From NCBI RefSeq assembly GCF_039614765.1, contig NZ_CP154879.1:2232001-2296000 (forward strand): a DNA stretch of 64,000 nt, written 5' to 3'. The position numbers were made by a program, and so were the translations under genes. This stretch comes from Castellaniella sp. MT123 (GTDB taxonomy: Bacteria; Pseudomonadota; Gammaproteobacteria; Burkholderiales; Burkholderiaceae_B). The notes beneath the pieces were generated by a model, which was not told the DNA's origin, made no database searches, and saw only the letters and a list, made by a program, of their open reading frames with translations. Positions 1 to 64,000 of the stretch are shown here, one piece after another (position 1 is the stretch's first letter; the number at the start of each line of letters is the position of its first letter).

Positions 1-1049
1 TGACGACGATCACCGGCGACGGCTATGGCGGCCTGGAACATCGCGCATCCACCGCCCTGATGACCAGCCGCCACGACCTGCCGGTTCATGGCCGCGCCGT
101 GCCTGAAGGCTACGAGACCTTTCTGGGGCTGGTCAGCCACGAGTATTTCCACACTTGGAACGTCAAGCGCATCAAGCCGGCCGCCTTTGCGCCCTATGAC
201 CTGAGTCGCCCCAACCACACGCGGCTGCTCTGGGTCTTCGAAGGCTTCACCTCGTACTACGACGACCTTATGCTGCTGCGCGCTGGCGTGATCGACGAAC
301 CCGCCTACCTGAAGCTGCTCGCCAAAACCCTGGATCAGGTGATGCGCGCCGGCGGCCGCCTGAAGCAATCCGTGGCCGACAGCTCCTTCGACGCCTGGAC
401 GCGCTACTACAAGCAGGACGAGAACTCGCCCAATGCCCTGGTCAGCTACTACACCAAGGGATCCCTGGTCGCTCTGGGGCTGGATCTGGAGATCCGCCGC
501 CAGACCCGGGACGCACACAGCCTGGATGACGTCATGCGTCTGCTCTGGGACCACTACGGCAGGGACTTCTTTCGCGGCCCCCCCATCGGCGTACCCGAGA
601 ACGCCCTTCCGGCGATCATCCACGAAGCCACAGGCGCGGACGTCGCCGACTTCATCGCCCGCTACGTCGAAGGCTGCGCGGATGTCCCGCTGAAGGCCGC
701 GCTCGCCCGCGTGGGCATCGAATTGACGGGAAAACCGGAAAACACCCGGCCGACGCTGGACGTCCGCACACGAGCCGATGCGGGTGGTCTTCGCCTGGCT
801 ACTGTCTTCGAGAATGGCCCCGCCCACCGGGCGGGCCTGTCGGCCAATGACCTGCTGGTGGCGATCGATGGCCTGCGCGTCACGGATACCACCAGCCTGG
901 ATCGGCTGCTGGACGCCTATCAGCCGGGCAGCCGCGTCACCCTGCACGTCTTCCGCCGCGACGAACTGCGCCACTGCCGGGCGCGCCTGGGGCATCCTGG
1001 GCCGATCAAGCATCAGCTGCGGCGGATTCCGCTGGAGCAGCCGTCATGA
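1..1049 (+). CDS. M61 family glycyl aminopeptidase-like protein with C-terminal PDZ domain (5' end outside window)
   Basis: The reading frame is already open at position 3, so the N-terminal half lies outside the window. The first residues read YGGLEHRAS, the conserved approach to the active site in M61 peptidases. The zinc motif HEYFH follows at about nt 139-155, then FEGFTSYYDD, whose glutamate is the likely third zinc ligand. The last ~90 residues (about nt 780-1040) form a PDZ domain (ENGPAHRAGL, NDLLVAIDG). Members of this family cleave N-terminal glycine or alanine from peptides; the substrate here is unknown. The stop overlaps the folB start (ATGA), so the two genes are probably co-translated. 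The assignment is firm, the cellular role is not. Confidence 0.9.
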   Translation, partial: TTITGDGYGGLEHRASTALMTSRHDLPVHGRAVPEGYETFLGLVSHEYFHTWNVKRIKPAAFAPYDLSRPNHTRLLWVFEGFTSYYDDLMLLRAGVIDEPAYLKLLAKTLDQVMRAGGRLKQSVADSSFDAWTRYYKQDENSPNALVSYYTKGSLVALGLDLEIRRQTRDAHSLDDVMRLLWDHYGRDFFRGPPIGVPENALPAIIHEATGADVADFIARYVEGCADVPLKAALARVGIELTGKPENTRPTLDVRTRADAGGLRLATVFENGPAHRAGLSANDLLVAIDGLRVTDTTSLDRLLDAYQPGSRVTLHVFRRDELRHCRARLGHPGPIKHQLRRIPLEQPS

Positions 1050-1417
1050 ACACCCGACGCGTCATCCTGGACGATCTGACCGTGTCCGCATCCATCGGTA
1101 TGCTGGACCACGAACGGACGGCCAGGCAAGCCCTGCGCATCTACGCGGAATTCGACACAGACGCCTCGCGGCCCGTGGACGATGCCGACATCGGCAGTGT
1201 GCTGGACTACCGCCTGCTGCGCGAGGCCCTGATCCAGGAAGCCACGCAGGCCCACACCGATCTGCTGGAAACCCTGGTGGACCGTTCCCTGGTTCGCGTG
1301 CTGCGCGATTTTCCGGCGGTCCTGAGGGCCCGCATCCGCATCTGCAAACCACAGGCGTTCCCCGATTGCGTCGCCGTCTGCATCGAACAATCCCGCAGCC
1401 GCGCCCCAGTTGCCTGA
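1046..1417 (+). CDS. folB: Dihydroneopterin aldolase FolB
   Basis: This 123-residue protein has the usual length for FolB, which converts 7,8-dihydroneopterin to 6-hydroxymethyl-7,8-dihydropterin and glycolaldehyde in folate synthesis. It begins with the family pattern LDDLTVSASIGMLDHER, in which Glu23 matches the conserved active-site acid. SVLDY around Tyr55 and ICKP with Lys101 match the other catalytic positions. The start overlaps the stop of the upstream M61 peptidase gene, and ttcA begins 9 nt after its stop, so all three are likely one transcript. Confidence 0.93.
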   Translation: MNTRRVILDDLTVSASIGMLDHERTARQALRIYAEFDTDASRPVDDADIGSVLDYRLLREALIQEATQAHTDLLETLVDRSLVRVLRDFPAVLRARIRICKPQAFPDCVAVCIEQSRSRAPVA

Positions 1418-1426
1418 AGCCATCCC

Positions 1427-2503
1427 ATGTCCGAACTGATTCCGCCTCCGAAAACCACGCCTTTCGCGTCCCACGTCGACGCGCAGCCGCGCCCTGGCGA
1501 AGCCGCCGAACACAGGACAGCCACGGCCAAGCCAGAGGACCCGTCCGCGCGGCGTCACAGCGTCAACGAAAACAAACTGGTCAAGCGCCTGCTGCGCGAA
1601 ACCGGCAAGGCCATCGGCGACTACGCCATGATCGAGAACGGCGACCGCGTCATGGTCTGCCTGTCGGGCGGCAAGGATTCCTACGGACTGCTGGACATCC
1701 TGCTGACGCTGCGCGAACGCGCGCCGATCGATTTCGAGATCATCGCCGTCAATCTGGACCAGAAGCAGCCCGGCTTTCCAGAACACGTCCTGCCCGACTA
1801 CCTGAGTGCGCGCGGCATCCCCTTCCACATTGAAAACCAGGACACCTATTCCGTCGTCAAGCGGCTGATTCCGGAAGGCAAGACCACCTGTTCGCTGTGT
1901 TCGCGCCTGCGTCGCGGCATCCTGTACCGGGTGGCGCGCGAACTGGGCGCCACGAAAATCGCGCTGGGGCATCACCGCAACGACATCCTGGCCACGTTCT
2001 TCCTGAACCTGTTCTACGGCGGGCGCATGAAGGCCATGCCGCCCAAGCTCGTATCCGACAACGGCGAGCACGTCATCATCCGGCCGCTGGCGTATGTGCA
2101 CGAAAAGGATCTGATCGCCTACGCAAAATTGCGCGAATTTCCGATCATCCCCTGCAATCTGTGCGGATCCCAGGAAAACCTGAAGCGCAAGGAAATCAGC
2201 CGCATGCTGGAGGAATGGGACCGGCACTTCACCAACCGCACCTGGAACATCTTCCGGGCGCTGTCGCACGTGGTGCCGTCGCACCTGATGGATCCACAGC
2301 TGATGGACTTCCAGCACCTGCGTTCGACAGGCAAGACGGATGCTGACGGCGACCGGGCGTTCGACGAGGAAGACTTCCCGGCGCCGGCGTTTTCGGAGGA
2401 CGGCGATGACGCCGATGATGCGATCACGCAGGCGGATCATCGCGGGATACCAGGCCCTGAGGAACAGGTCATCATGCGCCCGCGCATCCGGCCCGCACCA
2501 TAG
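1427..2503 (+). CDS. ttcA: tRNA 2-thiocytidine(32) synthetase TtcA
   Basis: TtcA is an ATP-dependent, Fe-S-containing enzyme that thiolates cytidine 32 of certain tRNAs. The PP-loop SGGKDS lies at residues 80-85. A CSLC pair (Cys155, Cys158) and a later PCNLC pair (Cys243, Cys246) supply the cysteines expected for the cluster. At 358 residues it is longer than the ~310-residue E. coli protein. The surplus is a ~45-residue N-terminal extension and a low-complexity acidic C-terminal tail (from about residue 305), common decorations in betaproteobacteria. It probably ends the peptidase-folB-ttcA transcript; the LysR gene converges on it 9 nt away. Confidence 0.95.
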
Positions 2504-2512
2504 AGCGCGCAG

Positions 2513-3445
2513 TCAGAGACTGGTCCGTTCCGGCCCGGCGACGGGCATTGCCGCATCCAGAAAAATGCGCACATGCGCCAGACGTTCCACCAGAAAATCA
2601 AGGAATACCCGGGCTCTCGCCGGCATCATCCGCGATGGATACAAGGCGATCAGCGGCAGCGGCTCGAACTCCCAGCCCGGCAACACCCTGATCAGTCCGG
2701 CAGGAGGCATATCCTGAACGGACAATGGGACGATGCCAGCCCCCGACTCGGCCATGCGCCGCATCAGCAGCACATGATTGAGGGCGATACGGCCTTTCAC
2801 CCGGACCTGCTGCTCCTGGCCGGACTGCGAAAACAGTTGCCAGATGGAATCCCCCCGCTCGGTGCTCGCCCGGACACATTCATGATCGACCAGGTCGGCG
2901 GGCTGCGCAGGCACGCCATGCGCGTGCAGGTAATCGGCGGACGCATAAAGGCCCCGGGTAATCAGGCCCAGCCGACGCGATACGATGCTGGAATCCTCAG
3001 GTTGCGCAACCCGGATCACGATGTCATAGGGGTCCGAATGCAGATCGATTTTGCGAATGCTCAGGTCATATTCGCATTCGATTTCCGGGTAGCGCCGCGA
3101 GAATTCCCATAGAGGTTCCTGCAGGATGGCCGTGGCCAGGCTGGAAGGCATCGAGACCTTCAGCCGGCCACGCGGGTTGTACGCCCCCTCGATCAGCATC
3201 TCATGGGCGATGCGCGCCTCCTCGATGATATGCTGGCATCGCGAAAAATAGGCGGCTCCCGCCTCCGTCAGCATGACCTTGCGCGTGGAGCGATTGAGCA
3301 GCTGCACGCCGATGGTTTTCTCGAGCTGGGTGATGTGCCTGGATATCGTCGAGGCCGGCATGTCCAGTGCCTCCGCTGCCCGCGTGAAGCCATGGCTGCG
3401 AGCGACCTCCACGAAGACTTCAATATCATTGAGCGATGGGGTCAT
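2513..3445 (-). CDS. LysR-family transcriptional regulator
   Basis: A classic LysR protein of 310 residues: an N-terminal winged helix-turn-helix (SLNDIEVFVEVARSHGFTRA, then STISRHITQLE in residues ~2-60) followed by a periplasmic-binding-like effector domain. The open frame extends 18 codons further upstream, but the family alignment starts at the internal ATG, giving MTPSLND. It belongs to the subgroup with RSTRKV and SRCQHIIEEA after the HTH, often annotated as AaeR/DmlR-like. The target is unknown. It is transcribed away from the small exported protein gene at 3668, and the 222-nt gap between them is where a self-regulatory site would be expected. Confidence 0.92.
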   Translation of the reverse strand: MTPSLNDIEVFVEVARSHGFTRAAEALDMPASTISRHITQLEKTIGVQLLNRSTRKVMLTEAGAAYFSRCQHIIEEARIAHEMLIEGAYNPRGRLKVSMPSSLATAILQEPLWEFSRRYPEIECEYDLSIRKIDLHSDPYDIVIRVAQPEDSSIVSRRLGLITRGLYASADYLHAHGVPAQPADLVDHECVRASTERGDSIWQLFSQSGQEQQVRVKGRIALNHVLLMRRMAESGAGIVPLSVQDMPPAGLIRVLPGWEFEPLPLIALYPSRMMPARARVFLDFLVERLAHVRIFLDAAMPVAGPERTSL

Positions 3446-3667
3446 GGTGCGTCGACGCGAATGCTTGGGAATGGTTGACTTCCCCGCATTGTCGCGCAAT
3501 CCCGTCTGGATTACCCCCGAAAATGGAAAGCTGAATTCGCGCCAGACCTATTTATTGCATTGCACCAAAAGCGCAGACTGTCTTTCACCGAGGCAGGACA
3601 AGGCGCGCAACACGGAAAGCCCGCAGCGCCCTGCCTGAAGATCCACTCTGAAATGAAGGAAACCATC

Positions 3668-4015
3668 ATGAAAGTCGCTTCCGCGCTTACCGCTCTGACT
3701 TTGGGACTTGCCAGCGTCGGCCTGGCTCAGGCCGCAGGAACCTCGCCCGCGCAAATGCCGTCGCAGGCCGGCCACGATCCGTACTATCCAACCCTGCAGA
3801 CCCAGAGCACCGAGACCCACGCCCAGATTCAACAGGAACTGCACCAGGCACAGGCCCAGGGGCTGGTGACAAACGGTCATGACCCGTACTACCCCAAGGA
3901 AGGCGCCGTCAGCACGCAGACGCGTAGCCAGGTGGTCCACCAACTGCAACAGGCGGGCGGCTTGAGCAACAACTCAGGTCATAACCCCTATTACCCGACC
4001 AACCCGGCGGCCTGA
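3668..4015 (+). CDS. Small exported protein with three GH(D/N)PYYP repeats, DUF4148-like
   Basis: A 115-residue protein with a clear Sec signal peptide (MKVASALTALTLGLASVGLAQA, cleavage probably after AQA). The mature part contains three spaced copies of a seven-residue motif: GHDPYYP, GHDPYYP and GHNPYYP. Between them are two amphipathic stretches rich in Gln (HAQIQQELHQAQAQG and TRSQVVHQLQQAGG). The overall plan resembles the small periplasmic DUF4148 proteins that are abundant in betaproteobacteria; no function is known. The start was chosen because AAGGA lies seven bases before this ATG. An in-frame ATG at 3653 has no comparable site. Confidence 0.75.
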   Translation: MKVASALTALTLGLASVGLAQAAGTSPAQMPSQAGHDPYYPTLQTQSTETHAQIQQELHQAQAQGLVTNGHDPYYPKEGAVSTQTRSQVVHQLQQAGGLSNNSGHNPYYPTNPAA

Positions 4016-4099
4016 TCGGCCCGCTCGACGAGAGAGCCCCACGGGAGCGACATCACTGCGGGGCTGGTCAACAGCCGGCGACCTGCGCCCGATGTTGAC

Positions 4100-4154
4100 T
4101 TGAGCCAACGAAGTATTGTTCATTGACACAATACTTCGTTGGCTCAATATTTTT
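4100..4154. repeat. 20-bp perfect inverted repeat with 8-nt loop and T-run
   Basis: The arms at 4100-4119 and 4128-4147 are exact reverse complements and enclose the loop TCATTGAC. Five T residues follow at 4150-4154. The element lies ~85 nt past the stop of the small exported protein gene. It could act as its Rho-independent terminator on the + strand, but the arms are longer and more AT-rich than the other terminators in this window. Confidence 0.75.
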
Positions 4155-4226
4155 GGCTTCAACCATAAACCATCTGATGCATCACATACGGCGGATCGTG
4201 CGCCGCATCATGGACGACATGACTGG

Positions 4227-4244
4227 ACGATTTTTAAAAATCGT
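4227..4244. repeat. 18-bp perfect AT-rich palindrome (ACGATTTTTAAAAATCGT)
   Basis: A gap-free perfect palindrome 30 nt past the 3' end of tRNA-Val, which is read on the minus strand. Because it contains A5/T5 at its centre it could serve tRNA transcript termination or protein binding. The sequence alone does not decide. Confidence 0.6.
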
Positions 4245-4273
4245 TTAGCATGCTGGTTTTCAAAGGATTGAAT

Positions 4274-4348
4274 TGGTGGGCGGTACAAGGTTCGAACTTG
4301 TGACCCCTGCCGTGTGAAGGCAGTGCTCTACCACTGAGCTAACCGCCC
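4274..4348 (-). tRNA. tRNA-Val (anticodon CAC)
   Basis: The minus strand gives a 75-nt cloverleaf: acceptor GGGCGGT pairing with ACCGCCC, D arm GCTCAGTGGTAGAGC, anticodon stem CTGCC/GGCAG around loop TTCACAC, T arm with GTTCGAA, discriminator A and an encoded CCA. Positions 34-36 are CAC, which reads the valine codon GUG. Confidence 0.96.
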
Positions 4349-4441
4349 AATCGGATGCCGTCAGAATCAGCGCGAGAAACGCCAGGACGGCCGACTGGAA
4401 AGACGAAGATTGTACACGAAACCCGATAGTGGTGCAGACCG

Positions 4442-5194
4442 TCAGCCCTGAGCCGCGTCGGGCGACTCTGGTGCGGCCGGCGATTCGATTTCGCGCCACA
4501 GGCTGCGGCCCCCGGACGCTTTATCCAGCCCATCCAGATAGGCCTCATGAGCCTGAAGATCGGCCTCTGTCACCTGAATCACCGGCAGGCTGGAAGTATC
4601 GAAGCGGATCGCGGCGCCACCCGCACCCGCAACGGTATCCGTGCCCGGGGTATCAGCCCCGTCGCCCAGCAGGGAATCCTGCCCCCGGGTCATGGCCAGC
4701 CAGACCTCGCCGAGCAGTTCGGAATCCAGCAGGGCGCCATGCAGTGTCCGGTGCGCATTGGAGATCCCGAACCGGTCGCACAAGGCATCCAGGTTGTTGC
4801 GTTTGCCCGGGAACATCTCGCGCGCGACCAACAGCGAATCCGTGATCTTGGCGCACAACTGGGTAAAAGGCGGAAGCTTCGCGCGCTTGAGTTCGGCATT
4901 CAAGAACTTCACGTCGAACGCCGCGTTATGGATGATGACCTCGGCATCCTGCACGAAATCCACCAGTTGCTGCGCGATTTCCGGGAAGCGAGGGTGGCCG
5001 GACAGGAATTTCGTCGTCAGTCCATGCACCTGCAGCGCTTCCGGGTCACTGTCGCGATCCGGGTTCAGGTACAGGTGCAGATGATGATCGGTGACACGCC
5101 GATTGACGATCTCGACGCAGGCCAGCTCGACCACCCGGTGGCCTTGTTCGGGCTCCAGGCCCGTGGTTTCAGTATCCAGGACGATCTGGCGCAT
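4442..5194 (-). CDS. dnaQ: DNA polymerase III epsilon subunit (3'-5' proofreading exonuclease)
   Basis: A DEDDh exonuclease of 250 residues. Exo I is DTETTG (Asp7, Glu9), Exo II is NAAFD (Asp94) and Exo III is LHGALLDSE (His152, Asp157). It proofreads for the replicative polymerase. QDSLLG at residues 172-177, in the linker after the exonuclease fold, resembles a beta-clamp-binding motif; that reading is an inference. The ATG giving MRQIVLDTETTG was preferred over a TTG four codons upstream. rnhA lies ~100 nt upstream on the same strand, whereas in E. coli the two are divergent. Confidence 0.95.
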   Translation of the reverse strand: MRQIVLDTETTGLEPEQGHRVVELACVEIVNRRVTDHHLHLYLNPDRDSDPEALQVHGLTTKFLSGHPRFPEIAQQLVDFVQDAEVIIHNAAFDVKFLNAELKRAKLPPFTQLCAKITDSLLVAREMFPGKRNNLDALCDRFGISNAHRTLHGALLDSELLGEVWLAMTRGQDSLLGDGADTPGTDTVAGAGGAAIRFDTSSLPVIQVTEADLQAHEAYLDGLDKASGGRSLWREIESPAAPESPDAAQG

Positions 5195-5297
5195 AGGAAT
5201 CTTCAATCAGAAAAGAGAGGACAAACAACGAGAGCAAAGGCCCGAGGGGCTCACGAATCTGGCTGCCCACGCAGGAAAGCCGGCCGATCCCACCTGG

Positions 5298-5747
5298 TCA
5301 AACGGCCCGGCTCAGGTCTTCCACGCCCTGATTGGCCAGGGCATCGGCGCGCTCGTTGCCCGGGTCGCCGGCGTGGCCCTTGACCCAGCGCCAGTGTAAT
5401 TCATGCTGGCTGGCCAGCCCGTCCAGGTCCTGCCACAAATCGGCATTCTTCACGGGCTTCCTGTCGGCTGTGCGCCAATCGCGCCGCTTCCAGTTGGGCA
5501 GCCACTCGGTCATGCCCTTTTGCACATAGACCGAATCCGTATGCACCGTCACGACACAACGTCGTTTGAGCACCCGCAGCGCCTGGATGACCGCCATCAG
5601 TTCCATGCGATTGTTGGTGGTGAGCGGCTCGCCGCCGTAAAGCGCCTTTTCGTGCGGCCCCTGACGCAGCAGGGCGCCCCAGCCGCCAGGCCCTGGATTG
5701 CCCTTGCAGGCCCCGTCCGTCCAGATATCCACCAAAGGCTCGGCCAT
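5298..5747 (-). CDS. rnhA: Ribonuclease HI
   Basis: 149 residues, the normal length for RNase HI, which cleaves the RNA strand of RNA-DNA hybrids. The four catalytic acids are in place: Asp11 in [12 protein letters not shown], Glu49 in NNRMEL, Asp71 in VHTDS and the aspartate in GNERAD near residue 135. The basic handle [10 protein letters not shown] is also present. The gene sits between dnaQ and a methyltransferase gene, matching the gloB-yafS-rnhA-dnaQ cluster known from E. coli. Confidence 0.97.
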
Positions 5748-5820
5748 CTATGTCCTACTGTTTCGATTACAGCACTCACAGCGCGTCGAGACGCCCATGA
5801 ATGCCCGATGTGTGTTCAGA

Positions 5821-6588
5821 TCAGCCGCCCAGGTCATCGACCCGGTTGGCAACCGGTGCGACGGCTTCCCGGCGCTCGCGCCGTCGGTGCCCCTTGCGCC
5901 AGGCTGGGCCCACCAGCCGCATGCCGGTGACCCGTTTGACGGCTGCGATCGCATAGACCGCGCCGCAGGCCGGCCACCATCGGTCGCCCGCATGTTCCAG
6001 GAAATGCCAGCGCTGCAGCCAGGTCGACGTGGCGCACAGGGGCACGTAGCAGCCGAACCGCCCGCGATCGAGCTCGAAGGATAACAGCTTGAACCAATCC
6101 TTCAGCCGGGACGGCGACACCTGGGACGGCACGGGCACCGGCAGCTGCAGGGCCAGACCCGGCAGGGATTCCCGCAGGCCCCACAGGCTGTACGGATTGA
6201 AGCCGGTGAGGACCACACGCCCCTCGGGCATCAGGATCCGTTCGACTTCGCGCAGTGCCTGATGGGGCTCGTTGCACCATTCCAGCGTATGCGGCATCAC
6301 CAGCAGATCCACGCTCTGGGAATCGAAGGGCAGTTGTTCCGGTTCGCAGATCAGACGCCCCGCTCGCGTGCCGAACGGCGCGCTGGGGCTGTGCGCCCAG
6401 ACCTTGTAGGGGATGCGGTTGGCCTGGAGCAAGTCCCAGTGCGGCAGGCCAAGTTGTATGGCATGATAGCCGAATGCATTGCTGACCATGGCATCGACCT
6501 GACGCTGTTCCCAGGCGCGCACGTACTGCCCGACCGGGGTTTCCAGCCATTCCGCCAATTCGATCGGCATTGCGCGTTGCGGTGCCAC
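5821..6588 (-). CDS. Class I SAM-dependent methyltransferase (YafS-like)
   Basis: A 255-residue methyltransferase-fold protein of the methyltransf_11 type. The segment PFDSQSVDLLVMPHTLEW followed by ALREVERILMPEGRVVLTGFNP is typical of the post-motif I region of this fold. The position between rnhA and gloB matches E. coli yafS; the substrate is unknown. The start is set at GTG 6588 because a perfect AAAGGAGG lies four bases upstream; the next in-frame ATG (6570) has no such site. The start lies only 15 nt from the divergent gloB start. Confidence 0.83.
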   Translation of the reverse strand: MAPQRAMPIELAEWLETPVGQYVRAWEQRQVDAMVSNAFGYHAIQLGLPHWDLLQANRIPYKVWAHSPSAPFGTRAGRLICEPEQLPFDSQSVDLLVMPHTLEWCNEPHQALREVERILMPEGRVVLTGFNPYSLWGLRESLPGLALQLPVPVPSQVSPSRLKDWFKLLSFELDRGRFGCYVPLCATSTWLQRWHFLEHAGDRWWPACGAVYAIAAVKRVTGMRLVGPAWRKGHRRRERREAVAPVANRVDDLGG

Positions 6589-6592
6589 CCTG

Positions 6593-6600
6593 CCTCCTTT
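6593..6600 (-). promoter_or_regulatory. Strong ribosome binding site AAAGGAGG deciding a GTG start
   Basis: On the minus strand AAAGGAGG precedes GTG 6588 by four bases. It makes GTG rather than ATG 6570 the likely start of the methyltransferase. The site lies in the tiny gap to gloB, three bases from the gloB start codon. Confidence 0.7.
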
Positions 6601-6603
6601 GCC

Positions 6604-7413
6604 ATGAAACTTGCCAACCCGACCCAAGACGCGCCGGCCACCCTGACGCCCATCCCGGCGCTGTCGGACAACTATATCTGGATGGTACAGAAAAACGGGC
6701 ATGCGATCGTGGTCGACCCCGGTGAAGCCGCCCCGGTCGAATCTCTGCTGACCCACGGCCTGATCCTGGAAGCCATCCTGATCACCCACCATCACCAGGA
6801 CCACGTCGGCGGGGTGCGGGCATTACAACAGCGAACTGGGGCGCGCGTCTATGGCCCCCGCCACGAAAACCTCCCGGTCTGCGACGTCCGCCTGACCGAA
6901 GGCGACCTCGTCGACCTGCCCGGCACAGGGCTGCAGTTTCAGGTGCTGGACATCCCGGGACACACCGCCGGACACATCGCATACGTCGGACTGCTGGACC
7001 CGGATCGCCCCGCGATTTTCTGCGGCGACACGCTGTTTGCCGCCGGCTGCGGACGCCTCTTTGAAGGCACCCCTGCACAAATGCTCGAATCCTTGAGTAA
7101 AATCGGGTGTTTGCCGCCGGATACCCTGGTGTGCTGCGCACACGAATACACGACGGCCAACATCCGCTGGGCCCTGCAGGTCGAACCGGCTAACGCCGCC
7201 TTGCAGGTCCGTGCTCAGGATACGGCGCGCCTGCGCGCCCAGGGCCTGCCGACCGTCCCGTCGCGCCTGGACCTGGAACTGCGGACCAATCCGTTCCTGC
7301 GCGCCCGGCACCCGGACGTCCGGGCCGCGGCCAGTCAACATGCCGCAACACTGCTGGATACACCGCAGGCGGTCTTCGCGTGTCTGCGTCAATGGAAAAA
7401 CGACTTCACATGA
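6604..7413 (+). CDS. gloB: Hydroxyacylglutathione hydrolase (glyoxalase II)
   Basis: A 269-residue metallo-beta-lactamase-fold enzyme that hydrolyses S-D-lactoylglutathione to D-lactate and glutathione, the second step of methylglyoxal detoxification. The binuclear metal motif THHHQDHVGG lies at residues 61-70. IPGHTAGH, the later FCGDTLF and CAHEYT supply the remaining ligands. The C-terminal HAGH domain contains LRTNPFLR. No Shine-Dalgarno sequence is visible before this ATG, but homology fits it best. It is divergent from the methyltransferase gene with almost no space for a promoter, so the promoter probably lies inside that gene. Confidence 0.95.
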   Translation: MKLANPTQDAPATLTPIPALSDNYIWMVQKNGHAIVVDPGEAAPVESLLTHGLILEAILITHHHQDHVGGVRALQQRTGARVYGPRHENLPVCDVRLTEGDLVDLPGTGLQFQVLDIPGHTAGHIAYVGLLDPDRPAIFCGDTLFAAGCGRLFEGTPAQMLESLSKIGCLPPDTLVCCAHEYTTANIRWALQVEPANAALQVRAQDTARLRAQGLPTVPSRLDLELRTNPFLRARHPDVRAAASQHAATLLDTPQAVFACLRQWKNDFT

Positions 7414-7420
7414 TCGACTC

Positions 7421-8839
7421 ATGAAAATTCTGCGACTGATCCTGCCGCTGATCCTGGTGGTGCTGGCCGGCTGCGCCACGCGCCCGACTTCCACCAACCA
7501 GCGCCAGGCCTACGTGGCGGAAGACACCTCGCGCACCGTCGACCTGACCCACCCGCCTCGCGACATGTGGGACCGCATCCGACGGGGGTTCGCCATCCCG
7601 AACCTGCGCAGCGAACGGGTGGACTACTGGACCGACTACTACGCCGCACACCCGCAATCGGTGCTGCTCATGAGCCAGCGGGCCGGCAAATATCTGTACT
7701 ACATCGTCGACGAACTGAACCGGCGCGGCCTGCCCACCGAACTGGCCTTGCTGCCATTCGTGGAATCCGCCTACGACCCCAACGCACTGTCGCGGTCCCA
7801 GGCGTCGGGCCTGTGGCAGTTCATCCCCAGCACCGGCCTGCACTATAAACTGCAGCAGGACCGATGGCGCGACCAGCGGCGCGACCCGGTGGCCTCGACC
7901 CAGGCCGCACTGGATTATCTCAGCTACCTGTACGACTTCCAGGGCGACTGGTATCTGGCGCTGGCGTCCTACAACTGGGGCGAAGGCGCGGTCAAACGAG
8001 CCATGGACAAGGCCGAGACCACCGGCAGCCAGCCTATCTACACCCAACTGGACATGCCGGACGAAACCCGCAATTACGTCCCCAAACTCCAGGCAATCAA
8101 GAACATCATCGCCCGTCCGGACAAATACGGCATCACGCTGCCCAACGTCAGCAACACCCCCTACTTCACGACTGTCCACAAAACTCGGGACATGGACGTT
8201 GCCGTGGCCGCCGCGCTGGCGGAAATGCCGATCGACGACTTCCGGGCGCTAAACCCATCGTACAACCGCCCGGTCATCCTCGGCGAGCACAACCCGGCCC
8301 TGCACCTGCCCCTGGACAAGGTCGCTGTCTTCAACGACAACCTGAAAACCTATACCGGTCGCCTGTCATCGTGGCGGGTCGTTCATCCGCAACGCGGCCA
8401 ATCGCTGGCCAGCATCGCCAAATCCAGCGGCATCACGCTCGATCAGCTGCGCCAGGCCAACAATCTGGATGCCAGACAAACGCGGGTCACGGTCGCCACA
8501 CTGCTGATCCCGGCGGCGCCGGGCTCGACCCCGGCCGAGGGCGGCATCCAGCTCGCGGCCTATTCCCAGGGCACGTCCGACCCGGATTCCCAGGCCACCC
8601 CCGCGCGGGCCGACACGCCCCGCCAGACCGCCCCCGAACCATCCCGCCTGCGCACTGTGCGCCTGAATGCTCAGCCCAGCGCACGCACGCACACGATCCG
8701 CAAGGGCGATACCCTGTTTTCGCTGGCGCGCCGCTACAACACATCGGTGGACGCGCTGCGCAAGCTCAACAATCTGAAGAGCACGTCCCTGTCCACGGGG
8801 CAGCGCCTGCGTGTCCCCGGCACAGGCGTGCAAAGTTAA
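7421..8839 (+). CDS. mltD: Membrane-bound lytic murein transglycosylase D
   Basis: A 472-residue lipoprotein: the signal sequence ends in the lipobox LAGC with Cys18. A goose-type SLT domain follows (LPFVESAYDP with catalytic Glu115, then SGLWQFIPSTG). Two LysM peptidoglycan-binding modules lie at the C-terminus, near residues 322-370 and 430-472 (HTIRKGDTLFSLARRYN). The enzyme cleaves glycan strands to 1,6-anhydroMurNAc products, which anmK in this same window helps recycle. It begins 7 nt after gloB, so the two are probably co-transcribed. Confidence 0.95.
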   Translation: MKILRLILPLILVVLAGCATRPTSTNQRQAYVAEDTSRTVDLTHPPRDMWDRIRRGFAIPNLRSERVDYWTDYYAAHPQSVLLMSQRAGKYLYYIVDELNRRGLPTELALLPFVESAYDPNALSRSQASGLWQFIPSTGLHYKLQQDRWRDQRRDPVASTQAALDYLSYLYDFQGDWYLALASYNWGEGAVKRAMDKAETTGSQPIYTQLDMPDETRNYVPKLQAIKNIIARPDKYGITLPNVSNTPYFTTVHKTRDMDVAVAAALAEMPIDDFRALNPSYNRPVILGEHNPALHLPLDKVAVFNDNLKTYTGRLSSWRVVHPQRGQSLASIAKSSGITLDQLRQANNLDARQTRVTVATLLIPAAPGSTPAEGGIQLAAYSQGTSDPDSQATPARADTPRQTAPEPSRLRTVRLNAQPSARTHTIRKGDTLFSLARRYNTSVDALRKLNNLKSTSLSTGQRLRVPGTGVQS

Positions 8840-8863
8840 AAGTTTTTTAAGGACCAACACACC

Positions 8864-9646
8864 ATGGGTTTTCTGAACGGCAAACGCATCCTGATCACGG
8901 GTGTTATCTCGAACCGCTCCATCGCCTACGGCATCGCGCACGCCTGCCGCGCCCAAGGGGCGGAACTTGCCCTCACCTACGTCGGCGAACGCTTCGAGGA
9001 CCGTGTCCGCGGCTTTGCCAAGGAACTTGGCAGTGACATCGTCATCCCCTGCGACGTGTCCGACGATGCCCAGATCGAATCGACCTTCGCCACCCTGCGC
9101 CAGCACTGGGACAGCCTGGACGGGCTGGTGCACTCCATCGGATTTGCGCCGCGCGACGCTCTGGAAGGCGACTTCCTGGACGGCATGACACGGGAAAACT
9201 TCCGTATTGCCCATGACATTTCCGCCTACAGCTTTCCGGCGCTGGCCAAGGCCGCCCTGCCGCTGCTGGAAGGCCGCAATGGCTCGGTGCTGACGCTCAC
9301 CTACCTGGGCGCGGAAAAAGCCATTCCCAACTACAATATGATGGGCCTGGCCAAGGCGTCCCTGGAAGCCAGCGTGCGCTACCTGGCCAAATCTTTAGGC
9401 AAAAAGGGCCTGCGCGCCAACGGCATTTCCGCCGGCCCCATCAAGACGCTGGCTGCCAGCGGCATCCGCGACTTCTCCAACATGCTGAAATACGTCGAGT
9501 CGCAATCCCCGCTGGGCCGCAACGTCACCATCGAGGACGTTGGCAATGCCGCATCCTTCCTGCTGTCGGATCTGGCCTCCGGCATCACCGGCGAGATCCT
9601 GCACGTCGATTGCGGGTTCTCGAACACCGTGCCCGGGATGGATTGA
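8864..9646 (+). CDS. fabI: Enoyl-[acyl-carrier-protein] reductase (NADH) FabI
   Basis: 260 residues of the short-chain dehydrogenase superfamily. The diverged FabI nucleotide site [13 protein letters not shown] lies near residues 13-25. The catalytic Tyr-x6-Lys pair is in [16 protein letters not shown], and HSIGFAP is family-typical. FabI performs the last reduction of each fatty-acid elongation cycle and is the target of triclosan and isoniazid-like diazaborines. AAGGA lies seven bases before the ATG. It is 24 nt downstream of mltD and may share its transcript. Confidence 0.97.
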
Positions 9647-9681
9647 TAATCCCCTCTTTCAAGCACCCAGGCTGACCCTCC

Positions 9682-10167
9682 ATGGCCACGTCGGAACAGG
9701 AAAGAAACCAGACCAAGCTGCAAGGCTTCCTGGAAGACAAGCTGAAATGGCACGACTACACCCATCTGGTCGTCGCCGACGAGGACATGGACCCGGCCAC
9801 CTGGTTCATCCACACGATCGGTCTGGCCCGCTCTGGCCAGCCGGAACTCATCATCACCGGCGCGATGGATCATGCCCTGGCCATGGACGTCATCAGCGAT
9901 GTCGTGGCCTACGGCAACCGGGGTGGCGGCCTGGCCGACGGTGTGCTGCCACACGGCCAGGTCCGCATTCCCGTGATGCTGAAGGACGTCTCCACCCCAT
10001 TCGTGCGCAAGCAGCGAGTCGCCCAGGCCAGCAGCCGCTTCGGTGAATCGATCCGGGTCTTCCAGATCGCCTGGGCCGACACGGCGGGCCGCTTTCCGGA
10101 CGATCCGCTGTACGACCAGCACGACCATCCCCAGCAGGCCCTCTGGATCGACCCCCCGGCGACCTGA
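9682..10167 (+). CDS. DUF4262-like protein of unknown function
   Basis: A 161-residue soluble protein without signal peptide or membrane segment. The block TWFIHTIGLARSGQPELIITG followed by ALAMDVISDVV fits the DUF4262 pattern, in which an aromatic-hydrophobic-Thr-hydrophobic-Gly-Leu motif precedes a conserved PEL. The family has no established biochemical function. It lies 35 nt after fabI in the same orientation and could be the last gene of the gloB-mltD-fabI run. The family name is a recognition from pattern only. Confidence 0.6.
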   Translation: MATSEQERNQTKLQGFLEDKLKWHDYTHLVVADEDMDPATWFIHTIGLARSGQPELIITGAMDHALAMDVISDVVAYGNRGGGLADGVLPHGQVRIPVMLKDVSTPFVRKQRVAQASSRFGESIRVFQIAWADTAGRFPDDPLYDQHDHPQQALWIDPPAT

Positions 10168-10363
10168 CTCCAAAGCGGCTGCCAAACACAGTAACGGCAG
10201 ACCACGCGGGTCCGTAGCCCCCCATCGCGATGCCTCGGAGAGGAAGCGGTCGTGTCGCGCGGTGCGCAGGTGGAACCGCACGATCAGCCCTAGCCGACAG
10301 TCGTTCCGCAATGCGCTGCCGCTGATTCAGTTGCCCCAGGCGCTCAGGCTCGCCGCATTTCCA

Positions 10364-10930
10364 TCAGACGCGCATCGCCCTCAGCGCCGTCGCCCAGCGC
10401 GACAGTTCGTCCAGCATCGTCACGGCCGAGGCGTCGATCAGCTCATTGGAGGCGAATTCGCCGTTGTCCTGGATGTGCTTTTGCACCATAGGAACGGCGA
10501 CGCCTTCGACCATGGGCACCATCTTCAGCGTGGTGATCTGCAGCTTGGCCGCCTGGGCCGCCCGCAGACCGCCGGAGACGCCGCCATAGCTGACGAACCC
10601 GCAGGGCTTGTAGTTCCATTCCTTGTAGACGAAATCCAGCGCGTTCACCAGAGCGGGCGGTGCGCTGTAGTTGTATTCGGGCGTGACGAAGATATATGCG
10701 TCGGCGCTCGCCACGCTGGCGCTCCAGCGCTTGGTGTGGTCGTGCTCGTATTGCTGCATGCGGGGGTGCACGGGTTCATCGTAAAGAGGCAGCTTGAAGT
10801 CGGCCAGATCGACGAGCTCGACGTCGAACTGGTTGTGGCCGACCGCGAATTTGTGGAACCAGCGTGCGACAGCGGGGCCGACACGGCCCGGGCGGGTGCT
10901 GCAGATGATGACTTGAAGCTTGAGTGACAT
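10364..10930 (-). CDS. NAD(P)H-dependent FMN reductase (flavodoxin-fold)
   Basis: A 188-residue protein starting MSLKLQVIICSTRPGRVGPAVARWF, the FMN phosphate-binding loop of the NADPH-dependent FMN reductase/azoreductase family. FVTPEYNYSAPPALVNALDF is the second flavin-binding segment and FVSYGGVSGGLRA the third. Such enzymes reduce FMN, quinones or azo dyes; the physiological substrate cannot be told from sequence. It stands alone between a ~196-nt convergent gap with no visible gene and the liv cluster. Confidence 0.87.
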   Translation of the reverse strand: MSLKLQVIICSTRPGRVGPAVARWFHKFAVGHNQFDVELVDLADFKLPLYDEPVHPRMQQYEHDHTKRWSASVASADAYIFVTPEYNYSAPPALVNALDFVYKEWNYKPCGFVSYGGVSGGLRAAQAAKLQITTLKMVPMVEGVAVPMVQKHIQDNGEFASNELIDASAVTMLDELSRWATALRAMRV

Positions 10931-11057
10931 CGTGTGTTTCCTTGTTCTAGGACGCGCTTACGATAATCGGGAATGCACCGGAAGAACAAGCGGGCCGAAA
11001 CCACGATCCACGACATCTGGGAAATCGTCCCGTAGGCGACAGCGCCGTGGGACTCGA

Positions 11058-11774
11058 TCATTCTCCGAGATATGCAGCGCGGACTTTCGGGTCATCAAGC
11101 ATATCGCTGGCATTTCCTGACATCGTGATGGAGCCCGAGTCCATCACATAGCCGCGGTTGGCGGCTTGCAACGCGAGGCGAGCATTCTGTTCGACGAGCA
11201 GCACGGTGAGCCCTTCCTTCGAAATATCGCGCACCACCTCGAAGATCTTCTCAACCATGATCGGCGAGAGTCCCATCGAGGGCTCGTCGAGCAGCAGCAA
11301 TTTGGGCTTGCTGATCAACGCCCGCGCCATCGCGAGCATCTGCTGCTCGCCGCCCGAAAGCGTGCCCGCAAGCTGCTTGGCCCGTTCCTTCAAGCGTGGG
11401 AAGTAGCCAAACATGCGGTCGACATCCTTCTGGATGCCGTCGGCGTCGTTTCGTAGATACGCGCCCATTTGCATGTTCTCGAGAATCGACATGCGGGCGA
11501 AAATCCCCCGTCCCTCCGGCACCATCGCGAGACCGCGCTTGAGCAGCTCGTACGCCGGGATCCCTTTGATCGACTGGCCCTGGTACTGGATATCGCCCCC
11601 AGAATAGAGCTGCAGGCCCGTGATCGCCCTCATCGTCGTCGTCTTGCCCGCGCCGTTCGCGCCGATCAGCGTCACGAGCTCGCCCTGGCCGATTTCCATG
11701 TCGACGCCTTTCACTGCCTGAATGCCGCCGTAATTGACTCGCAGGCCCTTGATTTTCAACATTGTCGCGGCCAT
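11058..11774 (-). CDS. livF: Branched-chain amino acid ABC transporter ATP-binding protein LivF
   Basis: 238 residues with a complete ABC ATPase set: Walker A GANGAGKTT, signature LSGGEQQML, Walker B LLLLDEPS and the switch His position replaced by the family-typical LLVEQN. The EQN sequence and the overall length distinguish LivF from LivG. It pairs with LivG to power uptake of leucine, isoleucine, valine or related substrates across the inner membrane. Its start overlaps the livG stop (TGATG), with GGGAG upstream, implying translational coupling. It is the last gene of the livKHMGF block. Confidence 0.94.
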   Translation of the reverse strand: MAATMLKIKGLRVNYGGIQAVKGVDMEIGQGELVTLIGANGAGKTTTMRAITGLQLYSGGDIQYQGQSIKGIPAYELLKRGLAMVPEGRGIFARMSILENMQMGAYLRNDADGIQKDVDRMFGYFPRLKERAKQLAGTLSGGEQQMLAMARALISKPKLLLLDEPSMGLSPIMVEKIFEVVRDISKEGLTVLLVEQNARLALQAANRGYVMDSGSITMSGNASDMLDDPKVRAAYLGE

Positions 11775-12547
11775 CAGTGACTCCCTGCTCCCAGATATGC
11801 CTCAATCACCTTAGGGTCCTTCTGTACGTCTTGCGGCTGCCCCTCCGCGATCACATTGCCGTAATCGAGCACCGTGATGCGGTCGCACAGGTGCATCATG
11901 AGCTTCACATCGTGCTCAATCAGCAGGATCGTCTTGCCATCGTCGCGAATCTTCTCGAGCAGTCGCGTGAGCTCGACCTTTTCGGTCGCGTTCATCCCCG
12001 CGGCTGGCTCGTCGAGCGCGAGCAGCTTCGGGTCGGTCGCGAGCGCCCGTGCGATCTCGAGCCGCCGTTGGTGGCCGTATGACAGGTTGCGCGCCGTATA
12101 GTCGGCGTACTGTGGCACGCCGACGTACTCGAGCAGTTCGAGCGAACGCTGCTTGATCTCGCGCTCCTCCCGGCGCTCGGCCGGCGTCTGAAACACCGCG
12201 CCGAAGAGGCCATGCTTCGTGCGCACATGACGCCCAACCATGACGTTCTCAAGCGCCGTCATGCCGCCGAACAGGCGAATGTTCTGGAATGTGCGCGCGA
12301 TGCCTGCCTCGGCCACCTGGTGGACTGCCGTCGGCGCATAGGGCTTACCGTCCAGCACAAACTCGCCCGAATCGGGCGTATAGAGTCCGGTGATGACATT
12401 GAAAAACGTCGTCTTCCCCGCTCCATTCGGCCCGATCAGGCCGTAAATCTGCCCTGCCTCGATTTGCAGGCCCACTTCCGTGAGGGCCTGCAGGCCACCG
12501 AAACGCTTGTTCACGCCCTTGATGGACAAACGGATATCGTTGCTCAT
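11774..12547 (-). CDS. livG: Branched-chain amino acid ABC transporter ATP-binding protein LivG
   Basis: 257 residues with Walker A GPNGAGKTT, a signature variant LSYGHQRRLEIARAL, Walker B LLALDEPAAG and the LivG-specific LLIEHD. NVMVGRH and GLYTPDSGEF are also typical of LivG. The start was moved 36 codons inside the longest frame to MSNDIRLS, preceded by GGGAG. It follows livM by 29 nt and overlaps livF, consistent with one operon. Confidence 0.94.
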   Translation of the reverse strand: MSNDIRLSIKGVNKRFGGLQALTEVGLQIEAGQIYGLIGPNGAGKTTFFNVITGLYTPDSGEFVLDGKPYAPTAVHQVAEAGIARTFQNIRLFGGMTALENVMVGRHVRTKHGLFGAVFQTPAERREEREIKQRSLELLEYVGVPQYADYTARNLSYGHQRRLEIARALATDPKLLALDEPAAGMNATEKVELTRLLEKIRDDGKTILLIEHDVKLMMHLCDRITVLDYGNVIAEGQPQDVQKDPKVIEAYLGAGSH

Positions 12548-12576
12548 GGGGTTTTCTCCCGCCGTACCTTCAAGCA

Positions 12577-13740
12577 TCATGCGCGCACCGGCTGATCCCC
12601 GCCGTTTCGCTTGGCCAGTTTCGCGATCTTGTCCTCGTGCTTCGCGGCCGGCCACAGGCCTTCCGAGCGATACAGCATGATGAGCACCATCGCAAGACCG
12701 TACAACAGCTGACGGATCACTTCCGTGTCGATAACCTCGTGCCCGAACAGCGCATGCTGCAGCGGCCCCATCGTTGAGCGCAGGAACTCGGGGAACACGG
12801 TCAGCAACACGGCGCCGAGGATCACACCCGGTATATGCCCCATGCCACCGAGCACGACACAGACAAGCACGACAACCGATTCCCAGAACGTGAACGATTC
12901 GGGCGAGACGAACCCCTGGAACCCGGCGAACATCGCCCCCGACAGGCCGCCGAACGACGCCCCCATCGCGAAGGCGAGCAGTTTCACGTTCCGTGTGTTG
13001 ATCCCCATCGCCTTCGCCGCGATCTCGTCTTCGCGAATCGCCGCCCAGGCGCGACCGATGCGAGAGTGCTGTAACCGCGTGCAGGTCCAGATCGTCAGCA
13101 GCGCGCAGAGCACGAACAGGTAGTAATAGAAGTAGACAGGCGTGAGCTGGAAACCAAAAATTGTGTGCGTCTGCGATAGGCTGAAGCCGCCCACATGCAC
13201 GGGATCGATGCCTGTGATCCCCTGCGGGCCATTCGTGATGTTGATCGGCTGGTCGAGATTGTTCATGAAGATGCGGATGATCTCACCGAAGCCGAGCGTC
13301 ACGATCGCGAGATAGTCGCCGCGCAGGCGCAGCGTCGGCGCGCCGAGCAGCACGCCGAACAAGGCTGCGAGCCCCATGGCGACCAGCACAACAATGAAGT
13401 ACGGTAGATGCATGCCTCCCGGCCAGATCTGGTTGATCCACTCGAACTGATTGGCCAAGTGCGGCGACGTCAAAAGCGCGGCCGTATAAGCACCCACGGC
13501 ATAGAAAGCGATGTAGCCGAGATCCAGCAGACCGGCAAAGCCCACCACCACGTTCAGCCCCAGCGCGAGCATCACGTAGAGCATCGCAAAATCCAGCACA
13601 CGCACCCAATAGTTGCCGCCAACCGCGCCGATCAAAAACGGCGCCGAGATCACAAGTGCGGTCACCAGAATCCGCTGGACGCGGGCGTTGCGTGCACGAG
13701 CCTCCGTGCCGAGCGCCTCGTTATATTGAAAGGAACTCAC
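12577..13740 (-). CDS. livM: Branched-chain amino acid ABC transporter permease LivM
   Basis: A 387-residue integral membrane protein with about nine or ten hydrophobic segments. It carries LivM hallmarks: LALGLNVVVGFAGLLDLGYIAFYAVGAY near the N-terminus, LRLRGDYLAIVTLGFGEIIR, and the cytoplasmic EAA-like loop RAWAAIREDEIAAKAMGIN that contacts the ATPase. The start is a GTG preceded by AAAAGGAG; the nearby ATG is out of frame and quickly reaches a stop. It forms the transmembrane channel with LivH. Confidence 0.94.
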   Translation of the reverse strand: MSSFQYNEALGTEARARNARVQRILVTALVISAPFLIGAVGGNYWVRVLDFAMLYVMLALGLNVVVGFAGLLDLGYIAFYAVGAYTAALLTSPHLANQFEWINQIWPGGMHLPYFIVVLVAMGLAALFGVLLGAPTLRLRGDYLAIVTLGFGEIIRIFMNNLDQPINITNGPQGITGIDPVHVGGFSLSQTHTIFGFQLTPVYFYYYLFVLCALLTIWTCTRLQHSRIGRAWAAIREDEIAAKAMGINTRNVKLLAFAMGASFGGLSGAMFAGFQGFVSPESFTFWESVVVLVCVVLGGMGHIPGVILGAVLLTVFPEFLRSTMGPLQHALFGHEVIDTEVIRQLLYGLAMVLIMLYRSEGLWPAAKHEDKIAKLAKRNGGDQPVRA

Positions 13741-13772
13741 GATCCATGTCTCCTTTTTTCATATTCCCGAAC

Positions 13773-14723
13773 TCAGGCGCGATCCGCGACACGTTCGCCC
13801 AGTAATCCGGACGGGCGGAACACGAGCACGAGGATCAGGGCGATGAATGCAAATACGTCCTGGTAATTGCTGCCAAAGACGCCATTCGTGATATCACCGA
13901 TATAACCCGCGCCGAGTTGCTCGATCAAACCAAGCAATATGCCGCCAACCATCGCGCCGCCCAGGTTGCCGATGCCGCCGAGCACAGCGGCGGTAAACGC
14001 TTTCAGACCGGGAATGAAGCCCATGTAGAAATGCACGTTTCCGTATTCGGAGGCGATCATCACACCCGCCAATGCCGCGAGTGCGGATCCGATCATGAAG
14101 GTCGCCGAGATCACGAAATTCGGATTCACGCCCATCAGGCTTGCGACGCCCGGATTCTCGGCGATCGCGCGCATCGCACGGCCCATCTTCGTCTTGTGCA
14201 CGAGCAGCAGCAGCCCGACCATGACAACGATGGCGGTGAATATGATCACAAGCTCGGTCGCCGAAATGACGACACCTGGCGACGTGTTGGTCGCAGTAAT
14301 GACGTCAATGGGATCCGTGGAAATCAATTGTGGAAACGATAAGGGATTCCGCCCCCAGACGATCATCGCCACCGTCTGAAGCAGGATCGACACGCCAATT
14401 GCGGTAATCAGAGGCACCAGCCTCGGGGCGCGACGCAGGGGTCGGTAAGCAACCCGCTCCATTGTGAAGCCAAGTCCCGCGCATATGGCCATCGCAACCA
14501 GCAAAGCAATCACCAGAATCGGAACATTGCCGAGCTCGGGCGCATACGCCTGCAATACATTCATCGCGGAGAGCGCGACCATCGCGCCCACCATCAGCAC
14601 GTCACCGTGTGCAAAATTGATGATGCCGAGAATCCCATAAACCATCGTGTAGCCCAACGCGATGATCGCGTAGACGCTACCCAGCACCAGACCATTCAAG
14701 ATCTGCTGGACTAATATGTCCAT
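13773..14723 (-). CDS. livH: Branched-chain amino acid ABC transporter permease LivH
   Basis: A 316-residue permease beginning MDILVQQILNGLVLGSVYAI, a near-diagnostic LivH start. IINFAHGDVLMVGA follows, and the coupling loop MGRAMRAIAENPGVASLMGVN is present. Roughly eight membrane helices are visible. The much longer open frame upstream is spurious; AGGAG precedes the chosen ATG. It starts the livHMGF part of the block, separated from the binding-protein gene by a 228-nt gap that contains a hairpin. Confidence 0.94.
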   Translation of the reverse strand: MDILVQQILNGLVLGSVYAIIALGYTMVYGILGIINFAHGDVLMVGAMVALSAMNVLQAYAPELGNVPILVIALLVAMAICAGLGFTMERVAYRPLRRAPRLVPLITAIGVSILLQTVAMIVWGRNPLSFPQLISTDPIDVITATNTSPGVVISATELVIIFTAIVVMVGLLLLVHKTKMGRAMRAIAENPGVASLMGVNPNFVISATFMIGSALAALAGVMIASEYGNVHFYMGFIPGLKAFTAAVLGGIGNLGGAMVGGILLGLIEQLGAGYIGDITNGVFGSNYQDVFAFIALILVLVFRPSGLLGERVADRA

Positions 14724-14907
14724 ATCCACACACTCCTGATTCGGCGGTCGCAGTGGGCCACCAGGGACGGCTTGATCCCGCCTCTCTGGAAAGGCCTGCC
14801 GCTGGATCGGACCGCCAATTACGGTCCGCAGCAAGACATGAAGCCAAGACCGGCCACAGCCGCAGCTATGGCGATCTGAGAGAGGGATTGCCTCTATACC
14901 CTGCCGG

Positions 14908-14926
14908 TCGTGCCGGAGCGGCACGA
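14908..14926 (-). other. Short hairpin between livK and livH
   Basis: An 8-bp perfect stem (TCGTGCCG/CGGCACGA) with a GAG loop lies 26 nt past the livK stop on the minus strand. No T-run follows. It may stabilise the livK message or attenuate read-through into livHMGF, a common way to make more binding protein than permease. This is an inference. Confidence 0.4.
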
Positions 14927-14951
14927 GTCGGCGCAACCCCTCTCGGCGTCA

Positions 14952-16109
14952 CTAATTGGCCGCCAGGCCTCCGCGCGGCTGTTGCGTTGCGCGCACCGCG
15001 GGTTTTATCTGCCCATCGACGAATGTGTACACGGTCGTGGGTGCGCCTTTCAGGTCGCCTTCAGTCGTAAATGCATAGTTCCCCGCCACGCCCTTATACC
15101 GGGCCGAAGCGAGATAGGCGCGGATCTTGTGCGGATCGGTTGATCCTTCCTTCTGAATGGCTTCCGCGACCAGCATCATCGCATCGTAGAAATTGACGCC
15201 AAAGATTTGGGTTTGCGTTTTGAACTTGGACAGGTACTGCTGCGAGAAGTCGCGCCCAGCATCGCTGGCATCGAGCGATGCACCGCTTTGCGCACAGAAA
15301 ACATCCGAAGCCGCCGCTCCTGCCACTTTGCCCATGTCCGGCGAGCAGATTCCGTCACCCCCCAGAACCTTGACCCGCATGGCCAGCTGCCGAGCCTGCT
15401 TGACCAGGGGCGCGCCCTGCGCGGCATAGCCGCCATAGAAAATCACATCCGGGCGAAGCGGCTTGATCTTGGTCAGGATCGCACGAAAATCGACCGCCTT
15501 GTCATTCGAGTACTCACGACCGACCACCTTGAACCCCAATTTTTCGGCGACCTTCTCGAACTCATCGGCAACGCCTTTTCCGTATGCTGTCCGATCATCG
15601 ACCACCGCGGCCGTGCGTGCGTGCAACTGCTCGTAGGCGTATTCCGCCATGCGTCCGCCAAGTTGGCCGTCATTGGCTCCCACACGAACGATATTCTTGT
15701 AGCCCTGTTGCGTTACCGTAGGATTGGATGCAACAGTCAACACCGGGATCTCAGCCTGGGCAAAAACCTTCGAAGCGGGGATCGCGACACCGGAGTTATA
15801 CGGGCCGATGACTGCGACGACCCCGTCGTCCACCAGTTTTTGCGCGGCGGTCACCCCTTGCCGGGGATCGGCTTGGTCATCCTGGGAATCCAGTTCAAAT
15901 TGCACGCTCTTTCCGGCTACGTTCAATCCTTTGGCGTTCAGCTGCTCAATGGCCATGCGGACGCCATTTTCATTGTCCTTACCAATCACCGCCTGCGGAC
16001 CGGTGAGCGGACCGATATGGCCGATTTTGATAACGGTCGTTTGACCGAATGACAACGGGCTGGCCAAGAGAAGTGCCGCGCCGATGATAATTTCTTTATG
16101 TTTCAACAT
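14952..16109 (-). CDS. livK: Branched-chain amino acid ABC transporter substrate-binding protein LivK-like
   Basis: A 385-residue periplasmic binding protein of peripla_BP_6 type. It has a signal peptide (MLKHKEIIIGAALLLASPLSFGQ), the opening IKIGHIGPLTGPQAVIGKDNENG, and AVIGPYNSGVAIPASKV typical of LIV-binding proteins. It delivers the ligand to LivHMGF. The specificity could extend to other amino acids or aromatic acids. GGGTGGAG precedes the ATG; a GTG three codons upstream is less likely. Its coding sequence looks less GC-rich than the surrounding housekeeping genes. Confidence 0.9.
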   Translation of the reverse strand: MLKHKEIIIGAALLLASPLSFGQTTVIKIGHIGPLTGPQAVIGKDNENGVRMAIEQLNAKGLNVAGKSVQFELDSQDDQADPRQGVTAAQKLVDDGVVAVIGPYNSGVAIPASKVFAQAEIPVLTVASNPTVTQQGYKNIVRVGANDGQLGGRMAEYAYEQLHARTAAVVDDRTAYGKGVADEFEKVAEKLGFKVVGREYSNDKAVDFRAILTKIKPLRPDVIFYGGYAAQGAPLVKQARQLAMRVKVLGGDGICSPDMGKVAGAAASDVFCAQSGASLDASDAGRDFSQQYLSKFKTQTQIFGVNFYDAMMLVAEAIQKEGSTDPHKIRAYLASARYKGVAGNYAFTTEGDLKGAPTTVYTFVDGQIKPAVRATQQPRGGLAAN

Positions 16110-16527
16110 TGTCTCCACCCCACGTTGGGAGGTAAATTCACTCGATTAATTGGCATCTTCCTGGTGTGGATGAGTTGAAACATCGACACTTTCGATCTGC
16201 CTCTCGTATTTTTCGCCCGGCTATCGGGGACTTCGTCCCACAACCGCCGGTGCGTTTCTACTTTTTCTAATGTCAGCCATGATCCGGGCAGAACCACTTC
16301 CCATATAGAATAATTCCGACCAATGGTCATAACAGAGATGACATGCTGCGATCCCGCTGTGACAAGCGTCAAGTGTGCGTCATGCGCCCCCCCCTACAGA
16401 CACCGACGAGGACTCGGCGGGCAATGCGGGTCAAGGACGAGATCAAGGACAAAGCCTGCAACTACGTGCTGGAAAACGCGTTATCGCTGATGCAAGACGT
16501 CGACACGGATCGTATCGGCCATACAGC
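16110..16527. other. Non-coding stretch upstream of livK
   Basis: About 420 nt with no convincing gene. The livK promoter should lie near its left end on the minus strand. GACCAATGGTC at 16318-16328 is an 11-bp palindrome that could be an operator. A 38-codon frame (16424-16540, +) starting MRVKDEIKDK runs into the tRNA terminator. It looks protein-like, but there is no visible ribosome binding site and no recognised family, so it may be a gene remnant. Confidence 0.5.
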
Positions 16528-16560
16528 AAAAAGCCCTTGATTTGTAAAATCAAGGGCTTT
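16528..16560 (-). terminator. Rho-independent terminator of tRNA-Ser
   Basis: A perfect 14-bp stem (16530-16543 with 16547-16560) and a 3-nt loop, followed on the minus strand by a five-T run. It lies 7 nt after the CCA end of tRNA-Ser. Confidence 0.9.
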
Positions 16561-16566
16561 GCATTC

Positions 16567-16657
16567 TGGCGGACAAGGGGGGATTCGAACCCCCGATACG
16601 CTATTCACGTATACACGCTTTCCAGGCGTGCGCCTTCAACCGCTCGGCCACCTGTCC
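16567..16657 (-). tRNA. tRNA-Ser (anticodon GGA)
   Basis: The minus strand gives a 91-nt class II tRNA with the long variable arm expected for serine. The acceptor starts GGACAGG, the anticodon stem CACGC/GCGTG holds loop CTGGAAA, the T arm contains GTTCGAATCC, and CCA is encoded. Positions 34-36 are GGA, reading UCC and UCU. Confidence 0.96.
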
Positions 16658-16706
16658 TGAACGCCTGCCAGGGAACCCAGCAGACGAAGTCCAACATTCT
16701 AGCACA

Positions 16707-17348
16707 TCATCCAGCCAGACCACCGGTGGCGACCACGCCCATCCCCCCGACCATGCGTTCCACATAACGGGCGATCAGGTCGATCTCCAGATTGACCGGT
16801 GAACCGACCTCGAGATTGCGCAAGGTCGTCACCTGCACCGTGTGCGGAATCAGGTTGATGGAGATCTCCGTGCCTTCTTCCTGATCCTCGACCCGGTTGA
16901 CGGTCAGGCTGACCCCATTGACCGTGATCGAGCCCTTGTAGGCCAGGTATTTCGACAGATGCGCAGGCACGATGACACGCAATTCGATCGATTCGGCCAC
17001 CGCGTCCAGGACGGTGACGTGGCCGACGCCATCGACGTGGCCCGAAACCAGATGCCCATCCAGACTATCGCCCAGTCGCATGGCGTGTTCAAGATTGACC
17101 TCGCCCTCGCGGTCCAGACCGCAGGTGTGAACCAGGCTTTCCCGCGACACATCGACCTCGAAGGCCTCGTCGTGCAAGGCGACCACCGTCATGCAGGCGC
17201 CCTGGATGGCAATCGAATCCCCCAGACGGGTCGATTGCAGCGGCAATCCGCCAGCGGCGATCGTCAGGCGGACACCGGCATCGTCCCCGGCGCCCAGGGG
17301 GTGAACGTGGGTGATGCGGCCCACGGCCGCGACGATTCCAGTAAACAT
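16707..17348 (-). CDS. ribE: Riboflavin synthase, alpha chain
   Basis: 213 residues made of the two tandem lumazine-binding repeats of riboflavin synthase. It starts MFTGIVAAVGRI, and the second repeat opens near GHLVSGHVDGVGHV. The enzyme dismutates two molecules of 6,7-dimethyl-8-ribityllumazine to riboflavin. The pair GSITVNGVSLTVN is family-typical. It follows ribD on the same strand with a 61-nt gap, the usual glyA-nrdR-ribD-ribE order of betaproteobacteria. The name ribC is used for the same gene in some species. No FMN riboswitch was seen in front of it. Confidence 0.95.
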   Translation of the reverse strand: MFTGIVAAVGRITHVHPLGAGDDAGVRLTIAAGGLPLQSTRLGDSIAIQGACMTVVALHDEAFEVDVSRESLVHTCGLDREGEVNLEHAMRLGDSLDGHLVSGHVDGVGHVTVLDAVAESIELRVIVPAHLSKYLAYKGSITVNGVSLTVNRVEDQEEGTEISINLIPHTVQVTTLRNLEVGSPVNLEIDLIARYVERMVGGMGVVATGGLAG

Positions 17349-17409
17349 GATGATCCCATCCAGAAAAGTGTCGGTTGACGCTACAGGCGCCGCCCCCGCG
17401 AAGCACGCC

Positions 17410-18585
17410 CTACGCGGCTGCCTGCTGTTCGGTCAGACCACACGCGGCCCTCAATGCCTGCCAACGATCCGCTTGGCGCAGATGCAGGCGCATGTCCCGG
17501 CCCAACTGTACCGCATCCAGGAATTCATAACGGTAAGCCTGATCCAGCCCGGCGATGGGCGCCGGCAAAGCCGCCAGACCCTGCCCCGCCCCCAGGACGC
17601 AGGGCGCGACATAGCCGATCCATTCATCGACATGATTGCCCGCCACCAGAGCACCCAGCAGGCGCGCCCCGGCCTCGACGTGCACCTCGTTGATTTCGTG
17701 CGCGCCCAGCCACTGCATGAGGCCATCCAGATCGATGGCGCCGTTGCTGCCGACCGGTAGCTGAATGACCCGCACGTTACGCGCCGCCAACCGCGCCGCC
17801 TTGCCGGCATCGACCCGGGACGTGAACACCCAGACCGGGTTGCCGTTGAAGAGTCGCGCCCGCTCGGAAATGATGAACTGGGTATCCAGCACGGCGCGGA
17901 TCGGCTGCCGCACCGTCTGGACCGCGCGCACGTCCAGCATGGGATCGTCGGACAACACCGTGCCAATCCCGGTCAGGACGAGACAGGCCCGGGCACGCCA
18001 ACGATGCCCGTCGGCGCGGGCGGATTCCCCGGTGATCCACTGGGACCGTCCGTCCGGCAGTGCCGTGTGCCCGTCAAAGGATGCCGCCGATTTCAGCCAC
18101 ACCCAGGGGGTGCCACGCGTCATGCGGGCGCAGAAACCCGGGTTCTGAGCGAGTGCGTCTTCGGCAAACAGGCCGACAGCCACCGTAATACCGGCGGCGC
18201 GCAGGCGCCCGATCCCGTGTCCGCATACCCGCGGGTTCGGATCCTGCAAGGCGACCACGACGCGCGCGACCCCGGCGGCGATCAGCGCATCCGCACAAGG
18301 CGGCGTACGCCCCTGATGACTGCAAGGTTCCAGTGTGACGTAGGCGGTGGCCCCGTGGACGTCAATCCCCTGCTCGGCCGCTGCCTGCAAGGCCTGGGCC
18401 TCGGCGTGGCGCCCGCCGACCGCCTGCGTGCTGCCTTCGGCCAGCCAGCGGCCGTCGCGCACCAGCACACAGCCGACGCGAGGATTTGGATTGCTGACGA
18501 AAAGTGCCTGTTCAGCCACCGCCAGGGCCCGCCGCATCCAACGGTGATCCTCGGTGGAAAAGGCGGTGGATTCAGGCCCCGTCAT
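17410..18585 (-). CDS. ribD: Bifunctional riboflavin deaminase/reductase RibD
   Basis: 391 residues in two domains. The N-terminal cytidine-deaminase-like half carries the zinc site: His60-Ala-Glu62 and [11 protein letters not shown] (Cys88, Cys97). The C-terminal half is the NADPH-dependent reductase ([48 protein letters not shown]). It performs two consecutive steps of riboflavin synthesis. The ATG at 18585, giving MTGPESTAF, was chosen by family alignment; it makes ribD overlap the end of nrdR by 14 nt. The longest frame starts much further upstream inside nrdR and is not credible. Confidence 0.93.
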
Positions 18586-19051
18586 GATCGTCGCCATCAT
18601 TGGCGGTCTGGAATTCGTCGATTGTCTGCACGAATTCGTGGATGTTCTCGAAGCTGCGATAGACCGAGGCGAACCGCACATAGGCCACCTGGTCGAGCTC
18701 GCGCAGGGCCTCCATGACGAGTTCGCCCACATAACCGGACGGGACTTCGCGCTTGCCGCTGGTCAGCAGGCGTTCCTGGATACGGGCGACGGCGGCGTCC
18801 AGCGCGGTGGCGCTGACAGGCCGCTTGCGCAGGGCCAGAGCCATGCTGGCCCGCAGCTTGGCCGGATCGAAATCAACCCGGGCCCCGTTGCGCTTGACGA
18901 CCGCCGGCATCATGAGATCGACGCGTTCGTAGGTCGTGAAACGCCGATCGCAGTCGGTGCAGCGCCGGCGCCGACGGATCGTGTCGCCTTCTTCGGAGAC
19001 CCGGGAATCCACCACCTGGGTATCGGGACAGCTGCAGAACGGACACTTCAT
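18572..19051 (-). CDS. nrdR: Transcriptional repressor NrdR
   Basis: 159 residues: an N-terminal zinc ribbon (Cys3, Cys6, Cys31, Cys34) followed by an ATP-cone domain ([20 protein letters not shown]). NrdR senses ATP/dATP and represses ribonucleotide reductase operons through NrdR boxes. It lies between glyA and ribD in the arrangement conserved in many proteobacteria. No NrdR box was recognised inside this window; its targets are elsewhere. Confidence 0.97.
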
Positions 19052-19090
19052 CAGGATGACGGGTGCCCGTCGGCACCCGCTCCGGTTGGA

Positions 19091-20335
19091 TTAGCGATAG
19101 ACAGGCAGGCGCGTGGTCAGTTCGTTGACTTTGGCACGCACGCGCGCAACGTTGTCGGCGTCGTTGGGATTGTCGAGCACGTCGGCGATCAGATTGCCGG
19201 TGAGCTCGGCCTCGGCTTCCTTGAAGCCGCGCGTGGTCATGGCGGGCGTCCCCAGGCGGATGCCGCTGGTGACGAAAGGCTTTTCCGGGTCGTGCGGAAT
19301 GGCGTTCTTGTTGACCGTGATGTGGGCCTGACCCAGGACGGCCTCGGCGGCTTTGCCGGTGATGCCCTTGGCGCGCAGATCGACCAGCATGACGTGGCTT
19401 TCAGTACGGCCGGACACGATGCGCAAGCCGCGCTTGACCAAGGTATCGGCCAGCACGCGGGCGTTGGCAGCCACCTGGGCCGCATAGGCCTTGAATTCGG
19501 GCTGCAGGGCCTCGCCGAAGGCGACGGCCTTGGCCGCGATCACGTGCATCAGCGGTCCCCCTTGAATGCCCGGGAAGATCGCCGAATTGATGATCTTTTC
19601 GAATTCCGACTTCATCAGGATGACGCCGCCGCGCGGACCGCGCAAGGACTTGTGGGTCGTGGTGGTGACAAAATCGGCATGCGGCACCGGGTTGGGGTAG
19701 ACCCCGCCCGCGACCAGCCCGGCATAGTGGGCGATGTCCACCATGAGCAGCGCGCCGTTGTCGTGCGCGATGCGCGCCATGCGTTCGAAATCGATGCGCA
19801 GGGAATAGGCCGAGGCACCGCCCACGATCAGTTTGGGCTTGATGGTGCGGGCGAGTTCTTCGAGCTGGTCGTAGTCCAGGACCTCATTGGCATCCAGGCC
19901 ATAGGAATGGAATTCGTACAGTTTGCCCGAGGCGTTGACGGGCGATCCGTGCGTCAGGTGGCCGCCTTCGGCCAGGCTCATGCCCAATACCTTGTCGCCC
20001 GGCTTGAGTACCGCCATGTAGACGCCCTGATTGGCCTGCGAACCCGAATTGGGCTGCACGTTGGCCGCCTCGGCCCCGAAAATCTGTTTGACACGATCGA
20101 TGGCCAGCTGTTCCACCACGTCCACGTATTCACAGCCGCCATAGTAACGCTTGCCCGGATAGCCTTCGGCGTATTTATTGGTGAGCTGGGTGCCCTGGGC
20201 CTGCATGACGGCGGGGCTGGCGTAGTTTTCCGAAGCGATCAGTTCGATGTGCTGTTCCTGGCGGGCGTTTTCCTGTTGGATAGCGGCCCAGATGGCCGGA
20301 TCGGCCTGATCGAGAGTGCGGGAGCGGACAAACAT
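19091..20335 (-). CDS. glyA: Serine hydroxymethyltransferase
   Basis: A 414-residue PLP enzyme that interconverts serine and glycine while charging tetrahydrofolate, feeding one-carbon metabolism. The PLP-lysine motif is [26 protein letters not shown] near the start and [13 protein letters not shown] are also diagnostic. It precedes nrdR by 39 nt on the same strand. Only 78 nt separate it from the upstream gene and no glycine or other riboswitch is visible there. Confidence 0.98.
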
Positions 20336-20413
20336 GGGGATTCCTGAGGACTGAAGGATATGAAAGCGATTGAAACGGGTCGGGTCAGCCCATTCTAGCG
20401 CGAACCCGGCGCA

Positions 20414-21046
20414 TCACAGCGCATGCAGCCGGGGGTTCAAGGTATAGCTGCCGCTGATGGAGGCCTTGGCCAGCACGTGACCCTGCATGGCCGCCAGCGC
20501 CTGAGGCCCGGTAAACCGGCCCGAGACGCCCAGCTCGGCGACATCCAGGGCGTAAACGGTGAAAACGTAGTGATGGACGATCGCATCGTTCCAGGGCGGG
20601 CATGGCCCGTCATAGCCGAAATAATCGCCGCTCATGTCGCGGTCGGCGGCAAACCAGTCGGTATAGTCGTTCAGCCCCTGACGAGTGCCGTCCAGCGCCA
20701 GAGGGCCGGCCTTGCCGCGTGGCGTGATGCCGCTGGAATAGCTGCCTTCGGGCAGGTTGCGCACGTCGGCGCCTACGTCGACCAACACCCAGTGGTGAAA
20801 ATCCGTGCGCGGCAGGTCGGCCGGAACCTCGCGACCGATCTGATTGACGTCGTCGGGCTGGGTCGGGACGTCGGGATCGACGCACAGGATGGCGAAAGAC
20901 CGGACACCGTCAGGCACGTCCGACCAGGCCAGGTGCGGGTTGCAGTTACCCGCCAGGGCCACATGAGATTGCGGATCGATGCGTCCGAACGCGATGCGTT
21001 CGGGAATGACCCCCTGATCGGGGAAAGATTCGCTGTGCAGTTTCAT
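20414..21046 (-). CDS. YbhB/YbcL family Raf-kinase-inhibitor-like (PEBP) protein
   Basis: A 210-residue cytosolic phosphatidylethanolamine-binding-fold protein. The family blocks are clear: NPHLAWSDVPDGVRSFAILCVDPDVP, FHHWVLVDV, and GYDGPCPPWNDAIVHHYVFTVYALDV, which contains the PEBP ligand-site DGPCPP and HHY. The function in bacteria is undefined. At 210 residues it is somewhat longer than E. coli YbhB because of an insert around residues 60-80. It sits between tyrS and glyA on the same strand, 20 nt after tyrS. Confidence 0.9.
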   Translation of the reverse strand: MKLHSESFPDQGVIPERIAFGRIDPQSHVALAGNCNPHLAWSDVPDGVRSFAILCVDPDVPTQPDDVNQIGREVPADLPRTDFHHWVLVDVGADVRNLPEGSYSSGITPRGKAGPLALDGTRQGLNDYTDWFAADRDMSGDYFGYDGPCPPWNDAIVHHYVFTVYALDVAELGVSGRFTGPQALAAMQGHVLAKASISGSYTLNPRLHAL

Positions 21047-21066
21047 GGGCCCTCCGGGGAGTTGGC

Positions 21067-22293
21067 CTAGGTCAGGGTAACCCGGGCGAATTTGCGTTTG
21101 CCGACCTGCATGACGTAGGTGCCAGCCGGCAACTGCAGGGATTTGTCTTCGATCCGTTCGCCGTCGATGCGCACGCCGCCTTGTTCGATGTTGCGCTGCG
21201 CCTCGGAGGCCGAAGCCGCCAGACCGGATTCGCGCAGGATTTTCAGGATGCCCATGGGCGATGCGCCTGCGGTGACTTCCGGCATGTTTTCCGGAATGAC
21301 CCCATCCCGGAACTGTGCGTTGAAGTGTTCCAGCGCCTGACTGCCGCAGCCCGCCCCATGGAAGCGGTCCACGACTTCCTGGGCCAGCAGGACCTTGGCA
21401 TCGCGCGGATTGCGCCCGCCCTCGATTTCCGCCTGCAGGCCGGCAATGGCGTTCAGCGAACGAAACGACAGCAGTTCAAAATAGCGCCACATCAGGGTGT
21501 CGGAAATCGACATCAGCTTGCCGAACATGGAGTCCGGCGTTTCGGTGATGCCGATGTAGTTGCCCTTGGATTTGGACATCTTTTCGACCCCGTCGATACC
21601 CTCGAGCAAGGGCATCGTCAGGATGCACTGGGGTTCCTGGCCGTATTCCTTTTGCAGTTCGCGGCCGACCAGCAAGTTGAATTTCTGGTCGGTGCCACCG
21701 AGTTCCAGGTCGGCCTTCAGGGCCACCGAGTCGTACCCCTGCAGCAGCGGATACAGGAATTCGTGAACCGAAATCGGCACGCCGCCCCGGAAGCGACGGG
21801 TGAAGTCGTCGCGCTCCATCATGCGCGCCACGGTGTAACGGGAGGCGAGCTGGATCAACCCACGCGCACCCAGCGGGTCGCACCATTCGGAGTTGTAGCG
21901 GATTTCGGTGCGCGTCGGGTCCAGCACCAGGCTGGCCTGCGCGTAATAGGTTTCGGCGTTGGCCCGGATCTGTTCCGGCGTCAACGGCGGGCGGGTGGTG
22001 TTGCGCCCGCTGGGGTCGCCGATCTGGGCGGTGAAGTCGCCAATCAGGAAGATCACGGTATGACCCAGATCCTGCAACTGACGCATTTTGTTCAGGACGA
22101 CCGTGTGCCCAAGGTGAATGTCGGGCGCGGTGGGATCCAGGCCCAGTTTGATGCGCAAGGGCGTGCCGGTTGCGCGGCTGCGGGCCAGCTTGGCGGTAAA
22201 TTCGGAAACCACGAGGAGCTCGTCACAGCCCCGCTGGGCCACGCGCAGATCATCGGCAATCTGGGGGTCTTCGGGAATGCTGAGAGACGACAT
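21067..22293 (-). CDS. tyrS: Tyrosyl-tRNA synthetase
   Basis: 408 residues, class I synthetase. The HIGH-equivalent HLGH is in [17 protein letters not shown] and the KMSKS loop is in [12 protein letters not shown]. The C-terminus is an S4-like RNA-binding domain ([18 protein letters not shown]). The pattern belongs to the TyrZ-like subfamily common in betaproteobacteria. It is divergent from the M23 peptidase gene across a 253-nt intergenic stretch in which no other feature is apparent. Confidence 0.97.
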
Positions 22294-22546
22294 GGCAGAC
22301 GCTAATATCAGAAAAATTGAAAAAATGCTCGAAAAACGGAAGGTAATGCGCTAGCATAACGTGCTTTCGCAGCTTCTGTACAACACATTCGACGCCCAAG
22401 CAAGCGCCGGAACCTCATATTAGCAGAGCCTTCCGCCTGCCAGTGCCTCGTTCCTCCGGTATGCATATCCCCCGAACCGATAGCGTTCGCCAGACGAACA
22501 CAGCGTCCTTGTACAGCCTGAATTTCTGAACCGATTTTTTTTGCCC

Positions 22547-23878
22547 ATGATGCCTGAAGCCCACCAGACGCAACGCCACCGCCACATCACACGCAGTCTG
22601 CTGTTCGCCGCCGGGGGCTTGTTTCTGACCGCCGCCGCCTTGGCTGTCGTCAAACCCGCCACCCCGCCGGAACCTGTCTTCCAGGCGCGCCAGACCCTCG
22701 ACCTGCCCCCCATGGGCGGAATCGCCCACAACGCAGCCCCCTACATCGCCTCGACACGCATCCGCCGTGGTGACACAGTGGCCGATTTGCTGCACCGCCT
22801 GGGAATCCGCGAGGATGGGTTGCTGACCTTCCTGACGCACGATGACAGCGCGCGATCCATCTATAAGCTCTTCCCCGGCCGCTCTGTGCAGGCCGCTCTG
22901 GACGACCAGGGCAACCTGCTGTGGCTGCGCTATGCGCACACACCCGGCACCAGCGACAAATCCGGCGTCGCGTCGGCCTGGCTCGAGATCCGGCCCGACG
23001 GGCATGGCGGCTTCGATGCACAAGAACGCACCACCGCCGCCGCGCGCGAGACCCGCATCGCGGAAGGCGAAATCACCAGTTCGCTGTTCGGCGCGGCCGA
23101 CGAGGCGCAACTGCCCGACGCCATCACCCTGGAAATGGTGGACATCCTGGGCAGCCGCATCGATTTCCTGAAGGACCTGCGCAAGGGCGACCGCTTCCGT
23201 GTCGTCTACGACGCCTACATGCATGACGGCGAGGAAGTCGGCTCCGGCCGCATCAGCGCCCTGGAATTTATCAACAAGGGCAAGACCTACAGCGCAATCT
23301 GGTTCCAGGATTCCCAGGGCCAGAGTGGCTACTACGACTTCTCAGGCGCCAGCCTGAAAGGCGCCTTCCTGCGCACCGCCATCAAGTTCACACGGATCAG
23401 TTCACGCTTTGGCATGCGCATGCACCCGGTCCACAAGCACTGGGCCGGCCACAAGGGCGTGGACTACGCGGCCCCGTCGGGCACACCGATCCACGCCACG
23501 GCCGACGGCACAGTGGAATTCATCGGCCAGCAGACCGGCTACGGCAACGTCATCATCCTGAAGAACTTCGGCAAATACTCGACGCTGTACGCACACCAGA
23601 GCCGTTTCGCCTCGGGCCTGAGGAAGGGTGACCATGTGCAGCAGGGCCAGCTGATCGGCTATGTCGGCCAGACCGGCTGGGCAACCGGCCCGCACCTGCA
23701 TTACGAATTCCGCATCAACAACCAGCCGGTGGACCCGCTGGCGACTGACCTGCCGCTGGCCCGCGCACTGGACACCCAAGACCGCAAGGCCTTCCAGACC
23801 CTGGTCGCCCGCTACCAGCCCCAGATGGATATGCTGGCCCAATTGCAGGACGAGCGCATCCAGATCGCCAGGCGCTAA
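22547..23878 (+). CDS. Murein DD-endopeptidase, M23 family (MepM/YebA-like)
   Basis: A 443-residue periplasmic enzyme anchored by one N-terminal membrane segment (SLLFAAGGLFLTAAALAVV). A LysM/OapA-like module follows (RIRRGDTVADLLHRLGI). The C-terminal M23 LytM domain carries HKGVDYAAPSGTPI and GPHLHYEFR, whose histidines and aspartate bind zinc. It cuts peptidoglycan crosslinks so the wall can expand. Two adjacent ATGs and an upstream TTG compete; the first ATG was taken, with no strong ribosome binding site to decide. The neighbour anmK is also a murein gene. Confidence 0.92.
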   Translation: MMPEAHQTQRHRHITRSLLFAAGGLFLTAAALAVVKPATPPEPVFQARQTLDLPPMGGIAHNAAPYIASTRIRRGDTVADLLHRLGIREDGLLTFLTHDDSARSIYKLFPGRSVQAALDDQGNLLWLRYAHTPGTSDKSGVASAWLEIRPDGHGGFDAQERTTAAARETRIAEGEITSSLFGAADEAQLPDAITLEMVDILGSRIDFLKDLRKGDRFRVVYDAYMHDGEEVGSGRISALEFINKGKTYSAIWFQDSQGQSGYYDFSGASLKGAFLRTAIKFTRISSRFGMRMHPVHKHWAGHKGVDYAAPSGTPIHATADGTVEFIGQQTGYGNVIILKNFGKYSTLYAHQSRFASGLRKGDHVQQGQLIGYVGQTGWATGPHLHYEFRINNQPVDPLATDLPLARALDTQDRKAFQTLVARYQPQMDMLAQLQDERIQIARR

Positions 23879-23960
23879 GCACTCCGACGGGGCCCGGCAC
23901 GGCGCCCCGCCGGATTCCTTTGACGGGGCACTGGTGGAACTTTCGGGCGAAATCGATCTT

Positions 23961-25133
23961 ATGCGGGACGCTTACTTCATCGGCCTGATGTCGGGCACCA
24001 GCACAGACGGCGTGGACGGCGTGCTGGCGGCCTTCGCCCCCCCAGGCAACCCACCCCCGGCGCAAGACGCCCGCAACCTCTCCGCACCATGGTTGAACGA
24101 CCGTACCGCCGCGACGGGCCGCCTGTCGATTCTTGCCGCCGCGAGCGCACCGTTGCCCCACTCTCTGCGCCAGGAGCTCCTGGCCCTGAATGCGCCGGGC
24201 ACCAACGAACTGGCCCGCGCGGCACTGGCCGCCAACGCCCTGGCGGATTGCTATGCCGAGGTCGTGCGGTCCCTGCTGAGCCAGTCAGGCCTGAAGGCGA
24301 CGGAGATCCGTGCCATCGGGGCTCACGGTCAGACCATCCGCCACGCACCCGAGGCAGGCTACACCCTGCAGATCAACGCACCGGCACGCCTGGCCGAACA
24401 CACTGGCATCGCGGTGGTTGCGGACTTCCGCAGCCGTGACGTCGCCGCCGGTGGCCAGGGCGCGCCGCTGGTGCCGGCCTTCCACGCGGCGCGCTTTGGC
24501 TGCGGCGCGGGACGCGCCGTCCTGAACCTGGGCGGCATCGCGAATCTGACCATTCTGGACGACCCTGTGCGCGGATTCGATACCGGGCCCGCCAACATGT
24601 TGATGGACGCCTGGATCCAGCACCATGGCGGTCAGGCCTACGATCGGGACGGCGCCTGGGCCGCACAAGGCCGCTGCCATCCGGGGCTGCTATCGATACT
24701 GCTGGCCGAGCCCTGGCTCGCCCTGAATCCACCGAAATCGACGGGACGCGATCTGTTCAGCCTGGATTGGCTGCAGGCGCGCCTGGCAACGCTGCCGTCC
24801 GACGACCGGCCCGATCCCGTGGATGTTCAGGCAACGCTGCTGCGACTGTCCGTGGACACGATCGCACAGGCCGTGCGGCAGCACTCGCCAGACACCCGGG
24901 AAGTGCTGGCCTGCGGCGGCGGGGCGTTGAATCCGGTCTTCATGCAGGCGCTATCGCTCGCCCTGCCCTGCCGCCTGACGACCACAGCGGAATACGGCGT
25001 ACCCGTGCAGTCCGTCGAGGCGCTGGCGTTTGCCTGGCTGGCCCAGGCTCATGTTCTGGGCCGTCCGGCCTGCCTGCCCGCCGTCACCGGCGCGCGACAT
25101 GCGACGATCGCGGGGTGTCTTTACCCGGCCTGA
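23961..25133 (+). CDS. anmK: Anhydro-N-acetylmuramic acid kinase
   Basis: A 390-residue ASKHA-superfamily kinase beginning YFIGLMSGTSTDGVDGVLAAF, the family signature. GAHGQTIRH, VVADFRSRDVAAGGQGAPLVP and LNLGGIANLT are the other conserved blocks. It phosphorylates and opens 1,6-anhydroMurNAc to MurNAc-6-phosphate, recycling the products of lytic transglycosylases such as the mltD encoded here. The ATG was chosen by alignment; the preceding 80 nt after the M23 gene hold nothing else. Confidence 0.96.
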   Translation: MRDAYFIGLMSGTSTDGVDGVLAAFAPPGNPPPAQDARNLSAPWLNDRTAATGRLSILAAASAPLPHSLRQELLALNAPGTNELARAALAANALADCYAEVVRSLLSQSGLKATEIRAIGAHGQTIRHAPEAGYTLQINAPARLAEHTGIAVVADFRSRDVAAGGQGAPLVPAFHAARFGCGAGRAVLNLGGIANLTILDDPVRGFDTGPANMLMDAWIQHHGGQAYDRDGAWAAQGRCHPGLLSILLAEPWLALNPPKSTGRDLFSLDWLQARLATLPSDDRPDPVDVQATLLRLSVDTIAQAVRQHSPDTREVLACGGGALNPVFMQALSLALPCRLTTTAEYGVPVQSVEALAFAWLAQAHVLGRPACLPAVTGARHATIAGCLYPA

Positions 25134-25145
25134 AAACAGCACAGA

Positions 25146-25511
25146 TCAGGGTGCGAACGAGGAACCGCAGCCGCACGTGGTGTTGGCGTTGGGATTGCGG
25201 ATCACGAATTGGGAACCTTCCAGGTCGTCCTTGTAGTCGATTTCGGAACCCACCAGATACTGGAAGCTCATTGCGTCGACCAGCAGTTGCACGCCATCGC
25301 GCTCGATCGTGGTGTCGTCATCGGCCACGTCCTCGTCGAACGTGAAACCGTACTGGAAGCCGGAACAGCCGCCCCCCTGAACGAACACGCGGAGTTTGAG
25401 CGCGGCATTGCCTTCCTCGGAGAGCAGTTCACGGACCTTGGCAACGGCCGCATCGGTAAAGATCAGGGGGCTGGGCGGGACTTCGAGATCCACTTGTTCA
25501 ATGGCGATCAT
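25146..25511 (-). CDS. erpA: Iron-sulfur cluster insertion protein ErpA
   Basis: 121 residues of A-type carrier. The three cluster-binding cysteines are present: one in [11 protein letters not shown] and the pair in TTCGCGSSF at the C-terminus. ErpA delivers Fe-S clusters to apo-enzymes such as IspG. It converges with anmK (12 nt apart) and its start lies inside the end of the upstream DUF6776 gene (14-nt overlap), so those two are probably co-expressed. Confidence 0.96.
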
Positions 25512-26235
25512 GGTAAGGCTCCTGCGCGGACGAGGCCGCGCGATTCAAGGCAGCATCCTGGGTGGCGCGAACGGTGTCGCCTTCCAGGACTTCAAGGCGC
25601 ACGGACTGAATCTGCAAACCCGCGGGCACCTGCAAAACCCCCGTGCTGCGCTGAAACTGATCAAAGACCAGGGCGAGCGGATCGCCGGTTGCGGTTGCCG
25701 CCCCGGCATCACCGGCCGCAACCGGCGGGGTCAGGTCCATTTTAACGGTTTTGCCCAGCAGGCTGCCCTGAGCCACAAAGCGCATGCGGCCTTTGAAGGA
25801 TTCCGCACCAGCCGCGGCATTTCGCGTCAGCAGCACCCGGTAGCGCAGGAAATCACCGTCCGCCTGGACGTCGAAGGCGCGTACCGCCACGGCGCCGGCC
25901 GGCCCCGGCGGAATCAGCTGTTCGTAGAAAGCGAGCTGATCGCGGACATGCCCCAGCTGCTGCTGCAGTTCCGCGATCTTGTCCTGAAGCACGCGCTGTG
26001 TGCCTGCCTGCACTTCCGCATCGCTGCGCGCGGCCGCCTGAGCCTGGGTCAGTTCGGCTTGCTGCGCGCCGACCTGGGCCTGCAGCGCCTGGATGCGGTC
26101 ATGATCACCCGCATGCATCCCCAGATGCATGACGACCGCGCCGGCCACGAAGACCAGCACCAACACCAGACCCAGCGTCAGCTTGTGGACAAGCCAGCGA
26201 CTGAATCCACCCGGACGTGAAGGGTGCTGTGCCAT
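25498..26235 (-). CDS. DUF6776-like single-pass membrane protein with coiled coil
   Basis: 245 residues. One membrane helix lies near residues 18-40 ([22 protein letters not shown]). A Gln/Ala-rich coiled coil follows (residues ~47-100), then a beta-rich domain containing [22 protein letters not shown]. Most of the protein probably faces the periplasm. The arrangement matches a betaproteobacterial protein of unknown function (DUF6776) found upstream of erpA. It overlaps erpA and follows argC by 13 nt. Confidence 0.65.
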
Positions 26236-26248
26236 GGATTACCCTCGA

Positions 26249-27307
26249 TCAGGGCAGAACCGCCACCTGCTGCAAGCCGGTGGTTTCCGCAAAACCGAAC
26301 ATCAGGTTCATGTTCTGAACCGCCTGGCCGGCGGCGCCCTTCACCAGATTGTCCTGTACCACCAGCACGACCAGGGTATCGCCATCCGCGGGACGATGCA
26401 CGGCGATGCGCAGCATGTTCGATGCCCGCACGGAGCGCGTCTGCGGCAGGCTGCCGGGCGGCATCACATCGACGAACGGCTCGTCGGCGTAGCGCTGCTG
26501 ATACAGAGCCTGAAAATCGGTGTCCATGGCCTCGGGCAGAATACGCAGATACAAGGTCGAGAACATCCCCCGGATCATGGGCACGAGATGGGGTACGAAT
26601 GTCACACCCACGGGCGTGCCCGCGATGCGGGTCAGGCATTCGGAAATTTCGGGATGGTGGCGATGGCCGGCGACCCCGTAGGCGGCGAAATTGTCGGCCG
26701 CCTCGGAAAACAGGGACCCGACCTGAGTCTTGCGGCCCGCGCCGGAGACCCCGGATTTCGAATCGGCAATGACGTGGGCGATATCCACCAGCGGCCGTCC
26801 GGCCTGCAGCAACGGGGCCATGCCCAGCAGGACCGTGGTCGGATAGCACCCCGGGTTGCCGACCACGCGGGCCTGCCGGATACGCTCGCGATCCAGCTCG
26901 GGCAGCCCATAAACGGCGTCGCGCAGGACCGCCGGACAGCTGTGCGGCATCTTGTACCAGCGCTGGAAAGCATCGACATCCTGCAACCGGAAGTCCGCCG
27001 CCAGATCGATCACCCGCACACCATGTTCCAGCAACCCGGGCGCCTGTTCCATGGCCACGCCATGGGGCGTTGCGAAAAACACCACATCGCACTGGTCCAG
27101 CGCGGCGTCCTCGGGGGTCTGGAAGCACAGGTCCACATGACCACGCAGATTCGGGAACATATCGGCCACCGGCATCCCCGATTCCTTTCGGGATGTGATG
27201 GCGTGCAGCTGGACGTTCGGGTGCTGCGACAGCAGGCGCAACAGTTCGACTCCGGTGTATCCGGTCCCGCCGACGATGCCGGCCTTGATGCGTGAAGCTG
27301 TGGTCAT
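26249..27307 (-). CDS. argC: N-acetyl-gamma-glutamyl-phosphate reductase
   Basis: A 352-residue type 1 ArgC. The NADP-binding loop is [17 protein letters not shown], the catalytic cysteine is in [14 protein letters not shown], and HHPEI and HLVPMIRGM are conserved. It performs the third step of arginine synthesis, reducing N-acetylglutamyl phosphate to the semialdehyde. A second arginine gene, argJ, is present at 58363. It is downstream of rpsI beyond a strong terminator and so probably has its own promoter. Confidence 0.97.
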
Positions 27308-27404
27308 TGCTGCGTGGTCCTGTCCTGAAAGCGATCAGGCCCGCCAGGGCCGGCGGGCAGGGAAGTTCCTGAGATTATGGCATGCCCAAACTGGCATGCC
27401 CAAA

Positions 27405-27436
27405 CGAAAACCCCAGCGCGAAGGCTGGGGTTTTCG
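27405..27436 (-). terminator. Rho-independent terminator of rplM-rpsI
   Basis: A perfect 13-bp inverted repeat (27405-27417 with 27424-27436) around a 6-nt loop, with TTTT in the arm and TTT just after on the minus strand. It is 40 nt past the rpsI stop. Confidence 0.85.
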
Positions 27437-27475
27437 TGGCGTCGCCGGGCAGCGAAGCCACCCGGAACAGCGGAA

Positions 27476-27868
27476 TCAGCGCTTGCTGAACTGCTTCCGA
27501 CGACGGGCCTTGTGGAAGCCGACCTTTTTACGTTCGACTTCGCGGGCATCGCGGGTCACCAGACCCGCCTGCTTGAGCGGCGACTTGAGCGTTTCGTCGT
27601 ATTCGATCAGGGCACGCGTGATGCCGTGACGCACCGCGCCGGCCTGGCCGGATTCACCGCCGCCATGAACGTTGACGTGAAAGTCGAACGATTCCAGGTG
27701 GTTGGTCAGGGCCAGCGGCTGGCGCACGACCATGCGGCCGGTCTCGCGAGCGAAATATTCGTCGACCGGGAGGCCGTTGACGATGATTTTCCCGGTGCCC
27801 TTTTTCAGGAACACTCGCGCCACCGAAGTTTTGCGGCGGCCAGTGCCGTAATTCCAATTACCGATCAT
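27476..27868 (-). CDS. rpsI: 30S ribosomal protein S9
   Basis: 130 residues, full length. It opens [23 protein letters not shown], continues with [20 protein letters not shown], and ends in the conserved [11 protein letters not shown] tail that reaches the P-site tRNA. It is 12 nt downstream of rplM, the universal L13-S9 pair. Confidence 0.99.
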
Positions 27869-27880
27869 GATGGCCTATCC

Positions 27881-28309
27881 TCAAATATCCAGAGTTTGCG
27901 GCTGCTGCGCGGTATGCGGGTGCTCGGCACCGGCATAGACCTTCAGCTTTTTCGCCATGGCGTAGCCCAGCGGACCCTTCGGGAGCATGCCCTTGACGGC
28001 CTTTTGCAGGGCACGACCGGGGAAGCGCTGCTGCATCTTCTGGAAGTTGGTTTCCGTGATCCCGCCTGGGTAGGTCGAGTGACGGTAGTAGCGCTTGTCC
28101 TGCGCCTTGGCGCCCGTGACAACGAGTTCGGCTGCGTTGACGACGACGATGTAATCGCCCGTATCGACGTGCGGCGTGAATTCGGGTTTGTGCTTGCCAC
28201 GCAGACGGCGTGCGACTTCGCTGGCCACACGGCCGAGGACCTTGCCCTTGGCGTCGATCACAAACCAGTCACGCTTGACTTCATGCGGCTTTGCCACAAA
28301 GGTCTTCAT
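27881..28309 (-). CDS. rplM: 50S ribosomal protein L13
   Basis: 142 residues, full length, starting [20 protein letters not shown] and containing [25 protein letters not shown] and [12 protein letters not shown]. It is the first gene of the rplM-rpsI operon. A directly repeated 12-mer lies in its leader. Confidence 0.99.
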
Positions 28310-28554
28310 GATGGTGTTCCTGATGAAATGAATGAAAATTTCCGCTGCATTTTTGTCTGCATTTTTGTCATATCCGCCAGGGCTTTATGAAGCAACCACA
28401 GGGGGCCGAAACTGCCCGGCAACCCAGCCCGTACGGATACGATTTCAAACGGAAATCCGACCATTGTACATCAACATTGAAAGACACACGAAACGAAAGC
28501 CAAGAAGGAAACTGATTCCAACCACAATCTCTCGTGAGTCGACTATCTGTCAAC
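28310..28554. other. Intergenic region upstream of rplM with tandem 12-mer
   Basis: About 245 nt without a gene, between the TRAP protein terminator and rplM. It must hold the rplM-rpsI promoter on the minus strand. At 28345-28368 the unit ACAAAAATGCAG (minus strand) occurs twice in perfect tandem, about 36-60 nt before the rplM start codon. The rest is featureless by eye. Confidence 0.6.
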
Positions 28555-28586
28555 AAAAAACGGCGCCCCGATCGGAAGGCGCCGTT
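28555..28586 (-). terminator. Rho-independent terminator of the TRAP binding-protein gene
   Basis: A 9-bp GC-rich stem (28559-28567 with 28578-28586) followed on the minus strand by a six-T run, 40 nt past the stop codon. Confidence 0.88.
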
Positions 28587-28625
28587 CTTGTCAGAACCGG
28601 GCCGATCGACGGCCCGATCAGGCTA

Positions 28626-29726
28626 TCACTTCTTCTGACGCGCCAGCGCGGCACCCAGATAATTGTCGTAAGAGCCTTCGGCCACCCGGAACCAGGGCAC
28701 CACGTTGTCGCGGAACGCCATGTAGTTTTCGAAGATTTTCTTGAAGCCCGCGTTCTTGTCGGAAAATTCCTTATAGACATCATTGGACGCCTTGAACGAC
28801 GCGTCCATGACCTCGCGCGGGAAGCTCTTGAGCACGGCGCCGCCGGCAATCAGGCGGCGCAGGGCCTCTGGATTGTGGGCGTCGTAGTCCTCGACCAGTT
28901 TGTTGCCCGCGGCGCGCGACGCAATGTCGATCACCGACTGGTAGGTCTTGGGCAGTTCCGCATAGGCCTTGTCGTTGACGTACAGCGACACCTGGGCGGA
29001 GCCTTCCCACCAGCCCGGGTAGTAGTAGTATTTTGCGACCTTCTGGAAGCCGAGCTTTTCATCGTCCACCGGGCCGACGAATTCCACCGCGTCCAGCGCG
29101 CCCTTTTCCAGGGACGGATAAATGTCACCTGGCGGCACCTGCTGCGGGATCACGCCCATGCGAGACAGGACTTCGCCCGCGAAACCGGCCGTGCGCATCT
29201 TCAAACCCTTCAGGTCCTCGACGGACTTGATTTCCTTTCTGTACCAGCCGCCCATCTGGGTGCCGGTATTGCCCAGGGGGAAGTTGACGATGCCGCGCGG
29301 CGCGAACAGTTCGCGCATCAGCTTCATGCCGTCACCCTGGTACATCCAGGCATTCATCTGGCGCACGTTCAGGCCGAACGGCACCGCCGTGTCGAAGCAG
29401 AACGACGGATCCTTGCCGTAATAGTAATAGGAAGCAGTCTGGCCGCATTCCACTGTGCGGTTGCCCACCGCATCCATGACGCCGTACCCCGGCACCAGTT
29501 CACCGGCTGGGTACAGGCGGATGTTGAAATTGCCGTCGGTCAGTTCCTTGACCATGCTGCAAAACAGCTGCGCCGTGGAAAACAGCGGCGGCAACGACGG
29601 ACCGTAGGTCGATGTCATCTTCCAGTTGATCTGGGGATTGGCCTGCGCGATAGCCGGAGCAGCCACGGCCGCGGTACCCGCGACAGCCCCGAACCCGGCT
29701 TGTTTCAGAAATGCACGACGCTGCAT
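28626..29726 (-). CDS. TRAP transporter substrate-binding protein (DctP family), Tat-exported
   Basis: A 366-residue periplasmic binding protein. The N-terminus MQRRAFLKQAGFGAVAG carries a twin-arginine motif, and cleavage is likely after AIAQA. The DctP-type core is seen in EDLKGLKMRTAGFAGEVLSRMGV and DAVEFVGPVDDEKLG. It resembles the subfamily that binds 2-oxo acids or monocarboxylates. It is an orphan: no dctQ or dctM membrane gene is nearby, so its partner must lie elsewhere. It has its own terminator, and a ~116-nt gap separates it from pmbA. Confidence 0.9.
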   Translation of the reverse strand: MQRRAFLKQAGFGAVAGTAAVAAPAIAQANPQINWKMTSTYGPSLPPLFSTAQLFCSMVKELTDGNFNIRLYPAGELVPGYGVMDAVGNRTVECGQTASYYYYGKDPSFCFDTAVPFGLNVRQMNAWMYQGDGMKLMRELFAPRGIVNFPLGNTGTQMGGWYRKEIKSVEDLKGLKMRTAGFAGEVLSRMGVIPQQVPPGDIYPSLEKGALDAVEFVGPVDDEKLGFQKVAKYYYYPGWWEGSAQVSLYVNDKAYAELPKTYQSVIDIASRAAGNKLVEDYDAHNPEALRRLIAGGAVLKSFPREVMDASFKASNDVYKEFSDKNAGFKKIFENYMAFRDNVVPWFRVAEGSYDNYLGAALARQKK

Positions 29727-29842
29727 GATGATCGTTCTCCCTTGGTGTTCGAATATGAAGATGCTTCACAATATTACACTGTGCGCGCTGCCGCTTCGCA
29801 GAGGCTACGGCGCGCGACTGACCCCGGCCTGGCAGCGGCAGG

Positions 29843-31210
29843 CTACTGGCCAGCCACCGCCATCCGTTCGATCAACACCGAGCCGATGGATTTTGCCCCA
29901 CGCGCATGCACATCAGCCCCCACGGCAACGATCTGACGGAACATGTCGGCCAGATTGCCGGCGATCGTGATTTCGTGCACCGGATGGCGGATCTTGCCGC
30001 CCTGGACCCAATAACCAAAAGCCCCGCGCGAATAATCTCCCGTCACGTAATTCACGCCCTGGCCGATCAGTTCGGTGACCAGCAACCCGGTGTCCATTTT
30101 GCGCAGCATGGCGTCCAGGTCATCAGCCGGATTCGTCAGCCGTGACCGCAAGCTGAGGTTATGCGCCCCCCCCGCATTGCCCGTCGTGGCCATGCCCAGC
30201 TTGCGGGCGGTGTAGGTGGACAGGAAATACCCGTTCAATACTCCGCGATCCACCACCTGGCGCGCCTGCGGCCGTACCCCTTCGGCATCAAAAGGCGAAC
30301 TGCCCTGAGCACCCGGAACATATGGATTTTCGATGACGTCCAGGTGATCCGCCAGGACGGATTTGCCCAGGGAATCCAGCAGGAAACTGGCCTTGCGATA
30401 CAGCGCGCCGCCGCTGGTCGCCTGCACCAGCGCCCCCAGCAGGCCGACGGCCAGGGGTGCCTCGAACAGGACCGGAAAGTGGCCCGTCTTCACGACCCTG
30501 GCGTTCAATCGGGACAAGGCCCGTTCTGCGGCATAGCGGCCCACCAGGGCGGGCGCCGCCAGATCCTGGGCGCGCCGCGCCGAGGTATACCAGAAGTCGC
30601 GCTCCATGCCGTCTCCGCGACCAGCGATGGGCGCGACCGACAGGCTATGGCGCGAATAGGGATAGCCCCCCAGGAAGCCGCGCGAATTGCCCAGGACGAA
30701 ATGGCCTTCCATGGTGTCCAGCGACGCACCTTCGGTGTTGGTGATGCCAGGGCTGGTCGCCAATGCGGCGCGTTCCGCCTGGATAGCCAGGCGCGCCGCG
30801 CCCGCCACGTCGATCGCCCACGGATGATGCAGGTCCAGATCCGGATAATGCTGTGCCAGCTGATCGGCATCCGGCAGGCCGGCAGCGGGATCTTCGGCCG
30901 TGTGCCGGGCGATGTGCCAGGCTGCTTCCACCGTGCGCTGAAGGGCATCCGCGGAGAAGTCGGACGTCGACGCCGAGCCCCGTCGCTGACCGGCGAACAC
31001 TGTGACAGCCAGCGATCGGTCGCGTGTCTGCTCGATGGTTTCCAGCGTCCGTTGGCGCACGGCGACCGACAGCCCCCGGCTTTCGGAGACCTCGGCGGCC
31101 GCGTCCGTGGCGCCCGCCTGGCGCGCACGTCGCAGAGTATCGGTCACCAATTCACGGAACTGGGCCTGCTGGGCTGGAATATCCAGGAAATCATCGGTGT
31201 GTTCGTTCAT
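29843..31210 (-). CDS. pmbA: Metalloprotease PmbA/TldE
   Basis: A 455-residue member of the TldD/TldE (U62) family. GVLNGYFLSTYTARKLGMATTGNAGG and the C-terminal GDYSRGAFGYWVQGGKI are characteristic. It acts with TldD to mature modified peptides and to degrade the CcdA-type antitoxin in E. coli. TldE itself lacks the HExxxH zinc motif, and none is seen here. The start ATG was preferred over a TTG two codons upstream. It is divergent from darP, an arrangement widely conserved in proteobacteria. Confidence 0.94.
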   Translation of the reverse strand: MNEHTDDFLDIPAQQAQFRELVTDTLRRARQAGATDAAAEVSESRGLSVAVRQRTLETIEQTRDRSLAVTVFAGQRRGSASTSDFSADALQRTVEAAWHIARHTAEDPAAGLPDADQLAQHYPDLDLHHPWAIDVAGAARLAIQAERAALATSPGITNTEGASLDTMEGHFVLGNSRGFLGGYPYSRHSLSVAPIAGRGDGMERDFWYTSARRAQDLAAPALVGRYAAERALSRLNARVVKTGHFPVLFEAPLAVGLLGALVQATSGGALYRKASFLLDSLGKSVLADHLDVIENPYVPGAQGSSPFDAEGVRPQARQVVDRGVLNGYFLSTYTARKLGMATTGNAGGAHNLSLRSRLTNPADDLDAMLRKMDTGLLVTELIGQGVNYVTGDYSRGAFGYWVQGGKIRHPVHEITIAGNLADMFRQIVAVGADVHARGAKSIGSVLIERMAVAGQ

Positions 31211-31274
31211 GCGCAATCTGCCGGAGTCGGGACGGTTATGATAGCCAATTGAAAACCATTTTATGCGCTAACTC

Positions 31275-31841
31275 ATGGAAGATCGCCTGCCGGAGGATAG
31301 CTCCGACCTGGATCAACGGCCCAGCAAGTCCCAGGTCAAACGCGACCTGCACGCCCTGCTGGACCTGGGGCGCGAGCTGATCGCCCTGCCTTCCGCCCGA
31401 TTAGCCCAGCTGCCACTGGAAGAATCGCTACGCGAAGCCATCGCCCTGGCCCAGCGCATCCACGCCAACGAAGGCCGCCGCCGGCAAACTCATTATGTCG
31501 GCAAGCTCCTGCGCCGCGCGGACGCCCAGGCGCTGCGCCGCCAGCTGGATGAGTGGTCCAACGGATCCCGGGACCAGACGCGGGCCATGCATCGGCTGGA
31601 AGCCCTGCGCGACCGCCTACTCGACAGCGACGAGGCACTGACCCAACTGCTGGAATCCTTCCCGCAACTGGACATCCAGGCGCTGCGTGCGCAGATTCGC
31701 GCCGCCCGCAAGGAAGCCCGCGACAACACGGCGCTCCCCGAGGGGCGCGAACCGGGCCGCAAACACTACCGCGCCCTGTTCCAGACACTGAAACAACTCG
31801 AGTTCAAGGACGACACGGACGGCCATGCTGGAAACGATTGA
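31275..31841 (+). CDS. darP: Ribosome maturation protein DarP (YjgA, DUF615)
   Basis: 188 residues, all helical and highly charged. It contains the DUF615 blocks [37 protein letters not shown] and [14 protein letters not shown]. The E. coli homologue YjgA associates with large-subunit precursors. Divergence from pmbA supports the call. The last 17 nt overlap the next gene. Confidence 0.95.
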
Positions 31842-32484
31842 ACGCACCACAGGCCCGAACCCCACCCACAGCGTGATCTGGCTGCATGGCTTGGGGGCGG
31901 ACGGACACGATTTCGAGCCTGTCGTACCCGAACTGGCCCACCCCGATCTGCCGGACATCCGCTTCGTCTTTCCGCATGCGCCGGTGCGCCCGGTCACCCT
32001 CAACCAGGGCATGTCCATGCGCGCATGGTTCGACCTGTACGGCCTGGATCGCGACGCGCACGAGGACATCGACGGCATCCGGACCACCCGCCACGCCGTC
32101 ACGGATCTGATCGCCCGCGAAGCCGAGCGCGGCATTCCCCAGGAACGCATTGTCCTGGCGGGGTTTTCCCAAGGCTGCGCCATGGCCCTGTACACCGGCC
32201 TGCGGCTGGAACACCGCCTGGCCGGCCTGATCGGCCTGTCGGGCTATCTGCCGCTGCGCAACACCCTGGCGGCGGAACTGCATCCCGCCAATGCCGCGAC
32301 ACCGATCTTCATGGCGCACGGCACTGATGACATGGTCGTGCCGCTGGCGTTTGCCGAAACCAGCCGCGACGCGATGACGCGGCTGGGCTGCGCCGTGGAA
32401 TGGCACACGTATCCGATGCCGCACGGTCTGCATCCCCAGGAACTGGATGATATCCGGATGTTTCTGGTGCGTGTTCTGGGGTAG
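31825..32484 (+). CDS. Carboxylesterase/phospholipase, alpha/beta hydrolase
   Basis: A 219-residue compact esterase of the abhydrolase_2 (EstB-like) family. [13 protein letters not shown] supplies the oxyanion hole. The nucleophile Ser115 is in [10 protein letters not shown], the acid Asp169 in GTDDMVVP and the base His200 in PMPHG. No signal peptide is present, so it is cytosolic. It is predicted to hydrolyse short- to medium-chain acyl esters. It overlaps darP and is probably translationally coupled to it. Confidence 0.92.
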
Positions 32485-32594
32485 GAAATAGCCTGCAGGC
32501 CACTCCGATGAATCTGGCACAAAATGATCCGCAGGGATCTCTTGGTGCGGTGCATCCCTCCACCTCGCAGCTTGTAAGCCGCTCGGATTCGCCC

Positions 32595-32628
32595 GGCACG
32601 AAATAGCCCGCAGGGGCTATTTCGTGCC
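32595..32628. other. Hairpin containing the stop codon of the GNAT gene
   Basis: A perfect 14-bp inverted repeat (32595-32608 with 32615-32628) with a 6-nt loop. The TAG stop of the minus-strand acetyltransferase gene lies inside one arm. No T-run follows in either direction, so it is more likely a message-stabilising or convergent-end hairpin than a classic terminator. The shorter string GAAATAGCCTGCAGG at 32486-32500 resembles part of it. Confidence 0.5.
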
Positions 32629-35076
32629 CAGGCTCATCCATACCCTTCGCATGCCTGGGTCTTCTTCGTCGGGATCGTTGCGAAACCCCAGGGACGACAT
32701 CAGGCCGAGCATCGCCCGGTTGGTTGCCAGCACAATGCCCTCGATGTAGCTCAGGCTCTGGCGCCGTGCCACACGGATCAGGCTGCGCATGAGTTCCGCG
32801 CCCAGGCCGCGCCGTTGCCAGTCGTCGGCGATCACCAGCGCGTATTCCGCCCCCTGCCCATCTGCATTGCGCAGATAGTGCGCGAACCCGACGATGCGTT
32901 CGCGCAGCAGACCCCGATTTTCCGGATTGGGGACCTGCGCGGTCGCGACCAGGGCGACCTCGCGGTCGTAGTCGATGCGCGTATAGCGCGCCTGCATGCG
33001 CGGCGTGAGCTCGCGCAGCATCGACACGAACCGCATGTAGCGTGACTCGTCGGACAGTCCGCGCACAAATTCCTGCAGCAACGAGGCGTCCTCGGGGCGG
33101 ATAGGGCGCAACAGCCATTCCTGGCCGTTGTCCATCACCATGGAACGTACAAGGCGACGGGGATAGGGGTGGATCGCCATATGCCGATAGGCACGGTTTT
33201 CCGGCCGCTCGCCGTCGTAGTCCGGGTCCAGGCCGATCTGGATGTCGCCCGCGAACAGACTGCTGTCGTCCCACCACAGGGGGTCGATCGACACGCTGCG
33301 GACACCCGGCAGTTCGCTGATGACTTCCGAAATGCGTTCCAGCGATTCGCGCAGTTGTTCGAACACCGCCGGGCTCAATTCGCGTTCCAGCACGCGCGAC
33401 CAGAATTTGCCGCGCTGGATCAGCTGACGGGCCAGATAGTTGTTGAGCGGCGGAAGTTCGATCTCACGATGCGGTGACGCCAGCCGGGCCGTGCGCCCAC
33501 CCGGACCGAACTGGATGTAGGGGCCGAACTGCGCATCCTGGCGCACATGGATGGCCATGGGGATGTTGCGCCGCGCCGGTTCGGGGATGCCTGCCGGGTC
33601 CTCGACCTGGATCGGCACGTGGAAGCAGTCCAGCAGCCAGCGGCAGCTGGGGCGATCCAGTACCGTCCGCCCCGACATGATGGCGTCGCTGAGCAGGGTG
33701 CGCGCCTCGTCCAGGCGTGGCGGCCGATTCAACATTTCGGGTGGCAGGGCCTGCTGTGCCAAGGTCTGGTTGTAGTGATAGGTCGCCAGGATGCCAAAGG
33801 CATTGGCGGCCGCCTCCGGGGTCCGGAATGCCGGCAGGCCGATGGAATCCAGCCGATGCCGTTGGGGACGCATCGACGCATCCCCCAGGAAACAGGAAAT
33901 GATGGGCTTGACTGCCGACTGGGAGAACTGTGCCAGGGCTTCAGCCGCCCCGTCCATGTCCGACAAGGCATCTGGCGCGATCAGCACCAGCACCCCATCG
34001 ACATTGCCGTCCGCCGCCAGCAGCGTCAAGGTTTGCCGCAGGCGTGCCGAATCGAGCGGCGCGTGGCTGATGACGGGATTACCGACGGCGGCGCCGGGTT
34101 CCAGCAACGCGGCGAGATCGCGTCGCGTCTGGGTACCCGGCTCGGCGCGCGACACCGGACCGCCTGACCCGATGGCATCCAGCGCCAGGTGGGCCGCTCC
34201 ATGACCGTTGGAAAACAGTGCAATCCGCCGCCCACGCTGATGTTTGGCGTGCACCAGCACCTTCAGCGCCGAAAACAGCTGGACGAAGAACCGGATACGC
34301 ACGGCGCCGGTGCGCCGCAACAGCGCATCGAACACCGCGTCGGCAGCCGGTTGATGGTCCCCCCCCTGGCGGCCGGCCTTCAGCACGATCACGGGCTTGA
34401 CGCTGGCGGCGGCCATCAGGGCGCTGGTAAAGCGCCGGGAAGAGTCCGCTTCTTCCAGATACAGCACGATGCTGTCCGAACGCGGGTCCATGGACAGGTA
34501 TTCGAGAACGTCGGCCACCGTGACACCCGAGGTGTCGCCCGTGGATACGACGGCGGAGAACCCCAGCTGGATGTCGCCTGCCCAGTCCAACACGGCGGCG
34601 GCCACCATGCGCGACTGGGCGACCAGCGCGACCCTGCCGACCGGCGCGCCCTGCGCATCGAGCCCCAGATTCAGCCCCAGGTGGGGACGCTGGATGCCCA
34701 GCGCGCCAGGCCCGAGGACGAGGCAATCGTTCATCTGCCCCCAGGCCTGGCAGTAAGCGCGGGTTTCCAGAGGATTGGCGGAAGGCGTTTCGTGCGGCAA
34801 CAGGACCAGCGCACGAGGATGATGTGCACGCAGATCGCCGAGCGCAGCCGGCAACCGGGCCGGGTCTATGCACAGCAGGGCCATGTCCAGCCGCTGCCCA
34901 TCCTGAAGGAAGTCCAGCCGCGCCGGCAGTTGCCACTGCCCGTTGGCGCCCACCGGCACGGCGGCGATCCGCCCGCGCAACAGGGTCGGCGGTGCCTGCA
35001 CCACCGGCAGTTCACGGGAACTGAGAACCAGCAAGGAGCGCGGCTCGAACAAAGCCGCCAGACGATGACGCAACAT
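32617..35076 (-). CDS. GNAT acetyltransferase fused to acyl-CoA-synthetase-like domains (Pat/PatZ-like)
   Basis: A 819-residue protein. The N-terminal ~470 residues look like the CoA-binding and succinyl-CoA-ligase-like domains of NDP-forming acyl-CoA synthetases (RLAALFEPRSLLVLS, FSAVVSTGDTSGVTVADVLEYL, IALFSNGHGAAHLALDA). A shortened ATP-grasp-like region follows (QFGPYIQFGPGGRTARL, ELPPLNNYLARQLI). A C-terminal GNAT domain starts at LLRPIRPEDASLLQEF and includes DDWQRRGLGAELM. This is the layout of E. coli PatZ, a protein-lysine acetyltransferase, which has 886 residues. The ATG at 35076 has AGGG upstream; a GTG at 35094 is possible. Acetylation of metabolic enzymes is an inference. Confidence 0.85.
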   Translation of the reverse strand: MLRHRLAALFEPRSLLVLSSRELPVVQAPPTLLRGRIAAVPVGANGQWQLPARLDFLQDGQRLDMALLCIDPARLPAALGDLRAHHPRALVLLPHETPSANPLETRAYCQAWGQMNDCLVLGPGALGIQRPHLGLNLGLDAQGAPVGRVALVAQSRMVAAAVLDWAGDIQLGFSAVVSTGDTSGVTVADVLEYLSMDPRSDSIVLYLEEADSSRRFTSALMAAASVKPVIVLKAGRQGGDHQPAADAVFDALLRRTGAVRIRFFVQLFSALKVLVHAKHQRGRRIALFSNGHGAAHLALDAIGSGGPVSRAEPGTQTRRDLAALLEPGAAVGNPVISHAPLDSARLRQTLTLLAADGNVDGVLVLIAPDALSDMDGAAEALAQFSQSAVKPIISCFLGDASMRPQRHRLDSIGLPAFRTPEAAANAFGILATYHYNQTLAQQALPPEMLNRPPRLDEARTLLSDAIMSGRTVLDRPSCRWLLDCFHVPIQVEDPAGIPEPARRNIPMAIHVRQDAQFGPYIQFGPGGRTARLASPHREIELPPLNNYLARQLIQRGKFWSRVLERELSPAVFEQLRESLERISEVISELPGVRSVSIDPLWWDDSSLFAGDIQIGLDPDYDGERPENRAYRHMAIHPYPRRLVRSMVMDNGQEWLLRPIRPEDASLLQEFVRGLSDESRYMRFVSMLRELTPRMQARYTRIDYDREVALVATAQVPNPENRGLLRERIVGFAHYLRNADGQGAEYALVIADDWQRRGLGAELMRSLIRVARRQSLSYIEGIVLATNRAMLGLMSSLGFRNDPDEEDPGMRRVWMSLGTK

Positions 35077-35182
35077 GAATGAGGCCCTGGACACCCGAAT
35101 ACGGGCTGTCCCTTAAAATACACGATTTCCACCCTGATTCTACAGGGGTTTCTTGACGAATCCCCTGTCGCCGACCATCACC

Positions 35183-36601
35183 ATGACCGTCTCGACCTCG
35201 CGCCCCGTGCGCACGCGCTTCGCGCCTTCCCCCACCGGCTACCTGCACCTGGGAGGCGCCCGCACGGCGCTGTTTTCCTGGGCCTTCGCACGCCACTATG
35301 GCGGCACATTCGTGCTGCGCATCGAGGACACGGACCTGGAACGATCGACACCGGAAGCCGTACAAGCCATTCTGGACGGCATGCGATGGCTGGACCTGCA
35401 GGCCGATGAAGGCCCCTTCTACCAGATGCAGCGCATGGATCGCTACCGCGAGGTCATCGCCGACATGCTGGCGCAGGGTACCGCCTATCATTGCTACAGC
35501 ACCCCTGCGGAAGTCGAGGCCATGCGCGAAAAGGCGCGTGCGCTCGGCGCCAAGCCGCGCTACGACGGCACCTGGCGCCCGGAACCCGGCAAGACCTTGC
35601 CGCCGGTGCCCACAGGCATCAAGCCCGTGGTGCGCTTTCGCAGCCCCCAGGACGGGGTCACCGCCTGGGACGACCTGGTCAAAGGCCCGATCAGCTTCGA
35701 CAACGGCGAACTGGACGATCTGGTCATCGCGCGCCCGGATGGTACGCCGACGTACAACTTCTGCGTCGTGGTGGACGACTGGGACATGAGGATCACCCAC
35801 GTCATCCGTGGCGACGACCATGTCAACAACACGCCGCGCCAGATCAATATCCTGCGGGCGCTGGGTGCCGAACCGCCGTGCTATGGCCACGTCCCGATGA
35901 TTCTGGGGCCGGATGGCGAAAAACTGTCCAAGCGCCACGGCGCCGTCAGCGTGATGGAATACGACAAGCTGGGATACCTGCCGGAAGCCATGGTGAACTA
36001 TCTGGCGCGACTGGGCTGGAGCCACGGCAACGACGAACTCTTCTCGCGCGAACAGTTCGTGGAATGGTTCGATCCCCATCACCTCAGCCGCTCCGCGGCC
36101 CAATGGGACCCGAAAAAACTGAACTGGGTCAATGCGCACGCCCTGCGGCAGCTCAGTCCGGACGACCTGGCGGCCCGCGTGGCACCCCGCATCGCCTCGC
36201 GCGGCGGCGATACGGGCTTTGCCGCATTACCGGCGGTGATGGCGCTGCTGCGCGATCGCAGCGAAACCCTGGAAGACCTGGCTGAAGGCGCCATGCTGTT
36301 CTGCGGCCCCTATGTGCCGGCCGACGCGGCCTTGCGTGCCGAGGTGCTGGACGAACCCGCGCTGGGGCTGCTGCGTGCGTTCCTGGACGGCGCCCAGGGC
36401 CTGGCGGACTGGACCGAGGCGGAACTGGACGCCCAGATCAAGTCGATCCTGAAGGAACACAACGTGAAAATGCCCAAACTGGCCATCCCGCTGCGCGTCG
36501 CCGTGACCGGCCACAAGCACACCCCGGCCATTGGCGCGGTTCTGAACCTGTTGGGCCGCGAGACGGTGCTGACGCGCCTGGCGTCCACGCTGGCGGGCTA
36601 A
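35183..36601 (+). CDS. gltX: Glutamyl-tRNA synthetase
   Basis: A 472-residue class I synthetase. The HIGH-type motif is in [20 protein letters not shown] and the KMSKS-type loop in [31 protein letters not shown] is also conserved. It charges tRNA-Glu, which in this kind of organism also feeds haem synthesis through hemA and the hemL found here. The ATG 35183 was preferred; a TTG ten codons upstream with AGGGG before it cannot be excluded. It is divergent from the acetyltransferase gene. Confidence 0.97.
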
Positions 36602-36619
36602 GCCCACCGGGACCGCAAA

Positions 36620-36653
36620 CCGGACAGCGGCGATCGACCGCCGTCCGGCTTTT
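36620..36653 (+). terminator. Rho-independent terminator of gltX
   Basis: An 11-bp stem with one mismatch (36620-36630 with 36638-36648) and a 7-nt loop, followed by TTTT at 36650-36653. It lies between the converging gltX and a lipoprotein gene and may serve both. Confidence 0.8.
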
Positions 36654-36655
36654 CG

Positions 36656-37144
36656 TCAGAACGGTAGCCGATACCCCGGCGACATGCGGCGTGCCCGCAC
36701 CGTACCGTTGGTGCCCAGCAGGCGCAATTCCGTGGCATCCGCACGCACCACACGATAGCGGTTCGTATAGATCGGATCGTTCAGATTCACCCGGGAACCA
36801 TTGGATTCCAGGGTGCGCAGCACCAGCGTTTCGCCTTCGCGCGACCAGCAGCCGGATTCTTCCAGCCCCTGGGATGGCGCACGCGGCCGCTTGATCTGCT
36901 CGACGTAGCTCATGGTGCCGTCAGGGTTCAAGGTGTAGAGGGTGCGCAACGCGCCCGCCACCCCTTTTTGCGACGTGACCGACAACCAGTTGCCCACCAG
37001 CCTGTCACCCGTCGCGGCGGGCGCGCACGTCGGCGTGGCGATAGAGACGGCGGGAGCCACCGCCGGCTTCGTCGGCGCGCAGGCAGCCAGGCTGCCCAGA
37101 ACGGCAGCGCCGACCGCTGCCATGGAAAGACGAATGAATCGCAT
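36656..37144 (-). CDS. Putative lipoprotein of unknown function
   Basis: 162 residues with a lipoprotein signal peptide (MRFIRLSMAAVGAAVLGSLAAC, lipobox LAAC). The mature part contains LVGNWLSVTSQKGVAGALRTLYTLNPDGTMSY, reminiscent of lipocalin-like or META-type small beta-barrel domains that report how a product departs from a baseline. No family could be named with confidence. The start was moved ten codons inside the longest frame so that the signal peptide begins properly. It converges on gltX. Confidence 0.75.
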   Translation of the reverse strand: MRFIRLSMAAVGAAVLGSLAACAPTKPAVAPAVSIATPTCAPAATGDRLVGNWLSVTSQKGVAGALRTLYTLNPDGTMSYVEQIKRPRAPSQGLEESGCWSREGETLVLRTLESNGSRVNLNDPIYTNRYRVVRADATELRLLGTNGTVRARRMSPGYRLPF

Positions 37145-37279
37145 TGCTTGATTCCTGTACATGACAATTGTCATTCAATACCCCCGCCCCGAGCATGGCC
37201 GATCCCGTGACACAGAAGCATCCGGCCTACAATTTTCATGTCCCTGCACGGTCCGCGGGCAAACGAATATTCTACCGAC

Positions 37280-37714
37280 ATGAGCCATTCCGTACTTGTC
37301 ACATTGCACCTGTTTGCCGCCATCATGTTCGTGGGCACGGTATTTTTCGAAGTCCTGATCCTGGAAGGCATCCGCAAGCCGCTGGGCCGGGAGACGATGC
37401 GCAACGTGGAACTGGCCATCGGCCGACGGGCCCGGCGCATCATGCCCTTCGTCATGATCGTGCTGTTCGGCGCGGGCCTGAGCATGGCCTGGCAGTTCCG
37501 GGAAGCGCTGGCCCAGCCCTTCGCCAGCCATTTCGCCACGCTGCTGTGGATCAAGATCATCCTGGCTTTCAGCGTCCTGGGGCATTTCATCTTCGCCATG
37601 GTCATGAGCGGGACGGGCCGCCTGAAATCACGGCACTTCCAGATCATCCACCTGAGTGTCTTCTGCCACGTCGTGCTGATCGTGTTTCTGGCCAAGGCCA
37701 TGTTTTATCTGTAA
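37280..37714 (+). CDS. CopD-family small integral membrane protein
   Basis: 144 residues with four predicted membrane helices. The first carries SVLVTLHLFAAIMFVGTVFFEVL, with a histidine in the position typical of the CopD superfamily; further histidines follow in FSVLGHFIF and QIIHLSVFCHVV. CopD-like proteins are linked to copper or haem handling in the inner membrane, but members this short are uncharacterised. The start at M of MSHSVLV was chosen because the upstream 14 codons of the open frame are unlike a membrane protein. It is divergent from the lipoprotein gene. Confidence 0.7.
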   Translation: MSHSVLVTLHLFAAIMFVGTVFFEVLILEGIRKPLGRETMRNVELAIGRRARRIMPFVMIVLFGAGLSMAWQFREALAQPFASHFATLLWIKIILAFSVLGHFIFAMVMSGTGRLKSRHFQIIHLSVFCHVVLIVFLAKAMFYL

Positions 37715-37835
37715 AGACGGTCCGTGGCAGAAAGAACGCGTCATTTTCGAGACACGTGCAATCCAATACCATCATAAAGGCCTCATAAGCCCGGAATAAT
37801 GCTTGGAAGCCCACAGGCCTTACGCTAGACTTGAA

Positions 37836-37864
37836 GGCGTGCGATATTCATGATATTGCACGCC
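37836..37864. other. 12-bp inverted repeat upstream of the histone-like gene
   Basis: The arms 37836-37847 and 37853-37864 pair with a single G-T wobble around loop TCATG. The hairpin lies 82 nt before the histone H1-like start and 122 nt after the CopD-like stop. No T-run follows. It could be an operator, a leader hairpin or a weak terminator. Confidence 0.5.
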
Positions 37865-37945
37865 TGCGCCATTTGAGATGGGCCGCACGTTGCGTGGGGG
37901 TCATATCAAATGGGTGGACGTTTCCTTTCGACCCCAAGGAGCAAA

Positions 37946-38728
37946 ATGATGGCACTCGCCAAAAAGGCCTCGGTCACACCCCCCGGAAAATCTGCCCCCG
38001 CCAAAAAACCCGCAGCCAGCGCAGTGAAGGCAGCGGCCGCGAAACCCGCCGCCTCGACCGCGAAAAAGGCGCCGGCCGCTAAAAAGGCCGCCCCGGTGGC
38101 AAAAGCCGCTGCCAAAGCCAGCCCGGTGAAAGCTGCCGCCAAAAAAGCCCCGGCGGCTTCGGCGAAACCAGCGCCCGCCAAAAAGGCGGCCAGTCCCGCC
38201 AAGGCAGCATCCACAAAGCCGGCCGCAGCCAAGGCACCCGCAGCCGCCAAGAAACCCGTAGCCGCCAAAGCCCCTGCCAAAAAACCCGCCGCGAAGGCCG
38301 CGACCAAGGCTTCAGCCCCGAAGGGCGCGACCGCCAGCAAGGCAACGAAGGCGTCCCCCGCAAAATCCGCTGCCACGAAATCTAGCGGCACAACCGCGAA
38401 GACCGCCGCCGCAAAGGCCCCCGCCAAGGCGGGCAGCACAGCAACAACCGCCAAAAAGGCAGCCAGCCCCGCAGCAAAGGCAACAGCCGCCAAAAAGACC
38501 ACTGCGAAGACAGTCGCCGCGCCTGCGGCTGCTGCCAGGAAACCGGCGGCTGCCGCCAAAGCCCCCGCCGTGAAGACAACAGCCACAAAGGGTGCGGCGG
38601 CCAAAAAAGGGGCAAAAACGGCAACCGTGAAGAAAGCGGCCACCAAACCCGCCACGCCCGCGCCAGACGCACGGACGGACGTGAACCCGGGTGGCAACTG
38701 GCCCTTCCCGACTTCGACGCGCCCCTGA
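37946..38728 (+). CDS. Histone H1-like, Ala/Lys/Pro-rich nucleoid protein
   Basis: A 260-residue low-complexity protein composed almost entirely of Ala, Lys and Pro in irregular repeats such as AAKKAP, KAAAKAPA and AKKPA. It ends in a distinct tail (DARTDVNPGGNWPFPTSTRP). It resembles the C-terminal arm of eukaryotic H1 and the BpH1/BpH2-type proteins of Bordetella, which bind DNA and vary in length between strains. A strong AAGGAG lies four bases before the first of two adjacent ATGs. The strand-complement frame is also open over this region, an artefact of the repeats. Confidence 0.85.
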   Translation: MMALAKKASVTPPGKSAPAKKPAASAVKAAAAKPAASTAKKAPAAKKAAPVAKAAAKASPVKAAAKKAPAASAKPAPAKKAASPAKAASTKPAAAKAPAAAKKPVAAKAPAKKPAAKAATKASAPKGATASKATKASPAKSAATKSSGTTAKTAAAKAPAKAGSTATTAKKAASPAAKATAAKKTTAKTVAAPAAAARKPAAAAKAPAVKTTATKGAAAKKGAKTATVKKAATKPATPAPDARTDVNPGGNWPFPTSTRP

Positions 38729-38737
38729 ACCGAAAGC

Positions 38738-38769
38738 CCCGCGCCAGACCGTTACGGATCTGGCGCGGG
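38738..38769. terminator. Terminator-like hairpin after the histone-like gene
   Basis: A perfect 11-bp GC-rich stem (38738-38748 with 38759-38769) with a 10-nt loop, starting 10 nt past the stop. There is no T-run, so termination is only suggested. Confidence 0.5.
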
Positions 38770-38894
38770 ATACCACGCCCGCAGTCAATCCCAATCCGCT
38801 GGGGTCGTGTGTCTGGATCGAACGGGACGCCCGGTTGCGGCGCCTTTTGCGCTAATGCGACAATGTCCAACCTACTGCTGTCTGTGAGCAAGGC

Positions 38895-39461
38895 ATGGCC
38901 CGTGACATTCTGATTTTCCTGATCGACATCGTATTTCAGCTCTTTGGCATCGCATTGATTCTGCGGGCCTGGATTTTTGCAATCCGCCTGCATCCCTTCA
39001 ATCCGTATTCCCAGGCCGTCCTGCGTGTCACCGACTGGCTGGTGCAGCCCATCCGCCGCGTGGTGCCGGTCAGCGGGCGCTTTGACTGGCCCAGCATCCT
39101 GGCGTGCTGGGTGACGGGCATGGTTTATCTGCTGCTGACCTGGCTGATCGCCATGGGCGGCATGTTGCCGCCGGCCTCGGCCATTGGCGCGGTCCTGCTG
39201 ACCGGCCTGCTGATCGGCCTGAAGTGGCTGTTCAACGTGATCGTCTGGGTCACGTTGATCCAGGCCGTCCTGTCGTGGATCAACCCGTTGTCGCCCATCA
39301 TGCCGGTGCTCTACACCCTGACGGCCCCGTTGCTGGACCCGATCCGGCGCATGCTGCCCCGGATGGGCGGACTGGATCTGTCGCCGCTGGTGTTGCTGGT
39401 GATCGCCCAGATCGTCATGATGATCCTGAACCACCTGGCGTTCTCGACCTTCGGCGCCTGA
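38895..39461 (+). CDS. yggT: YggT-family integral membrane protein
   Basis: 188 residues with two similar YggT halves, each with paired membrane helices. The family motif is visible as LRAWIFAIRLHPFNPYSQAVLRVTDWLVQPIRRVVP in the first half. In the second it recurs as AVLSWINPLSPIMPVLYTLTAPLLDPIRRMLPRMGG. Members are implicated in osmotic stress and cell division in several bacteria. It stands alone here with its own terminator. Confidence 0.92.
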   Translation: MARDILIFLIDIVFQLFGIALILRAWIFAIRLHPFNPYSQAVLRVTDWLVQPIRRVVPVSGRFDWPSILACWVTGMVYLLLTWLIAMGGMLPPASAIGAVLLTGLLIGLKWLFNVIVWVTLIQAVLSWINPLSPIMPVLYTLTAPLLDPIRRMLPRMGGLDLSPLVLLVIAQIVMMILNHLAFSTFGA

Positions 39462-39490
39462 ATTCGGCGCCCACGGTGCCATCCGGAAGC

Positions 39491-39517
39491 GTGCGCAGCC
39501 CACTGCGCACACTTTTT
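39491..39517 (+). terminator. Rho-independent terminator of yggT
   Basis: An 8-bp stem (GTGCGCAG with CTGCGCAC) and 4-nt loop, then TTTTT at 39513-39517, 30 nt after the yggT stop. Confidence 0.88.
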
Positions 39518-39519
39518 CA

Positions 39520-40017
39520 TTACATGGGCACGACGCGGGTGGGGCCTGCGCCGCTGATGACCTGCACACGCTGGCCGGAACTGAGCGGAATGTCGTTGGC
39601 CTGCGCAATCACGCGCGTTTCGCCATTGTCCAGGCGCACGGTGATTTCCAGGCCCTGCGTCTTGCCGACCTGATTTTCGACCGCGTTACCCGCCAGACCG
39701 CCCAACAGGGCGCCACCGATGGTGGTCAGGATCTGGCCCTTACCACCACCGATCGTGTTGCCCGCGACCCCGCCCAGCGCCGCGCCGCCCAGGGCACCGA
39801 TGCCGGAGGATTTGTCTGTCTGGATCGTGACGGGACGCACCGACACCACCGTGCCGTAGCGCACGATCTGTTCTTGCTGGGCCTGGCCATAGTTATAGAC
39901 GGATCCGGAGGCCGACTGGTTGGCGCAGCCGGCCAGCACCAGCAGCGACAGGGAGAACCCCGCAACCGCTGTCAGACGCGTGGCCCGTGATTGAAGAGAT
40001 GACCTGAAGGTCGCCAT
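39520..40017 (-). CDS. SlyB/PcP-type outer membrane lipoprotein with glycine zipper
   Basis: 165 residues. The signal peptide ends at lipobox LAGC (SLSLLVLAGCANQ). A glycine-zipper 2TM segment follows: GIGALGGAALGGVAGNTIGGGKGQ and TTIGGALLGGLAGNAVENQVG. The C-terminal part is a small beta domain (EITVRLDNGETRVIAQ). This is the plan of SlyB/PcP lipoproteins, which help outer-membrane integrity under cation stress. Tail-to-tail with yggT; its own start is 40 nt from the PfkB gene stop. Confidence 0.9.
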   Translation of the reverse strand: MATFRSSLQSRATRLTAVAGFSLSLLVLAGCANQSASGSVYNYGQAQQEQIVRYGTVVSVRPVTIQTDKSSGIGALGGAALGGVAGNTIGGGKGQILTTIGGALLGGLAGNAVENQVGKTQGLEITVRLDNGETRVIAQANDIPLSSGQRVQVISGAGPTRVVPM

Positions 40018-40056
40018 GAGAAGACTCCTGAAAAAACGAACAACAGTCGGAGCAGA

Positions 40057-41010
40057 TCAGGCGAGGCTGCCCGCATCGACGCCATAGTGCGTACGCAGCA
40101 TCGTCGCAATCTGAATGCGCGACGGGCAGTGATTCTGCGGACCTTGACTGGCAATTTTAAAGCCCCCCATCACGTTCGCCAAGCAGCAGGCGTCGCGCAG
40201 GGACCAATCATTCACGAGACCATACAGCAGTCCGGCCCGGTGCGCATCGCCGCAACCGGTCGGATCGACGACCTGGGTGACCGGTACCGGCGGGATGTCC
40301 GTCTGCCCGCCCTGGGCATACAGGGTGGCGCCCTGCGAGCCCCGAGTGACGACGGCGGCTTGCAGACCCTCCGAGAGCGTCAGGATGGACTGTCCCATGC
40401 GGTCCTCGATCACGCTGGCTTCGTAATCGTTGGCCGTCAGAATGTCGGCCATGTCCAGCATGCGGCGCAGGTCGTCTCCATCGAACAGCGGCATGGCCTG
40501 CCCCAGGTCAAAGATGAAGGGGATGCCGGCAGCCTTCAGGCGCCCGGCGTGCGCGAACATGCCATCCTTCGAGTCGGGCGACACGATGGCCCAGCGGGCG
40601 GCATGGCCACTGAGATCGTTCTCCGCCGAACGCAGCATGGCCCCCGGATGAAAGGACGCAATCTGACTGTTGTCCAGGTCCGTCGTGATGTAGCACTGGG
40701 CCGTATAGGTATCGGGCAGCACCCGCACCAGGCTGTCATCGATCCCCAGATCACGCAGCCGCTGCAGATAGTCCTCCGCGTCCTGGCCGACTGTGCCGAC
40801 CGGCACGGGATGACCGCCCAGCAGCTTCAGGTTGTAGGCGATATTGCCGGCACAGCCGCCGAATTCCTTGCGCAGCGTGGGCACGAAAAAAGAAACGCTC
40901 AGCGATTTCAGGCTGTCGGACAGAATGTGGTCACGAAACCGCCCTTCGAACACGGCAATCGTGTCGAATGCGATGGAACCACAGATCAGAACGTCCTTGG
41001 TCGGGGTCAT
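40057..41010 (-). CDS. PfkB-family carbohydrate/nucleoside kinase
   Basis: 317 residues of ribokinase fold: GSIAFDTIAVFEGRF and FGGCAGNIAYNLKLLGG at the N-terminus, and the signature-2 region DPTGCGDAHRAGLLYG near the C-terminus. The aspartate expected as catalytic base is present, but the anion-hole sequence is GCGD rather than GAGD, and His replaces the usual Phe or Tyr. Closely related proteins are often annotated adenosine kinase-like; the substrate is uncertain. It lies 8 nt downstream of the DUF3426 gene and may be its transcript partner. Confidence 0.88.
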   Translation of the reverse strand: MTPTKDVLICGSIAFDTIAVFEGRFRDHILSDSLKSLSVSFFVPTLRKEFGGCAGNIAYNLKLLGGHPVPVGTVGQDAEDYLQRLRDLGIDDSLVRVLPDTYTAQCYITTDLDNSQIASFHPGAMLRSAENDLSGHAARWAIVSPDSKDGMFAHAGRLKAAGIPFIFDLGQAMPLFDGDDLRRMLDMADILTANDYEASVIEDRMGQSILTLSEGLQAAVVTRGSQGATLYAQGGQTDIPPVPVTQVVDPTGCGDAHRAGLLYGLVNDWSLRDACCLANVMGGFKIASQGPQNHCPSRIQIATMLRTHYGVDAGSLA

Positions 41011-41018
41011 TGATATCC

Positions 41019-42038
41019 TTAGGGAAAAAACAGATCGAGCTGATAGCCGTTGATGTGCAGGCCGGTCAGGGTCAGGGGCACCCGCACCAGGGCCTCGCCA
41101 TGGGCCGCAAAGGGCTGCCTGGCCGCATCAGCACCCAGATAATCCTCAGGAGAAAGATTGCGCCGCACCAACAGAGTGCCCGCGCTGTCCTTGAGATCCA
41201 GGACCAGCGTCGGCCATTCCTGGGGGCGGTCGTCCTGGTTCCGCAGGGTCAGCCGCAGGGTGAAACGCTGCTGTGTCTGATCATCGGTGCCTGAGGATGA
41301 TGGCGTGCTCCCGCTGGCTGAATGAACAGCGCCCGTGCCCGACGCCTGGGGCGCCGCGTCCTGGACCTGCAGGGCAGAGCCGGTGATGCTCAGTTTCGTA
41401 ATGTCCCTGGCGTAGGCCACCTTGCAGCGCAACGGCACGCAGGCCTGTTCCAGCAGAGGGCGCAACGACGGGATCGTCCGGGCGATCTGGGCACGATATA
41501 CGTAGACCAGCTGCGCCCCCGCCACCAGGACCAGCGCCAGCAGCAGCACGCCCGCCACGAACCGCACGACTCTGGTCCACCAGGCGGGGGACTCGTCCGC
41601 TTGCAGCAACGGCGCCGCTGTGCCGCCCTGCCCGCGATATCCGGGCCGGGCCTCGACGACGAAGGGCTCAGGTGGCTCGACCGACCACGCACGCGGTTCT
41701 TCATGCCCTTCGGGTTGGGACAGGATCGACCCGGCCGCCGGCACATCCCGACCGGACCGGAAAACCTGCGGGCTCACCGGAGCGGAAGGCTCCGCGTCCC
41801 AATGATCCGATGCCGCCACCCAGGGGGTATCCACAGAAGACGGATCGACGGGCGCGGAGACGACAGGCGCCGCCCGGTCGACCGGTGCCTCACCCGACGC
41901 ATCGGAGACGACCTCGGCATAGCCATCGAAAATATGCGAGCACTGAATGCAGCGGATATAGCCCTTGCGCAGCTGCAGATCCGACAGACTGGCTTGGAAT
42001 ATCGTGCCGCACTGCGGGCAGCGCGTGGTCAGGTCCAT
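41019..42038 (-). CDS. Zinc-ribbon and DUF3426 domain membrane protein
   Basis: 339 residues. It starts MDLTTRCPQCGTIFQ, and the second pair is IRCIQCSHIF: a zinc ribbon of the MJ0042 type. A low-complexity linker leads to one membrane helix (FVAGVLLLALVLVAGAQLVYVY). The C-terminal DUF3426 domain is seen in RFTLRLTLRNQDDRPQEWPTLVLDLKD. The function is unknown. The position directly after prmA is conserved in betaproteobacteria. The longest frame begins inside prmA and was trimmed to the zinc ribbon. Confidence 0.87.
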   Translation of the reverse strand: MDLTTRCPQCGTIFQASLSDLQLRKGYIRCIQCSHIFDGYAEVVSDASGEAPVDRAAPVVSAPVDPSSVDTPWVAASDHWDAEPSAPVSPQVFRSGRDVPAAGSILSQPEGHEEPRAWSVEPPEPFVVEARPGYRGQGGTAAPLLQADESPAWWTRVVRFVAGVLLLALVLVAGAQLVYVYRAQIARTIPSLRPLLEQACVPLRCKVAYARDITKLSITGSALQVQDAAPQASGTGAVHSASGSTPSSSGTDDQTQQRFTLRLTLRNQDDRPQEWPTLVLDLKDSAGTLLVRRNLSPEDYLGADAARQPFAAHGEALVRVPLTLTGLHINGYQLDLFFP

Positions 42039-42054
42039 GCCCGGCCTCCGCCCA

Positions 42055-42969
42055 TCAGCCTTTCCGGCCTGCCAGGCAGACCCAGCCATCGCGGGCCGCC
42101 CAGACCGTCAGCGGCAGCCAGGGCGCATAGGCTTGCGCCACTTCGCCCGCCTGGCGCTCCAGGACACCAGACAGTACCAGCGAGCCGCCGGCCGCCACGC
42201 GGCCCGAGAGCATGGGTGCCAGCACCTTCAGGGGATTGGACAGGATATTGGCCACCACGACCTGGCTGGTGCCAGGCGGCAGATCATCCGGCAGGCAGGC
42301 CTGCACCTGTACCTGATTGACGGCGGCGTTCTGTGTCGTTGCCAGCACGGCCTGCTCGTCAATGTCCACACCCCGGGTAGGCCCGGCGCCCAGCAACCGG
42401 GCCGCGATGGCGAGGATGCCCGAGCCGCAGCCGTAATCCAGCACGGTCTGTCCGTCCGTCAGGTTGGCGGCGAGCCATTCCAGACACAGATGCGTGGTGG
42501 GATGGCTACCGGTGCCGAAGGCCAGCCCAGGGTCCAGTTCGATGCGCACGATGCCGTCCTGGCGGCCTGCCGCCGGCAGGTCGGTATCCTCGCGGTGCCA
42601 GCTGGGGATGATCCAGATCCGGTCGCCCACGGCAATGGGACCAAACTGGGACTGCGTCAGCCGTACCCAGTCCGCGTCAGGAACCTCGCGCAGCGCCCAG
42701 TCACCGGTGGCCGGTGATGGACCAGCCAGGCCATCGAGCGCCGCCAGCAGATGCGCCGGGTCGTCACCGTCGGCCAGCAGGGCCACCAGCCGGTTGTTCC
42801 GCCAGGCCAGGGTTTCGGGTTCCGTACCGGGTTCACCGAACAGGGCCTGTTCGCGATCCGTATCGCCGTCGGCGTCCTCGACGGATACCGACAGAGCCCC
42901 CGCTTCGAGCAGTGCGTCGGACCAGGCTTCCGCCTGATCTTCCGTGCAACTGAGCACCAATTCCCGCAT
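42055..42969 (-). CDS. prmA: Ribosomal protein L11 methyltransferase PrmA
   Basis: A 304-residue SAM-dependent enzyme that trimethylates L11. Motif I is VLDYGCGSGILAIAA, preceded by FGTGSHPTTHLCLEWL, and the NIL motif appears as VANILSNPL. A small N-terminal L11-recognition domain precedes the catalytic fold. It lies 9 nt after accC on the same strand, the accB-accC-prmA order. Confidence 0.96.
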   Translation of the reverse strand: MRELVLSCTEDQAEAWSDALLEAGALSVSVEDADGDTDREQALFGEPGTEPETLAWRNNRLVALLADGDDPAHLLAALDGLAGPSPATGDWALREVPDADWVRLTQSQFGPIAVGDRIWIIPSWHREDTDLPAAGRQDGIVRIELDPGLAFGTGSHPTTHLCLEWLAANLTDGQTVLDYGCGSGILAIAARLLGAGPTRGVDIDEQAVLATTQNAAVNQVQVQACLPDDLPPGTSQVVVANILSNPLKVLAPMLSGRVAAGGSLVLSGVLERQAGEVAQAYAPWLPLTVWAARDGWVCLAGRKG

Positions 42970-42978
42970 GTCGATGCC

Positions 42979-44325
42979 TCAGGTCCGCTGCGCGAGCTTG
43001 TGTTCGAGGTAATGGATGCTGGTGCCACCCTCGATGAAATTCGCATCCTGTAGCAATTCCCGATGCAGCGGGATGTTCGTGCGCACGCCCTCGACGATCA
43101 TTTCCGACAGGGCGATATCCATCCGCATCATGGCTTGGTGGCGGTCATCCCCATAGGTGATGAGCTTGGCCACCATCGAGTCGTAGTACGGCGGAACCGT
43201 GTAGCCCGTGAAGACGTGCGAATCCATCCGCACCCCGGGGCCGCCAGGCACGTGCCAGTTGGTGACCTTGCCGGGGCTGGGTGTGAATTTATACGGGTCT
43301 TCCGCATTGATGCGGCATTCGATCGCATGCCCGCGCAGATGGATGTCCCGCTGGCGCAGGGTGAATTTTTCCCCGGCGGCGATGCGGATCTGCTGCTGGA
43401 CCAGATCGATCCCCGTGATCATCTCGGTGATCGTGTGTTCGACCTGGATGCGGGTGTTCATCTCGATGAAGAAGAACTCGCCGTTCTCGTACAGGAACTC
43501 GAAGGTACCCGCGCCGCGATACCGCATCTGACAGCAGGCTTCGGCGCAGCGTTCGCCGATGCGCTCGATCAGCGCCCGCTCGACGCCGGGTGCCGGCGCT
43601 TCCTCGATGATCTTCTGGTGACGGCGCTGCATGGAGCAGTCGCGCTCGCCCAGCCACACGGCCTTGCCCTCGCCGTCGGCCAGGACCTGGATTTCGATGT
43701 GACGCGGGTTTTCCAGGAATTTTTCCAGGTAGACCTCGGGGTTGTTGAAGGCCACCTCGGCTTCCGTGCGCGTCATGGCCACGGCATTGATCAGCGCACT
43801 GGCTTCATAGACGACGCGCATGCCGCGCCCGCCGCCACCGCCCGCAGCCTTGATGATGACCGGATAGCCGACTTGCTCGGCGATCCGCTGGATTTCCGCC
43901 GAGTCGTCCGGCAGCGCACCGCCTGAGCCGGGCACCACCGGCACGCCGGCGGCGATCATCGCCTGCTTGGCGCAGACCTTGTCGCCCATGGTGCGGATGC
44001 TTTCGGGCCGGGGGCCGATGAACACGAAGCCGCTTTTTTCCACGCGATCGGCGAAATCGGCGTTTTCGGACAGAAAACCGTAACCCGGATGGATGGCCTC
44101 GGCATCGGTGACTTCAGCAGCCGAAATCAGGGCCGGCATGTTCAGGTAGCTGTCGCGCGGCGATGCGGGCCCGATGCACACGGATTCGTCGGCCAGACGC
44201 ACGTATTTGGCCTCGCGATCGGCCTCGGAATGGACCACCACCGTCTTGATGCCCATCTCACGGCAGGCGCGCTGTATCCGCAGGGCGATCTCCCCACGAT
44301 TGGCAATCAGTATCTTTTCGAACAT
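42979..44325 (-). CDS. accC: Biotin carboxylase subunit of acetyl-CoA carboxylase
   Basis: 448 residues with the full ATP-grasp set: [15 protein letters not shown], the glycine-rich loop [27 protein letters not shown] and [15 protein letters not shown]. It carboxylates the biotin carried by AccB, the first committed step of fatty-acid synthesis. The start lies 3 nt after accB, so the two are coupled. Confidence 0.98.
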
Positions 44326-44328
44326 GGC

Positions 44329-44772
44329 TCAGGCAATGATGAACAGGGGTTGGCCGTATTCCACCGGCTCGCCGTTTTCGACCAGGATTTCCTTGACCAC
44401 GCCGGACTTGTCAGCCTCGATCTCGTTGAGCAGTTTCATGGCCTCGATGATGCACAGGGGATCGCCTTCCTTGACGGTCTGGCCGACTTCGACGAAGGCC
44501 GGCGAATTGGGGTTCGGCGAACGGTAGAAGGTGCCGACCATCGGGGCCTTCACGGGGTGGCCCTGCGGCACGACCACAGGCGCCGGCGCGACGGCCGCGC
44601 CCGCGGCAGCCATAACCTGGGCGGGAGCGGGGGCCATCGGGGCGGGTGCAACCATGGGGGTCTGGGAGAACTTGACGATGCGGACCTTGCCTTCGCCTTC
44701 GGTGATCTCGAGTTCGGCGATTCCCGAATCGGCCACCAGGTCGATCAGCGTTTTCAGTTTTCTGAGATCCAT
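44329..44772 (-). CDS. accB: Biotin carboxyl carrier protein of acetyl-CoA carboxylase
   Basis: 147 residues. An N-terminal dimerisation segment ([23 protein letters not shown]) is followed by an Ala/Pro linker (residues ~40-70) and a biotinyl domain with Lys113 in [13 protein letters not shown] lies upstream of the chosen ATG, and the much longer open frame before it is not credible. A 268-nt leader region precedes it with an inverted repeat next to the ribosome binding site. In many relatives aroQ sits at this point, but it is absent here. Confidence 0.97.
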
Positions 44773-44790
44773 GAGAAATGATTCCTGTGT

Positions 44791-44923
44791 GCAGGCCCCC
44801 GGCGAGGTAGACCGTTCATGATTGAATTCGGGCGGCAGAAACAAATACGCCGTCGGTCCGTCCCCGGAAAACGGGGGGGAATCCACGACGGCCACATTCG
44901 CAGTGCAACGACCGGGGGCCTGC
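44791..44923 (-). promoter_or_regulatory. Possible long-range hairpin in the accB leader
   Basis: A perfect 12-bp inverted repeat (GCAGGCCCCCGG at 44791-44802, complement at 44912-44923), 109 nt apart. The start-proximal arm ends four bases from the accB AGGA ribosome binding site. If both arms are transcribed they could pair and affect translation. No known leader family was recognised. Confidence 0.35.
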
Positions 44924-45040
44924 GAAAAACACAGTCACGACCCGATCGCGTCAGCCCTTCAAAGCGCCTTTTTACGCTAAAACCGTCGATTTGTCCATTA
45001 AAACAGGGGCAGCCGACGTTTCAGACCTTTAAATTGAAAC

Positions 45041-45535
45041 TTAAAGTATCCTGGTCAGGCGTTGTTGCACGTCATCGGGCTTGAGCTCGCCGATCACGGT
45101 GGAATCCACTCGCCCCTGACGATCGAACAGGACGCTGAAGGGTAACCCACCGCCCTTGTTGCCGAGATCACGCATGAGAGGAATACCCTGGGTCCCGGTC
45201 AGCAGCAAAGGATAGGAAACTTTTATCCTGTCCAGGAAACGCAGGATATTGGCGCGCGTATCGATGGCCAGCCCCAGCACGACCAGGTCTGGATGCTGAT
45301 GATGCAACGATTCGAGCAACGGCATTTCCCGCACGCAGGGCGCACACCAGCTGGCCCAGAAATTCATCAGCACCGGACGGCCCACATACCCCGAAAGGGG
45401 CTGGCTGGCGCCCTGAAGATTGTCGAACGAACGGCCAAAGACTGGATTTGCCGGGAGCATCGACGCGAGGGCCCGATCCGGTCCGATGATCACGCCCGCC
45501 AGCGCCGCCACGCGCAGAAATGTCCGCCTGTCCAT
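45041..45535 (-). CDS. TlpA/ResA-like thiol:disulfide oxidoreductase
   Basis: 164 residues. The N-terminus (MDRRTFLRVAALAGVI) has a twin-arginine-like export signal. A thioredoxin fold follows with WCAPC (Cys64, Cys67) in FWASWCAPCVREMPLL, and the cis-proline region GLPFSVLFDRQG. It probably keeps periplasmic cysteines reduced, for instance for cytochrome c maturation; this is family knowledge. It sits between mpl and accB, where relatives have a similar gene. Confidence 0.88.
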   Translation of the reverse strand: MDRRTFLRVAALAGVIIGPDRALASMLPANPVFGRSFDNLQGASQPLSGYVGRPVLMNFWASWCAPCVREMPLLESLHHQHPDLVVLGLAIDTRANILRFLDRIKVSYPLLLTGTQGIPLMRDLGNKGGGLPFSVLFDRQGRVDSTVIGELKPDDVQQRLTRIL

Positions 45536-45682
45536 CTAAAAAGCATGCTCCACGCTATGTCACCCGCCGCGCGGCACGCACGCCGCCCTGATTCGTCGGG
45601 CACGGCAAGTCACCGGGACAAGGCCGTGCCGCTGGCCCATTCATCATAGCATTGGGCCCTACAATACAGGCCGGAGGATGCG

Positions 45683-47095
45683 ATGCACGTACACATACTG
45701 GGAATCTGCGGGACGTTCATGGGGGGGCTGGCCCTCATCGCCCGCTCGGCCGGGCACCGGGTCACGGGCTGCGACGCGGGGGTCTACCCGCCGATGAGCA
45801 CCCAACTGCGCGAACAGGGCATCGATCTGTCCGAGGGCTTCGACGCGGACCAGATCGGCCTGGGGGCCGATCTGTACATCATCGGTAACGTGGTCAGCCG
45901 GGGCAATCCGCTGATGGAGGCCATCCTGGACCGTGGGCTGCCCTACATCTCGGGCCCGCAATGGCTGGCCGACCATATCCTGGGTGGCCAGCACGTGCTG
46001 GCCGTGGCCGGCACGCACGGCAAGACGACCACCAGCGCCATGCTGGCCTGGATCTTCGAACACGCCGGCCAGCCCGCGAACTTCCTGATTGGCGGCGTGG
46101 CCCCCGACCTGCGGGTGTCGGCCCGCTATGACGCGCGGCGCACCCATTTCGTCATCGAGGCCGACGAATACGACACGGCCTTCTTCGACAAACGCTCCAA
46201 ATTTGTCCATTACCGGCCCCGCACCGCCATCCTGAACAATCTGGAGTTCGACCACGCCGACATCTTCCCGGACCTGGCGGCCATCGAAACCCAGTTCCAC
46301 CACCTGGTGCGCACCATCCCCGCCAGCGGGCGAATCATCCGTCCGGCCGCCAGCGATGCGCTGGACCGTGTGCTGGACCGAGGCTGCTGGACGCCGGTGG
46401 AAACATTCGGCCCCGAAGGCGTGTGGCGGGCCGAGCCCGACCCGGCCGACGACCGTCGCTGCCGGATCCTGCGCGACGGCCAACCGCAAGGCTGGCTGGA
46501 ATGGTCGCTGGCCGGCCGCCACAACCAGGCCAACGCCCTGGCCGCCCTGGCGGCTGCGCAACACGCCGGTATCCCGGTCCAGGCCGGTCTCGCGGCCCTG
46601 GGCGCCTTTCAGGGTGTGCGCCGGCGGCTGGAACTGCGCGGCACCGTCGGTCGCATCGCCGTGTACGACGATTTCGCGCATCACCCCAGCGCAATCGCGA
46701 CCACGATCGACGGGTTGCGCCGTCGCGTCGGCGCCGGGACGCGGATCCTGGCGGTCATCGAGCCACGCTCGAACACCATGAAGCTGGGTACCATGGCAGC
46801 CCGGCTGCCCGATTCGCTGTCCGCCGCCGACCTGATCTTCTGCTACGGCGAAACGGTGGGCAAACAGGCACTCGGCTGGGATCCAGCCAAGGTTCTCGCC
46901 CCCCTCGGCGACCGTCTTTCCTGGACCGGCGACGACCTGGACGCGTTGATCCAGGCGCTCTGCGCGGCCGCGCGACCAGACGACCATATCCTGATCATGA
47001 GTAATGGCGGCTTCGGCGGCATCCACCAGAAACTGCTCGACGCGCTGGCCCGACGCGGCCCCGACGCGCCACACCGGGCTCCGTCCCCCCACTGA
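45683..47095 (+). CDS. mpl: UDP-N-acetylmuramate:L-alanyl-gamma-D-glutamyl-meso-diaminopimelate ligase
   Basis: 470 residues of the Mur ligase family. The N-terminal domain starts MHVHILGICGTFMGGLALIA. The ATP loop is GTHGKTTTSAMLAW, and EADEYDTAFFDKRSKF and LSNGGF-like MSNGGFGGIH are typical of Mpl. It attaches recycled tripeptide from murein turnover to UDP-MurNAc, complementing anmK, mltD and the M23 peptidase elsewhere in the window. It is divergent from the TlpA-like gene. Confidence 0.97.
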   Translation: MHVHILGICGTFMGGLALIARSAGHRVTGCDAGVYPPMSTQLREQGIDLSEGFDADQIGLGADLYIIGNVVSRGNPLMEAILDRGLPYISGPQWLADHILGGQHVLAVAGTHGKTTTSAMLAWIFEHAGQPANFLIGGVAPDLRVSARYDARRTHFVIEADEYDTAFFDKRSKFVHYRPRTAILNNLEFDHADIFPDLAAIETQFHHLVRTIPASGRIIRPAASDALDRVLDRGCWTPVETFGPEGVWRAEPDPADDRRCRILRDGQPQGWLEWSLAGRHNQANALAALAAAQHAGIPVQAGLAALGAFQGVRRRLELRGTVGRIAVYDDFAHHPSAIATTIDGLRRRVGAGTRILAVIEPRSNTMKLGTMAARLPDSLSAADLIFCYGETVGKQALGWDPAKVLAPLGDRLSWTGDDLDALIQALCAAARPDDHILIMSNGGFGGIHQKLLDALARRGPDAPHRAPSPH

Positions 47096-47112
47096 CCTTC
47101 CGTATCCTTTTC

Positions 47113-48993
47113 ATGCACGTTCTCTACGAAGACGCCGGCAAACTCAAGGCCGAAACCATTTTTTCCGAAGCCGACACCTCGATACAGGTCGAGTCCGCCT
47201 CCGGCAAGCGCAGCAAGATCAAGCGCAACAGTGTGCTGTTCACGTTCGACGCCCCCACCCCAGAGGCCCTGCTGCCGTCGGCCGAAGCGATGGCGGCCAC
47301 GCTGGAGCCCGACTTCCTGTGGGAATTCGCCCCACAAGAAGAGTTCGAGGCGGCCGCCCTGGCGCAGGACTACTTCGGCCATGCGCCGGATGCCGTGGAG
47401 AAGACCGCGTTGATCGTGGCCCTGTCGGCCGCTCCGGCCTACTTCCATCGGCGCGGCCGCGGCACATTCCGGCCCGCTCCGCCGGACATCTTGAAGGCCG
47501 CCCTGGCGGCGATCGAGAAGAAACGCCTGCAGGCGGAACAGCAGCAACAATGGACCGAATCGCTGGTGGCCGGCCAGTTGCCCGAAGCGCTCAGGGCTGC
47601 GGCGCCGACATTCCTGGACCATCCGGACAAGAACACCCTGGAATGGAAAGCCTTCGACGCCGCCGTGCAGCAGTTGGGCGAAAGCCCCGAAAGGCTGCTG
47701 CTGTCGCTGGGCGTCTGGCCCAACCAGCTGGCGATGATGCGCGCGCGTTTCCTGGCCGAGCATTTCCCGAAAGGCACGCAATGGCCTCCGGTCGCCGTGG
47801 AAGACTGGGGCGCCGACCTGCCGCAGGCCGACGTGGAAGCCTATTCCGTGGACGATTCCAGCACGATCGAGATCGACGACGCACTGTCGGTCACGCAGCC
47901 GGATGCCGAAACGATCCGGGTCGGCATCCATATCGCCGCGCCAGCCCTGGCGGCGCCACGCGGCAGCGCCTTCGACGACATGGCCCGCAGCCGCATGTCC
48001 ACTGTCTACATGCCGGGCGACAAGATCCCCATGCTGCCGCGCGAGCTGATCGCCGCCTTCTCGCTGGACGAGGGTCAATGGCGCCCGGCCCTGTCCCTGT
48101 ACGTGACCGGGCGGCTGGCGGACGGCGAGATCCTGGCCACGGAAACCCGGCTCGAGCGCATCCGCGTCACAGCCAACCTGCGCCATGACCGTCTGGGCGA
48201 CAGCATCACCGAAACGGCGCTGGCGGATCCGCAGGCCCCCGTACCCTACGCCCACTGGCTGCGCCCCCTGTGGCAGTTCGCCCAGCGGCTGTGCGCCATC
48301 CGCGACCGCGCCCGGGGAAAACCGGAAAACAACGACCGCATCGAATACAGCTTCGAACTGGACGGCCCGGCGGACGACCCGGACTCGGTCATCCGCCTGA
48401 TCCCGCGCCAGCGCAACGCACCGCTGGAGCGGCTGGTGGCCGAATACATGATCCTGACCAACACGCAGTGGGGCGCGCTGCTGGCGCGCCATGGCGTGCC
48501 TGGCATCTACCGCTCGCAGCAGATGGGCCGCACACGCATGTCGACCCAGGCGCTGCCGCATGAATCCATCGCGGTGTCGCAATACGTCTGGTCTACCTCG
48601 CCCCTGCGCCGCTACGTCGATCTGATCAATCAGGGGCAGATCATGGCCGCGGCGGAACACGGCGTTTCGGCGCGGCTGGTGGCGCCCTTCAAGCCGAAGG
48701 ATGCCGACCTCTATGCCCTGATCGGCGCATTCGATTCGCAATACACGCTGTGGGGCGAATTCCAGTCCTCGATGGAACGGTACTGGTGCATCCGCTGGCT
48801 GCAACAGCAAGGCATCAGGGAAGTCCGGGCCCACGTCCTGCGCGAAAATCTCGTGCGCCTGGCCTGCGCCCCATTGGTCACTCGCATCAACGGCCTGCCC
48901 GCGTTCGAGCGAGGCCAGGAAATCACCCTGGACATCCTGGGCTACGATGACCTGGGACTGGACATCGAGTGCCGCCTGCGCGAGGCTCCCTGA
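47113..48993 (+). CDS. RNB-domain exoribonuclease (RNase II/VacB family)
   Basis: 626 residues. The RNB catalytic domain begins near residue 250 with VDDSSTIEIDDALSV, whose aspartates bind magnesium. It continues with SRMSTVYMPGDKIPMLP and STSPLRRYVDLINQGQI. An N-terminal OB-like region is present, and the C-terminus is short compared with RNase R (no obvious long basic tail). It degrades RNA 3' to 5'. It follows mpl by 17 nt; the next gene starts 5 nt after its stop. Confidence 0.92.
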   Translation: MHVLYEDAGKLKAETIFSEADTSIQVESASGKRSKIKRNSVLFTFDAPTPEALLPSAEAMAATLEPDFLWEFAPQEEFEAAALAQDYFGHAPDAVEKTALIVALSAAPAYFHRRGRGTFRPAPPDILKAALAAIEKKRLQAEQQQQWTESLVAGQLPEALRAAAPTFLDHPDKNTLEWKAFDAAVQQLGESPERLLLSLGVWPNQLAMMRARFLAEHFPKGTQWPPVAVEDWGADLPQADVEAYSVDDSSTIEIDDALSVTQPDAETIRVGIHIAAPALAAPRGSAFDDMARSRMSTVYMPGDKIPMLPRELIAAFSLDEGQWRPALSLYVTGRLADGEILATETRLERIRVTANLRHDRLGDSITETALADPQAPVPYAHWLRPLWQFAQRLCAIRDRARGKPENNDRIEYSFELDGPADDPDSVIRLIPRQRNAPLERLVAEYMILTNTQWGALLARHGVPGIYRSQQMGRTRMSTQALPHESIAVSQYVWSTSPLRRYVDLINQGQIMAAAEHGVSARLVAPFKPKDADLYALIGAFDSQYTLWGEFQSSMERYWCIRWLQQQGIREVRAHVLRENLVRLACAPLVTRINGLPAFERGQEITLDILGYDDLGLDIECRLREAP

Positions 48994-48998
48994 ACGAC

Positions 48999-49889
48999 AT
49001 GACACAGCCGGCGAACCCCCTGTCGCTGCAACTGCTGGAAACCCGCCACGAAGGCCGCAGCCGCATGGCGCTCGCCCTGCTGCTGTCGCTCTGCGTCCAT
49101 GCCCTGCTGCTGGCCTGGCACGCCACCCATCCAACCCCGCAGCCTCAGGAATCCAGCCTGGAGATCACGCTGGTCAACAGCCGCAGCGACCAACCGCCAC
49201 TGCGCCCCCAGGCACTCGCGCAGCAAAACTTGGACGGCGGCGGTGAGCAGCCCAAGGGCATGGCGGCTTCGCCGCTGCCGCGCACCACCGAGGACAGCGC
49301 CGACGAAACCGTCCTGGAAGCACTGCGACGCCGTCAAGCCGAACTGGAGGCGGAACAGCGCCGCTTGCTCACGCAACTGGAGGCCCGGGACACAGTGCCT
49401 CAGGCCAGCCCGGCGCCGGAACTGCTGGGACAAAGCACCGAACCGGGCCAGGACGACCGCCAGCAGGACAGCCTGGTGCTCAGCGCCCGTATCGCCGCGC
49501 TGAAGGAACGGATCGAACGCTATAACGCCCAACCCAGGCAAACCTTTGTCGCACCGTCCACCCAGGCCGCCGACTACGCCGAATACGTCGAAGCCTGGCG
49601 CAAGCGCATCGAATTGATCGGCACCCAGCACTATCCGCCGGAAGCACGTGGGAAGATCTATGGCGACTTGCAACTGACGGTCTACATCCGCCGCGACGGG
49701 CAGCTGGATCACCTGGAATTCGACCATCCGTCCAGCCAGGCCATTCTGAACAGCGCGGCCCGCCGCATCATCGAACTGGCAGCCCCATTCCCGCCACTGC
49801 CGCCCAAAGTGGCCGAGCGCACCGACATTCTGGCGATCACCCGGACCTGGCATTTCACACACGCGGGGCTGGACACGGAGTCGCCATGA
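48999..49889 (+). CDS. Energy transducer TonB-family protein
   Basis: 296 residues. One N-terminal membrane anchor (LALLLSLCVHALLLAWHA) is followed by a charged, partly coiled-coil spacer (LRRRQAELEAEQRRLLTQLE) and a C-terminal TonB domain (HYPPEARGKIYGDLQLTVYIRRDGQLDHLEF). It lacks the long Pro-Lys/Pro-Glu repeat of classical TonB. No exbB or exbD is nearby, so it may serve a housekeeping envelope role. The start was trimmed ten codons to MTQPANP. Its stop overlaps mtgA. Confidence 0.85.
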   Translation: MTQPANPLSLQLLETRHEGRSRMALALLLSLCVHALLLAWHATHPTPQPQESSLEITLVNSRSDQPPLRPQALAQQNLDGGGEQPKGMAASPLPRTTEDSADETVLEALRRRQAELEAEQRRLLTQLEARDTVPQASPAPELLGQSTEPGQDDRQQDSLVLSARIAALKERIERYNAQPRQTFVAPSTQAADYAEYVEAWRKRIELIGTQHYPPEARGKIYGDLQLTVYIRRDGQLDHLEFDHPSSQAILNSAARRIIELAAPFPPLPPKVAERTDILAITRTWHFTHAGLDTESP

Positions 49890-50590
49890 GGCTGCGCTCG
49901 CTGGCTGCCTTTGCCGTGCTGCTGATCCTGTGCGCCGGGTTTCTGTACGAGATCGGCCTGTTCGGCATGGTGGTCTGGTTCAACTACCGCAACCCGGCCA
50001 ATACGCCGGTCATGCAGGCAACCCTGGCCTCTTTGCGAGCCCATGACCCAAACGCCCACCTGACCCACGAGTGGGTCCCTTATGCCGGCATCAGTGTCAA
50101 CCTGAAGCGCGCGGTGATCGCCTCCGAGGATTCCAGCTTCGTCGAGCATGACGGCGTGGAATGGGATTCCATCCGCAAGGCCTGGCGCTACAACCAGCGC
50201 CAGGAGGAACTGGGCCGGTCGCGCCGGCGCGGTGGCTCCACCATCACCCAACAACTGGCGAAAAATCTGTTCCTGTCGAATTCGCGCAATTACCTGCGCA
50301 AGGGCCAGGAACTGATCCTGACCTACATGATCGAAGGGGTCATGAGCAAACGACGGATCCTGGAGCTCTACCTGAACATCGCCCAGTGGGGCGAGTCCAC
50401 CTTTGGTGCACAGGCCGCCGCCCGGCACTACTTTCGCACGGACGCGGCGCGGCTGACCACCGGCCAGGCCGCCGAACTGGCCTCCATGCTGCCCAATCCA
50501 GCCTACTACGACCAGCACGGCGCCACCGCCTACCTGCGTTCCCACACCGCCACCGTGCTCGCCCGCATGCGGCTGGTCGAAGTGCCCTGA
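49886..50590 (+). CDS. mtgA: Monofunctional biosynthetic peptidoglycan transglycosylase
   Basis: 234 residues: an N-terminal membrane anchor (FAVLLILCAGFLYEIGLF) and a GT51 domain. The catalytic glutamate is in VIASEDSSFVEHDGVEW and the second motif is RRGGSTITQQLAKNLFLS. It polymerises lipid II into glycan strands. Start overlaps the TonB-like gene by four bases. In several related genomes aroE lies directly upstream of mtgA; it is missing here. Confidence 0.96.
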   Translation: MRLRSLAAFAVLLILCAGFLYEIGLFGMVVWFNYRNPANTPVMQATLASLRAHDPNAHLTHEWVPYAGISVNLKRAVIASEDSSFVEHDGVEWDSIRKAWRYNQRQEELGRSRRRGGSTITQQLAKNLFLSNSRNYLRKGQELILTYMIEGVMSKRRILELYLNIAQWGESTFGAQAAARHYFRTDAARLTTGQAAELASMLPNPAYYDQHGATAYLRSHTATVLARMRLVEVP

Positions 50591-50632
50591 GCAGATCAGA
50601 GTACTATTGAAGTTTTCACTGCAGTTTCAGCC

Positions 50633-51808
50633 ATGCGCACGGCCCGACGCTATCTTGCCCGCGAAATCTATCGCTCGACCACAGTCGTGCTGGTGGCGCT
50701 CGTGGGTCTGTTCATGTTCTTCGCCCTGATCGAAGGCCTGGACAAAGTCGGCGAACGTCTGACCCTGCTGAACCTGTTCTACCTGCAGGCCCTGGATCTG
50801 CCCAACCATCTGTATGAGCTGCTGCCCATCGGTTTGCTGATCGGCGCGGTGCTAGCGCTTGCCGGCCTGGCCCAGCGCAACGAACTGACCATCCTGCGAG
50901 CCTCGGGCGTAAGCGGCCTGAAGCTGCTGGGCGCCTTGTGGCTGATTACCATCCCGTTGGTCCTGGGGGCCTATATCCTGTCGGAATACATTACGCCGGC
51001 GGCCGAACTGAAGGGCAGCGAATCGCGTCTCGCGTTGCTGGGCCGCACCGACGGAGGGCGCCTGTCCAGCGGCTACTGGTTCAAGGAAACCGACCCGCAG
51101 GGCGGCACCCGCATCATCAACATCCAGCAGCTCACGGGCCAGGGGCAGGTCCGGGGAATCGTTCTGTACGAATTCCGGCCCGACGACACACTGCTGGACT
51201 ATGTCCAGGCCGACAGCGGTCAGTTCGAACAAGGCCGACTCATCCTGCACGGACTGACGGAAACACACATCCAGCCGCAGTCGGCCAGCGCGCTCGCGGA
51301 TGCCCGGGTCCCGAAGGCGCCGATCACCGAAGTGATCCACCTCGAGAACCGCGACATCCCCACCTCGCTGACGCCGGAACGCCTTATCGCCCGTATCCTG
51401 ACGCCGGAGCGCATGGCGATCACGGACCTGCTGGATTACATTCAGTACCTGAAGAAGAACCACCTGCAGACCGACCGCCAGCAAATCGCGCTGTGGCGCA
51501 AAATTGCCTACCCTTTCACGCTGCTGGTGATGATGACCATCGCCACCCCGATCGGTTTCATGCAGACCCGCCGGGGCGGGGTCGGCCCCAAGGTCTTTCT
51601 GGGCATCATCCTGGGCGTGGGCTTTTTCATGCTGAATCAACTGGCCCTGAACGCCGGGATGCTGGGTGACTGGCCGCCCTGGGCCACGGCGCTGGTACCC
51701 AGCCTGGTGGGCCTGGTGCTGGCACTGACGGCGCTGATGGCGATGGAACACCGCCATCCCCTATCCCTCTGGCTGCGCCAGCGCCGTCTGGAACAAAGTC
51801 CCACATGA
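50633..51808 (+). CDS. lptG: LPS export ABC transporter permease LptG
   Basis: A 391-residue inner-membrane protein with six predicted helices, three on each side of a large periplasmic domain (about residues 125-280). RTARRYLAREIYRSTTVVLVAL, RNELTILRASGVSGLKLL and IGFMQTRRGGVGPKVFLGIILG are family-typical, the last favouring LptG over LptF. With LptF and LptB it extracts lipopolysaccharide from the inner membrane. No lptF is adjacent. Its stop overlaps the apaH start. Confidence 0.9.
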   Translation: MRTARRYLAREIYRSTTVVLVALVGLFMFFALIEGLDKVGERLTLLNLFYLQALDLPNHLYELLPIGLLIGAVLALAGLAQRNELTILRASGVSGLKLLGALWLITIPLVLGAYILSEYITPAAELKGSESRLALLGRTDGGRLSSGYWFKETDPQGGTRIINIQQLTGQGQVRGIVLYEFRPDDTLLDYVQADSGQFEQGRLILHGLTETHIQPQSASALADARVPKAPITEVIHLENRDIPTSLTPERLIARILTPERMAITDLLDYIQYLKKNHLQTDRQQIALWRKIAYPFTLLVMMTIATPIGFMQTRRGGVGPKVFLGIILGVGFFMLNQLALNAGMLGDWPPWATALVPSLVGLVLALTALMAMEHRHPLSLWLRQRRLEQSPT

Positions 51809-52620
51809 GCCGCGACGTCTGGGTCATCGGGGACGTCCAGGGCTGCGCGGGTGCCCTGCGCGCCCTGCTGGCCCATCCGGAACTCGCAACCCCCGACACG
51901 GAACTCTGGTTTGCCGGCGACCTGGTCAACCGCGGCCCGGACTCGCTGGGCGCCCTGCGCCTGATCCGGGGCCTGGGCGCGCGTGCGCGCGTCATCCTGG
52001 GCAACCACGACCTGCACCTGCTGGCGGTGGTTGCGGGAGTGCGCAAGCCGGGCAAATCCGACACCTTCCAGGACGTCCTGAACGCGCCCGACAGGGCCGC
52101 GCTGATCGACTGGCTACGCCATCTGCCGTTGATGGTGCGCGACCAGGGGCACGTCATGGTCCACGCGGGAATCCTGCCCGCGTGGACGCTAGATCAGGCG
52201 CAGGCGCTGGCCAGAGAAATCGAAACCGCGCTGCGGCAGCCCGACTGGCACGGCGCCATGCACGATCTGTACGGCGAGGAACCGCTGCAATGGGACGATG
52301 CGCTGCAAGGCCCGGACCGCATGCGCGTGATCGTCAATGCCTTGACCCGCATGCGGGTCTGCCACGTCGAGGACGGGCGCATGGACTTCCTCCACAAGGG
52401 GGAACCCTATGCGGCCCCGGGCCTGCTGCCCTGGTTCGAACTGCCCGGGCGCCGCGACCCCGCCGAGACGATCGTCTTCGGCCACTGGTCGGCCCTGGGA
52501 CTGTGCATCCGTTCCGACACTATCTGCCTGGATACCGGCTGCGTCTGGGGGCGGTCGCTGACCGCTCTGCGCCTGCGCGACCACCGTATCATCCAGCACA
52601 ACTGCACGACTTGCCGCTGA
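51805..52620 (+). CDS. apaH: Bis(5'-nucleosyl)-tetraphosphatase, symmetrical
   Basis: 271 residues of the calcineurin-like phosphoesterase family. Metal motifs are VIGDVQGCAGALRALL, WFAGDLVNRGPDSLG and ILGNHDLHLLA, and FGHWSALG completes the ApaH set. It splits Ap4A into two ADP and also removes Np4 caps from RNA. Start overlaps lptG (ATGA). It converges on plsC with only 4 nt between stops. Confidence 0.96.
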   Translation: MSRDVWVIGDVQGCAGALRALLAHPELATPDTELWFAGDLVNRGPDSLGALRLIRGLGARARVILGNHDLHLLAVVAGVRKPGKSDTFQDVLNAPDRAALIDWLRHLPLMVRDQGHVMVHAGILPAWTLDQAQALAREIETALRQPDWHGAMHDLYGEEPLQWDDALQGPDRMRVIVNALTRMRVCHVEDGRMDFLHKGEPYAAPGLLPWFELPGRRDPAETIVFGHWSALGLCIRSDTICLDTGCVWGRSLTALRLRDHRIIQHNCTTCR

Positions 52621-52624
52621 AGTC

Positions 52625-53365
52625 TCAGCCGACCACCGCCCGACGGACGGCCGCATGTGAACGCTGGGCCGCCTCAGCCCGGTCGAGTCCATCCCCGGAC
52701 AGGATTACCGGCAGGAATTCGCATTCCACCGACACCCCCCTGGCCCTGAACAGAAACCACATATTGGCCACCAACGTCTGCTCGCCGACAAAGGCCAGTT
52801 CCGGTGCGTGGCGTCCTCGCCTCAGGAACCGCAAGGCCACAGGCTGTATCGGCACACCCGCCCGCACGGCCGCTTCGAACAGACCTGCGTGAAAGTTTCG
52901 CACGTCCGATCCGTCGGTCGTCGTGCCCTCGGGAAACAGGCCGACCGCGTCACCGCATCCGAAGCAATCCGCCATCTGACGTCCCGCCTCGCGCACTGCA
53001 TGACGATGATGACGGTCGATAAACAGAGTCCCGGCCCAGGCCACCAGCTGGCCGATCACCGGCCAACGCCGGACGTCGCTCTTCGCGATGAAGGACGTCG
53101 TGCGCACGCTATTGAGCACGAAGATATCGACCCACGAGATGTGGTTGGAGACCCACAACACCGCACCCTGGTGCACAGGCTGGCCCAACGGGCGGACCCG
53201 CACGCCGCACAACGCCATCAGGACACGGGACCACGCCCCGACCAGCCTGCGACGCCCACGGCGGCTCAGTGGGGGAAACACCAGCAGTTCGGTCAGCAGA
53301 CCCAGCAGGATCCAGACCGAGACCAACAGAAAGCGAAACAGGAACAGCAACGGCGCCACAGGCAT
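52625..53365 (-). CDS. plsC: 1-acyl-sn-glycerol-3-phosphate acyltransferase (PlsC family)
   Basis: 246 residues with an N-terminal membrane segment (LLFLFRFLLVSVWILLGLL). The acyltransferase motif I is SNHISWVD (His75, Asp80), and FPEGTTTDG gives motif III. It makes phosphatidic acid, or in some relatives acylates ornithine lipids; the choice is not clear from sequence. The start at MPVAPLL was chosen over a longer frame that reaches into the space before ruvX. It follows the algH-ruvX pair on the same strand. Confidence 0.87.
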   Translation of the reverse strand: MPVAPLLFLFRFLLVSVWILLGLLTELLVFPPLSRRGRRRLVGAWSRVLMALCGVRVRPLGQPVHQGAVLWVSNHISWVDIFVLNSVRTTSFIAKSDVRRWPVIGQLVAWAGTLFIDRHHRHAVREAGRQMADCFGCGDAVGLFPEGTTTDGSDVRNFHAGLFEAAVRAGVPIQPVALRFLRRGRHAPELAFVGEQTLVANMWFLFRARGVSVECEFLPVILSGDGLDRAEAAQRSHAAVRRAVVG

Positions 53366-53464
53366 CCCCAGACCCGGCCAGTCCGGGCAACGCCGCCCAT
53401 CATACTCGGAGCGGCCCACCGACCGAGGATTGCGAGGATCAAGGAACCCGGCCTGGCCCACCGG

Positions 53465-53863
53465 TCACGAGCCGGCCCGATCCAGGTAGCGTTGCAGGAT
53501 GACGGCGGCCGCCATGGCGTCGTCGGCCGCATGGGTACCCAGGATACGCTGGGCTTCGAGGCTGGAGCCGCGTTCGTCGACCAGCTCGACGCGCAGCCTG
53601 AAGCGCCCCTCGAGCTGGTGAGCGAAGCGGCGGCTGTGCTGTGAAGCCGGCTGTTCGCCGCCATCGAGCGTCAGTGGCAACCCCACCACGACCCGTTCCG
53701 GCTGCCATTCGGCCAGCAGGGCGGCAACCTGATCGAAGCGCTGCTGGCGTGTTTCGGACGTCAGGATGCAGAGCGGCCGGGCCTGACCCGTTAGGGTGTT
53801 TCCCAGCGCCACGCCGATCTTCTTCAGCCCGAAATCGAACGCCAGCAGGATTTCTTCAGGCAT
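53465..53863 (-). CDS. ruvX: Putative pre-16S rRNA nuclease / Holliday-junction-resolvase-like YqgF
   Basis: 132 residues of RNase H fold starting LLAFDFGLKKIGVALGNTLT, with the catalytic aspartate in FDFG. VVGLPLTLDG and VDERGSSLEA provide the other conserved acids. The E. coli homologue trims the 5' end of 16S rRNA precursor. It overlaps algH by 8 nt; this pair is widely conserved. Confidence 0.95.
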   Translation of the reverse strand: MPEEILLAFDFGLKKIGVALGNTLTGQARPLCILTSETRQQRFDQVAALLAEWQPERVVVGLPLTLDGGEQPASQHSRRFAHQLEGRFRLRVELVDERGSSLEAQRILGTHAADDAMAAAVILQRYLDRAGS

Positions 53864-54452
53864 GTCCCACGTCGCCGGTCAGCATGGACGGGTGAATGCC
53901 CAGCTGGGCCAGCGCCGCATCGTAGCGTTGATCGGCCGGTGTTTCGAAGAGGATCTCGTTGGACGAGAGCACGTTCAGCCAGGCGTTGCGGGCCAGTTCG
54001 TCCTCGAGTTGGCCGGCCCCCCAGCCTGCGTAGCCCAGCGTCACCAGCAGATGCGCGGGCCCGTGGCCGGCGGCGACATCCTGCAGGACGTCGCGCGACG
54101 TGGTGAGTGCCACATCCTCGCCCAACGGGATGCTGGAGCTATATTCCCCGCGCGGCACGTGCAGCACAAAGCCCCGGTCCGTTTGCACCGGGCCACCGAA
54201 GAAGACGGGTGCTTCGCGCACCGGACCGATTTCCAGCGACAAGGGCAGATCGATGCGCTGCAGCAGGTCGCCGACGGTGAGATCCGTGGGACGATTGATG
54301 ACCAGGCCCAGCGCGCCGTGTTCGGTGTGTTCGCACACATAGATCACGGTATTGGCGAGATCGCCCGAGACCATGCCCGGCATCGCCAGCAGGAACTGTC
54401 GGGACAGATCGATACGCGAGCGGGTATCGGAAGCATGCGGTTCTGTCGTCAT
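53856..54452 (-). CDS. algH: AlgH/YqgE (UPF0301) family protein
   Basis: 198 residues with the UPF0301 blocks SRQFLLAMPGMVSGDLANTVIYVCEHTEHGALGLVINRP and GYAGWGAGQLEDELARNAWL. Family members were first tied to alginate regulation in Pseudomonas, but the biochemical role is unknown. AGGGG lies seven bases before the chosen ATG; the longest frame starts eleven codons earlier with no site. It leads the algH-ruvX-plsC run. Confidence 0.93.
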   Translation of the reverse strand: MTTEPHASDTRSRIDLSRQFLLAMPGMVSGDLANTVIYVCEHTEHGALGLVINRPTDLTVGDLLQRIDLPLSLEIGPVREAPVFFGGPVQTDRGFVLHVPRGEYSSSIPLGEDVALTTSRDVLQDVAAGHGPAHLLVTLGYAGWGAGQLEDELARNAWLNVLSSNEILFETPADQRYDAALAQLGIHPSMLTGDVGHA

Positions 54453-54497
54453 GGCAATCCCCTGAAATCCGGCCATCCGGCCCATGCTTCTAGATTA

Positions 54498-54662
54498 TCA
54501 GATCTCGATCAGTTCGAAGTCTTCCTTGCGCGCGCCACATTCCGGGCACACCCAGTTGGGAGGCACGTCTTCCCAGCGGGTGCCGGGCGCGATCCCGTCT
54601 TCCGGGAAGCCGGCCGCTTCGTCATAGATCCAGCCGCAAATCAGACACATCCAGGTCCGCAT
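54498..54662 (-). CDS. Rubredoxin
   Basis: A 54-residue protein: MRTWMCLICGWIYDEAAGFPEDG and a second half with PPNWVCPECGARKEDFELIEI. The CxxCG pairs (Cys6/Cys9 and Cys39/Cys42) are the four ligands of a mononuclear iron site, and the spacing and length are exactly those of rubredoxin. It shuttles electrons, often to alkane or aromatic oxygenases or oxidative-stress enzymes. No partner reductase is nearby. It is divergent from the ThiD-like gene and its stop lies 45 nt from the algH start. The short length makes it easy to miss. Confidence 0.95.
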   Translation of the reverse strand: MRTWMCLICGWIYDEAAGFPEDGIAPGTRWEDVPPNWVCPECGARKEDFELIEI

Positions 54663-54777
54663 ACCGATTCAAACCCCGTTCACCGCGCCCGCCGACCTGC
54701 CGACGGGCCGCATCCATTAGAATGGATGCCATAGTACTCAATCCGCCGGCCCCACCGCCGGCTCGTCGTCCACACGC

Positions 54778-55587
54778 ATGACCACCCCCGTCATTCCCGC
54801 CACCCCCCTGCCACTGATTTTCGGACCTTTCGATCCCAGCGGCGCCAGTAACCTGCCAATCGACGCGGTCATCTGCGCCCGCCTGGGCGCGCATGCCGGG
54901 TCCGTCGTCACCGCCATCCACGTGCAAGACACCGCCAGGACGGAAACCATTCAGCGCCTGTCGCCCGATCTGATCGACGACCAGGCTCGCTGCCTGCTGG
55001 AAGACATGGCGATCGGCGCCCTGAAAATCGGCCCGCAGTACGACCCGGAAACCATTGCCATTCTGGCGCAGATCGCAGCCGACTACAGCGAACTACCCCT
55101 GGTGCTGCAGCTGGGAACCCCGCCAACCGTCCCCGATCTCGACGATCTCGACCCCGAAGACACGCTTGGCGCTCTGCTCGACCTCCTGCTGCCTCAGGCA
55201 CGGGTGGCCGTCGTGGATGCGGGCCTGCCCGAGCACTGGGCGGGCCTCGGGCTGCTGTCCGCATCCGGAGCCGACAACCCCATCGAGGCTCTGCATGAAC
55301 TTGGCGTGCCACATGTCCTGTGCACCAATTCGGCCCTGAGCCCGGACCTGAACGGCCTGACGCTGCACACGCGGGGGCAGGCCAGCCAGCGCTGGCCCTG
55401 GCCGGCACCGACCGTGCGCGTCAGCGACAGCGAGAGCCTGCTGGCGACGATCCTGACCTGCCTGCTGTGCCAGGGACAAAGCCCCGAGGCCGCGACCCAG
55501 CAGGCGGTAACGACCGCCACCGCCATGCTCGAGCGACATTTCCACCCCGGCATGGGGCAACGTCTGCTGCTGCACACCTCGACATGA
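54778..55587 (+). CDS. Degenerate ThiD-like (hydroxymethylpyrimidine kinase fold) protein
   Basis: 269 residues with the overall course of ThiD: LIFGPFDPSGASNLPIDAVICARLGAHAGSVVTAIHVQDT aligns with its N-terminus, and MAIGALKIGPQY with the DAVKIGM region. The active-site loop near the C-terminus, normally GTGC, reads SDSES here, and the substrate loop GSDSSGGAG is GPFDPSGAS. Catalysis is therefore doubtful. It is joined to thiE by a four-base overlap, so a role tied to thiamine, perhaps regulatory or structural, is an inference. It is divergent from the rubredoxin gene. Confidence 0.8.
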   Translation: MTTPVIPATPLPLIFGPFDPSGASNLPIDAVICARLGAHAGSVVTAIHVQDTARTETIQRLSPDLIDDQARCLLEDMAIGALKIGPQYDPETIAILAQIAADYSELPLVLQLGTPPTVPDLDDLDPEDTLGALLDLLLPQARVAVVDAGLPEHWAGLGLLSASGADNPIEALHELGVPHVLCTNSALSPDLNGLTLHTRGQASQRWPWPAPTVRVSDSESLLATILTCLLCQGQSPEAATQQAVTTATAMLERHFHPGMGQRLLLHTST

Positions 55588-56225
55588 CGACATTGCGCTT
55601 TCCCCGAGGCCTGTACGGGGTGACCCCCGATTGGGCCGATGCCGACCGGCTGCTGGCGGCCATCGAACAGGCACACGCCGGTGGCATGCAGGTCCTGCAA
55701 TGGCGCCGCAAACACGGTTCACCGGACGAACGCCGGGCCCAGGCCCTGGCGGTGCGGGACCTGTGTGGGCGCCTGTCCCTGCCGCTGATCATCAATGACG
55801 ACTGGCGGCTGGCTGCGGAACTGGGCGCCGACGGCGTCCACCTGGGCAGGGACGATGCGCCCGTCGCCCAGGTCAGACAGGCGCTGGGGCCGGATGCGCT
55901 GATCGGCTGCTCCTGCTACGACCAGCCGGCGCTGGCCGAACGGCACCTGAGGAACGACGTGGACTACATCGCTTTCGGGGCAATGTTCCCGTCGCGCATC
56001 AAGCCCGACGCCGTGCGTGCCACGCTGGATCATATCCGCGCGGGCCGGCGGCTGGCCGATGGGCACACACCCCGTCCCGCCGTGGTCGCCATCGGCGGCA
56101 TCGGCCCCGACAACGCCGCCCCCGTCATCCAGGCGGGCGCCGACAGCATTGCCGTCATCAGCGCACTCTTCGACGCCCCTGACATCCAGGACGCCGCGTT
56201 GCGCTGCAGCACCCTGTTTTCCTGA
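55584..56225 (+). CDS. thiE: Thiamine-phosphate synthase
   Basis: 213 residues of TIM-barrel ThiE. GLYGVTPDWADADRLL opens the fold. QWRRKHGS supplies the substrate-binding arginine/lysine, INDDWRLAAELGADGVHLGRDD holds the magnesium-binding acids, and AIGGIGPDNAAPVIQAGADSIAVISALF forms the phosphate-binding end. It couples HMP-pyrophosphate with HET-phosphate to give thiamine phosphate. It overlaps the ThiD-like gene and precedes hemL by 21 nt. Confidence 0.94.
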   Translation: MTTLRFPRGLYGVTPDWADADRLLAAIEQAHAGGMQVLQWRRKHGSPDERRAQALAVRDLCGRLSLPLIINDDWRLAAELGADGVHLGRDDAPVAQVRQALGPDALIGCSCYDQPALAERHLRNDVDYIAFGAMFPSRIKPDAVRATLDHIRAGRRLADGHTPRPAVVAIGGIGPDNAAPVIQAGADSIAVISALFDAPDIQDAALRCSTLFS

Positions 56226-56246
56226 ACCCTCGATCCAGATCTTGCC

Positions 56247-57524
56247 ATGACCCGTAACACAGAACTCTTTGAACGCGCCTGCCGCGCCATCCCCGGTGGG
56301 GTGAACTCCCCGGTCCGGGCCTTCCGTTCCGTGGGCGGCACTCCCCCCTTCATCCAGCGCGCCCAGGGCCCCTACCTGTGGGACGCCGAAGGCACCCGCT
56401 ACGTCGACTATGTCGGCTCTTGGGGGCCCGCCATCCTGGGCCACGCCGACCCCGAGGTCGTGCAGGCCGTGCAGGCCGCAGCCGAAGGCGGCCTCTCGTT
56501 TGGCGCCCCCACCGAAGCGGAAATCGACATGGCCGAAGCCATCATCGCCCGCATCCCTTCGATCGAGCAGGTGCGACTGGTCAGCTCGGGCACCGAGGCC
56601 ACCATGTCCGCGATCCGGCTGGCGCGCGGCTACACGGGGCGCACCAAGATCATCAAGTTCGAAGGCTGCTACCACGGCCATTCCGACAGCCTGCTGGTCA
56701 AGGCCGGATCCGGCATGCTGACCTTCGGCAACCCGTCCTCGGCCGGTGTGCCGCCCGAGTTCGTGCAGCACACCGTCGTGCTGGACTACAACAACCTGGA
56801 TGCGGTGAAAGCCGCCTTCGCTCAGTACCCGGATGACATCGCCTGCATCATCGTCGAGCCGATCGCCGGCAATATGAACATGGTGCGTCCCGCGCCCGGA
56901 TTCCTGGAAGGTCTACGCGCACTGTGCAGCCGCCACGGCGCCCTGCTGATCTTCGACGAGGTCATGACCGGCCTGCGCGTCGGGCCGCAAGGCATGCAGG
57001 GCCTGTGCGGCGTCACACCCGACCTGACCACACTGGCCAAAATCATCGGCGGCGGCATGCCGGTGGGCGCCTTTGGCGGCCGGGCCGACGTCATGGCCGA
57101 GATCGCCCCACTGGGCGCCGTCTACCAGGCGGGCACCCTGTCGGGCAACCCGGTGGCCGTCGCCGCCGGTCTGGTCACGCTGCGGCGCCTGGAGCAGCCC
57201 GGCTTTTACGACACCCTGCACGCACAGACCGGCAAGGTGATCCAGGGTCTGACCGCATGCGCCCGTCGCCACGGCGTCCCCTTCAGCGGCGACTGGCAGG
57301 GCGGCCTGTTCGGGATCTATTTCCGCGACACGCCGCCCACCAGCCTGGCCGAGGTCTCCGCCTGCGACCTGGAGACGTTCAAGCGCTTCTTCCACGGCAT
57401 GCTGGATGCCGGTGTGCATTTCGCGCCTTCGGCATTCGAGGCCGGATTCGTGTCGATCACGCACGACGACACGGTGATCCAGGCGACACTGGATGCGGCG
57501 GACCGTGTTTTTGCCAATTTGTAA
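56247..57524 (+). CDS. hemL: Glutamate-1-semialdehyde 2,1-aminomutase
   Basis: 425 residues of class III aminotransferase fold. [15 protein letters not shown] is the family start and the PLP lysine is in [33 protein letters not shown] is also specific for HemL. It makes 5-aminolevulinate, the haem precursor, from the product of glutamyl-tRNA reductase. It lies directly after thiE and probably shares its transcript. Confidence 0.98.
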
Positions 57525-57691
57525 GCGCAGCCGGAACAGGCCTCGACCCCGGACCCGGGCGAGGCCCGACAAAAAATTGGTATGAACTTCAAATTTCTTG
57601 ACCCAGAGCAAAGACACGCCCGGAGCCCACTCCTACACTAGGTCATCGTCCACTTTTATTGATGGCCGCCCCGGCGGCCCGAAGGCGCGCC

Positions 57692-58222
57692 ATGACCGAC
57701 TACACCCACTATGCCGCCACACAGCATCCCGCCGTCACACCGGATTTCCCCGACCTGGAAACCCGCACGACCGGCCAGGAACCGGAAGACACCCGTCTGT
57801 GGCTGCGCATGCTCAGCTGCTGCACCCTGATCGAAAACGAATTGCGCAGCCGCCTGCGCAGCGAATTCCAGACCACCCTGCCGCGCTACGACCTGATGTC
57901 TCAGCTCACCCATGCCCCAAAGGGCCTCAAAATGAGCGAACTGTCCCGCCTGATGATGGTGACCAACGGCAACATCACCGGCATCACCGACCAGCTGGAA
58001 AAAGACGGCCTGGTCGAACGTCTGAAAGACGACAGCGACCGGCGCAGTTCCCTGATCCGCCTGACGATGAAGGGCCGGCGCTACCACCGCCGCATGCAGC
58101 GCGCCCACGAATCCTGGATCCAGTCGCTGTTGGGTGGCCTGGCACCCAACGCGCGCAGCGCGCTCTATAACCTGCTGGGCGACCTGAAGCAATCCACCTA
58201 CGCGCGCCTGCCGGCGGTCTGA
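57692..58222 (+). CDS. MarR-family transcriptional regulator
   Basis: 176 residues with a MarR winged helix: [67 protein letters not shown]. The DxRSxxI wing sequence is intact. Helical dimerisation segments flank it. Related proteins often control aromatic acid catabolism or stress genes; no such genes are next to it. GAAGG precedes the chosen ATG. It is monocistronic with its own terminator. Confidence 0.93.
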
Positions 58223-58241
58223 TCACCAGAGTTGCGTCCGC

Positions 58242-58278
58242 ACAGCCCCTATTCGGCATAGAATGGGGGCTTCGTTTT
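58242..58278 (+). terminator. Rho-independent terminator of the marR-type gene
   Basis: An 11-bp stem with one G-T pair (58242-58252 with 58259-58269), a 6-nt loop and six T at 58273-58278, 20 nt past the stop. Confidence 0.9.
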
Positions 58279-58362
58279 TTCTGGTCGGCCATTGGCGAGT
58301 CGGCATTGCGTCCTCGCAGCGGAAACCGCCATAGCCGCCGTTTTCCTTCACCGAACATCGCC

Positions 58363-59589
58363 ATGGCCATCAATCTGCACATTCCGGCGCGCGACGCCAT
58401 CCACCCGGTTCCCGGCATCCGCATCGGCACCGCCGAAGCCGGCATCCGCAAGGCCGACCGGCGCGACCTGACGGTGCTGCTGCTCGACGAGGGCACGTCG
58501 GTGGCCGGCGTATTCACCCGCAACCGCTTTCGCGCCGCGCCGGTCCAGGTCTGCGAAGCCCATCTGGCCACCGGACCAGGCATCCGCGCGCTGGTAATCA
58601 ACACGGGCAACGCCAATGCGGGCACGGGCGCACCCGGCCTGCAGGCGGCCAACGACACCTGCGCGGCCCTGGCCGGCCAGTTGGGTGTGCAGGCGTCACA
58701 GATTCTGCCGTTTTCGACCGGCGTCATCCTGGAACCCCTGCCGGTGGACCGCCTGATCGCGGGGCTTCCGGCGGCGATCCGCGACGCCGCACCCGACCAC
58801 TGGTTCGAGGCCGCGCACAGCATCATGACGACCGACACGCAGCCGAAGATCCATTCTCGGCGCCTGGATCTGGGCGGCGCCACTGTCACGATCACCGGCA
58901 TCAGCAAGGGCGCCGGCATGATCCGGCCCAACATGGCGACCATGCTGGGCTTCCTGGGCACGGACGCCGGCCTGGCCCCCTCGCTGCTGCAGGCCCTGAC
59001 ACGGCGGATCGCGGATCAGTCCTTCAACCGCATCACAGTGGACGGCGACACCTCGACCAACGATTCCTTCATCATCATGGCGACGGGCGCAAGCGGCGTG
59101 CGGATCGAATCCGAACAGGATCCACGCTTCGCCCCGCTGGCACAGGCGCTGACCGATGCCGCCCGCGATCTGGCGCAAAAGATTGTGCGCGATGCCGAAG
59201 GCGCCACGAAATTCATGACGATTCGCGTCGAACAGGCGGCCAGCACCGAGGAAGCCCTGAAGGTCGCCTACGCCATCGCCCATTCGCCGCTGGTCAAGAC
59301 CGCCTTTTACGCGTCCGACCCCAACCTGGGCCGCATCCTGGCAGCCATCGGCTATGCCGGTATCGACGATCTGGACGTATCCCGGCTGACCCTGTGGTTG
59401 GGCGACGTGCAGGTCGCCACGAACGGCGGGCGCGACCCGCACTACCGCGAAGAAGACGGCCAGCGCGTCATGGCCGAATCCGAGATCCTGGTCCGCGTGG
59501 CCCTGGGGCGCGGCAATGTCGCCGACACGGTATACACCTGCGATTTCTCGCTCGAGTACGTCCGCATCAACGCGGACTATCGCTCCTGA
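58363..59589 (+). CDS. argJ: Bifunctional ornithine acetyltransferase / N-acetylglutamate synthase
   Basis: 408 residues. ArgJ cleaves itself before a threonine nucleophile; here the site is Ala192-Thr193 in [29 protein letters not shown] and GISKGAGMI are other signatures. It recycles the acetyl group from N-acetylornithine to glutamate, so the pathway is the cyclic form, in keeping with argC in this window. The start ATG was chosen by homology; the longest frame begins 19 codons earlier. Confidence 0.96.
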
Positions 59590-59622
59590 TATAGGTATTT
59601 ACCCTTAATTAGAGGGTTTTAT

Positions 59623-59652
59623 CAGGGATTTCCCTACAAAGGGAAATCCCTG
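59623..59652. promoter_or_regulatory. Perfect 13-bp inverted repeat in the cstA promoter region
   Basis: CAGGGATTTCCCT (59623-59635) and its exact complement (59640-59652) flank a 4-nt spacer. A good -10 hexamer TATACT lies at 59657-59662. The position that would be the -35 box falls inside the repeat and is a poor match, so a bound activator is plausible. Further inverted repeats, GGTATTTACC and ACCCT-N7-AGGGT, lie just upstream (59594-59617). It could alternatively end the argJ transcript, though no T-run follows. Confidence 0.6.
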
Positions 59653-59742
59653 GGTCTATACTCGCACGATTCGCCATTGGACCGCACATTCCGCTCAGTG
59701 GCGTGCAGTCAAGCAATATCCTCCCTCTGGTTAGAATCTCCG

Positions 59743-61992
59743 ATGACTACATTCTCCTCGGCAGCGGCGCATCCGTTGCCTCCCGCGGCCCTGAGCGCCG
59801 AACAAGAAGCCCGTGACGACCGCTGGACACCCCGAAAAATCGCCATATGGGCCATCATCGCGTTGATCGGCGCAGTCGCCTGGTCCGTCCTGGCCATTTC
59901 GCGTGGCGAGACCATCAATGCCATCTGGTTCGTCCTGGCTGGGGTGTGCACCTATCTGGTGGGCTATCGCTTTTACTCGAAGATGATCGAGCGGCGCGTG
60001 GCGTTGCCCGACGATCACCGCGCCACCCCGGCCGAATACAACTCCAACGGCCGCGACTTCGTCCCGACGGACCGCGTCGTGCTGTTCGGGCATCACTTCG
60101 CCGCGATCGCGGGCGCTGGCCCGCTGGTGGGACCGGTGCTGGCCGCCCAGATGGGCTATCTGCCCGGCACCATCTGGATCATCGTGGGCGCCGTTCTGGC
60201 GGGATGCGTGCAGGATTACCTGGTGATGTTCTTCTCGATGCGGCGGGGCGGCCGCTCGTTGGGCCAGATGGCCCGCGAGGAACTCGGCGTCGTCGGCGGC
60301 ACAGCCGCGCTGATCGCCACGCTGGCCATCATGATCATCATCGTTGCCATCCTGGCACTGGTCGTGGTCAACGCCCTGGGCGAATCCCCCTGGGGCGTGT
60401 ATTCGGTGTCGCTGACCATTCCCATCGCCCTGTTCATGGGCTGCTATCTGCGCTACATCCGGCCCGGCAAGGTGCTGGAGGTCTCGCTCATCGGCCTGGC
60501 GCTGCTGATGTTCGCCATCATCTCCGGCCGCTGGGTGGCGGAATCGGCCTGGGGCAGCTCGCTGTTCCACCTCGATCGCCTGACCCTGGCCTGGGCCATC
60601 ATCGCGTACGGTTTCATCGCGGCGATCCTGCCGGTGTGGCTGCTGCTGGCACCTCGCGACTACCTGTCGACGTTCATGAAAATCGGCGTGATCGGCCTGC
60701 TGGCCATCGCCATCCTGGTCGTGCGCCCGGAAATCACCGTGCCCGCGTTCTCCGAATTTGCCAGCCGCGCGGACGGCCCGGTGGTCGCCGGTTCGCTGTT
60801 CCCGTTCCTGTTCGTCACCATCGCCTGCGGCGCGCTGTCCGGTTTCCATGCGCTGATTTCCTCGGGCACCACCCCGAAGCTGGTGGAAAAGGAAAAGCAG
60901 ACCCGTTTCCTGGGATACGGCGGCATGCTGATGGAATCGTTGGTGGCCCTCATGGCGATGGTCGCCGCCATCTCGATCGACCGCGGCATCTACTTTGCCA
61001 TGAACACATCGATAGCGGCCACGGGCGGCACGGTGGACACCGCGGTGACCTTCGTCAACAGCCTTGGGCTGGCGGGGGTGAACCTGACCCCGGACATGCT
61101 CACCGAACTGGCCCACAATGTGGGTGAAACCAGCATCATCTCGCGCACCGGCGGCGCTCCTACCCTGTCGGTGGGCATTGCCCACATCATGCATCAGTGG
61201 TTCGGCGGCACCGCCATGATGGGCTTCTGGTATCACTTCGCCATCATGTTCGAGGCCCTGTTCATCCTGACCGCCGTGGATGCGGGCACGCGGGTCGCGC
61301 GCTTCATGCTGCAAGACACGATCGGCAATTTCTTCCCCAAGTTCAAGGACATGTCCTGGCGTCCCGGGGCCTGGCTGTGCACCGCGATCATGGTGGCGGG
61401 CTGGGGCTACATCCTGATCCTGGGCGTCACCGACCCGCTGGGAGGCATCAACACTTTCTTCCCGCTATTCGGCATTGCGAATCAGCTGCTGGCCGCCATC
61501 GCGCTGGCCGTGGTGATGGCCATCGTCGCCAAGCGCGGCAACTTCCGCTACCTGTGGGTCGTGGCCGGGCCGCTGGTCTTCATCGCCATCATCACGATCT
61601 GGGCATCCTGGGAAAAGATCTTCTCGAAGATCCCCGCCGTCAGCTACTGGGCGCAGCACGAAGCCTTCAAGAACGCGCTGGCCTCGGGCAAGACCAGCTT
61701 TGGCACGGCCAAGACGGTCGAAGCCATGCGGGCGGTCGTGCACAACACGTTCGTGCAAGGCTCGCTGTCAGTGGTCTTCGTGGTGCTGGCAATCATCGTC
61801 ATGGCGACGGCCATTCAGACGGCGTGGCGAGCGTACCAGCGCACGCACCAGGCTGGCGATACCGAGGATCCCCGCGTCGAGTCGCGTCTGTTTGCGCCGG
61901 CCGGTCTGGTTCCGACATCGTCCGAGAAGGTGCTGGCCGCCCAATGGGCGAGCGTGCCGGCGACCGCATCCCCGGCCATGATGGGACACTGA
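59743..61992 (+). CDS. cstA: Carbon starvation protein A family transporter (CstA/BtsT)
   Basis: A 749-residue membrane protein with many helices. Family blocks are GHHFAAIAGAGPLVGPVLAAQMGYLPG, QDYLVMFFSMRRGGRSLG, GFHALISSGTTPKLVEKE and DAGTRVARFMLQDTIGNF. Characterised members import pyruvate or peptides when nutrients are scarce. The N-terminus carries an extra ~35 hydrophilic residues. It is followed after one base by the ybdD-type gene, as in E. coli. The upstream region has strong inverted repeats. Confidence 0.94.
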   Translation: MTTFSSAAAHPLPPAALSAEQEARDDRWTPRKIAIWAIIALIGAVAWSVLAISRGETINAIWFVLAGVCTYLVGYRFYSKMIERRVALPDDHRATPAEYNSNGRDFVPTDRVVLFGHHFAAIAGAGPLVGPVLAAQMGYLPGTIWIIVGAVLAGCVQDYLVMFFSMRRGGRSLGQMAREELGVVGGTAALIATLAIMIIIVAILALVVVNALGESPWGVYSVSLTIPIALFMGCYLRYIRPGKVLEVSLIGLALLMFAIISGRWVAESAWGSSLFHLDRLTLAWAIIAYGFIAAILPVWLLLAPRDYLSTFMKIGVIGLLAIAILVVRPEITVPAFSEFASRADGPVVAGSLFPFLFVTIACGALSGFHALISSGTTPKLVEKEKQTRFLGYGGMLMESLVALMAMVAAISIDRGIYFAMNTSIAATGGTVDTAVTFVNSLGLAGVNLTPDMLTELAHNVGETSIISRTGGAPTLSVGIAHIMHQWFGGTAMMGFWYHFAIMFEALFILTAVDAGTRVARFMLQDTIGNFFPKFKDMSWRPGAWLCTAIMVAGWGYILILGVTDPLGGINTFFPLFGIANQLLAAIALAVVMAIVAKRGNFRYLWVVAGPLVFIAIITIWASWEKIFSKIPAVSYWAQHEAFKNALASGKTSFGTAKTVEAMRAVVHNTFVQGSLSVVFVVLAIIVMATAIQTAWRAYQRTHQAGDTEDPRVESRLFAPAGLVPTSSEKVLAAQWASVPATASPAMMGH

Positions 61993-61993
61993 C

Positions 61994-62200
61994 ATGCTCG
62001 ATGGCGCCCTCCCTGTGCAGCGTCGCCGTCTAAGCGGATTAGGCCAGTTTTTCAAGGGCATCCTGCGCGCCGATGCGTACCAGAAGTATCTGGAACACAT
62101 GGCGCGCACACACCCAGACCAGGCGCCCGTGTCGGAACGTCAGTTCTGGCGCGAGCGCTACGACTGGGAAGACCGCAATCCGCAAGGGCGCTGCTGTTAG
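61994..62200 (+). CDS. YbdD/YjiX family small protein (DUF466)
   Basis: A 68-residue protein with the DUF466 core: FFKGILRADAYQKYLEHMARTHPDQAPVSERQFWRERYD. It lies immediately after cstA, its constant partner in proteobacteria. It is presumed to assist or regulate the transporter; no biochemical activity is known. It ends in RCC. Confidence 0.92.
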   Translation: MLDGALPVQRRRLSGLGQFFKGILRADAYQKYLEHMARTHPDQAPVSERQFWRERYDWEDRNPQGRCC

Positions 62201-62253
62201 GCCGAGGCCTGGCGCAACGCCGCCACCACGGCCAACGGGAACGGACATACCCA

Positions 62254-62291
62254 CCACGGGCCAGCAGACTTTACCATCGGCTGGCCCGTGG
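62254..62291. other. 12-bp inverted repeat between the two transporter modules
   Basis: CCACGGGCCAGC (62254-62265) pairs exactly with 62280-62291 around a 14-nt loop. It lies 54 nt after the DUF466 stop. No T-run follows. It may end or separate the cstA transcript from the symporter genes. Confidence 0.5.
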
Positions 62292-62331
62292 AACTGCTAG
62301 GATAAAGGCCCCTTTCTTTCACCCACCTGCT

Positions 62332-62517
62332 ATGGCCAGATCACTCAGTCTTGCTTGCGTCTGGATCCTGGCGATCCTGTGTTATGCCGTGCCCTACTGG
62401 GTACTGGACGATCTCAACACCTGGTACGGCAGCTTTCTGTTCTGGACAGTGACAGGGGTGCTGGTGATCGTGTGCAACGTGATCGCCACCCGCGACTTCA
62501 AGGAGCAAGACCGATGA
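62332..62517 (+). CDS. YhdT-like small membrane protein (DUF997)
   Basis: A 61-residue protein with two membrane helices (LSLACVWILAILCYAVPYWVL and GSFLFWTVTGVLVIVCNVIA) and a charged end. It overlaps the next gene by four bases (ATGA). This is the arrangement of yhdT with panF in E. coli; its role is unknown. Confidence 0.85.
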   Translation: MARSLSLACVWILAILCYAVPYWVLDDLNTWYGSFLFWTVTGVLVIVCNVIATRDFKEQDR

Positions 62518-63986
62518 GCACGACGGCCATCTGGATCGGGGCGCTCATCTACCTCATTGTCTCGGTGGGCGTGGCCTGGATGTCGCGCGACGAATCCACC
62601 AATGGCCGCTCGGTGAGCATGTCGGGCTATTTTCTGGGGGCACGACGCTTCGGCGGCTTCGTCTCGGCGCTCAGCTACAGCGCCACCACGTATAGCGCCT
62701 TCATGATGGTGGGGCTGGCGGGCCTCACCTACACCGCAGGGGTGGGCGCCTTTGGCTTCGAGATCGTTTATTTCGTCGGGGTGTCGCTGGTGGCCATCTT
62801 TGGCCCTCGCTTCTGGCGGGTGGGCAAGGCCTACGATTTCATCACCCCCAGCGAGATGCTGGGGCACCGCTACCAAAGCAAATCGGTGGCTGTTTCCACC
62901 GCACTCACCAACTGTCTGTTCCTCATTCCCTATGCGGCCGTGCAGCTGGCTGGCGTGGGTTATCTGCTGGTGGGCATGAGCGACGGCGCCATCAGCTTTA
63001 CCACGGGCACTGTCTTTGCCACGATCGTCGCGCTGGTGTTCTCTTACATCGCCGGCATGCGCTCGGTGATGTGGACAGACGCGCTGCAGGCCGCCTTCAT
63101 GCTGGTATCCGCGTTTGCCGTCGCCCTGCTGGTGGTACATCATCTGGGGGGCTTGTCTTCCATGTTCGGGCAGCTGGCCGAGGTCAAAGGCCAGGTGCTC
63201 ACGGTGCCTGGACCGGGCTTTTTCTCCTTTGCCACCTTCCTGGGCCTGACGCTACCCTGGTTTTTCTTCAGCCTGTCCAATCCGCAAGTCAGCCAGCGCT
63301 TGTTCATGCCCAAGTCTTTGCCGGCCATGCGCCTGATGCTGCTTGGCTTTCTGTGCTTTGGGCTGGTGTACACGCTGGTCGCGGTGACCTGGGGGTTTGG
63401 GGCGTTGCTCGCGCTGCCTGGCCTGCCCAAGGCCGATCTGGCCACTCCCCGATTGCTGGCCTCGGGCATTGTCCCCCCGCTGCTGGCCGAAGTGGTCATG
63501 ATCGGTATTCTGGCGGCGGCCATCTCCACTATCGACTCGATCATGTTGACGCTGTCGTCCATGCTGTCGCGTGACGTCTACGCACACGCCTCGGGTCACC
63601 AGGACGATCGGCGCCAAGTCCGCTTTGGCAAGTGGGTGCTGGCCATCATCGCCGTGCTGGCACTGGCCTTCGCCGAGCTGCAGCTGAACCTGATTGCCGT
63701 GCTGTCAGTAGCCGCCTCCACCGGGTTGGCGGTCACCGTACCCGCCATCATCGGCGCCTTCTACTGGCGCCGGGGCACGGCAGCCGGGGCGCTGGCCAGC
63801 ATTGTGGGCGGCAGCGCCGTCGTGCTGCTGATGTTCGCCACCGGCATCCAGCCCCTGGGGCTATCGGCCGGGGTGTGGGTACTGCCCGTCTCGGTCGTGC
63901 TCTTTGTGGCGGTCAGCCTGTGCACGAGGGCGCCCACCAAGACAGCCGATGAGTTCATTGCTCACTCGCACTGGCGGAAGGCCTGA
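62514..63986 (+). CDS. Sodium:solute symporter family protein (PanF-like)
   Basis: A 490-residue SSS-family transporter with about 13 helices. YSATTYSAFMMVGLAGLTYTAGVGAFGFEI and RSVMWTDALQAAFML are typical, and AAAISTIDSIMLTLSSMLSRDVY is the conserved sodium-site region. The DUF997 partner upstream points to the pantothenate or a carboxylate subgroup; the substrate is not established. AAGGAG precedes the ATG inside the partner gene. The full stop is present 14 nt before the window end. Confidence 0.92.
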   Translation: MSTTAIWIGALIYLIVSVGVAWMSRDESTNGRSVSMSGYFLGARRFGGFVSALSYSATTYSAFMMVGLAGLTYTAGVGAFGFEIVYFVGVSLVAIFGPRFWRVGKAYDFITPSEMLGHRYQSKSVAVSTALTNCLFLIPYAAVQLAGVGYLLVGMSDGAISFTTGTVFATIVALVFSYIAGMRSVMWTDALQAAFMLVSAFAVALLVVHHLGGLSSMFGQLAEVKGQVLTVPGPGFFSFATFLGLTLPWFFFSLSNPQVSQRLFMPKSLPAMRLMLLGFLCFGLVYTLVAVTWGFGALLALPGLPKADLATPRLLASGIVPPLLAEVVMIGILAAAISTIDSIMLTLSSMLSRDVYAHASGHQDDRRQVRFGKWVLAIIAVLALAFAELQLNLIAVLSVAASTGLAVTVPAIIGAFYWRRGTAAGALASIVGGSAVVLLMFATGIQPLGLSAGVWVLPVSVVLFVAVSLCTRAPTKTADEFIAHSHWRKA

Positions 63987-64000
63987 CACCCAGCCAACAC

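Follow-up and report, generated by a model that had tools for sequence, protein, structure and literature searches.

In xenologous (non-orthologous) displacement of an essential biosynthetic gene, the native gene is lost and a homologue of the same enzyme class, gained by horizontal transfer, remains as the only copy. Dehydroquinases are described as acting in both the shikimate and the quinate pathways (PMC4314829), and QuiC1/QsuB as having a two-domain layout (PMC7442255). Here we describe a locus of Castellaniella at which AroQ, and then AroE, of a catabolic-looking gene island very probably took over two steps of the shikimate pathway. The comparison of genomes given below shows that the native genes are missing, that single copies of foreign ancestry with conserved residues are present, and that pathway genes and intermediate states are retained; we infer that biosynthetic flux runs through the island enzymes, that the island is catabolic and in what order the changes took place.

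The window, that is the whole stretch of 64,000 nucleotides analysed, comes from a one-contig assembly (3.37 Mb) of a member of Castellaniella (Alcaligenaceae, Burkholderiales). Its reverse strand carries a TlpA/ResA-like thioredoxin-fold gene (45041..45535), accB for the biotin carboxyl carrier protein (44329..44772), accC for biotin carboxylase (42979..44325) and a prmA-like methyltransferase gene (42055..42969). AccB is assigned by profile (TIGR00531, 172.6 bits against a cut-off of 115.2), accC and prmA by eye from sequence and gene order. The thioredoxin-fold protein exceeds the cut-offs of Pfam AhpC-TSA and Redoxin, and in the profile scan no NCBIfam model rose above its cut-off. The six best named relatives of this protein all belong to Castellaniella (DR_1_1.49 at 100% identity, C. 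caeni, C. denitrificans, UBA6218, C. defragrans and FW021_bin.21), after which the next is 31% identical. In the MAG UBA6218, PrmA (L102 8605-9486) is 52% identical to that of the window, compared with 84% in its sister C. denitrificans, reflecting either a foreign gene or an assembly fault.

The preliminary description had seen these same four genes around a gap of 268 nt (44773..45040, no strand assigned), and coordinates, profiles and reading by eye agree with it. It had also proposed a clean deletion of aroQ without any trace. No dehydroquinase motif was seen by eye in the six-frame translation of 44773..45040, and tblastn with one canonical AroQ and the genome's own AroQ gave no match in the whole window at E 1e-4, which rules out that the gap is due to chance or to an overlooked frame. 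No dehydroquinase frame is left between accB and the thioredoxin-like gene, and the deletion is clean in this sense. The absence of any trace holds for the dehydroquinase frame, but not for the gap as a whole, because a promoter-like element of the native aroQ persists.

This element, TGGACA, 17 nt, TAAAAA (44969..45000, reverse strand), was read as a promoter by eye. It sits about 30 nt before aroQ in many relatives and is kept in all seven Castellaniella loci read, where it precedes accB. Allowing three errors and counting duplicates, it is matched in 55 of 100 accB-bearing loci; in L076 it is located elsewhere. We regard it as the putative operon promoter. A consensus sigma-70 scan found no promoter in 44700-45120, under a rule that demands T at the last position. 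The same scan found one terminator-like site in the gap, against 0.5 in shuffles. The accB leader contains a possible hairpin (GCCGTCG...CGACGGC, 44849..44892, reverse strand) followed by a T-rich stretch (44839-44846), an arrangement that resembles an attenuator. The inverted repeat is conserved at seven Castellaniella loci (the window, L064 and L100-L104), with a covariation term of +0.3, which amounts to conservation only, and two of the seven outer pairs fail in one sequence.

The expectation that aroQ generally precedes accB was borne out across the family. A comparison by eye of where PF01220 and AccB matches lie, made across 121 family genomes, showed aroQ adjoining accB on the upstream side in 108. 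Of the remaining 13, five are Castellaniella, four belong to genus g34 and four have no AroQ match; two of these last are complete (G023 and G058) and two partial (G051, 66%; G069, 83%). With the five Castellaniella set aside, the count is 108 of 116. The native aroQ place is empty in all seven species-level Castellaniella loci read. In these, the thioredoxin-like gene and accB are 271-298 nt apart, compared with 542-825 nt where aroQ is still in place among the family loci read; the spacings are approximate where an alignment ends before the gene end, and the accB loci of G122 and G125 fall outside the comparison. The absence of aroQ at accB is a derived loss, beyond ordinary variation. The preliminary description had allowed that relatives might lack aroQ here by ancestral arrangement. 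The family counts rule this out.

Genus g34 (G034, G066, G090 and G112) has aroQ away from accB and a gap of 182-183 nt between the thioredoxin-like gene and accB. This is a separate relocation, and the g34 copies in the AroQ tree (G034 and G112) are canonical. G023 and G058 (L074 and L075), two genomes of genus g24 with 1.6-1.7 Mb and 100% completeness, have no match to AroQ, type I dehydroquinase or the AroE family and are likely aromatic auxotrophs.

A genome-wide search for both kinds of dehydroquinase had been suggested at the outset. Run here, it gave no match to the type I profile (PF01487) and a single match to the type II profile (PF01220), at C1:2440453-2440866, in an island between rpsL and rpoC. 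Type I enzymes were found in none of the 31 genomes tested, all ten Castellaniella included, which rules out a type I stand-in. A single AroQ is present in nine of the ten Castellaniella. The other, G125, has a second copy at a contig end. In the AroQ tree this copy has a long branch of unsure placement, outside the canonical clade and close to further secondary copies. Of the remaining pathway genes, aroB is present in all ten and aroC in nine, the exception being a 78% complete genome.

The profiles and conserved residues of the genome's AroQ are those of a type II 3-dehydroquinate dehydratase. It scores 178.2 bits with TIGR01088 (cut-off 169.85), 206.8 with NF003805 (146) and 182 with PF01220 (23.3), and stays below the cut-offs of the sibling subfamilies NF003804 and NF003806. 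The variant clade to which it belongs and the canonical, accB-linked clade (26 and 70 rows) are identical at 28 positions with at most one exception per clade, including N12, R17, Y22, N74, H80, E98, H100, S102, R107 and R111. The residues that we take to be catalytic (Arg17, Tyr22, Asn74, His80, Glu98, His100, Arg107 and Arg111) are thus common to both. While variant and canonical enzymes share the same Pfam/NCBIfam family and the same conserved positions, the variant forms a separate clade without accB linkage. L14F and T81Y (THTS to THYS) distinguish the two clades throughout, and G131S does so almost throughout (67/70 against 26/26). The best solved relative of the genome's AroQ is the 3-dehydroquinate dehydratase PDB 6cv6 (250.2 bits, against 145.5 for the next). 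Its alignment carries the variant-clade motifs THYS and NMFGKRDP, and its sequence places it with the variant clade. In four secondary AroQ homologues (L091, L092, L093 and L096, from G103, G008, G098 and G100), NGPNANLYGLD replaces the RREP-type lid motif; these proteins, which do not have the usual lid arginine, may be non-dehydroquinases.

The preliminary description had proposed that this lineage handles two successive shikimate steps with genes elsewhere, and such genes are present. In the window's genome (G000), one AroQ and three AroE-family genes lie about 160-180 kb from the window loci, in an island of 28.3 kb between rpsL (2431026) and the end of rpoC (2459369). The AroE-family genes comprise one PRK12549-type dehydrogenase and two further AroE genes. 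QuiC is spread over two adjacent genes in reverse order, which match positions 292-470 (76.8 bits) and 4-268 (122.5 bits) of profile NF042435, both far below the cut-off of 1200, which applies to the whole protein. Transport is represented by a TRAP substrate-binding protein, by two membrane genes judged TRAP-like by eye, and by an ABC transporter of the branched-chain type, for the most part also named by eye. The island further contains a TPP enzyme, two family III CoA-transferases and, on the strength of a profile match, a citryl-CoA lyase. The GC content of the island (63.6%) equals that of the genome, as judged from the window (63.9%), so composition is no mark of foreignness.

As QuiC yields protocatechuate from 3-dehydroshikimate, the island looks like a putative quinate- or shikimate-type catabolic locus, with 3-dehydroshikimate dehydratase domains, an AroE-family dehydrogenase and AroQ all present. 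Compared with the QuiC1/QsuB systems of quinate and shikimate catabolism, it has both QuiC domains, a PRK12549-type AroE-family gene, AroQ and transporters, but its QuiC domains sit on two neighbouring genes in inverted order, and neither comes anywhere near the full-length cut-off. Our literature search found no report of Castellaniella growing on quinate or shikimate.

The rpsL-rpoC interval measures 27.6 kb in C. defragrans DSM 12141 (G029), 23.7 kb in G124 and 21.1 kb in G088. By eye, the content in G029 and G124 is like that of G000, G122 and G125 are partly so, and G088 differs, with no split QuiC seen among the long ORFs of its island. Overall, AroQ lies among catabolic-looking genes in seven of ten Castellaniella. 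At the other end of the range, the interval is 1,987 nt in C. caeni NBRC 101664 (G110), where the called genes are aroE and aroQ, and about 2,660 nt in C. denitrificans (G062) and G121, where an EamA-type transporter gene accompanies aroE and aroQ. In the whole genome of C. denitrificans G062, AroQ and the AroE family are each matched just once, and both matches fall within this reduced locus. In G122 (C3), the island side of rpsL continues into other catabolic-looking genes and no rpoC was met within the 98.7 kb read, so that either rpoC and rpsL are no longer linked or the island is of very great size. A role of rpoC-rpsL as a general insertion site of the family is unsupported: among 28 non-Castellaniella rpsL loci, the rpoC tail lies within 1.5 kb upstream in three (gap 402-710 nt) and not in the other 25.

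The ancestry of the Castellaniella AroQ sets it apart from the native gene. In a tree from an alignment of 140 columns only, a variant clade of 26 rows (SH-aLRT 97) is distinct from a canonical clade of 70 rows (SH-aLRT 95), and a smaller AroQ tree supports the two at 100/100 each. The canonical clade unites the accB-linked copies with the canonical copies of the order. The variant clade holds nine Castellaniella rows, 15 rows from eight other families of the order and two secondary g43 copies. Identity of the Castellaniella AroQ is 64-81% with the copies in the 15 scattered genomes and 45-53% with the listed canonical ones. The Castellaniella AroQ is thus a member of a separate, scattered clade and not a relocated native gene.

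The simplest history, a single acquisition followed by vertical descent, seems too simple, because a single Castellaniella AroQ clade is rejected (p-AU 0.0124). Trees of RpoC and of accC-mpl-rnb-trx agree in joining C. caeni to G000 (100/100 and 94/99) and C. denitrificans to C. defragrans (93/93 and 100/100). G088 is the earliest branch of the four-gene tree; in the RpoC tree it has a basal position together with G125. The RpoC tree covers the genomes other than G121 (a fragment), G122 and G027, and some rows of the four-gene tree are partial, such as the 48-aa mpl of C. defragrans. In the smaller AroQ tree, by contrast, C. caeni groups with C. denitrificans and G121 (94/94), and AroQ rejects both housekeeping pairings (p-AU 1.4e-7 and 8.5e-6, for groups chosen after earlier trees). 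This conflict suggests that the locus was swapped between species or refilled more than once. As a refinement of the island explanation, we therefore lean slightly towards separate entry of island-type and reduced-locus AroQ, or a swap of rpoC-rpsL alleles by flank recombination, which the conserved flanks rpoC and rpsL would ease. An EamA-type gene of C. denitrificans that is 89% identical to one in the C. defragrans island agrees with such exchange. The choice of groups after the fact and the shortness of the AroQ alignment nevertheless weigh against it; the trees could be misled if rates became uneven once the role changed, and AroE backs the pairing of C. caeni with C. denitrificans weakly (80/53).

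What does the island AroQ do? Two papers describe C. defragrans 65Phen growing in culture on acetate in mineral medium, one of them with no vitamins added (PMC4109377, PMC3490891), and the same sources provide deletion and transposon tools for this strain; the genome compared here is that of strain DSM 12141. In nine of the ten Castellaniella no dehydroquinase besides the island AroQ was detected. Together with the growth of 65Phen, this implies that the enzyme most likely feeds chorismate synthesis, for which aroB and aroC are kept. It seems quite improbable that the island AroQ is purely catabolic and that an unknown enzyme performs the biosynthetic step, or that the bacteria are aromatic auxotrophs. 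The catabolic-looking surroundings of AroQ in most Castellaniella would suit such a reading, and loss of this kind exists in the family, in G023 and G058. The retention of aroB and aroC and the growth of 65Phen without added vitamins speak against it. So do the reduced loci, since C. denitrificans, C. caeni and G121 lost the catabolic neighbours and kept aroQ and aroE at dN/dS well below 1. Between G062 and G121, dN/dS is 0.225 for aroQ and 0.179 for aroE; between G062 and G110 it is 0.192 for aroQ, the aroE of C. caeni being outside the set. These values are still higher than those of island copies in close species (0.015-0.088), which could also mean relaxed constraint.

The second missing gene is aroE, whose absence at 49886 had been pointed out in the preliminary description and is upheld by the wider comparison. 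In the window, a tonB-like gene (48969..49889) and an mtgA-like gene (49886..50590), both on the forward strand and named by eye, overlap by 4 nt where the native aroE would lie. Six named Castellaniella loci, including one from the window's own species, have tonB and mtgA no more than about 100 nt apart and no native aroE, whereas G088 retains native aroE between them; the mtgA loci of G122, G125 and (unless it is the same as FW021) G124 are outside this comparison. The 11 island AroE genes form one clade (100/99), and their grouping with the native AroE of G088 is rejected (p-AU 0.0017). The deep split of the AroE tree is weak (68/51), with two AroEs of g13, also of the family, likewise outside the main family clade, and a common clade uniting the Castellaniella island AroEs with the AroEs from two further island-bearing genomes is neither supported nor rejected (p-AU 0.428). 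As AroQ and AroE both fall outside the native clades, foreign genes most likely displaced both of the missing ones, and G088 represents an intermediate state in which aroQ is displaced and native aroE retained. That the native aroQ and aroE were merely moved to the rpoC-rpsL region by rearrangement, as the single AroQ of nine genomes and the side-by-side aroE and aroQ of C. caeni, C. denitrificans and G121 might suggest, is very improbable: both trees rule out plain translocation, and the greater identity of AroQ to the copies of scattered genomes than to canonical ones also speaks against it.

We therefore favour takeover by island genes, for which we propose the following course. In a Castellaniella ancestor, a catabolic gene island would have settled between rpoC and rpsL, bringing a type II dehydroquinase from a distinct, horizontally moving clade. 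Like the native enzyme, this AroQ should convert 3-dehydroquinate to 3-dehydroshikimate, which would have made the native aroQ dispensable. The native gene would then have been deleted upstream of accB, with its promoter-like element left before accBC. Outside the G088 lineage, a foreign island aroE would likewise have displaced the native aroE. In C. caeni, C. denitrificans and G121, the interval would finally have shrunk to little more than aroE and aroQ, and genes of catabolic origin would have become biosynthetic ones.

This case appears to be xenologous displacement, a known kind of event, in an unusually complete example: the native orthologue is absent from the place it holds in relatives, and the remaining copy is of different ancestry. 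It differs from the usual form in that the donor seems to be a catabolic island, in that two consecutive steps are displaced from one 5-kb neighbourhood, and in that an intermediate (G088), the full island and reduced forms can all still be found. Titles and the opening parts of abstracts, with subscription papers mostly beyond this scope, gave no description of aroQ/aroE displacement. The genomes offer a natural series by which a lateral feeding gene would become an essential biosynthetic one, from relatives with the native operon through G088, where aroQ alone is displaced, to G000 and C. defragrans, with both genes displaced and the island intact, and on to the reduced loci of C. denitrificans and C. 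caeni. For annotation, it should be borne in mind that 'aroQ' in Castellaniella genomes is no orthologue of the accB-linked aroQ.

Beyond Castellaniella, ten of the 15 other genomes with a variant AroQ have no further AroQ match, and none of the 15 has a type I enzyme. Two families show apparent parallels, each with a full and a reduced locus; aroB, aroC and QuiC pieces were named by profile in these, and TRAP, TetR, MFS and DsbA by eye. One is family f49. Between a DsbA-like gene and MFS-aroC, its genome G173 has aroE, TRAP-like genes, AroQ, an AroE-family gene and a split QuiC; G353 shares these flanks and, of the genes inside them, AroQ alone. The other is family f38, where the full locus lies beside aroB in G405 and consists of TetR- and TRAP-like genes, AroQ, an AroE-family gene and a QuiC N-domain. 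Within matching flanks in G284, AroQ is the single gene called. We tentatively suggest, at somewhat less than even chances, that rpoC-rpsL is an exchangeable locus, ranging from a 28-kb island to a 2-kb aroE-aroQ pair, in which aroQ has been obligatory in every allele since the native gene was lost, and that the same trap, in which arrival of a catabolic island is followed by loss of native aroQ and then by erosion of the island down to aroQ, arose independently in at least three Burkholderiales lineages: Castellaniella, f49 by aroC and f38 by aroB. If true, an essential housekeeping gene would anchor a mobile catabolic locus. Elsewhere in the order, two 1.3-Mb genomes have an AroQ with one in-frame TAA (G341:C1:9235-9663 and G370:C1:9235-9663), possibly a decaying gene.
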